In this document: positions 1-35,888 of the stretch, piece after piece
How positions within the stretch are numbered: position 1 is the stretch's first letter
Layout: every line of letters begins with the position of its first letter
From: Syntrophales bacterium
Lineage (GTDB): Bacteria; Desulfobacterota; Syntrophia; Syntrophales; UBA2210
Direction: 5' to 3'
NCBI GenBank assembly: GCA_028718565.1
Contig: JAQULO010000014.1
Span: 1-35,888, forward strand
Length of the DNA: 35,888 nucleotides
The notes under the pieces: model-generated
The model's database searches: none
Told to the model about the DNA's origin: nothing
What the model saw: only the letters and a program-made list of their open reading frames with translations
Position numbers and translations under genes: made by a program

Positions 1-52
1 AAAACTATGGATAAAAAAATGAGGAAGATTTTCTCCATAAATAACAAACATG

Positions 53-123
53 GGTAACATTCTTTATGAGTCAACGTTACCTCCTATCGCTTCCCCTTCG
101 GTAACATTTTATTATGAGTCAAC
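53..123. repeat. Direct repeat GGTAACATTYTWTTATGAGTCAAC-like, two copies (53-75 and 100-123), with GTTACC (76-81) between
   Basis: Read directly: GGTAACATTCTTTATGAGTCAAC and GGTAACATTTTATTATGAGTCAAC. Confidence 0.7.
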
Positions 124-194
124 TGGTGTGTTTGTTTCTCGCCATTCAACTGCACGGGAATGATACTATGGAAGAGAAGACTGTACGGGATAGC

Positions 195-1142
195 TTATTG
201 TTTCTGCAAAATATTTCTGGCGATATGGCGAAGCTCCTGTGAGAGTTTTCCCTGTGGATGTTTTACCATTACGGGGACGAGATCTCTGGCGCTTTCCTCT
301 ATTTCCTTCAGGTAGCCAAGGTTTCCCGCGTGTTTTACCTCTATCGATAGAGCCCTCTTTGACACTTCCTGTATCCTCTTGATAATCGGTTCGGCACCGT
401 GCTCGTCTCTCACCCGGTTGATAACAAGGTGGGGAGTAAAGGTGGATACAGCCCTGCTTATAATAGGCAGGTCGTGTGGATGGGTTTTCCGAATCCTCTC
501 CAACAGTTCACTGATCGTTTTTACCTGTGAACCATTCCTGGACAGGGTGGCTTCATGGACAAGTGTTTTTAAGTCACTGTTTTTGCTGATTTTGTCTGTG
601 GAGTTGCTCCCCAGTAGCAGGTTGAGCTTCCTGAATAGAGACACCTTGATGAAGTTATACGCGTCTAGGTATGATGCCGGATCGCAGGTTGTCAATACAA
701 TCCCGCAGTCCGATGCAAGAAAGAAATCGAGCATGTCATACGAGGTGTTGCCCCCCAGATCCAGTATTATGTAATCAGCATCAATTTGCTGTATGGCCTT
801 GAGTAGCTTTAGCTTCAGGGAAAAATTTATATTTGCGGAGCCCAGTTGGGAACTGTTGCCTCCTATCAGCTGCAAGCCGTACTTGCTTTGTACCAATGCT
901 TCTTGCAGCGTTGCTACTTTTCGGTTCAAGAAGTCATTGATACTCCACCGCAGGCGGGTCTCACCCAAATAGAGGTGGAGATTGGCACCTCCAAGGTCAA
1001 GATCGACAATGACTGTCCTCCCCACGGAGGAGAGCAATAGTGCCAAGTTGGTGGCGAAAATGCTCTTGCCTATCCCCCCCTTTGCACCTCCGACTGCAAC
1101 CACTTTCTTCCGGTTGGTTCGTTTTTCTGTAGGCATTGGCAA
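195..1142 (-). CDS. MinD/ParA-family P-loop ATPase (FlhG/FleN-like paralogue)
   Basis: 315 aa; deviant Walker A KGGIGKS in VAVGGAKGGIGKSIFATNLALLLSS, VDLDLGGANLH and ILDLGGNTSYD motifs; second MinD-family protein in the window besides flhG. Confidence 0.88.
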   Translation of the reverse strand: MPMPTEKRTNRKKVVAVGGAKGGIGKSIFATNLALLLSSVGRTVIVDLDLGGANLHLYLGETRLRWSINDFLNRKVATLQEALVQSKYGLQLIGGNSSQLGSANINFSLKLKLLKAIQQIDADYIILDLGGNTSYDMLDFFLASDCGIVLTTCDPASYLDAYNFIKVSLFRKLNLLLGSNSTDKISKNSDLKTLVHEATLSRNGSQVKTISELLERIRKTHPHDLPIISRAVSTFTPHLVINRVRDEHGAEPIIKRIQEVSKRALSIEVKHAGNLGYLKEIEESARDLVPVMVKHPQGKLSQELRHIARNILQKQ

Positions 1143-1331
1143 AGCACCCCCTTGTCTCGTGCGCCGACTTTTATGCTTCGGCAGCGCTTATGCATGCTTC
1201 GTAGAAGGATGGGCAACCGGTAGAGGACCCCGCCCATGCCATTTACGCTGAACAACTGAAGATCAAAAAAATAACGCCACAGTGCCAGCCGGGCAGGCCG
1301 ATGCTGTGCGCCGGAAGACGTGCTGAGAGGT

Positions 1332-2207
1332 TTATTCTCTCAGCACATCACGTTGTCGTTTAAAGACGTATTTTATAATCGCTTCTCTGTCGGTTTCCGG
1401 GATATCTACGAATCTGGCAGCGATATTGTACCTTCCTTCTGTTTCCGATTGCGCTGAGAACGTTACCTTCCCCAACACGTATACGCATACCTGGGAGGCT
1501 AGGGGTAAAAAAATTCTGAGAGCGATGGTGTCATTGAGGAGAAACTCCTGATCAGCGATGAAGCGAATACCGGACCCGCTGATATTGACCTTGTCTTCCA
1601 CCGTTTTATATTTTTTGACCTCCTGTTTTTTCAGTATATCCAGTACGCGGTTTACTTGGAGACTTGTCTGGTAGAGGAGTTCGTAGAGCAGCTGTAGGTT
1701 TTCATCTTCGATTTCCGGGACCTTAATGAATTCTCCAAAGATATCCCTAAAAATTTTCCGGGTATTTTCATGATCTATGTGAGGGATCTTGGCATAATCA
1801 ATTGTCAGCGTATCCTCTACCCTCGTATTAAACCTTTTATCTCCCTGCAGGGCCCTTATTTCTATTTCTGGAAAGTTCTCTGAGGTTGTTATGCTGTACG
1901 GCAGATTGCTTCCCAGCACATAGATGTGCCTGCCGAAGGGGAGTGTCATTTTTTTGTCGGTATCAAGGGTAATCACGATACGGGAATCAGAACAACTCTT
2001 CACACAGCCACTTGTTCTGATTGTCCTGTTATCGCAGGAAAACTTTACGTCCAGAGTATCTCCTCTCTGCATCCCATGATGTGTGTCTCTATCCATACTT
2101 AGCGACCGGACTCCCTTTTTGATGCTGTCAAATATGCAGTTATTATGCCAGATATCGTTCCCCTTGCAGGTGCATGATACCTCTGGAGGGGCGACTCTTC
2201 GTGGCAT
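1332..2207 (-). CDS. PilZ-domain (c-di-GMP effector-like) protein; true start may be the internal ATG near 2096
   Basis: RxxxR (KRFNTR) and NxSxxG (NISGSG) motifs present, separated by a ~78 aa helical segment; C-terminal PilZ-like beta segments. Confidence 0.75.
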   Translation of the reverse strand: MPRRVAPPEVSCTCKGNDIWHNNCIFDSIKKGVRSLSMDRDTHHGMQRGDTLDVKFSCDNRTIRTSGCVKSCSDSRIVITLDTDKKMTLPFGRHIYVLGSNLPYSITTSENFPEIEIRALQGDKRFNTRVEDTLTIDYAKIPHIDHENTRKIFRDIFGEFIKVPEIEDENLQLLYELLYQTSLQVNRVLDILKKQEVKKYKTVEDKVNISGSGIRFIADQEFLLNDTIALRIFLPLASQVCVYVLGKVTFSAQSETEGRYNIAARFVDIPETDREAIIKYVFKRQRDVLRE

Positions 2208-2487
2208 GTATCAGCCCGTCTTGCCATTCGGCTATTGACTATAGGTCCTTTTTTGGGTAAGTGCATCGCAGATTCTTATGCGAATAGCTTCGGCATCTAT
2301 TTCCGGATTGCACGAGAAATGACGGCGGGTTTGTGAATTTCCCGGATGGGGGGTTGTGGTGCGCCATTCGCGTTTTCCGTTTTTATGGTGGCATGGGTTG
2401 TGTTGTGCCGACTCATGTTCCGGCATGTCCGCGTCTTGGGTCTGAAATTGAGACCGTACCATCTGATTTTCTACGAGACTATCAACC

Positions 2488-3873
2488 ATGACAAAGGGAA
2501 AGATATTAATCGCCGAAGATAACGATCTCAGCAGAGATAATCTGTCTGAGTTTTTGTCCATGGAAGGGTATGAGGTCAAGGCCGTCAACGATGGGCAGGA
2601 GGCCATGGATGTCTTCACCGGCGACCGGTATGATATAGTGATCACTGATTTGAAGATGCCGCGCGCTTCCGGCTTGGATATGCTTAAGTTTGTGAAGGAT
2701 ATTGATTCCAGAAACGTTGTTATTGTGATTACAGGGCATAGTACGGTGAAGAGCGCCGTCGAGGCGATGAAGCTGGGTGCTTTTGATTATATCGTGAAGC
2801 CTTTGAGGGAAGACCTCGTCAAGATTGTTGTTGAGAGGGCCCTATCGAATGAAAGGCTGAGAGAAGAAAATACGGTACTGCACGATCACCTGAAGGAAAA
2901 ATATGATTTTGGCAGGATGATAGGCTACAGTGACAGCATCGAAAAGGTCTTCGAGATGATTAAGAAAGTTGCCGCCTCCGACAGTACCGTTGTTATCTAC
3001 GGTGAAAGTGGAACAGGCAAGGAACTGGTGGCGAGAGCAATGCATTTCAACAGTGACCGGAGGGCCTTTCCCCTCGTTACCGTCAATTGCGGGGCAATAC
3101 CGGAAGAGTTGCTTGAAAGTGAGCTTTTTGGCCACGAGAAGGGTGCTTTTACGGGAGCCATACGCGGGAGAAAGGGACGGTTTGAACTGGCTCAGGGGGG
3201 TACCATTTTTCTGGATGAGATAGGAGACATGAGCCCTTCTCTCCAGGTGAAGGTCCTGCGAGTGATACAGGAAAAACAGTTTGAACGCGTAGGGGGCGTA
3301 AACACCATAGATGCGGATGTGAGAATTATTACCGCCACACACCAAGATCTTGAAAAGGCTGTTGCGGAAAAGAGATTCAGAGAAGATCTTTTCTATCGCA
3401 TCAACGTAATACCGATTACCCTCCCCCCCCTGAGGGAGAGGGCGGTGGATATACCGGTCCTGGCCAATCATTTCATAACCATGTTCAATAGATCGAAGAA
3501 AAAAAGCGTACAGGGAATAGCCCCGGAAGCCATGGATTGCCTGATGCGATATCGGTGGCCGGGAAACATCAGGGAACTACAGAACCTAATGGAAAGGCTT
3601 GTCGTTGTGAAGGCGAGCGAATTCATACAGGTAGAGGACCTGCCCGAGAAGGTGCGCTTGGGCAAAGGGACGGCCAACAACACCACGGATGAGATTGCGA
3701 TGTCGGCTGAAGGGGTATGTCTGAATGATATGCTCGCCAGATTTGAAAAGGATCTGCTCCAAAAAGCCCTGAAAAAATCCGGTGGAGTGAAGAGCAACGC
3801 AGCAAGATTGCTTGCCCTGAACAGGACAACCTTTGTTGAGAAATTAAAGAGATATCATATAATAACCGACTAA
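2488..3873 (+). CDS. NtrC-family sigma-54-dependent response regulator (receiver + AAA+ + HTH)
   Basis: Receiver ILIAEDN...ITDLKMP...VKPL; GESGTGKE Walker A; GAFTGA loop; C-terminal Fis-type HTH SNAARLLALNRTTFVEKLKRY. Confidence 0.95.
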   Translation: MTKGKILIAEDNDLSRDNLSEFLSMEGYEVKAVNDGQEAMDVFTGDRYDIVITDLKMPRASGLDMLKFVKDIDSRNVVIVITGHSTVKSAVEAMKLGAFDYIVKPLREDLVKIVVERALSNERLREENTVLHDHLKEKYDFGRMIGYSDSIEKVFEMIKKVAASDSTVVIYGESGTGKELVARAMHFNSDRRAFPLVTVNCGAIPEELLESELFGHEKGAFTGAIRGRKGRFELAQGGTIFLDEIGDMSPSLQVKVLRVIQEKQFERVGGVNTIDADVRIITATHQDLEKAVAEKRFREDLFYRINVIPITLPPLRERAVDIPVLANHFITMFNRSKKKSVQGIAPEAMDCLMRYRWPGNIRELQNLMERLVVVKASEFIQVEDLPEKVRLGKGTANNTTDEIAMSAEGVCLNDMLARFEKDLLQKALKKSGGVKSNAARLLALNRTTFVEKLKRYHIITD

Positions 3874-4084
3874 CCCCGTACCATGTTGCCCCTTTCAAGG
3901 TACTTTTCCCTCGCCGTTTCAGGCCTAAAAACGCTACGAGGTACTGTCAATCCAGGCTGTGCCTTGTTTCCGTCCCCTTTTATCTGATCCCGGAGCGTCA
4001 TGTTGCATGACAGTCTTTGCGTGCAAGAATGCAGTTGGCAGACTGCTCCCGAGAGTGGCCTTCTCCAACACACACGTTACATCG

Positions 4085-4110
4085 TATTGACAATTCGTCA
4101 ATAATTTGTC
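4085..4110. promoter_or_regulatory. Palindromic element TATTGAC-AATTC-GTCAATA overlapping FleQ-box-like GTCAATAATTTGTC; candidate enhancer (UAS)
   Basis: 7-bp perfect inverted repeat; 12/14 match to GTCAATAAATTGAC (FleQ box as remembered); ~150 bp upstream of the sigma-54 promoter at 4253. Confidence 0.4.
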
Positions 4111-4252
4111 GCCGACATTGTGATAGCGGCTGTCTTTTTTAAGTGCATGCCGCTCCGAAGGATGCATGGGGTTGTTGCAGGGCTCTGGGTGTACAATCAG
4201 GTCTTTTTTTGCGATATCTTTGGGAAAAGAACCTCAGAGACATTCCAAGCAG

Positions 4253-4268
4253 TGGTATATAAATTGCT
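4253..4268 (+). promoter_or_regulatory. Sigma-54 -24/-12 promoter TGGTATATAAATTGCT
   Basis: Matches TGGYAYRN4TTGCW with exact GG-N10-GC spacing; ~40 bp upstream of the 4308 CDS. Confidence 0.8.
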
Positions 4269-4307
4269 TTGGATGCAGGTGTGGGTGTCCCTGAAAGGAC
4301 TGTGTGA

Positions 4308-6803
4308 GTGATGCTTTTCCCGAAGAGTAGGTTGCTGCTGATCGCCGTAACGGCTTTGCTCGTCCTCGTTCCCCGTTCGGAGAGTTGGGGGAATGAGAGC
4401 GGGTGTGTCCGGTATGGTATCCGTGTCGCTTCATCCAAAAATTTTGACGGTGCGATGGCCCTGGCGGATTCATTTAAGGTGCTGGGGCTGAAGTCTTTCT
4501 GCCGGAAGGTTGATATCCCGGGGAAGGGACAATGGTGTCGAGTTTTTATCGGAACGTACACGGAGAGGGAACAGGCATTTGAGGTCGGACGTCAACTGGA
4601 GAATCGGGGAACTATCAGGGAATTTATCGTACAGAAGATCAGCGATTGCCCTGAAGATGGGGATGGCAAACCACCCGTTTCTCCTCCCCTCGTACAGGAA
4701 GAAGGAGAAAAAGGCGAAGCCCCATCAGCCTTGGATATTGCTGGTACTCCCGTCCCTGCCGATCGGAAGAAAGATGCCCCCGTGGCGCCGTCGGTTGTCG
4801 TGGCTGTCAAGGGGAGGGGGGCAGTTTTTGATAAGGCACAGGAGGTGTCCGGCAGATCCCCCCTGTATAGGATGGCCATGGCCTATTTTGGTTCCGGAAG
4901 GCATCAGGAGGCGCTCACACACCTTGAAAAGATACGGGAGCAGGGTGATTCCTCCGGTGTCAATCTGGAATTTTTGTTGAGGCGTATAGCTGATTGTCAC
5001 TATTTTATCGGTGAAGAGGGGAGTCGCCCCGATTTCCTGAAGGCTATTACCCGGTACCGAAACATCATACGGGATTACCCCCGTTCACACGGGGAGAACG
5101 AAACTACGCTCTATAGGCTTGCAAAGAGTTACGAATATTCAAAGCTGTACTATGAAGCGCTGGGGGAATTTGAGAATTTTTCTTTCCAGTATCCACAGTC
5201 AGTATACATCTCTGAGGCCATATTCATGACGGCCCAAATGCGGTACTTCACGGAACAATACGCAGAAGCCACCAAGAAACTGAAAGAGTACCTGAGCAGG
5301 TTTCCCGGCGCGGAGCACGAAGGGGTTGCAACCTTCTACCTGGCGGAGTGTTATCTTCAGGTACGTCAATACGATGACGCCGGTGCCTGGTACGAGCGGA
5401 CGCTCAGAGAATGGTCGTCCCTGGAAAAGATTCCCCCCCCCATCCTTATGCGGGTGGGAGAGTATTATTTTCAAGTCGGCGAATACGGAAGAGCCTTAGA
5501 GATCTTTTCCCTGTGTGTGAATCTGTTTCCCGAGGAAAAAGATTGTAAGAAGGCCCTCATCATGCTTGCGCAGGCGCTGATGAAAGCGGACCGGTTGCCC
5601 CCCTCTTTGAAGGTGTTAGGTGTTCTTCTCGAGAGATATCCTGAGAGCGAGGAGGCTCAAAAGGGTGCGATTCTTATCGCTGATGCAGGGGTTGAGAAGC
5701 CGGAGCTCAAGGTCCCGTTATATATTTTATCGGGAATGGGTCATTACCGTGAACCCATACATACATACGATGAGATGATCGATAAAACGCGTGACCTTGA
5801 TGCACGAGAGGCCTTTATCTACCGGAAGGTGCATGCCTTGGCGGAGGAGGGAAGATATCAAGAAGCTTTTGCGTGTTGCGATCGTTTGCTTGCCGCTTCT
5901 CCTCAGGGAATGTACCGTGACGGGGCCGAAAAAGACCTGATCCGCAGCTCCGCTCATCTTGTCGACGACTACTACTCCAAACAGGATTACCTTGCGGTAT
6001 CGGAACTGTATTTCAAGACGTACGAAAACGGGTTGTTCGAAAACGGCGGTTTTGACCTGCTGTTCAAAATGGGTAGCAGTCTTGGGAAAATAGGTCTTGC
6101 TGATTCTGCGTCCGGCGTTTTTGAGAAAATGCTAGTACGTTTTTCGGATCACAAAGAGAGAGACAAAATCTCTCTGGCCGCAGCGAATGCCGACTACCAG
6201 AGGGGTTTGTACGAAAGAGCGGAAGATCGGCTGGAAGATTTATGTGCCGTGGGTGTCCATGTTGAAGAAGAGGTGATGGAGGGTGCCAGCAAACTGGCGG
6301 GAGATATCTACTGCCGGAGAAACCAGTTCAGTGAGGCCGTCTCTCTCTATTCTAAGGTGCCGGATGTAAACAGAGATGCCTCCAAACTAGCAGATATTTA
6401 TAAGGGGTATGGTGATTCATTGAAAGAAAAAGGAAAGTATGGCTCTGCTGTTAAGATGTATCAAGAGGCCCTGGCGCAGTGTCCCGGCGGAGGTGTGTGT
6501 CCCGGGCCTGTATTCGAGGAGTCTTGCCTCGAGATAGCCGATTGCTTCTATCGTGAGGGAGACTACGAACGGGCCAATACAATGTATGAAAAGGGGCTCA
6601 ATGGTACTGCCGAGAGCAAGGATGTGTGGGCTGTGCTGAACATGTGCCGTGGGTACCTGAATATGGGTGACAAGCTTGCCGCTGAAAAGAACTTTTCTGC
6701 GTTGAAAGAAAAGAGCGTGGACAAGTTCTGGAAAGATGTGGCGGATTATTATCTGAATAATGAGACCTGGTCAGAAAAGTATGGGGAATATATTCACAGA
6801 TAA
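4308..6803 (+). CDS. Secreted/periplasmic SPOR-like domain + tetratricopeptide-repeat protein
   Basis: N-terminal signal-like segment LLLIAVTALLVLVPRSES; SPOR-like YGIRVASSKNFDGAMALADSFKVLG...CRVFIGTYTEREQAFEVGRQL; many TPR-like repeats; possible ATG start at 4311. Confidence 0.75.
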   Translation: MMLFPKSRLLLIAVTALLVLVPRSESWGNESGCVRYGIRVASSKNFDGAMALADSFKVLGLKSFCRKVDIPGKGQWCRVFIGTYTEREQAFEVGRQLENRGTIREFIVQKISDCPEDGDGKPPVSPPLVQEEGEKGEAPSALDIAGTPVPADRKKDAPVAPSVVVAVKGRGAVFDKAQEVSGRSPLYRMAMAYFGSGRHQEALTHLEKIREQGDSSGVNLEFLLRRIADCHYFIGEEGSRPDFLKAITRYRNIIRDYPRSHGENETTLYRLAKSYEYSKLYYEALGEFENFSFQYPQSVYISEAIFMTAQMRYFTEQYAEATKKLKEYLSRFPGAEHEGVATFYLAECYLQVRQYDDAGAWYERTLREWSSLEKIPPPILMRVGEYYFQVGEYGRALEIFSLCVNLFPEEKDCKKALIMLAQALMKADRLPPSLKVLGVLLERYPESEEAQKGAILIADAGVEKPELKVPLYILSGMGHYREPIHTYDEMIDKTRDLDAREAFIYRKVHALAEEGRYQEAFACCDRLLAASPQGMYRDGAEKDLIRSSAHLVDDYYSKQDYLAVSELYFKTYENGLFENGGFDLLFKMGSSLGKIGLADSASGVFEKMLVRFSDHKERDKISLAAANADYQRGLYERAEDRLEDLCAVGVHVEEEVMEGASKLAGDIYCRRNQFSEAVSLYSKVPDVNRDASKLADIYKGYGDSLKEKGKYGSAVKMYQEALAQCPGGGVCPGPVFEESCLEIADCFYREGDYERANTMYEKGLNGTAESKDVWAVLNMCRGYLNMGDKLAAEKNFSALKEKSVDKFWKDVADYYLNNETWSEKYGEYIHR

Positions 6804-6884
6804 CTTCCGCCGGGAGAAGGGTTTCCTCTCGCATCTTTCACAACATTCCAGTGTAGTACTGCCGGTTGATGGAGCAGGTGTCCC

Positions 6885-8180
6885 GTGTCAGTGAACGAAA
6901 CGAATACAGATAAGACAGACGAGACCGGTGCCCGCGTGTTTGGGACTGTCTTGGAAGATTTTACCCATTCCACGGCCAGACTGGAGGCAGCATTTGCCAC
7001 TCTGGGCGATAAGTTTGAGAAGATAAACAGAGAGCTGGAACGTAAGAACGAGGATCTGAAAAAGGCCCTGATCGAAAAGGAAGAGGCGCAAAGCTATCTT
7101 CGGAGTATCCTTGAAAATCTCACAACGGGTGTTGCTGTCGGAGATGCGGATGAAAATGTGACGATGATGAATGGAAGCGCAGAATCACTTACAGGGGTTT
7201 CACTGGAGGATGCGAGGGGAAAGCATATCGGACTCCTCTTTGAGAATTGCCGTCTGCGTGATTCGAATGACCGGGTAGACATCGGGCACCTTGCAAACAA
7301 TATGGGTGACAGGTTCAAACTGGGTGATGTGACGTTGGAAATTTTCGGATCTACGGTGAACAAAAAAAGCCGTGAGAAGATAGGAATAATCGTTGTCATC
7401 CGTGATGTTACAAGGCTTGATACCCTGGAGGAAATGGCTAAAAGAGAGGAAAAACTTGCCTCGATGGGAGAAATGGCGGCAAACATTGCACATGAGATAA
7501 GAAATCCCTTGGGAAGCATAGAGCTCTTTGCCTCTCTGCTGGCAAGGGATTCTGCGGACAAGAAAAGCAGAGACAGGGCGTCCCTCATCATACGTTCCGT
7601 AAAGGACATGGATATCAAGATATCGAATCTTCTTCTCTTTACAAAACGGCAAAGACCCGTGATCAAGAGGATCAATGTTCACGGCGTGTTGCAGGAGATA
7701 CTGACTTTTTCGAAACAGATAATTGATCAAGAGGAGATCATCCTGGTGGTCGACTATGATGACGCGGATCCGGTTATGGAAGCGGACGCGGAAATGCTCA
7801 AGCACTTGTTTTTGAATCTGATTCTGAATGCCATGCAGGCGATGCCTGACGGAGGGGAGCTGTCCATCCAGACGAGGATCTTCGCCGGTGACGGCATGGG
7901 AACACCTGCCGGTTCTCCCCATGTGGAGGTTACATTCGGGGACACCGGCGTGGGTATCCCCCATGAATATGTCAGGAAGATATTCGACCCATTTTTTACA
8001 ACAAAGAAACGGGGATCAGGGCTGGGACTTTCGATTGTCCACAATATTGTTGATGTCCACGGTGGTTCGATACAAGTGGGGGAGAACAAAAAAGGGGGGA
8101 GCCTCTTCACGGTTATGCTGCCCCTGGCTGAGGGTGCATGTCGAACGGTACCGTCGGAGAGAGGTTGCGGGGAGTCATGA
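6885..8180 (+). CDS. PAS-domain sensor histidine kinase (FlrB/FleS-like)
   Basis: PAS-like region, H-box AANIAHEIRNPLGSIELFASLL, N-box NLILNAMQAMPDGG, G-boxes GDTGVGIP and GSGLGLSI. Confidence 0.92.
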   Translation: MSVNETNTDKTDETGARVFGTVLEDFTHSTARLEAAFATLGDKFEKINRELERKNEDLKKALIEKEEAQSYLRSILENLTTGVAVGDADENVTMMNGSAESLTGVSLEDARGKHIGLLFENCRLRDSNDRVDIGHLANNMGDRFKLGDVTLEIFGSTVNKKSREKIGIIVVIRDVTRLDTLEEMAKREEKLASMGEMAANIAHEIRNPLGSIELFASLLARDSADKKSRDRASLIIRSVKDMDIKISNLLLFTKRQRPVIKRINVHGVLQEILTFSKQIIDQEEIILVVDYDDADPVMEADAEMLKHLFLNLILNAMQAMPDGGELSIQTRIFAGDGMGTPAGSPHVEVTFGDTGVGIPHEYVRKIFDPFFTTKKRGSGLGLSIVHNIVDVHGGSIQVGENKKGGSLFTVMLPLAEGACRTVPSERGCGES

Positions 8181-9604
8181 AAGAAAAATCAATCTTGATA
8201 GTTGACGACGAACTATCCATGAGAATGGCGCTTTCCGAATCGCTCATGAGTTGCGGATATGACGTCGAGACTGCAAGTAATGGTGAAGAGGCCTTGAGAA
8301 AGTTTGAGCAGGATACCTTTCGTGTCGTTATAACGGACATGAGAATGCCGAAGGTGGGAGGGATGGACGTGCTCCGGGGAATAAAAGAAAAGTCCCCCGA
8401 CACGGCGGTGATCGTCATAACCGCTTATGGTACGGTCAACACGGCGGTTGAGGCGATGAAAAAAGGGGCTTCGGATTTCATTATGAAGCCCTTCTCTCTG
8501 GACCATTTGGAGATGGTGGTAAAAGGTGTTGTTGCTCGGGATACCGGCCGTGAGGGCACAGGGATGCGGAGCAAAGAAGGATGTGGTGCGTCCTGTAAAA
8601 AGGAGATTGTTACAGAGGATAAAAGAATGAGGGCACTGCTGAAGGTGATGGGAACGATAGCGAAGAGCAAGTCCAGTGTTCTGATACAGGGAGAAAGCGG
8701 TACGGGAAAGGAGTTGCTGGCGCGCTACATACACAGGCATAGCGATAGGGCGACGATGCCGTTCATAGCGGTCAATTGTGCGGCTATTCCCGGCAACCTT
8801 CTTGAGAGCGAGATGTTTGGATATGAGAAGGGAGCGTTTAGCGGTGCGTCTCAGAAGAAACCGGGCAAATTTGAACTGGCCGATGGGGGAACTCTCCTAT
8901 TGGACGAGATAAGTGAAATGGACTTCCACCTTCAGGCGAAGCTTTTGAGAATCATTCAGGAGTCCGAGGTTGATAGATTGGGGGGGAAGAGCCCCGTGTC
9001 GGTGGATGTCAGGATCATTGCCACGACGAATACGAATCTGAAAGACCGTGTTGCTGAGAAAAAATTTCGTGACGATCTCTACTACAGGCTGAATGTCATC
9101 CCCGTCACGGTTCCTTCCCTCAGGGAGAGGAGAGGGGACATCACCCTCCTTGCCAAGGTCTTCCTCGAAAAATACTGTAGGCTCAACGGTGTAGACAAAG
9201 CCACCTTGTCGGACGAGGTTATCAACATATTGGAGCAGCACATATGGCCCGGTAACGTACGGGAACTGGAAAACATTATTGAGAGATCGGTCTTGTTGTC
9301 GGGAGGCTGTAGCATCGGTCCGGAGCATCTCTATCTGGAAGGTGAACATGGCGATGCCGGGAAGGAAAATGCAAAGCAGGCCGCATTGTGCCTGCCGATC
9401 TTGACCTCCCGAGAGGAGATCGCTTTGAAGGATATGACGCTAAGGGAAGTGGAAGAAAAACTCATATATGAAACGCTGGAGCGGGTAGGAGGAAACAGAA
9501 CGGAGGCATCAAAGATCCTGGGTGTCAGTGTGCGAACAATCCGCAATAAACTCAATGAATATAAAAGCGCTGGGAAGCAGGGACAAGAAAGCGTGGTGGT
9601 ATAG
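8177..9604 (+). CDS. NtrC-family sigma-54-dependent response regulator (FlrC/FleR-like)
   Basis: Receiver ILIVDDE...ITDMRMP; GESGTGKE; GAFSGA (variant of GAFTGA); Fis HTH; ATGA overlap with the kinase stop supports the 8177 start rather than 8138. Confidence 0.92.
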   Translation: MKEKSILIVDDELSMRMALSESLMSCGYDVETASNGEEALRKFEQDTFRVVITDMRMPKVGGMDVLRGIKEKSPDTAVIVITAYGTVNTAVEAMKKGASDFIMKPFSLDHLEMVVKGVVARDTGREGTGMRSKEGCGASCKKEIVTEDKRMRALLKVMGTIAKSKSSVLIQGESGTGKELLARYIHRHSDRATMPFIAVNCAAIPGNLLESEMFGYEKGAFSGASQKKPGKFELADGGTLLLDEISEMDFHLQAKLLRIIQESEVDRLGGKSPVSVDVRIIATTNTNLKDRVAEKKFRDDLYYRLNVIPVTVPSLRERRGDITLLAKVFLEKYCRLNGVDKATLSDEVINILEQHIWPGNVRELENIIERSVLLSGGCSIGPEHLYLEGEHGDAGKENAKQAALCLPILTSREEIALKDMTLREVEEKLIYETLERVGGNRTEASKILGVSVRTIRNKLNEYKSAGKQGQESVVV

Positions 9605-9612
9605 TTGTTGCT
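9597..9612 (+). promoter_or_regulatory. Sigma-54 -24/-12 promoter TGGTATAGTTGTTGCT
   Basis: Exact GG-N10-GC spacing and TTGCT; overlaps the 3' end of the upstream regulator; 30 bp before the flgB ATG. Confidence 0.82.
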
Positions 9613-9642
9613 TGATTGATGGCAGGAAAAGGGGGGTAGAAG

Positions 9643-10017
9643 ATGGATGCGTTGTTTGGAAAGACCATAGATGTGTTGGCCGCCATGCTTGATTTTCGTT
9701 CGGAAAGACACAAGATCATATCCTCCAATATTGCCAACCTGGATACTCCGGACTACCTCCCGAGAGATCTGAGGTTCAGGGAGGCGCTACAGGGAGTTGT
9801 AGATAATGGAGGGGGAGCACCCATGTCCGTAACCGATGAGCGACACCTGTCCGAACGTTCTGCGGGGGAGGGTGAGGTGACTGTGTCGGGCGACAAGGTG
9901 GACATAGACGATCAGATGGCGAAGATGGCGGAAAATCAACTCATGTATAATTTCGCGGTGGATCTGATGGCGCGAAAGTTCCGGGGTTTGAATGCTGTTT
10001 TGAGGGAGGCGAAATGA
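9643..10017 (+). CDS. flgB: Flagellar basal-body rod protein FlgB
   Basis: SSNIANLDTPDYLPRDLRF; order flgB-flgC-fliE. Confidence 0.95.
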   Translation: MDALFGKTIDVLAAMLDFRSERHKIISSNIANLDTPDYLPRDLRFREALQGVVDNGGGAPMSVTDERHLSERSAGEGEVTVSGDKVDIDDQMAKMAENQLMYNFAVDLMARKFRGLNAVLREAK

Positions 10018-10018
10018 T

Positions 10019-10444
10019 ATGGAATTCATGACGGCCTTTAGGATTTGCGGGTCGGGGCTGGCCGCTCAGAGGGCGAAGATGGATGTTGTCGTATCGAATA
10101 TAGCCAACACGAACACAACCAAGACATCTGAAGGGGGACCGTACAAGAGGAAGGTGATGGTCCTTTCCTCCGCGCCTGTTGAGTCACAGTTTGACGATAA
10201 TCTGAACGATGCGCTGCGCATGGTGAAGGTGGAAGGAATCGTTGAAGACACGGGAGGGGTGAAGATGGTCTTTAATCCGGTACACCCGGATGCCAATGGC
10301 GACGGGTTTGTGGCCATGCCGGATATCAACACGGTTACCGAGATGGCGGATATGATCATGGTACACAGGGCCTATGAGGCGTGCGTTACCGCCTTTGATG
10401 CAACAAAGAGCATGGCTCTCAAGACATTGGAGATAGGAAAATAA
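10019..10444 (+). CDS. flgC: Flagellar basal-body rod protein FlgC
   Basis: VVSNIANTNTTKTSEGGPYKRK; C-terminal TEMADMIMVHRAYEACVTAFDATKSM. Confidence 0.96.
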   Translation: MEFMTAFRICGSGLAAQRAKMDVVVSNIANTNTTKTSEGGPYKRKVMVLSSAPVESQFDDNLNDALRMVKVEGIVEDTGGVKMVFNPVHPDANGDGFVAMPDINTVTEMADMIMVHRAYEACVTAFDATKSMALKTLEIGK

Positions 10445-10483
10445 CCGGGGACGGCTGCAATCTTGTGAGGAGGGCTTTTGATC

Positions 10484-10786
10484 ATGAGTACTCTATCGGT
10501 TGGGAATGATCTGACATACGGTATTGCCGATATCCAAAAGAAAGGCGGTTCTGTTACAAAGGGTACGGAATCGTTCGGGGAAATGTTGAAGGAATCGGTT
10601 CAGGAGATCAATAAGTTACAGACGGACGCGGATGTCGCCATCAGGAAGGTGGAGCTGGAGGGATCGGGGAGTATCCATGAGGCGATCATTGCGCTGGAAA
10701 AGGCGGATATCTCCTTTCGGGCGGTGATGCAGGTTCGAAACAAGATATTAGAGGCTTATCAAGAGGTTATGCGAATGCAGGTGTAG
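10484..10786 (+). CDS. fliE: Flagellar hook-basal body complex protein FliE
   Basis: Small protein SFGEMLKESVQEINKLQTDAD...FRAVMQVRNKILEAYQEVMRMQV; position after flgC. Confidence 0.94.
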   Translation: MSTLSVGNDLTYGIADIQKKGGSVTKGTESFGEMLKESVQEINKLQTDADVAIRKVELEGSGSIHEAIIALEKADISFRAVMQVRNKILEAYQEVMRMQV

Positions 10787-10854
10787 GGGGAAAACGCCTG
10801 CGTCAGAGGGCTTTTGTCTTTGTTGTATCTACCGTGAAAAGGTGAAAGGACGAT

Positions 10855-12414
10855 ATGGATTCGCTGCTTCAATCTTTTTCTCAACTATGGAAAGGGTTTG
10901 CATCGCTGCCGACATCGAGAAAGGCGTCGATCGTTGTTATAGCTGGCGCCGGGTTGGTATGTGTATGGATGCTTGTTTTCTTTGTGAATCAAGAAAGTTA
11001 CAGCGTGCTTTTTTCTAATCTTTCCACGGAAGATGCGGGAAAGATCGTCTCCGTGCTGGAAGGGGATGGGGTCTCATACAGGATCGCTCCCGCAGGGGAT
11101 TCCATATTGGTTCCCACGGAACGGGTCGCCGCGCTCAGGCTTAAACTGGCCTCCTCAGGGTTGCCGCAGGGGGGTGGCGTCGGGTTCGAGATATTTGACG
11201 ACAAGAATTTCGGCGCGACGGAGTTTGTTCAGCAACTCAACTATCAAAGGGCGCTCCAGGGAGAGTTGTCCCGTACCGTCAACAGCTTGGATGAGATTCA
11301 GAGCAGCAGGGTGCATATTGCCGTGCCTCAGAAATCCCTTTTCGTCAAGGATCAGGCCGAACCGACCGCTTCGGTTATTGTCAAGATGAAGCCGGGCAGA
11401 AAGTTGAAGGACTCTCAGGTTCAAGGGATCACCCATCTTGTGGCGAGCAGCATAGAAGGGCTGGATTCTAAGGATGTCATGGTTGTTGACAGTGGTGGCG
11501 ACATTTTGTCGCAGGTGGAGGAGAACTCGGGTGTGGCCGGGATGAGCGGGTCACAGGTCGAATACCGAAAAAACATGGAGAAAACTCTGGCAGACAGGGT
11601 CCAGTCCATGTTGGAACAAGTAGTGGGACGAGGGAAGGCCGCTGTCAGGGTATCGGCAGCGCTTGATTTTCAGGTCTCGGAAAAGACAGAGGAGTTGTAC
11701 GATGCCGAAGAACCGGTCATACGGAGTCTCAGGCGAAAGTCAGAAACCTCACATGCCCCTGCCCGGGGGGGAGAAAGTCCCGTAGCTGCAACCGGCCAGG
11801 GTGCACAGGACTATAAGCTCAATCACGATAAAACAGAAGAAACTATTAATTATGAGATAAACCGGGTTGTCAGCAAGACGGTGATGCCCGTAGGAGAAGT
11901 GGAAAGGTTGTCGGTAGCGGTGCTGGTAGATGGTTTGTACCCCAAAAACGATGCCGGTGTCGAAGAGTTCCAGCCGCGGTCAGAGGCTGAGCAAATGGTA
12001 TTTGAAGATATCGTCAAAAAAACAATAGGTTTTGATGAAAAACGGGGTGACCAGGTGGTGGTGACCAGCGTACCCTTCAAAAAGGTTGAGTCGGAAACCC
12101 AATTTGCTGAAGAGGGGTTTTTAAAATCGAATGCGCGGTCCCTCCTTCCGATTGTAAAATACTGTGTTCTGTTGGTCGGACTGGTGGTTGTGGTGTTTTT
12201 CATATTGCGTCCACTCATGAAGGCCCTCCTGGCAAGCGGAAGGGATCAGGGCGGAGGTGTGGCGCCGGGGGCATCTTCGGCGAACGCACGGATAGGTGAG
12301 ATATATCCCATGTTGAAAATTGGAGAGGGAGATTTTAGTGAGGCCCATGCCGCCCGGGAGCTGGCCAGTCAGGATGCACAAAAATTTGCGGAGTTGCTGA
12401 GAAACTGGCTGTAA
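10855..12414 (+). CDS. fliF: Flagellar MS-ring protein FliF
   Basis: YSVLFSNLSTEDAGKIVSVLE, FVQQLNYQRALQGELSRTV, C-terminal TM segment; upstream of fliG. Confidence 0.97.
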   Translation: MDSLLQSFSQLWKGFASLPTSRKASIVVIAGAGLVCVWMLVFFVNQESYSVLFSNLSTEDAGKIVSVLEGDGVSYRIAPAGDSILVPTERVAALRLKLASSGLPQGGGVGFEIFDDKNFGATEFVQQLNYQRALQGELSRTVNSLDEIQSSRVHIAVPQKSLFVKDQAEPTASVIVKMKPGRKLKDSQVQGITHLVASSIEGLDSKDVMVVDSGGDILSQVEENSGVAGMSGSQVEYRKNMEKTLADRVQSMLEQVVGRGKAAVRVSAALDFQVSEKTEELYDAEEPVIRSLRRKSETSHAPARGGESPVAATGQGAQDYKLNHDKTEETINYEINRVVSKTVMPVGEVERLSVAVLVDGLYPKNDAGVEEFQPRSEAEQMVFEDIVKKTIGFDEKRGDQVVVTSVPFKKVESETQFAEEGFLKSNARSLLPIVKYCVLLVGLVVVVFFILRPLMKALLASGRDQGGGVAPGASSANARIGEIYPMLKIGEGDFSEAHAARELASQDAQKFAELLRNWL

Positions 12415-12474
12415 ACACAGGGAAAGACGGAGCACTGCCAAAGTGATTGAGAAAAGATGATGTAAGGTTAAGGT

Positions 12475-13482
12475 ATGACAAACGAAGAAAAAGCGGCCAT
12501 CATGCTGATATCGCTGGACGAAGAACTGGCGGCGAATGTAATGCGGAATCTCAATCCATCGGAGATTCGGCGGATAGGAACCTCAATGAACCGGCTCGCC
12601 AGTGTATCCGATGAAAAGATAAACTTGGTTGCCAAGGAGTTCTATGCGCTTGCCCAGGGTAGTGGAAAGCGGATCGTATCGATTAAAGATAACTTTACGG
12701 CAAAGCTTATCACAAAGGCCTTGGGGGCGGAAAAGGCCAGGGATGTGCTGGGGGTAATGGAAAAAGACAATTTTTGTCCCTCCACCAACCCGATTGTAGA
12801 TAAATTGAGGGACGTGGATCCCCGGACTCTTCTCGAATTCACAAAGATGGAACATCCCCAGACGATGGCGCTGATACTGGCCCACCTGCGGCCCGAACAG
12901 GCTGCGGAGCTCCTGGAAAACCTTCCCCCCGACAGGCAGGGGGAAATCGTGAACAGGATTGCCACGCTTAAAAGTGTTCCCCATGGTTTCATAGACGAAA
13001 TGGCCAAGGCGCTCGAAGCGGAGCTTGTCCTTGGTAGTGCGAATGAAGACCAGTTTGGTGGGATCGGTATGATGGCGGAGATACTCAACAAGATGAGTGC
13101 CTCGAGTGAAAACGAGATCCTCAGTTCCTTGGAGAAGACCAATCCTGACCTGGTGTTGGAAATTCGAAGTCTGATGTTCACCTTTGATGATATCTTTAAT
13201 CTGGACGGCAAAAGTATGCGGGAAGTGGTGCAGGCGGTCGGAGGGGAGGATTGGGCGCGTGCCCTGAAGATAGTCGACAAGGATATGAGGGAGATTGTCT
13301 TTCAAGCCATGTCGAAGCGCGGAGCCGAGATGCTGAGAGAAGACCTGGAACTGATGCCTCCCATCAGATTGTCAGAGGTGGAAGAGAGCCAGAAGAAGAT
13401 CATAGATGTGGTCAAAAAACTTGAGGTTGAAGGGAAGGTGGTGATCAGCAGAGGGGGTGATCAGGAAGATGCGCTTGTCTAA
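12475..13482 (+). CDS. fliG: Flagellar motor switch protein FliG
   Basis: EHPQTMALILAHL motif and C-terminal torque domain MSKRGAEMLREDLELM. Confidence 0.97.
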   Translation: MTNEEKAAIMLISLDEELAANVMRNLNPSEIRRIGTSMNRLASVSDEKINLVAKEFYALAQGSGKRIVSIKDNFTAKLITKALGAEKARDVLGVMEKDNFCPSTNPIVDKLRDVDPRTLLEFTKMEHPQTMALILAHLRPEQAAELLENLPPDRQGEIVNRIATLKSVPHGFIDEMAKALEAELVLGSANEDQFGGIGMMAEILNKMSASSENEILSSLEKTNPDLVLEIRSLMFTFDDIFNLDGKSMREVVQAVGGEDWARALKIVDKDMREIVFQAMSKRGAEMLREDLELMPPIRLSEVEESQKKIIDVVKKLEVEGKVVISRGGDQEDALV

Positions 13483-14098
13483 CAAAATTATCAAGGCTCG
13501 GGAGATCGAGTTGAAAGATGCCGTAGTGGAGAATTCTGTTAAATTTGTCAGGTCTGATTTCGGAATCAAGAATTTTGAGGACCAGGCCAGGGTGCTCCGT
13601 CGTGTTGAAGAGATGGGGGAGCGGAATCCTGGTGCTGGCGCCTTGGAACGCGCAAAGGACGAAATCAACCGTGAGCGGATGAGGCTATCCTCCGCCCTGC
13701 AATCCGCCGAAAAAATGATCGAGGGAGTGCAACTGCTGAAAGAGGAGATTGTGCGGAATTCCGAGAAATGGATTATAGATCTTATCTTCGCCATTACGGA
13801 GAAGGTCATACACAAGGAGGCGACGACAAACAGGGATGTCGTGGCCGCTGTCTTGAGAGATGCCGTGGTTAGTGTGCGGAACCAGGAAAATATCAAGGTC
13901 CGGATGAGTCCCTTGGATTACCGGTACCTGAGGGAGGTAAATCCTCAATTTTTGAATCAACTACATGGTGCGGAAGCCATGTCTATCGAAGAGGACGATG
14001 AGATTATGCAAGGGGGGGTTGTGATAGAAACGCGCTGTGGTGGAGTAGATGCCCGGTTGGATCATCAGTTGAATAAATTGAAAGAGGAGATTGTCTGA
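13469..14098 (+). CDS. fliH: Flagellar assembly protein FliH
   Basis: Between fliG and fliI; FliH/HrpE-like C-terminus; ATG at 13469 overlaps the fliG end. Confidence 0.9.
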   Translation: MRLSNKIIKAREIELKDAVVENSVKFVRSDFGIKNFEDQARVLRRVEEMGERNPGAGALERAKDEINRERMRLSSALQSAEKMIEGVQLLKEEIVRNSEKWIIDLIFAITEKVIHKEATTNRDVVAAVLRDAVVSVRNQENIKVRMSPLDYRYLREVNPQFLNQLHGAEAMSIEEDDEIMQGGVVIETRCGGVDARLDHQLNKLKEEIV

Positions 14099-14104
14099 AA
14101 ATTA

Positions 14105-15421
14105 ATGCATCAGGTTGCCTTGGATAGATATAATAAGATCGTGAGAGAAGTGGATCCGATCCGGGCCTATGGGAAGGTAACCGAAGTGACAGGCCTTTTA
14201 GTGAAAGGGTATAACCCGGGAACATCGATAGGGGATATGTGCCGGATTTGTGCGGATGGCCAGAACAGGCGCATTGCCGCAGAGGTCATGGGATTCAGAG
14301 ACGGCGAGGTTCTTCTGATGCCGCTTGATGGTCTTGAGGGCGTCGGCCCGGGCTGTAAGATATTTTCCTCCGGGAAGAGGGCACAGGTAAAGGTTGGAGA
14401 TAGTCTCCTGGGAAGAGTCATCGATGGCCTCGGTAATCCTGTTGATGACAAGGGGACGATAGAGGCGAGGGAAGAATATCCCATTTATGCCGATTCCATC
14501 AACCCCCTTAAGAGGGGCAGGATACGGGAGAGTATGGACCTTGGAATCAGGGTTATCAACGGGCTACTCAGCTGTGGGAAGGGACAGAGGATGGGAGTGT
14601 TTGCGGGCTCCGGGGTTGGTAAGAGCTTTCTACTCGGAATGATTGCCAAGAATACCCAGGCGGACATTAATGTGATCGGTCTCATAGGGGAACGGGGGCG
14701 GGAGGTGCGTGAGTTTATAGAGACCAACCTCGGCGAGGAGGGGTTGGCAAAATCCGTACTAGTTGTGGCGACCTCCGACAGCCATCCCCTGATACGGCTT
14801 CGGGCCGCATATGTGGCGACATCCATATCTGAATATTTCAGGGACCAGGGGATGGATGTGCTCCTCATGGTCGATTCTCTGACGCGGTTTGCCATGGCGC
14901 AAAGAGAGGTCGGCCTGTTCATCGGAGAACCCCCGACCACGAAGGGCTATCCACCATCGGTTTTCAGTATGCTGCCGAGATTGGCGGAAAGGGCGGGAAA
15001 AATAGAAAACAGCGGAAGCATAACGGGCCTTTATACGGTTCTTGTTGAGGGGGACGATTTTAATGAACCGATTGCGGATGCCGCTCGATCTATTCTGGAC
15101 GGCCATATTTCTCTTTCCCGTGAGTTGGCCTCTCAAAACCATTACCCGGCAGTGGATATCCTGAACAGTATAAGCAGGGTGATGTTTGATATCGTTGATG
15201 TAAAGCACAAAAAAATGGCCAATGAGATCCTCAATGTTATGGCCACCTACAAAAGGGCCGAGGATCTTATCAACATAGGCGCGTATGTAAAAGGAAGCAA
15301 TCCTGGGATAGACAGGGCCATACGGATGGTTGATAGGGTCAATGCGTTTCTGACGCAAGGTGTCGATGAGAAGATCAGTTTTCGGCAGAGTAGGGAAGAA
15401 CTGCTGAGTCTTTTTAACTGA
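14105..15421 (+). CDS. fliI: Flagellum-specific ATPase FliI
   Basis: Walker A GVFAGSGVGKSFLLGMIA; GERGREVREF; MVDSLTRFAMAQREVGL. Confidence 0.98.
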   Translation: MHQVALDRYNKIVREVDPIRAYGKVTEVTGLLVKGYNPGTSIGDMCRICADGQNRRIAAEVMGFRDGEVLLMPLDGLEGVGPGCKIFSSGKRAQVKVGDSLLGRVIDGLGNPVDDKGTIEAREEYPIYADSINPLKRGRIRESMDLGIRVINGLLSCGKGQRMGVFAGSGVGKSFLLGMIAKNTQADINVIGLIGERGREVREFIETNLGEEGLAKSVLVVATSDSHPLIRLRAAYVATSISEYFRDQGMDVLLMVDSLTRFAMAQREVGLFIGEPPTTKGYPPSVFSMLPRLAERAGKIENSGSITGLYTVLVEGDDFNEPIADAARSILDGHISLSRELASQNHYPAVDILNSISRVMFDIVDVKHKKMANEILNVMATYKRAEDLINIGAYVKGSNPGIDRAIRMVDRVNAFLTQGVDEKISFRQSREELLSLFN

Positions 15422-15431
15422 GGTTATAGGC

Positions 15432-15866
15432 ATGTTTAAATTCAGACTCCAGCCTGTGTTGGATTATCGGGAAAATATCGAAGAAGACCGCCGGGTAAAA
15501 CTTTCGGAGATAAAGAGATCCCTTGACGCACAGTGGGAAAAGGTGAACGTAGTAAGAAAAAAAAGACAGGAGCTTGTGTCAAGGCTGGAAAATTCAGCAA
15601 ATATTATGCAGGCCTCCGATGTTTCGACTTGTCTCTCCTATATCAGTTCTCTTGCGGACAAAGAGGCGTGTAACATGCAGTCGGTTCGTGCTCTTGAGCA
15701 GAAGCTGATGGATGCACGAGCCGATCTTGTTGAAGCGACGAAACAATGCAAAGTATTGGAGGCGGTTAAAGAAAAGAGACTGAAGGAATACAGGATGCAT
15801 GTATCCGGGAGGGACCGCAAGGAAATGGATGAAGTTGGCATGGCTAAATCTTCCGTGAGAGTATGA
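15432..15866 (+). CDS. fliJ: Flagellar export chaperone FliJ
   Basis: Coiled-coil protein starting MFKFRLQPVLDYRENIEED, directly after fliI. Confidence 0.88.
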   Translation: MFKFRLQPVLDYRENIEEDRRVKLSEIKRSLDAQWEKVNVVRKKRQELVSRLENSANIMQASDVSTCLSYISSLADKEACNMQSVRALEQKLMDARADLVEATKQCKVLEAVKEKRLKEYRMHVSGRDRKEMDEVGMAKSSVRV

Positions 15867-16504
15867 AATTAAAAAGACTCATAGTGGTTTGCGAGGTTTT
15901 CATACTGGCTATCATGTTGGTTAAGGTCGCCGCTGTTGGAGGTGTGATAAGAGATACGGCGGCTGCGGGCAATAATGGCCCGGAAGTGGCGGCCGCGGCA
16001 TCCCCGTCGGCCCGGACCGATGATGGTTCCTCCGTTAAGGACATTTGTGAAGACACCCTGGTGCGTGAGAGGAAGCTTTTTACGTTGCTCAAGGAAAAAC
16101 AGAAGGAGCTCGACGCCAGAGAGGATCTTCTGAATACTGAAGATAAGAGGTTGCAAGCCGAAGGGAAACAGTTGCAGGAGCTCAAAGAGGAAGTGCTTGC
16201 AAAGATTACGGAATTGCGAGGAGTACGCGAAAATCTGACAACACTTCTTGCGGCGGTTGAGGAATTCGACAACAAAAAATATATGGATCTGGCCAAGGTG
16301 TATGAGTCGACCCCCGCAGCGCAGGCGGGTGCCATGCTGAATAAGATGGATACAAAAACGGCGGCTGCAATCATAATGAATATGAGGAGTAAAAAGGCAG
16401 GAGTTGTATGGGGGTATATAGATCCCCAAAAAGCCGTAGAGATCACGAAAGAGATAACCAATGTCGGCCTTGCCCGAAAGGACGGCGACGGTGGTACTCG
16501 ATAG
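15863..16504 (+). CDS. MotE-like/MgtE-N-domain protein associated with fliJ
   Basis: N-terminal TM, coiled coil, C-terminal LAKVYESTPAAQAGAMLNKMDTKTAAAIIMNMRSKKAG; ATGA overlap with fliJ. Confidence 0.8.
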   Translation: MKLKRLIVVCEVFILAIMLVKVAAVGGVIRDTAAAGNNGPEVAAAASPSARTDDGSSVKDICEDTLVRERKLFTLLKEKQKELDAREDLLNTEDKRLQAEGKQLQELKEEVLAKITELRGVRENLTTLLAAVEEFDNKKYMDLAKVYESTPAAQAGAMLNKMDTKTAAAIIMNMRSKKAGVVWGYIDPQKAVEITKEITNVGLARKDGDGGTR

Positions 16505-16610
16505 GAATTTTCTTTCATTTTTCGTTCCCCGGTAGGCAATATTTACCTGATTTTGTTGTCTTTCTGGCCATCGCATTTATAACTATTTAATATTATTTAG
16601 CCTTTACCGG

Positions 16611-16626
16611 TGGCATGCCTCTTGCT
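16611..16626 (+). promoter_or_regulatory. Sigma-54 -24/-12 promoter TGGCATGCCTCTTGCT
   Basis: Exact GG-N10-GC; overlaps the nominal ATG (16615) of the fliK ORF. Confidence 0.82.
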
Positions 16627-16665
16627 GATCCACCTCTGCGGGATTATGCAGTGCGAGGGGGTGTC

Positions 16666-18309
16666 TTGTTGGCCGCAGGGGGGATAATAGCGATTCAGGA
16701 AGCGATCCTTCCCGTTGATATTGGCGGGGGTCTTTCCCGTCTGAACACGAGATTGCGGGGTGGTGAAAGGATTGGGGCTTCCGTTCAATTTTGCGATCTG
16801 ATGCGGGGAGAGTATCCGACAACCGGTGATGATGTGGTGGATTGTCAGGAACTGTGTGAAGAAGGGGATGGGAATACGGCGGAAAGTTTTCAGACTGTGA
16901 GAGAAGTTCGGCTGTCAGGGCCAGGGGTGAGGGGTGGAGCAAAAGAGGGCACTGTTTCGGACTCGGATAAAATCAACGAAAAAAGCAAGGTGGCGGTCTG
17001 GGATCTTTTTCAGGTTGAGGGGGAGTGCAGGGGTACGGGGAAAAGCATTCAGGTCGTGAAAGAAGATCAACTGTCAGGGGTGGGAGTGAGGGATGGAGCA
17101 AAGGAGGTCACTGCTGTAGCCTTGTCGGGCAAGGTAAATGAAAAAAGCGAGATGCGGGATCTTCTTCAGGTTGAGGGGGATTATAGAGGTACAGGGAAAA
17201 GCATCCAGATCGTGAAAGGAGGCTTGTTGTCGGAGATGGAGATGAAGGATAACACCCGAAAAGCTGCCGCACGATCTGAGAAAGAGAGTACAAGCACGGG
17301 TTCAGACTTAGGTAAGATCAAAGAGAAAAGCAAGGTGGCGGTCCGGGATCTTTTGCGGGTTGAGGGGGGGTATAGGGATACAGGAAAAAGCACTCAGGTC
17401 GTGAAAGAGGGCTTGCTGTCGGAGATGGCGATGAAGGATAACACCCGAAAAGCTGCCGTACGCCCTGAGAAAGACAGTACAAACACAGGGGAGATACCCC
17501 GTGATCCCCCGCTCGGTAGGTATGGAAAGGAAGGGAACCTCTCGACGGATTTGGCCTCCATGAGATCGAACTCGAAGAATGCTCAAAGATATCATATGGC
17601 GCAGGTCGAAGGCAATTCCGACGGCAATGCAAAAGGCCAGGTCCGGCAAGATACGATGATGAGTGGGGGGTACGTGAAAGAGGTCGTATCCCCCGATAGC
17701 AAGCCTGCTGCCGATACCCGTGGAGATATCGGGGAGCTCTCTCTGCTGTTGGTGCATGAGGGTGTACGTGGTCCTTTTTCCAAGGTGCGGAGTGCCACTG
17801 TGGACAGGATTTTCCCGGAAGGATTCCAGCATGTTGTCGTACAGGGCGAGGGGTGTGTTGTCATCGATAATGCCGGAGGCATCAAGTTGCGACCTCACGT
17901 CCTCATACGTCAGATTGCGGATACAGTGGGTGCAAGGCCGGCGAGTGAATCCGGAAGGATACGGATGGTGTTGAATCCTCCTCATCTCGGCACGGTGGAT
18001 ATGGATGTATCAATTAGAAACAATAAAGTTTTTGCGGTTCTGCACACCGACAGCAATGATGTGAAACACGCGCTGCAATCGAACATGGAACAGCTCAAGG
18101 TATCTTTTCATAATCAGGGACTCACCGTGGATAGTATCAGCGTATTTCTCCACGACAAATCCGACGGCGCGCAGTGCGGCTTTACAGGGGAATCACCGCA
18201 CAGAGAGGACAGCGGGGGGGATGAAGGTCAGTTGCCGGAAGACAGGGAAGAACCATTTCCGGTGAAGGGGCATCCGGGTATCGACGGGTGCGTCAATGTA
18301 TTTGCGTAA
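16666..18309 (+). CDS. fliK: Flagellar hook-length control protein FliK (revised TTG start; ORF track starts at 16615)
   Basis: C-terminal Flg_hook-like region RIRMVLNPPHLGTVDMDVSIRNNKVFAVLHTDSNDVKHALQSNMEQLKVSFHNQGLTVDSISV; upstream of flgD; GAGGGGG RBS before TTG. Confidence 0.85.
   Translation: MLAAGGIIAIQEAILPVDIGGGLSRLNTRLRGGERIGASVQFCDLMRGEYPTTGDDVVDCQELCEEGDGNTAESFQTVREVRLSGPGVRGGAKEGTVSDSDKINEKSKVAVWDLFQVEGECRGTGKSIQVVKEDQLSGVGVRDGAKEVTAVALSGKVNEKSEMRDLLQVEGDYRGTGKSIQIVKGGLLSEMEMKDNTRKAAARSEKESTSTGSDLGKIKEKSKVAVRDLLRVEGGYRDTGKSTQVVKEGLLSEMAMKDNTRKAAVRPEKDSTNTGEIPRDPPLGRYGKEGNLSTDLASMRSNSKNAQRYHMAQVEGNSDGNAKGQVRQDTMMSGGYVKEVVSPDSKPAADTRGDIGELSLLLVHEGVRGPFSKVRSATVDRIFPEGFQHVVVQGEGCVVIDNAGGIKLRPHVLIRQIADTVGARPASESGRIRMVLNPPHLGTVDMDVSIRNNKVFAVLHTDSNDVKHALQSNMEQLKVSFHNQGLTVDSISVFLHDKSDGAQCGFTGESPHREDSGGDEGQLPEDREEPFPVKGHPGIDGCVNVFA
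16972..17490 (+). repeat. Degenerate in-frame tandem repeats in fliK (three units of ~54-61 aa, plus a partial upstream copy)
   Basis: Units begin INEKSKVAVWDLFQVEG, VNEKSEMRDLLQVEG and IKEKSKVAVRDLLRVEG; units 2-3 share LLSExxMKDNTRKAA. Confidence 0.85.
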
Positions 18310-18336
18310 ATCACGTTTTATTGAGGAGCGGACACA

Positions 18337-18996
18337 ATGGCGACCGTAGACAGTGTAACTGGAAACGCACATCAATATGGCAGCGAGGGCACGAGTGTTT
18401 TGGGGAAGAATGATTTTCTGAATATGCTGGTGGCGCAGCTCCAGAATCAGGATCCCCTCAATCCGATGAATGGGGAGGATTTCACGGCTCAACTGGCCCA
18501 GTTCTCGAGTCTTGAACAGTTGAGCAATGTTAATGACAATATGGAGTCTTTACTGCTGTATAACAATGTGTTGTGCAATTACGAGTCGGTGGGCCTTATA
18601 GGCAAGGAAATAACGGCCAAAGGGTCTCAGATTGTTGTTGATGGAGGGTCGGCGGATATAATCTACAATCTTCCGGAAGATGCTCGGGAGGTGACGATAG
18701 AAATATATGACATGGCCGGAGATCGTGTCGACACCCTTGAATATGAATCTCAGGCGAGCGGAGTAAACACGGTGTCGTGGGATTGCAGTGACAGAGAAAA
18801 GGGGGTGTATTCCTTCAGCGTATCCGCAAAAAACAGTGAGGAAGAATCTCTCGCTGTCGAGACGATGCTTGTAGGGATTGTTGATGGCGTGAATTTCAAG
18901 GGTTCTCAGACCTACCTTTCTGTTGATGGGCAAGACATCCTTATCGGAGACGTGATCTCCGTAAAGGGTATGGGCGTGACAGCTCTTAATCTATAG
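18337..18996 (+). CDS. flgD: Flagellar hook assembly protein FlgD
   Basis: LGKNDFLNMLVAQLQNQDPLNPMNGEDFTAQLAQFSSLEQL. Confidence 0.97.
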   Translation: MATVDSVTGNAHQYGSEGTSVLGKNDFLNMLVAQLQNQDPLNPMNGEDFTAQLAQFSSLEQLSNVNDNMESLLLYNNVLCNYESVGLIGKEITAKGSQIVVDGGSADIIYNLPEDAREVTIEIYDMAGDRVDTLEYESQASGVNTVSWDCSDREKGVYSFSVSAKNSEEESLAVETMLVGIVDGVNFKGSQTYLSVDGQDILIGDVISVKGMGVTALNL

Positions 18997-19019
18997 ACGT
19001 AAGAAAAGGAGAGATAACG

Positions 19020-20258
19020 ATGGGGAATTCTTTGTATTCGGGGATATCGGGGCTCAATGCCTGCGAGCGGCAGATGGACATAATCGGCAATAATATCGCC
19101 AATACCAACACGATAGGCTTTAAATCGGGCAAGATGTACTTTTCCGATATTTTGAGTCAGAGCATGGCTGGCGGGATGCAGATAGGGCGTGGTGTCTCCG
19201 TGATTGATATAGAAACCCAATTTGCTCCCGGTTCCTTTGAAACGACATCGAACGCCACGGATCTTTCTATAAATGGTGATGGGTTCTTTATTGTAAAGGA
19301 TCAGGATAACGCCCAGTACTATACCAGGGCCGGTGCGTTTAATATAGATGCAGATGGGTATCTCGTCAATCTGAACGGGTACAGGGTTCAGGGATTGACG
19401 GGGACCGTTGGTGCCGAAACAATGGGAGATATTCCTCTGAGAGATGCCCAATCGGTCCCGGTAGCTACCACGGGGGTTTCCGCAGGGGTAAATCTGGATG
19501 CCGAAACGCCGGAGGATGGTACCTTCTATGTGTCTCAGACCATCTATGATTCCCTCGGTGCCAGACACACCCTGAACTTGGAGTTCATCAAAACGGCGAC
19601 TGCCGGTGAGTGGTCATACCACGCGTATATGGATGATGTGGAATCGGATACCACCGCTGCCGCTCCCGGAACGATCACCTTTGAATCGGATGGAACCCTT
19701 GATCCCGATCAACTGGATGTAATATTGAATTTTAATGACTTTCAGGCCAATTATCTTAACACCGGAGCAGAGATCGGCGATGCCAACGATATTGTATGGG
19801 TATTGGCGGGTGATCAGATCAGCACGGTAAAGCCCGAAGCGGTAACATCATACGCCAGCACCTCGGTTATGAGGACGTTGAGTCAGGATGGATACGCTTC
19901 GGGTGTTCTGACTAGTGTGAGTGTCGGGCAGCAGGGGGAAATTGTCGGTTATTTTACCAATGGGCAGACATCGAACCTGGGCTATCTTGCTTTGGCGGAG
20001 TTTTCAAATCCCTGGGGGTTGAGCCAGATGGGGGCGAACCTCTATTGCACGACAACGGAGTCTGGGGAAGGCATAATCAATCAGGCCGGAACGGGGGGGA
20101 TGGGCTCCATCATTTCGAATTCTCTCGAGATGTCGAATACCGATATAGCCACGGAATTTATCAATATGATTACCGCTCAGCGGGCCTATCAGGCAAATGC
20201 AAAGGTTGTTCAGACCGCGGATACGATGATGGGAGATCTTATGAGCATCAAACGGTAG
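19020..20258 (+). CDS. flgE: Flagellar hook protein FlgE
   Basis: MGNSLYSGISGLNACERQMDIIGNNIANTNTIGFKSG; C-terminal MSNTDIATEFINMITAQRAYQANAKVVQTADTMM. Confidence 0.97.
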   Translation: MGNSLYSGISGLNACERQMDIIGNNIANTNTIGFKSGKMYFSDILSQSMAGGMQIGRGVSVIDIETQFAPGSFETTSNATDLSINGDGFFIVKDQDNAQYYTRAGAFNIDADGYLVNLNGYRVQGLTGTVGAETMGDIPLRDAQSVPVATTGVSAGVNLDAETPEDGTFYVSQTIYDSLGARHTLNLEFIKTATAGEWSYHAYMDDVESDTTAAAPGTITFESDGTLDPDQLDVILNFNDFQANYLNTGAEIGDANDIVWVLAGDQISTVKPEAVTSYASTSVMRTLSQDGYASGVLTSVSVGQQGEIVGYFTNGQTSNLGYLALAEFSNPWGLSQMGANLYCTTTESGEGIINQAGTGGMGSIISNSLEMSNTDIATEFINMITAQRAYQANAKVVQTADTMMGDLMSIKR

Positions 20259-20359
20259 CGTCTTGACAGAGACCGGCAATTGGCAAAGACATCGGAGGTT
20301 GCCTCTCCGCACGGAGGCGTCAAATGAATGACGTCACGGCAAAAAATCTTTCCCCTCAC

Positions 20360-20384
20360 GGGGGGGGGCGTTCCGCCCCCCCCC
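20360..20384 (+). terminator. Perfect 11-bp hairpin GGGGGGGGGCG-TTC-CGCCCCCCCCC; candidate terminator after flgE
   Basis: Inverted repeat read directly; only a short T stretch follows (TTTCGG). Confidence 0.6.
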
Positions 20385-20442
20385 TTTCGGTTATATACCC
20401 GTATTGTTGACTAAATCGAGGTCTTCCTTTGCACATCCCTTC

Positions 20443-20458
20443 TGGTACGTTATTTGCT
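20443..20458 (+). promoter_or_regulatory. Sigma-54 -24/-12 promoter TGGTACGTTATTTGCT
   Basis: Exact GG-N10-GC and TTGCT; upstream of motA, downstream of the hairpin. Confidence 0.82.
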
Positions 20459-20536
20459 CCCTCATCTGAAAGTACGTGAATATACCGGCTGCTGGTCGGT
20501 GTGGAGTTATCCTTCAAAGCATGGGTGGGGGTTGTA

Positions 20537-21301
20537 ATGGATCTTGGCACCATACTGGGAATGATCTGCGGTTTCGGCCTTGTCATCGTTGCCATGGGCA
20601 TGGGTGGGGGGCTTGCCTGGTTTGCGGACGGCCCCTCCGCACTAATCGTGATGGGGGGTACGCTTGGAGCGGTCCTCATTAACTATCCCCTCTCCGATAT
20701 ACTCGGTGTCATGAAGGTGGCGAAGAACGTTGTTTTTGCCCCGCCCCTGATGAAAACGGACAAGGCGATAGAGCTCCTGGTGGAGATGTCCAAGACTGCC
20801 CGGCGCGAAGGCATATTGGCCCTGGAAAACAAGGTGGACACGATCAGTGATCCTTTCTTGATAAAGGGGGTGGAACTGGTGGTAGACGGCGTGGAACCTA
20901 ATGTTCTCTCCAAGATCCTCTACACCGACCTCGAATTTGCTGAGGAGAGACACCGGCTGGGGGCAGAGATATTCACAACCATGGGGAATTTTGCGCCGGC
21001 CATGGGGATGGTGGGTACGCTGATAGGCCTGGTCAAGATGCTGATGCAGATGGATGATCCGAGTTCCATCGGGCCGGCTATGTCGGTGGCCCTTGTTACA
21101 ACCTTTTATGGTGTTATTCTGGCAAATCTTCTTTTCCTCCCTATTGCAGGCAAGTTGCGAACAAGAAGCAGTCAGGAGGTGATGGTCAAGCAACTGATCA
21201 TCAACGGGATACTGTCTGTCCAGTCGGGGGACAACCCGAGAATGGTGGAGCAAAAACTCCATTCCTTTCTGTCTCCGGACAAGCGGAACTCGATATTTTA
21301 A
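20537..21301 (+). CDS. motA: Flagellar motor stator protein MotA
   Basis: MDLGTILGMICGFGLV; FAPAMGMVGTLIGLVKMLMQMDDPSSIGPAMSVALVTTFYG; internal ATG at 20537 preceded by GGTGGGGG. Confidence 0.95.
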   Translation: MDLGTILGMICGFGLVIVAMGMGGGLAWFADGPSALIVMGGTLGAVLINYPLSDILGVMKVAKNVVFAPPLMKTDKAIELLVEMSKTARREGILALENKVDTISDPFLIKGVELVVDGVEPNVLSKILYTDLEFAEERHRLGAEIFTTMGNFAPAMGMVGTLIGLVKMLMQMDDPSSIGPAMSVALVTTFYGVILANLLFLPIAGKLRTRSSQEVMVKQLIINGILSVQSGDNPRMVEQKLHSFLSPDKRNSIF

Positions 21302-21303
21302 CG

Positions 21304-22065
21304 ATGGAACCTGAGCTTAGAAAAAAGAGTAAAGAGGGTCCCGCCGCTGTGGGGTGGGAGTCCATATACTGTTCCCTGGTACTGATTCTGGTGGCCCTTT
21401 TCGCGATGCTGGTTTCATATTCTACGGTCGAGGGTGAGCGGATGACCAACTTCATGCGGGGTTTTGACACAGAACAGCAGACCTCGGGGGAGTCATCTGT
21501 TCTGGAGCCAAGGGACACGCTGAATTTCGGTAAACCAGGCGGGGGACAAAGCAGGAATGCTCTGAGTTCATCGCAGGCCGGGACAGAAGATGATAAAAAA
21601 ATAATCACGGTTGCCATGCAAGCCCTGCAACTCTATTTTGAGAAGATGAATTCGGGAGATCTTATTGATATCAAGGAGACTGAAGCCGGATTCAGGGCCA
21701 CGCTCAACAGTAGTCTCTTGTTCCCCTCGGGAACAGCTGCCGTGGAAGAGGGGGCATATCCATATATCGATAAAATGATTGCGGTGCTGCTGGAGTTCCC
21801 CTTCTCGGTCAGGATAGAGGGGCATACGGACGATATCCCGATCCATACTCCCAGATTTTCTTCCAACTGGGAGCTGTCAACGACACGGGCGATCAATGTT
21901 ATGAGATCTTTTGTTGAAAGGGGGGAACTCTCTGCGGATAGATTGTGTGCTGTAGGGTTCGGTGAATATCATCCCATAGCATCGAATGAGACCCCCGATG
22001 GAAGACACAAAAACCGTCGGGTTGAAATCTTTTTTAATCTGGGGGGGGAAAAGTCCTCGGTTTGA
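21304..22065 (+). CDS. MotB/OmpA-like protein with non-canonical TM segment (Asp replaced by Ser) - MotB1
   Basis: TM segment WESIYCSLVLILVALFAMLVSYS; OmpA-like VRIEGHTDDIPIHTPRFSSNWELSTTRAINVM...NRRVEIFF. Confidence 0.88.
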   Translation: MEPELRKKSKEGPAAVGWESIYCSLVLILVALFAMLVSYSTVEGERMTNFMRGFDTEQQTSGESSVLEPRDTLNFGKPGGGQSRNALSSSQAGTEDDKKIITVAMQALQLYFEKMNSGDLIDIKETEAGFRATLNSSLLFPSGTAAVEEGAYPYIDKMIAVLLEFPFSVRIEGHTDDIPIHTPRFSSNWELSTTRAINVMRSFVERGELSADRLCAVGFGEYHPIASNETPDGRHKNRRVEIFFNLGGEKSSV

Positions 22066-22078
22066 CGGTGGTGTCAGT

Positions 22079-22819
22079 ATGGGAAAAAAGCGTAAGAATT
22101 CGGAAGAGCAGGGGGGAAAATGGCTGGGGACCTTTAATGATATGGTTACCCTTCTCCTGACATTTTTTGTCCTGATCTTGTCAATGTCATCCCTTGATGT
22201 TGCCCGCGTCAAAGAGGCTTCTTATTCTTTCAGTAGCGCGTTTGGGATGATGGACCGGGGGAGCGTGTCGGGTGTTAGTATCTTTGAACCCTTTATTATG
22301 CCCATGGGGGACAAGCCCCTGACGGCGGAAATGAAGAAAAAGAGGGTGTTCGATCAGATTCAGGGGATACAAGCCGTCGCCTCTGAAATGACGGAGGAGG
22401 GGATAACGGTCCTGGTGGATGAGGAGTTGTTGTTTAGGACAGGTATGGCCGACATCGAAGAAAACAGCCCCTCCTTGGATTCCCTGGGTGCAATTATCAA
22501 AAACGCTGATTGCACCATAAGGGTAGAGGGACATACCGACGATGTTCCGATACAAAACGAACAATTTACGTCCAACTGGGAACTTTCAATAGCGCGTGCC
22601 GTGAATGTTGTCAACCATCTTGTCGCCAGGGGGGGTATTTCTCCTGAGAGACTCTCTGCTTCGGGCTACGCTGATTTAAAGAGCCGGTTCCCAAAAACAA
22701 CAGAGGCTGACAGGGCGCATAACAGACGGGTCGATATTGTATTAACGTTCAGGGAAAAGGATGCGTACCCCCATGCAGCGGGCGATGCGCAAATGTCGGG
22801 ACAGACTGAGGAGGGATAG
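22079..22819 (+). CDS. motB: Flagellar motor stator protein MotB (canonical) - MotB2; track ORF starts at 21986
   Basis: WLGTFNDMVTLLLTFFVLILSMS with canonical TM Asp; OmpA-like IRVEGHTDDVPIQNEQFTSNWELS. Confidence 0.93.
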   Translation: MGKKRKNSEEQGGKWLGTFNDMVTLLLTFFVLILSMSSLDVARVKEASYSFSSAFGMMDRGSVSGVSIFEPFIMPMGDKPLTAEMKKKRVFDQIQGIQAVASEMTEEGITVLVDEELLFRTGMADIEENSPSLDSLGAIIKNADCTIRVEGHTDDVPIQNEQFTSNWELSIARAVNVVNHLVARGGISPERLSASGYADLKSRFPKTTEADRAHNRRVDIVLTFREKDAYPHAAGDAQMSGQTEEG

Positions 22820-22824
22820 GAGTA

Positions 22825-23328
22825 ATGGCAAAAGAGAAGGATGAAGAACAGGATAAAGAGATCAAAGAGGCACCTCCAAAGGGCAAGGGCCCAACAATCA
22901 AATGGATTGTAATCCTGGTTGTTGTCGTGGTCCTCGGTGTTACCGGTTTTGTGGGATGGAACTATTATGCGAACCGGACGCCCCACGGCAAGGAGGCCGT
23001 CAAGGAACAGGTGCAGGTACAACCGATCGGGTCGGTATGGTCGATGGGCGCCATGGTAGTCAATCTTATGGACAATAATGGTGATAGATATCTCAAGACG
23101 GTTGTTAATGTCGAATTGACCAGTCCGGATTGTATCGGGGAACTTGAACTCCTGAAACCGAAAATTGTCGATACCATTTTGGACCTCCTCTCGTCAAAAA
23201 GATATCAGGATATCATGGGCTTTGCCGGGAAGCAACGGCTCAGGGATGAAATTGCCATACGGATGAACAATTATCTGAGCAAGGGGCAGGTTCAGATGGT
23301 TTACTTCACGGAGTTTATTGTCCAGTAA
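22825..23328 (+). CDS. fliL: Flagellar basal body-associated protein FliL
   Basis: TM segment IKWIVILVVVVVLGVTGFVGW; C-terminal VQMVYFTEFIVQ; before fliM. Confidence 0.93.
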   Translation: MAKEKDEEQDKEIKEAPPKGKGPTIKWIVILVVVVVLGVTGFVGWNYYANRTPHGKEAVKEQVQVQPIGSVWSMGAMVVNLMDNNGDRYLKTVVNVELTSPDCIGELELLKPKIVDTILDLLSSKRYQDIMGFAGKQRLRDEIAIRMNNYLSKGQVQMVYFTEFIVQ

Positions 23329-23351
23329 CCGGAGCATCGTGAGGAGACAAG

Positions 23352-24329
23352 ATGTCTAATATACTGTCACAGGAAGAGGTTGATGCCCTTCTCGGAGGGA
23401 TCGCCGATGGTGAAGTTGTAAGGCAACCAAAGAAAGTGAGTGATAGTGACACCTCGGAGGCGCGCCCGTATGATCTTACCAGCCATGACAGAACTGTCAA
23501 TGTCAAGCTGCCGGGTCTGAATATGTCGAGTGAGCGATTTGTCAAGAGGTTTCAGGCTACCTTGTCGTCATTGCTCAAGAGGGTGGTAAGTCTGAATATC
23601 CTCTCGATCAGCATGCTGAAATACAAAGACTTTCTTAAAACGCTCCCTATCCCTACCAGTTTGCATGTCTTCAAGATGAATCCACTCAATGGGGAGGCGC
23701 TTTTTGTCGTTGAATCGCGGGTCATATTCACCCTTGTTGACATACTCTTTGGAGGAACGGGACGAGAGAGCTTTAAGGTTGAAGGAAGGGACTTTACATC
23801 GATAGAGATCAATCTGATTAAACGGGTTGTTCTAAGCGCCCTTTCCGATCTTGAGAAGTCATGGAGTTCGCTTGTGGATATCAAGGTTGTCTACGGCAGG
23901 TCGGAGATCAATCCCCAGTTCGCTCAGATCGTTGCGCCCATCGATTCCGTGTTCATTGTGAAGTTTGAAATGGAGATGGAGTATTCATCGGGAAACATGA
24001 CGTTATGTATGCCGTATTCGATGTTTGAGCCCATCAAGGAAAAACTGGAGATGGGATATACCGGGGGTGTGTCGAAAGTGGATAAAGGGGGGTGGGCACC
24101 GCGACTTAAGGAAAGCCTGAAATCACACGAGGTTGATGTCGTTGTTGAGCTGGGCAGAACGGAGCTGTGTGGCAGGGAGATCATCAATCTGAAAGAAGGG
24201 GATGTCATCTATCTGGAGCGTCATTTCATGGACGGGCTCGATATCTATGTGGAGGGTGTCCAAAAATTCAAAGGGTATCCGGGGATATATAAGGGCAACC
24301 AGGCGGTACAGGTGTCTAAAATACTATAA
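23352..24329 (+). CDS. fliM: Flagellar motor switch protein FliM
   Basis: N-terminal ILSQEEVDALLGGI CheY-binding-like motif; RPYDLTSHDR. Confidence 0.97.
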   Translation: MSNILSQEEVDALLGGIADGEVVRQPKKVSDSDTSEARPYDLTSHDRTVNVKLPGLNMSSERFVKRFQATLSSLLKRVVSLNILSISMLKYKDFLKTLPIPTSLHVFKMNPLNGEALFVVESRVIFTLVDILFGGTGRESFKVEGRDFTSIEINLIKRVVLSALSDLEKSWSSLVDIKVVYGRSEINPQFAQIVAPIDSVFIVKFEMEMEYSSGNMTLCMPYSMFEPIKEKLEMGYTGGVSKVDKGGWAPRLKESLKSHEVDVVVELGRTELCGREIINLKEGDVIYLERHFMDGLDIYVEGVQKFKGYPGIYKGNQAVQVSKIL

Positions 24330-24347
24330 AACTAGGGTGAACGTATT

Positions 24348-24902
24348 ATGGAAGAAACCGAACTGAAAGAGGGGATATCGGCACAGGAAGCTGCTGGACC
24401 GGGGGGCGTCCCAGAAGGAACGGCGGAAGGCCTGGACGCTGAAGAAGCACAATCCGATGACGAACTTGGGTGGGACGATGTTCAGGAGGAGATGAGGGCT
24501 TCAGCCGGGAAGCCCCATGAGGAGGTACTTGGATGGGATGACATTCAGGAGGAGATGGAGGCGTCGGGCAAACCCGTTCGTAAGGAGGAGGTTGGAACAG
24601 TTCGGTTCAAAGAAATTAAAAAGGGTGACACCAAAAAGGGCACGCTTGACCTGGATTGCATCCTGGATATACCCCTCACCCTGACGGTTGAATTGGGAAG
24701 AAACCGGATATTGATCAGTGATCTCCTTGAATTGAGCCAGGGTTCCGTCATAGAACTGACCAAGCTCGCGGGTGAGCCCATGGATGTTTTTGCCAACAAC
24801 AAGTTGATCGCCATGGGTGAAGTAGTCGTAGTGAATGAGAAGTTTGGGGTCAGATTGATTGATATCGCTTCTCGTGCCGAGAGGCTCAATAAACTCAAGT
24901 AA
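24348..24902 (+). CDS. fliN: Flagellar motor switch protein FliN with extended acidic N-terminus
   Basis: SpoA domain LDCILDIPLTLTVELGRNRILISDLLELSQGSVIELTKLAGEPMDVFANNKLIAMGEVVVVNEKFGVRL. Confidence 0.95.
   Translation: MEETELKEGISAQEAAGPGGVPEGTAEGLDAEEAQSDDELGWDDVQEEMRASAGKPHEEVLGWDDIQEEMEASGKPVRKEEVGTVRFKEIKKGDTKKGTLDLDCILDIPLTLTVELGRNRILISDLLELSQGSVIELTKLAGEPMDVFANNKLIAMGEVVVVNEKFGVRLIDIASRAERLNKLK
24465..24575 (+). repeat. Two-copy in-frame repeat LGWDDxQEEMxAS(A)GKP in the FliN N-terminus
   Basis: Copy 1 24465-24515, copy 2 24528-24575. Confidence 0.85.
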
Positions 24903-24930
24903 CGTTGACTTGCGAGCAGGGTGTGTTGCT

Positions 24931-25338
24931 ATGGATTCGTTGGGCGTGGTCCCCTCCCTCTTGAAAATACTATCGGCCCTTGCCGTTACCCTCGGGATAA
25001 TGCTTGTGGTGGTGTATCTGGTGAAGAAAATCATGAAGAGGGCGAGGCCTGAAATAGATGACGGAGAGTTGATAAAGATCCTGTCCGTAAAGTATCTGAG
25101 CCCCAAAAACAGTATTATGCTGGTTGATATCGCGGGGAATACGGTGGCACTGGGGGTTTCAAATAACGGAGTATCGTTCTTGACACGGATCATGGATTCG
25201 GGGTCGCTTGAGAGGATCGAGGATATGAATAAATCAAGAGGAGGGAAAATGCCCCTTTCGGACTATCTGGTATCTTCGAGTGTGAAGCTGCATGCCCTCC
25301 TTGGCCTCCGGGGAAAGAATGGGGCCCGTGATGCTTAA
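24931..25338 (+). CDS. fliO: Flagellar biosynthesis protein FliO (track start 24859)
   Basis: Single N-terminal TM, IDDGELIKILSVKYLSPKNSIMLVDIAGNTVALGVSNNGVSFL; between fliN and fliP. Confidence 0.88.
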   Translation: MDSLGVVPSLLKILSALAVTLGIMLVVVYLVKKIMKRARPEIDDGELIKILSVKYLSPKNSIMLVDIAGNTVALGVSNNGVSFLTRIMDSGSLERIEDMNKSRGGKMPLSDYLVSSSVKLHALLGLRGKNGARDA

Positions 25339-26110
25339 ACGGCTGTGGAACAGGCGGAAGCTTTGTGCGTGCCTGCTGATTGTCCTTGGGATGGTGTTCC
25401 TCCTGTCAAGCCCCCTGTGGGGAAAGCCGTTTACAGTTCCCACGGTAAGCCTCAGCGTAGGGGACGGCACGGATGACCCGGGCAATGTCGCAATAGTCAT
25501 ACAGCTGTTGTTCATCCTTACCGTCCTGTCCCTTGCCCCCGCCATACTGGTCATGCTGACCTCATTCACGCGGATTGTGGTCGTGCTTTCTCTCCTCAGG
25601 CACGCTCTGGGCACCCAGCAGATTCCCTCGAATCAGATTATCGTAGGGTTATCCCTCTTTTTGACCTTTTTCATTATGACCCCTGTCTGGGAAAAGGTCA
25701 ACACCCAGGCTCTACAGCCGTATGTGAATGAAGAGATATCGGCTGAAAGTGCCCTGGCGGTGACGTCGGGGGCACTCAAAGGGTTTATGATGAAGCAGGT
25801 ACGGCAGAAAGATCTTGCGTTGTTTGTTAAGATTTCAGGGAATGAGAAACCCGATACGGCGGACAATATAACCTTGCCGGTCTTGATCCCCGCTTTTGTG
25901 ATCAGCGAATTGAAGACCGCCTTTCAGATAGGGTTTATGATTTATCTTCCGTTTCTCGTCTTGGATATGGTTGTTGCCAGCGTACTTCTGTCGATGGGGA
26001 TGATGATGCTTCCTCCCATCATGATAAGTCTGCCATTCAAACTGTTGCTCTTTGTTCTTGTTGACGGGTGGTATCTGATAGTCGGGTCACTGGTCCAGAG
26101 TTTTTCCTAA
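25319..26110 (+). CDS. fliP: Flagellar type III export protein FliP (exact start uncertain: 25319-25331)
   Basis: LAPAILVMLTSFTRIVVVLSLLRHALGTQQIPSNQIIVGLSLFLTFF. Confidence 0.97.
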   Translation: MGPVMLKRLWNRRKLCACLLIVLGMVFLLSSPLWGKPFTVPTVSLSVGDGTDDPGNVAIVIQLLFILTVLSLAPAILVMLTSFTRIVVVLSLLRHALGTQQIPSNQIIVGLSLFLTFFIMTPVWEKVNTQALQPYVNEEISAESALAVTSGALKGFMMKQVRQKDLALFVKISGNEKPDTADNITLPVLIPAFVISELKTAFQIGFMIYLPFLVLDMVVASVLLSMGMMMLPPIMISLPFKLLLFVLVDGWYLIVGSLVQSFS

Positions 26111-26127
26111 TGAAAGGAGTGAGGGGT

Positions 26128-26397
26128 ATGAGCACCGATCTGGTTATTGGTATGGCGAGTGAGGCCGTGAAATTGATTTTACTGCTTTCGGCTCCCATGC
26201 TTATTGTGGGCCTTGTCGTCGGGCTTGTCATCAGCATCTTTCAGGCCGTCACGCAAATACAGGAAATGACGTTGACCTTTGTTCCCAAGATAATTGCCGT
26301 CCTGCTTACGCTGATTATTGCGCTTCCGTGGATGCTGAATCTTATGGTCACGTATACGCACAACCTGTTTTCCTCGATACCGATGCACATACGATAG
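26128..26397 (+). CDS. fliQ: Flagellar type III export protein FliQ
   Basis: MSTDLVIGMASEAVKLILLLSAPMLIVGLVVGLVISIFQAVTQIQEMTLTFVPKI; AGGAG RBS before ATG 26128. Confidence 0.97.
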   Translation: MSTDLVIGMASEAVKLILLLSAPMLIVGLVVGLVISIFQAVTQIQEMTLTFVPKIIAVLLTLIIALPWMLNLMVTYTHNLFSSIPMHIR

Positions 26398-26427
26398 CCG
26401 TCAGAGGCGCTTTTCTGGGTGGTTTAG

Positions 26428-27198
26428 ATGAACATACCGCAGATAACGGCGCAGCAGGTAGAAGCGTTTATCCTTATTCTGTTGCGCGTCAGTGCTGTGA
26501 TAGCGATGATTCCGGTCCTGGGAAACGCGACCACCCCCGTACGGGTGAAGGGGGGGCTGTCACTGATGATAGCGTTTCTTCTTTTTCCCGTTGTCGGGAT
26601 GCAGGTTCCCCCTCTTGATCTCCTCCCCATGATATGGAGAATGGCGGGGGAGGTCATGATAGGAGTCCTTATCGGGTTCATGGGAAGGATGATCCTTTCC
26701 GCGCTTCAACTGTCGGGGCAGTTGATCGGTTTTCAGATGGGCTTTGCTATCGTGAACGTGGTTGACCCTGTGACCAGCACGCAGGTTTCGATAACCGCGC
26801 AGTTTCAATACATCGTTGCGATGCTTGTGTTTCTTGCCGTCGATGGTCACCACATATTCCTGTACGCCATTGCGGAGAGCTATGCGATCATCCCTCCGCT
26901 CGACTTTACCTTTTCGAGTGATCTCGCGAGGTTTGTTATCGAATTTTCACGGGGCATCTTTGTTGTTGCAGTCAAGGTAGGCGCCCCCGTTATCGCCGTG
27001 TTATTGATGACCACTGTGGGGGTGGGGATTGTTGCCCGAACCGTTCCGCAGATCAATGTGTTTATCGTAGGGTTTCCCTTACAGATAGCCATGGGGCTGA
27101 TCTGCATAGGCATTACCCTCCCCCTTTTCGTGAAAATGGTGGGAAACATCTTCCTAGGCTTTGAAAAGGAACTGAGCGTGCTCCTGCATCTGATGTAG
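26428..27198 (+). CDS. fliR: Flagellar type III export protein FliR
   Basis: VEAFILILLRVSAVIAMIPVLGN; polytopic; after fliQ. Confidence 0.96.
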   Translation: MNIPQITAQQVEAFILILLRVSAVIAMIPVLGNATTPVRVKGGLSLMIAFLLFPVVGMQVPPLDLLPMIWRMAGEVMIGVLIGFMGRMILSALQLSGQLIGFQMGFAIVNVVDPVTSTQVSITAQFQYIVAMLVFLAVDGHHIFLYAIAESYAIIPPLDFTFSSDLARFVIEFSRGIFVVAVKVGAPVIAVLLMTTVGVGIVARTVPQINVFIVGFPLQIAMGLICIGITLPLFVKMVGNIFLGFEKELSVLLHLM

Positions 27199-27234
27199 GG
27201 GGATGCGCACAACAGACTTCCGGCGTATGGTTTT

Positions 27235-27250
27235 TTGACGCAGCCGTCAA
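27235..27250. repeat. Inverted repeat TTGACG-CAGC-CGTCAA in the fliR-flhB gap
   Basis: 6-bp perfect arms, 4-nt loop. Confidence 0.6.
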
Positions 27251-27272
27251 TACATGGTCACCGATTATACAT

Positions 27273-28349
27273 ATGGCAGATCAAAACAAGGACCAGGAAA
27301 AAACCGAACAGGCAACTCCCAAACGAAGGGAGGAAGCGCGCAAGAAGGGACAGGTCGCAAAGAGCCAGGAGGTTGCCTCCGTGGTGGTTTTGATGTCCGG
27401 GCTGGTCTTCTTTTATTTTGCGTCCACCGGCATGGTCGACGGTTTGATGAGGCTTATGAGGTGGTTGTTTTCGCAATCCGGTCAGTTTGATATTGATTCC
27501 GGCAGCATTCAGCTCCTTGCCTCTGTCGTAGTCACCAAGGTGTTTTATGTATTCTTTCCCCTCTTTCTGGTCGTGCTGTCCGTGGCCCTTGTTGCCAACT
27601 ATCTACAGGTGGGGTTTGTTGTTTCCGGCGCACCGATAACACCGAAATTTTCAAAGATCAGCCCTATCAAAGGGTTCCAAAGGCTTTTTTCCATGAGATC
27701 TTTTGTGGATCTTATGAAAAACCTGCTCAAGATATCGATTATCGCCTTTGTTGTGTATATCACCATCAAGGGAGAGTTGGAGTCAATCTTTCCCCTGATG
27801 GATCAGAATGCGGGAGGAATACTCCTGTACATCGGCAGGGTTTCGCTGAAGATTATATTCAGGGCATGTCTGGCCCTTATCATTATTGCGGTCCTGGATT
27901 ATGCGTATCAGAAATGGGAGTTCGAAAAGAATCTGAAGATGTCAAAGCAGGAAGTAAAGGACGAAAACAAACAGTCGGAGGGTGATCCCCTCATCAAAGC
28001 GAGGGTGAGACGCCTCCAGAGAGCGATGGCCAGAAGTCGGATGATGGCAAACGTTCCCAAAGCGGATGTGGTCATAACCAACCCCACCCATCTCGCCGTT
28101 GCACTTCGGTATGAACAGACAAAGATGTCCGCCCCGAAGGTTATAGCCAAGGGAAGGGGCCTGGTTGCCGAAAAGATAAAGGAAATTGCCATGGCAAATG
28201 GAATAACCATTGTTGAGAACAAACCTCTGGCACGGGTATTGTATAAGGCAGTTGGTGTTGAACAGGTGATCCCTGAAAACCTGTACCGGGCGGTTGCTGA
28301 AGTGTTGGCGTATGTTTACAATCTAAAAGCGAAGAAGGGTCATGGATAA
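27273..28349 (+). CDS. flhB: Flagellar type III export switch protein FlhB
   Basis: EKTEQATPKRREEARKKGQVAKSQEV; autocleavage motif NPTH in VVITNPTHLAVALRYE. Confidence 0.98.
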   Translation: MADQNKDQEKTEQATPKRREEARKKGQVAKSQEVASVVVLMSGLVFFYFASTGMVDGLMRLMRWLFSQSGQFDIDSGSIQLLASVVVTKVFYVFFPLFLVVLSVALVANYLQVGFVVSGAPITPKFSKISPIKGFQRLFSMRSFVDLMKNLLKISIIAFVVYITIKGELESIFPLMDQNAGGILLYIGRVSLKIIFRACLALIIIAVLDYAYQKWEFEKNLKMSKQEVKDENKQSEGDPLIKARVRRLQRAMARSRMMANVPKADVVITNPTHLAVALRYEQTKMSAPKVIAKGRGLVAEKIKEIAMANGITIVENKPLARVLYKAVGVEQVIPENLYRAVAEVLAYVYNLKAKKGHG

Positions 28350-30438
28350 AACAAGCAAAGCAAGTTCCCATGCTTCGAGTGGGGCGGCCGGGTTGTCAAA
28401 CGGCGCCACCGTGATGGCGATCGGGATAGTGGGAATCCTTCTGATTATGATGATTCCCCTGAAGCCCTTTATCCTCGATATGCTCCTTTCGGTCAATATC
28501 ACCTTTTCCCTGATCATACTGCTGGTTGCCGTATATGTGCTCAGGCCGCTAGACTTTTCGGTATTTCCTTCCATTCTCCTTATCGCAACGCTGCTGAGGC
28601 TTTCCCTGAATGTGGCCTCCACACGCTTGATACTCCTCCATGGGAATGAGGGACCCTCGGCAGCGGGGAATGTCATAGGGGCCTTCGGAAGCTTTGTAGT
28701 GGGCGGCAACTTTGTGGTCGGCCTTATCGTCTTTCTGGTGCTGGTGCTGATTAATTTTATAGTCATCACCAAGGGGGCAACGAGGGTAGCGGAAGTGGCC
28801 GCACGGTTTACCCTGGATGCCATGCCGGGTAAGCAGATGAGTATCGACGCCGATCTCAATGCCGGTCTGATTAACGATGCGGAAGCAAGAAAACGGCGGA
28901 GTGATATTGAAAAAGAAGCAAATTTTTACGGAGCGATGGACGGTGCGAGTAAGTTTGTCAGGGGGGACGCGATAGCGGGTATCGTTATTACCCTGATCAA
29001 TATCCTGGGGGGGCTGATCGTGGGCGTCCTGCAGCAGGGTATGCCTATGGCGGACGCCGCGCACACCTACACCCTCCTGACGGTCGGGGATGGTTTGGTC
29101 ACTCAGATTCCGGCCCTGATTGTGTCAACCGGCGCCGGTTTGCTGGTGACCAGGTCAACCGCTTCGTACGACCTTGGCCAGGAATTTAAAGAACAAATCT
29201 TCTTGCAGCCGAAGGTGATTTCGACCGTCTCTGTCATGCTGGTGATATTCGCTCTGGTTCCCGGCATGCCCAAGACGCCCTTCTTTATTCTGGCGTTCCT
29301 GATGGCCTTTCTCGCGTACAACTTGTCTCATTTGGTTCCTGAGGATAGGATGGTGGAAGAAGGTCCCTCCCTCCGGGATGCGGAACCGGGGCCCGTGGAA
29401 TCCCTTCTTCCCCTTGATCCACTCGAACTTGAGGTGGGGTACGGTTTGATATCGCTCGTTGACACCGATCAGGGGGGAGAACTCCTTCAGAGGATCAAGG
29501 CCTTGAGGCGACAGATGGCCACTGAAATGGGATTCATCATGCCGGTTGTGCATATAAGGGATAATCTCCAACTGAAACCCAACGAATACGTATTCAAGCT
29601 GAAGGGGATTAATATAGCCGGCGGAGAGCTGATGATCGGCAGGCATCTCGCGATAACGTCAGGCGATAGGAGTATCAAGATACGGGGTATAGAAACAAAG
29701 GAACCGGCGTTCGGCCTCCCCGCTTTCTGGGTTGAAAAGGGCGAAAAGGAAAAGCTACAGGCCAAAGGGCTGGTGGTGGTTGATCCCGCCACGGTTGTCA
29801 CCACTCATTTGACGGAGATTGCAAAAACCTACGCGGACGAACTGCTCGGCAGGCAAGATGTCCAATCACTTCTGGATAATCTTTCACTCAGCCATTCCAC
29901 CATCGTCAGGGAACTTGTTCCAAATGTGATACCCCTTGGAACCCTCCAAAAGGTATTACAGCGCCTTCTTAAAGAGAAGGTCCCCATCCGGGATCTTTTG
30001 ACGATACTGGAGACACTGGCGGATTACGTTCCCGTGACAAAGAACGTAGAGGTGTTGACCGGGTATGTGAGGCAGTCCCTGTCCAGAACGATAACAAGTC
30101 AGTACCTGGACGGAGAGGGGAATATGACGGTCGTTATGGTTTCTCCCGATGTTGAGGACGGTATCAACAAATCTGTCCAGCGCACGGAGAATGAGTCCTT
30201 TATTGCCGCAGACCCCAATTTTATACAAAAGATGGTTATAGGTTTTCAGGAGTTTGTCAAGATCTTCGCTGACAGGGGGCTGCAACCGGTGATTCTGTGT
30301 TCTCCTAATACGCGGGTATATATGAGGAGAATTCTGGAGCGGTTTTTCCCGCATGTCGCGGTACTTTCCCATAACGAGATTACTCACGACATTACGATAA
30401 AATCACTGGGTATGCTGAGGGTTGAACATGCAGATTAA
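28342..30438 (+). CDS. flhA: Flagellar type III export protein FlhA
   Basis: LRLSLNVASTRLILL, VITKGATRVAEVAARFTLDAMPGKQMSIDADLNAG. Confidence 0.98.
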   Translation: MDKTSKASSHASSGAAGLSNGATVMAIGIVGILLIMMIPLKPFILDMLLSVNITFSLIILLVAVYVLRPLDFSVFPSILLIATLLRLSLNVASTRLILLHGNEGPSAAGNVIGAFGSFVVGGNFVVGLIVFLVLVLINFIVITKGATRVAEVAARFTLDAMPGKQMSIDADLNAGLINDAEARKRRSDIEKEANFYGAMDGASKFVRGDAIAGIVITLINILGGLIVGVLQQGMPMADAAHTYTLLTVGDGLVTQIPALIVSTGAGLLVTRSTASYDLGQEFKEQIFLQPKVISTVSVMLVIFALVPGMPKTPFFILAFLMAFLAYNLSHLVPEDRMVEEGPSLRDAEPGPVESLLPLDPLELEVGYGLISLVDTDQGGELLQRIKALRRQMATEMGFIMPVVHIRDNLQLKPNEYVFKLKGINIAGGELMIGRHLAITSGDRSIKIRGIETKEPAFGLPAFWVEKGEKEKLQAKGLVVVDPATVVTTHLTEIAKTYADELLGRQDVQSLLDNLSLSHSTIVRELVPNVIPLGTLQKVLQRLLKEKVPIRDLLTILETLADYVPVTKNVEVLTGYVRQSLSRTITSQYLDGEGNMTVVMVSPDVEDGINKSVQRTENESFIAADPNFIQKMVIGFQEFVKIFADRGLQPVILCSPNTRVYMRRILERFFPHVAVLSHNEITHDITIKSLGMLRVEHAD

Positions 30439-31537
30439 ACGGTATGAAGTGGCCAGCATAAGCCAGGCAATGGCAAAGATACGGGACGATCTTGGACCTG
30501 ATGCGATAGTCCTCTCCTCCACGAGACTTGAGGGGGGCTGCGGCATCGAGGTGGTGGCTGCCAGGGATGATGTTGGTGATGCCGTCCCCCGTCAAGGGAG
30601 GATCGGTTCTCCGGATATCTTCTCTATGTTTGTGTCGGAGTTGGACCAGTTAAAGGCCCTTATCAGCAATAGGGATATATCTGCACAGCTGAAAGAAGTC
30701 AGAGAGGCCATGGATACCGTTTCCGATATCCTCGGAATTGGGGGCACACGGGGTGTTTCTCCAGCCCTCTCAAGGGTGTATCGCAGGCTTGTCTCGAACG
30801 GCATATCGAAACAGCGGGCCGCCGGTCTGGTGAAAGAGGCGAAGAAACGCCTACCGGAACAGCCGGGTGATTACGACAGCGCTCTCACGGTTGTCCGGGA
30901 CATTATCAGTCAGTCAATAGCCCCTTCGTACCGAAAACCCGGGAAGAAGAGAATAGTCGCATTTGTCGGTCCCGCCGGCTCGGGAAAGACGACAACCCTT
31001 GCAAAACTTGCGGCGGGGTACCGGTTCGAAGAGGGCCTCAATGTCGGTATTGTAACCATGGATACGTACAAGGTAGGTGCTGTGGCTCAGTTGAGAAAGT
31101 ATTCGGACATCCTCGATATCCCTATTGAGATCGCCCCCGGCCTGACGGATCTGCGCAGGGTCATGAAAAAATTCTCCGACAGGGATATGGTGCTCATCGA
31201 TACGCCCGGGAAAAGCCGCAGGGATGGCGAGCATCTGCTGAGATTGAAAGAATCCCTCGCTGCAGAATTTCCCATCGAAACCAATCTTGTTTTAAGCACG
31301 ACGGCCAGTCAGGAGTATCTGATCGATACGGCGCAGAGATTTGGCGTGACGGGATATGACAGTATTATCTTTACAAAATTAGATGAGTCTGACAGCTTCG
31401 GCTCTATCTATAATGTGATCGATCAAGCGTCAAAACCGGTATCCTATGTGACGGATGGACAGAATGTTCCTCGGGATATCAGCAGGATAACCCCCGAGAA
31501 GCTGGCTGAGATGGTAGTAGACGGACTTGTGCAATAG
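30428..31537 (+). CDS. flhF: Flagellar SRP-like GTPase FlhF
   Basis: MQIKRYEVASISQAMAKIRDDLGPDAIVLSSTRLE; GPAGSGKTTTLAKLAA; MDTYKVGAVAQL; FTKLDES. Confidence 0.95.
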   Translation: MQIKRYEVASISQAMAKIRDDLGPDAIVLSSTRLEGGCGIEVVAARDDVGDAVPRQGRIGSPDIFSMFVSELDQLKALISNRDISAQLKEVREAMDTVSDILGIGGTRGVSPALSRVYRRLVSNGISKQRAAGLVKEAKKRLPEQPGDYDSALTVVRDIISQSIAPSYRKPGKKRIVAFVGPAGSGKTTTLAKLAAGYRFEEGLNVGIVTMDTYKVGAVAQLRKYSDILDIPIEIAPGLTDLRRVMKKFSDRDMVLIDTPGKSRRDGEHLLRLKESLAAEFPIETNLVLSTTASQEYLIDTAQRFGVTGYDSIIFTKLDESDSFGSIYNVIDQASKPVSYVTDGQNVPRDISRITPEKLAEMVVDGLVQ

Positions 31538-31614
31538 CCGCCTCGTGAAACGTTTGGAAGAACCTTTCGGGTTTCATGGTTGCGTAACCGGGTCCATACC
31601 ATAGAGGTTGTAAG

Positions 31615-32496
31615 GTGGAGCAAGCTGTGGTGCCAAGAGAAATCAAGAAGGCAGATAAACGACCGGTGAAGAACGGCGGGAAGCGGAACCGTGCAGTCAG
31701 GGTTATTTCCATTACCAGCGGGAAGGGGGGAGTTGGTAAGACAAACATAGCGGCAAATATGTCGTATATACTGTCAAAAATGGGGAAAAAGGTGTTGCTG
31801 GTCGATGCGGATGCGGGCCTGGCCAATGTGGATGTGGTTCTGGGCATTACATCGGAGTACAACCTGCACCACGTACTCAACGGAGAGAAGCGGTTGCCTG
31901 ATGTTATCGTTGAGGGCCCGGGGGGATTCAAGATACTGCCGGCGGCTTCCGGTATTCAGTCAATGGCCGAACTCTCCAAGGGGCAGAAACTGACACTGCT
32001 GGAAGAGCTGAATGATCTCGATGAAGATTTGGATTTCGTGCTTATTGATACAGCTGCGGGGATAGCTGGAAATGTTATGTATTTTAATATGGCTGCCAAA
32101 GAGATTATCGTGGTTGTCACCCCCGATCCTACGTCTCTGACCGATGCCTACGCCTTGATCAAGGTGATGTATCAGAATTATGCCGTAAAACGGTTTATGA
32201 TACTTGCCAATATGGTTGAAGGCTCTCAGGAAGCAGAAAAAATTTATATAAGATTAAGCAACGCGGCAGACCATTTTCTGAATATTTCTGTCGATTATCT
32301 GGGACATATATGCAGCGATCGTAAAGTCCGGGCGGCCGTCAGAAAGCAGAGCCTGCTGGTGGAAATGTACCCTGATTCCAAGGCAAGCGAAGGCCTTTTT
32401 GAGGTTACGCAGGGACTGTATCAGAGACATCCGGAAGACGCCGCATCCGGAACCATACGATTCTTTGGCGGGGCTACTGTTGACAACAACGATTAA
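31615..32496 (+). CDS. flhG: Flagellar number/placement ATPase FlhG (MinD-like)
   Basis: ITSGKGGVGKTNIAANMSYILSKMGKKVLLVDADAGLANVDVVLGI; between flhF and fliA. Confidence 0.95.
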   Translation: MEQAVVPREIKKADKRPVKNGGKRNRAVRVISITSGKGGVGKTNIAANMSYILSKMGKKVLLVDADAGLANVDVVLGITSEYNLHHVLNGEKRLPDVIVEGPGGFKILPAASGIQSMAELSKGQKLTLLEELNDLDEDLDFVLIDTAAGIAGNVMYFNMAAKEIIVVVTPDPTSLTDAYALIKVMYQNYAVKRFMILANMVEGSQEAEKIYIRLSNAADHFLNISVDYLGHICSDRKVRAAVRKQSLLVEMYPDSKASEGLFEVTQGLYQRHPEDAASGTIRFFGGATVDNND

Positions 32497-33208
32497 CAAG
32501 ATCGAACGAGATAAACGCATCATGCAGTACGCGCCTCTCGTCAAGAATATTGTCGAGAGAATCGCAATGAGATTGCCTGTGGATGTGAGCAGGGACGATC
32601 TGATTAATGTTGGTATCATAGGGCTGATAGACGCCCTCGAAAAGTTTAATGAGGAGAGGAATGTACGATTTGAAACCTATGCCAAATTCAGGATTCGGGG
32701 AGCGATACTCGATGAATTGAGATCAAGAGACAAGATGCCCCGGTCGGCCAGGAACAAGAGCGCACGCCTGGAAGAGGCATTTAATGTGCTGCGTGAGAGA
32801 CTAGGCGTACCTCCGACGGGTGAGGATGTGGCTGATTACCTCGGAATATCCCTGGACGAATATTACCGGCTTCTGGATGATGCAAAAGCCGTATCAGTGT
32901 TGAGTAGTGACGACCTTCCGGAGGATTACTGTGAAGGACATGCGGAGAGTGATCTGCTGGAAAAAATAGACAAGTACAATCCGTTCCTTCTCCTTGAGGA
33001 TCTTGAACTCAAGCGGTTGTTGACAGACACCATACAGTCACTCCCCAGAAGCGAGAGGCTAGTCCTATCTCTCTACTATTACGAGGAGTTGACACTAAAG
33101 GAAATAGGGGCGATCATGGATTTGACTGAGTCAAGGGTATGCCAGATACACTCACAGTCGATCATTAGATTGAGGGGCAGGTTGCAGGAATTGAAGCCCT
33201 CAACGTAG
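32480..33208 (+). CDS. fliA: Flagellar sigma factor sigma-28 FliA (TTG start inferred; track start 32399)
   Basis: MQYAPLVKNIVERIAMRLPVDVSRDDLINVGIIGLIDALEKF; RFETYAKFRIRGAILDELRSRD; LTLKEIGAIMDLTESRVCQIHSQSI. Confidence 0.96.
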   Translation: MTTTINKIERDKRIMQYAPLVKNIVERIAMRLPVDVSRDDLINVGIIGLIDALEKFNEERNVRFETYAKFRIRGAILDELRSRDKMPRSARNKSARLEEAFNVLRERLGVPPTGEDVADYLGISLDEYYRLLDDAKAVSVLSSDDLPEDYCEGHAESDLLEKIDKYNPFLLLEDLELKRLLTDTIQSLPRSERLVLSLYYYEELTLKEIGAIMDLTESRVCQIHSQSIIRLRGRLQELKPST

Positions 33209-33241
33209 CGGGGTGTGGGGCATGATAGGAGGTGCAATCTC

Positions 33242-33742
33242 TTGAGGAGTCTCAACAAAAGTGTGCGTGCCGTGGGCTGGAGTTCTGTCGCGATGATGTG
33301 TATTGCGGCGGGATGCCTGTTCCCGGCATTGACGGTGCAATATTCATGGTCTGCCCCCCCTGAATCCCGGGGGGTAGAAGATAAAAGATCGGCCTCCGAG
33401 CTCGGATATTCCGTTATAACAGAAGAGCGGAAGGCACGCGATACAGCAGAGGGGGATGTCACCGGATGCAGGTTTTTGTATTTCAAAGGTTTTGTCGTGT
33501 GCCCGGAGAAGTGCAACGACAAGATACTTGTGTGTGACATGGTCTTGGAATTATGTCATGATACGAGCCCTACTAAAGACAGTGCCGACCTGCGGAAGGC
33601 CATATACGACATATGCCTTAAAATATCGAATATTCCCGAGGCCCGCCGGTTCTTGAAGATGGAGATAAAAACATGCCTGAATGAGCTTATGGGGGGGGAT
33701 ATCATACAACAGGTATACTTTACTAAATTTGTTCTATTATGA
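33242..33742 (+). CDS. Divergent Cys-rich FliL-like protein (FliL2), TTG start
   Basis: N-terminal hydrophobic segment; C-terminus DIIQQVYFTKFVLL parallels FliL GQVQMVYFTEFIVQ; AGGAGGTG RBS 7 nt before TTG 33242. Confidence 0.65.
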   Translation: MRSLNKSVRAVGWSSVAMMCIAAGCLFPALTVQYSWSAPPESRGVEDKRSASELGYSVITEERKARDTAEGDVTGCRFLYFKGFVVCPEKCNDKILVCDMVLELCHDTSPTKDSADLRKAIYDICLKISNIPEARRFLKMEIKTCLNELMGGDIIQQVYFTKFVLL

Positions 33743-33893
33743 ACGGCCTGCCCGGTTTTACGATTCCACGGCAGTGACTGGCGGCGGGCAGGATGAAAAC
33801 GCAGTAACACACGTGTTTTTTGAAAATCACATTGTTACGAGGATCTTTACAGCAATCGTATTGCACTATACCTGAGACAGGAGGGACAATGTC

Positions 33894-34748
33894 GTGACTA
33901 AGAATGATCAACGTAGCCGCATATCTGCAGAGATAGAGAAGGATTTCGAATCAACCGTGTTACAGGGATTTATGCCCGGGCTTCTTCATACTTTTGCGAA
34001 TCCCTTGAACGGCATTCTGGGCCGGTCCCATCTCTTGCGGGAGAGAGTTAAAGAGACGATTGAAGCGGTAAACGGTCATAACGGTATGAGCGACACGATC
34101 CTTGAGCGGTGTAATAAAATAGCCCGTGACGCCGATCTCATTGCCAGGGAATCAGAAACATTTTTCGATCTGTTCAATAAGCTTTCCGGGAAATTTTACC
34201 GATTGAATGACACTACTGTTCAGAAGGTTAATCTTTCCGATTTTATAGAAAAGGAAGTTGCCTTCCTGGAGTTTTACCTGGATTTCAGGCATAACGTCGA
34301 TAAAAAATTGCTCTTGAATTGGGACGTCCCCGATGTGCGGGGTACATACTCCTGCTACTCATTGTCTTTATTTGCACTTATCAGGCGATCAATTGATGCC
34401 ATGAGGGGGAACGATGCGAGAGAACTGGTTATAGTAACTGATTGCGATGAGTCATATGTCAGTATAGATATCAAGGATACGGGAACGCCTCTGCCGAAGA
34501 CCCGGACAAAGAGACTATTCGAAGCCCTGGAGAAGGAAGACCCTGCCCCCTGCGGCCTGGGACAAGACAAGGGCCTCTTCAATGCCCTCTTTCTTCTGAA
34601 GGGGTGCGGAGGGGTGTTTAAGGTTGGGCGTGAAGGGAGCTTTAATGTTGTAACAGTTTGTATACCCTATAAAAACAACCGGATTGCATCGACAAAGCGC
34701 CAGGGCGCAAAGCAAAGACATTTCCCTGAGGTCATGACGCTTCTCTAG
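33894..34748 (+). CDS. Histidine-kinase-like protein with degenerate ATPase domain
   Basis: H-box-like LLHTFANPLNGILGRSHLL; IDIKDTGTPLP G1-like; N-box position reads IRRSIDAM; GTG start with AGGAGGG upstream. Confidence 0.65.
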   Translation: MTKNDQRSRISAEIEKDFESTVLQGFMPGLLHTFANPLNGILGRSHLLRERVKETIEAVNGHNGMSDTILERCNKIARDADLIARESETFFDLFNKLSGKFYRLNDTTVQKVNLSDFIEKEVAFLEFYLDFRHNVDKKLLLNWDVPDVRGTYSCYSLSLFALIRRSIDAMRGNDARELVIVTDCDESYVSIDIKDTGTPLPKTRTKRLFEALEKEDPAPCGLGQDKGLFNALFLLKGCGGVFKVGREGSFNVVTVCIPYKNNRIASTKRQGAKQRHFPEVMTLL

Positions 34749-34856
34749 GGGTTTTGTTAGTTGTATTAAAGATTTTGGTGAGTCATGACGATACCAGTGT
34801 AAAAAGGGAGGTCAACGTCTTCCCCACGGCCTCTGCTTGGAAGGGAAGTTGAAAAA

Positions 34857-35153
34857 ATGGTAAGGTCGATCGATGTTCAACAGGTTTTGTTGCAAACGAA
34901 TTCAATTGAGCGTGTTCAACAGACCCAGCAGCAACATCCCGATGTCCAGCAACGGTACTTCGAAGATCAGTTGAGCAAAGAAAGGAAAAACCTGAAAAAG
35001 AAGGTGTCGGGCTCCGACAGCCTCCAGGAATTAAGAATCATGGAAGAAGAGGGGCGTGACAGTGGGGATCGACGCAAGCAGGGAAGGAAGAAAAAAGAAG
35101 AACATGACGCCGGTGCCGGTGAAATAGGAGAGACAGTGGACATAAGGGTATGA
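34857..35153 (+). CDS. Small, highly charged hypothetical protein of the flagellar locus
   Basis: 98 aa, Gln-rich N-terminus and Lys/Glu-rich C-terminus; ATGA overlap with the next gene. Confidence 0.65.
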   Translation: MVRSIDVQQVLLQTNSIERVQQTQQQHPDVQQRYFEDQLSKERKNLKKKVSGSDSLQELRIMEEEGRDSGDRRKQGRKKKEEHDAGAGEIGETVDIRV

Positions 35154-35596
35154 GTACGGAGTTGATGCTGGGCATACAGATTTTTGCAGACGTGGTGCTG
35201 TGTGCCATTATTGCATTTTTGCTCTGGGTATTGAACACGGAAAGCAGGAAGAGGAGATGCGGGGTTGATGCAGATTCTCTTACCGAACTCAGAGGATTGA
35301 TCGAGTCATCAAAGGCGTCGGCTGATTATCTGGTTCGGGCCCTGGATGATGGGAAGAAGTCTCTTGAGGAAGTCGCCCATTCTCTTGACGAAAGAGAAAC
35401 GCGCCTGAGGACGCTTATGGAAGGGCTGGACCGTAGTTCCGGCGATATGCAGAAGGACCCGCGGTACGGGCAGGCTATGGAGATGGCAAGGCAGGGTGTG
35501 CCGGGAACTGAAATAGCCAATGCGCTGGACCTTACGGAAGGCGAGGTAGACCTCATAGTGAGTCTTGATCTCAGAAAGAATAAAGATGCCGGTTAA
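35150..35596 (+). CDS. DUF2802-like membrane-anchored protein
   Basis: N-terminal TM; C-terminal AMEMARQGVPGTEIANALDLTEGEVDLIVSLDLRKNK, typical of this family. Confidence 0.75.
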   Translation: MSTELMLGIQIFADVVLCAIIAFLLWVLNTESRKRRCGVDADSLTELRGLIESSKASADYLVRALDDGKKSLEEVAHSLDERETRLRTLMEGLDRSSGDMQKDPRYGQAMEMARQGVPGTEIANALDLTEGEVDLIVSLDLRKNKDAG

Positions 35597-35888
35597 TGTC
35601 GTTATCTAACCTGCCTGCTACCCTATCACCTCATAGTGTCAGACATCTGTTACACATTCAAAACAGAGTGAATTCTCTGCCCCCGCTTTCCGTCGGTGAG
35701 GTCGTACAAGCAACCGTGGTCGGGAAGGGGGTGGGTAGGGGAGTAGTCATAGATGTAAAAGGTGTTCGAGCCTTAGCCGAGTCGGACCTGCCACTGAAGG
35801 GGGGCACGAAGGGTTTTGTGAGAGTGGAACAGTTGCGTCCCCGAGTCATCCTTCGTATCCTGCAGTCGGTGGGGGAGACGCATCCCCG
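35596..35888 (+). CDS. Partial CDS (runs off the window), resembles N-terminal region of FliK-family/hook-length-control-like proteins
   Basis: Open from ATG at 35596 (TAATG overlap): MSLSNLPATLSPHSVRHLLHIQNRVNSLPPLSVGEVVQATVVGKGVGRGVVIDVKGVRALAESDLPLKGGTKGFVRVEQLRPRVILRILQSVGETHP. Confidence 0.5.
   Translation, partial: MSLSNLPATLSPHSVRHLLHIQNRVNSLPPLSVGEVVQATVVGKGVGRGVVIDVKGVRALAESDLPLKGGTKGFVRVEQLRPRVILRILQSVGETHP

Follow-up and report, generated by a model that had tools for sequence, protein, structure and literature searches.

In the window analysed here, a stretch of 35,888 nucleotides from a Syntrophales bacterium, a single motA gene is followed by two motB genes, and the product of the first, MotB1, lacks the ion-carrying transmembrane aspartate that the second, MotB2, retains. 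This raises the question of what an aspartate-less MotB contributes beside a canonical one, and whether both chains could belong to one stator.

The motA-motB1-motB2 locus

The window covers a cluster of flagellar genes that encodes FliF, FliG, FliK, FlgE, MotA, two MotBs, FliL, FliM, FliN, FliP and FlhA, together with an FlhF-like SRP-type GTPase, a ParA-like ATPase and a sigma factor. The stator genes, their relevant sites and the genes downstream are as follows.

20537..21301, + strand: motA, 254 aa, the sole motA of the genome (PF01618, E=7e-30; NCBIfam PomA-like under cut-off)
21304..22065, + strand: motB1, Asp-less MotB paralogue, 253 aa (orthologues across many families)
21355..21426, + strand: transmembrane helix of MotB1, residues 18-41 (model helix H13-52 in A1 numbering; column table)
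21373..21375, + strand: Ser24 codon TCC of MotB1 at the stator-aspartate position (sequence, profile alignment)
21718..22017, + strand: OmpA-like peptidoglycan-binding domain of MotB1 (PF00691, E=1.8e-15; structure matches MotS/MotB/PomB periplasmic domains)
22079..22819, + strand: motB2, canonical Asp-bearing MotB, 246 aa (PF13677, 59.4 bits; PF00691, 55.6 bits)
22139..22141, + strand: Asp21 codon GAT of MotB2, the ion-carrying residue (sequence; Asp in 75/75 second genes)
22430..22726, + strand: OmpA-like peptidoglycan-binding domain of MotB2 (domain search)
22825..23328, + strand: fliL, next downstream (PF03748, E=5.4e-22)
23352..24329, + strand: fliM, switch gene, downstream (PF02154, E=2.5e-58)

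From motA to fliL, the successive genes are separated by 2, 13 and 5 bases. The open reading frame of MotB2 as listed mechanically begins at 21986, within motB1; the true start is probably the ATG at 22079, 13 bases past the motB1 stop, with the start at 21986 unused. A scan for promoters and terminators gave no clear signal for motB1 or motB2. The flgE-motA interval contains a near-perfect G9/C9 hairpin at 20360-20384 (GGGGGGGGGCGTTCCGCCCCCCCCC then TTTCGG), which may be a terminator parting the motA-motB1-motB2 unit from flgE. Elsewhere in the window, a second, weak FliL-like protein is encoded near the end of the cluster (33215-33742; 22.3 bits against a cut-off of 24.6), and an 831-aa protein with a SPOR domain and many TPRs is encoded at its start (4308-6803), flanked by sigma-54 response regulators and a PAS histidine kinase.

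It had been proposed from the letters of the window alone that MotB1 carries serine at the stator aspartate site. Alignment bears this out, placing Ser24 of MotB1 against Asp21 of MotB2, which lies in the canonical context WLGTFND. Homology extends along the whole of both proteins (30% identity, E=2e-32), and a gap-free alignment of their N-terminal profiles, 50 columns long, sets Ser opposite Asp (E=3e-12), so this register is certain. MotB1 follows the B-subunit plan of MotB/PomB, with a single N-terminal transmembrane helix, a plug-like helix and a C-terminal OmpA domain, which the original prediction had rightly judged to be a good peptidoglycan-binding domain. Its match to Pfam MotB_plug was 17.5 bits, under the cut-off of 24, a cut-off that some MotB1 orthologues elsewhere pass. 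MotB2 passes it with 59.4 bits and has the Asp, plug and OmpA domains, as in a canonical MotAB stator.

The window genome (2.53 Mb in 153 contigs, 98.4% complete) contains one MotB_plug match above cut-off, which is MotB2, and four MotA_ExbB genes. Three of the four are of the TolQ/ExbB type and adjoin ExbD/TolR-like genes, and two of these three are also near TonB-like genes. The idea of a further complete stator in this genome was rejected, all MotA_ExbB genes other than motA being of this TolQ/ExbB type. Given one motA and one Asp-bearing motB in the genome, either MotB1 and MotB2 share MotA or MotB1 works without MotA. The window MotA carries the pore residues P154, T161, T188, T189 and P202; among the partner MotAs of Asp-less pairs, P154, T161 and T189 are kept in 60/60, and T188 and P202 in 59/60. 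Three further MotA residues, N49, N64 and G205, are uncommon at single-MotB loci and common at two-MotB loci, both Asp-less and D/D (Asp in both chains). They were rejected as changes specific to Asp-less pairs: since they are also present in D/D pairs, they mark the lineage and not the loss of Asp. MotB1 is a conserved Asp-less paralogue, always paired with an Asp-bearing MotB2 and sharing one motA in the window genome, which supports the earlier view in so far as MotB1 cannot act alone as a canonical ion-carrying MotB.

Conservation and ancestry of the tandem MotBs

The sample comprised 75 distinct tandem motB pairs from 395 genomes of the phylum and added loci; it was picked by similarity to MotB1 and is no measure of prevalence in the phylum. 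The orthologue alignment agreed with the expected pairing of a non-Asp MotB1 with an Asp-bearing MotB2. The second gene encodes Asp in 75/75 pairs, and the first encodes a residue other than Asp in 61/75 (Ser 47, Ala 8, Gly 4, Thr 1, Asn 1), the others being Asp in 13 and unread in 1. The D/D pairs belong to Aquificaceae, to families f53, f90, f109 and f122, and to one genome of f69. Within the same order as the window, the MotB1 N-terminal profile matches 33/155 genomes, and FliM is found in 30/33 of these versus 30/122 of the others. Named relatives include a Syntrophobacterales MAG (L002). A local mutation or assembly error was rejected as the source of the serine, since Asp-less orthologues occur in more than 30 families in independent assemblies. 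The dN/dS of MotB1 is 0.09-0.49, comparable with that of MotB2, and MotB1 is under purifying selection.

Some loci depart from the common pattern. Outside the main phylum, the Nitrospirota MAG HyVt-426 (L072, 1152-2645) has Thr in the first MotB and Asp in the second, for which transfer, binning error and older origin are candidate explanations. A lone MotB1-like frame of 176 aa with Leu at the site (L233; G049:C126, minus strand, 963-1490), in a genome that gave no FliM match, is possibly a decaying remnant following the loss of flagella. In the draft genome G018, also without a FliM match, MotB2 is split into two overlapping frames (L067 and L111; in L067, 3524-4039 and 4003-4278), which we attribute to a frameshift or sequencing error.

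In a MotB tree built without the site column and the N-terminus, a single clade (99/91) unites all tandem MotB1s bar those of Aquificaceae; 31 of its rows are Asp-less and 8 Asp-bearing. The expectation that orthologues would not retain Asp stands for the window lineage and fails for an offshoot of this clade, to which the eight Asp-bearing rows belong. Within the clade the Asp state needs three changes, three being forced by well-supported branches; Asp would have been lost three times, or lost once and regained twice. Just ahead of the site, D/D MotB1s (YCD, YTD) and Asp-less ones (YCS, YTS) have a Tyr-Cys/Thr motif in common. MotB2s form nearly one group (72/86), as do the MotAs from two-MotB loci. 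These groupings of MotB1, MotB2 and MotA indicate that stators with two MotBs form an old lineage, one whose second chain must carry Asp and whose first may dispense with it. The Asp-less MotB1 belongs to this widespread lineage and is not an oddity of some deltaproteobacteria.

In the D/D lineages f53, f90, f109 and G526 (loci including L213, L239 and L246), B1 and B2 are adjacent and the pair lies apart from motA, for instance with flgI- and flgK-like genes on either side. These genomes have one motA match elsewhere, about 16 kb off in G476 and 17 kb in G511. That B1-B2 adjacency is kept with motA elsewhere favours a partnership of B1 with B2.

Helix anatomy and a proposed MotB1-MotB2 stator

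The transmembrane helix was analysed by column in 61 Asp-less MotB1s, column 21 being E. coli D32. The lost-Asp column holds only S, A, G, T or N (mean volume 88 A3). Column 30 is Phe in 61/61 sequences, and column 24 is Thr in 57/61 MotB2s and Leu, Met or Ile in 57/61 MotB1s. Trp15, Tyr/Phe19, Leu22, Leu33 and Ser/Ala at 35 and 37 are mostly retained in MotB1s, and the MotB1 entropy (conservation) profile correlates with that of single MotBs (rho 0.77, p=1e-5). Columns 20, 23, 27, 30 and 34 correspond to E. coli A31, M34, M38, F41 and W45, which form the MotB-MotB coiled-coil core (PMC10659934). Considering the column conservation together with these core positions, MotB1 lacks the ion-path polar residues but has the stalk pattern. 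A displaced acid within the MotB1 helix was rejected: columns 17-37 are acid-free in 61/61 sequences, in keeping with the original prediction. Glu19 of MotB1 (column 16), directly after the conserved Trp, alternates with Gln (12 Glu, 25 Gln). The anatomy of the helix, with its dimer-core Phe, the small residue at the lost Asp and the gapless register, favours a place for MotB1 in the stator stalk, as far as can be read from alignments.

The periplasmic domain of MotB1 folds like that of an ordinary MotB (Foldseek match to MotS 9LJL, E=2.2e-16), and its GHTD and SNWELS..RA motifs are invariant or nearly so in 18 MotB1 rows. The closest solved full-length relatives of MotB1 are 6YSF of Clostridium sporogenes (E=6e-56) and 6YSL of Bacillus subtilis. 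The structure models of MotB1 are single-chain models built from 18 sequences (mean pLDDT 78) and support the domain order only.

Residue sizes in B1 and B2 were anti-correlated at columns 20, 34 and 37 (per-family rho -0.53, -0.64 and -0.40, uncorrected for phylogeny). Under independent contrasts on the MotA tree, this anti-correlation was lost or weakened. Since the signal did not survive phylogenetic correction, co-variation was rejected as proof of B1-B2 contact and is left uncounted.

To our knowledge, all solved MotAB stators contain two identical MotB chains, which speaks against a mixed stator, and the sequences of MotB1 and MotB2 are compatible with homodimers too. We propose that motA-motB1-motB2 encodes one flagellar stator, in which the MotA pentamer would enclose a MotB1-MotB2 heterodimer in place of two identical chains; we hold this reading with a little over even confidence. 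MotB2 would provide the single ion-carrying aspartate. MotB1 would provide the second helix of the central stalk, with a small neutral residue at the former aspartate, along with a plug-like helix and a peptidoglycan anchor in addition to those of MotB2. From these features we infer the heterodimer, its position inside the MotA ring, the ion count and the role in motility.

The accepted turnstile model has the 5:2 motor advance in 36-degree steps, at a cost of 10 ions for each turn (PMC9389320). On that picture, a stator with one ion site would need only about five for a turn of the MotA ring, in cycles of 72 degrees. Models with two sites have the two aspartates drive alternate half steps (PMC9175137), so in a one-site stator the other half step would have to be passive. 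Such a stator would also have a fixed polarity relative to the rotor and half the energy-limited torque. The number of ions per stator turn and the equivalence of both MotB chains are open questions in the field, and according to a review of the 5:2 motor, a new model would be needed if a turn took five ions and not ten (PMC9389320). If the proposal is true, B1-B2 heterodimers would be a natural single-site motor for testing the alternating two-site mechanism. Their stators would be cheaper per turn, which, speculatively, may matter to low-energy anaerobes.

In the literature searched, mostly open-access papers without supplements, we found no description of a heterodimeric or additional MotB of this kind; nor did the tags of the Desulfovibrio vulgaris loci DVU0048-0050 appear there. 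An ancestral-reconstruction study of MotB retained only FAD/YAD/LAD sequences (PMC7787011), and the main text of a 2025 MotAB survey of 205 genomes makes no mention of Asp-less MotBs (PMC12505986). Such selection and silence would account for Asp-less MotBs having been passed over. The occurrence of the arrangement across much of the phylum suggests an unrecognised asymmetric type of flagellar stator. We advance more tentatively, and at somewhat less than even confidence, the full claim of a natural one-ion-site stator: MotA5-B1B2 with five ions per MotA turn, half the maximum torque, half the ion cost and a defined rotor orientation, in an old lineage across much of the phylum that Asp-only studies would miss.

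Alternative roles and known systems

The good OmpA domain of MotB1 and the tight packing of motB1 with motA, motB2 and fliL would also suit a scaffold separate from the stator, surrounding its ring and anchored to peptidoglycan in the manner of MotX/MotY or FliL, which recruits or stabilises units while MotB2 homodimers sit within MotA; the two-site engine could then stay intact. However, the gapless register, Phe30, small site residues and MotB-like conservation of MotB1 are stalk features without an evident reason outside MotA, and a lipid-facing helix should put Leu, Ile or Val at the Asp position, so we consider this role unlikely. With both MotBs having to share one MotA in the window genome, MotA5-MotB1(2) could instead form non-conducting dummy stators that vie with MotA5-MotB2(2) for places at the rotor and so tune or brake the motor, the balance being set by expression or turnover. 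Ion-site mutants of E. coli MotB are dominant-negative, which agrees with this idea. Nevertheless, it is made quite improbable by the cost of a permanent brake on half of the stators when the genes are adjacent and apparently co-expressed, by the lack of a regulatory gene between motB1 and motB2, and by the long-term conservation of MotB1.

The at least three changes of Asp state within the MotB1 clade look like the product of a relaxed need, as would be expected if MotB1 had MotA or other partners in some non-rotary function, such as load sensing, polar placement or cell-wall maintenance, and lost Asp with no ion flow needed. Strict adjacency to motB2 and the association with FliM-bearing genomes speak against such a role, to which we give little credence. 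Loss of the catalytic residue in a draft genome of 153 contigs might even point to a relic, either a decaying duplicate or an assembly error. This is extremely improbable for a full-length protein present in so many families and independent assemblies, with low dN/dS and with its helix and peptidoglycan-binding residues conserved; an origin of MotB1 by decay or artefact can practically be dismissed. The strong points for the MotB1-MotB2 heterodimer are the strict Asp asymmetry, the single motA and the stalk-like helix.

Relative to MotA5MotB2 and PomA5PomB2 stators, the locus has the same motA-motB order, TM-plug-OmpA architecture of MotB, peptidoglycan-binding fold and MotA ion-path residues, and differs in having two different MotB chains per MotA, one of them without the ion-carrying Asp. 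We regard the Asp-less MotB1 with its Asp-bearing MotB2 as a novel form of the MotAB stator and not as a machine of a new type. More than one motB per genome is also seen in dual stators (MotAB with MotCD or MotPS), where, unlike motB1, every motB encodes the Asp and is served by a motA of its own. Loss of ion sites shifts the ions-per-turn ratio in another rotary motor, the V-ATPase, in whose proteolipid c rings some subunits lack the ion carboxylate; that family is unrelated, and the loss there affects ring subunits, whereas here it affects the central stalk.

The AglR-AglQ-AglS gliding motor of Myxococcus xanthus likewise combines one MotA homologue with two MotB homologues, and whether AglQ and AglS form homo- or heterodimers is stated as unknown (PMC9389320, PMC9120999). 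In contrast to the window pair, AglQ and AglS are both predicted to bear Asp, and they serve gliding without a flagellar cluster. The same gene order is seen in Aquifex aeolicus, where one motA is followed by motB1 and motB2 in an operon whose MotBs have near-identical transmembrane and N-terminal regions (97% identity) (PMC4525482). The window pair does not fit this type, in which both chains have Asp and near-identical transmembrane regions. Aquifex was rejected as the same system, since both copies at the Aquificaceae loci carry Asp and lie outside the MotB1 clade; the two-MotB operon of Aquificaceae is probably an independent duplication.
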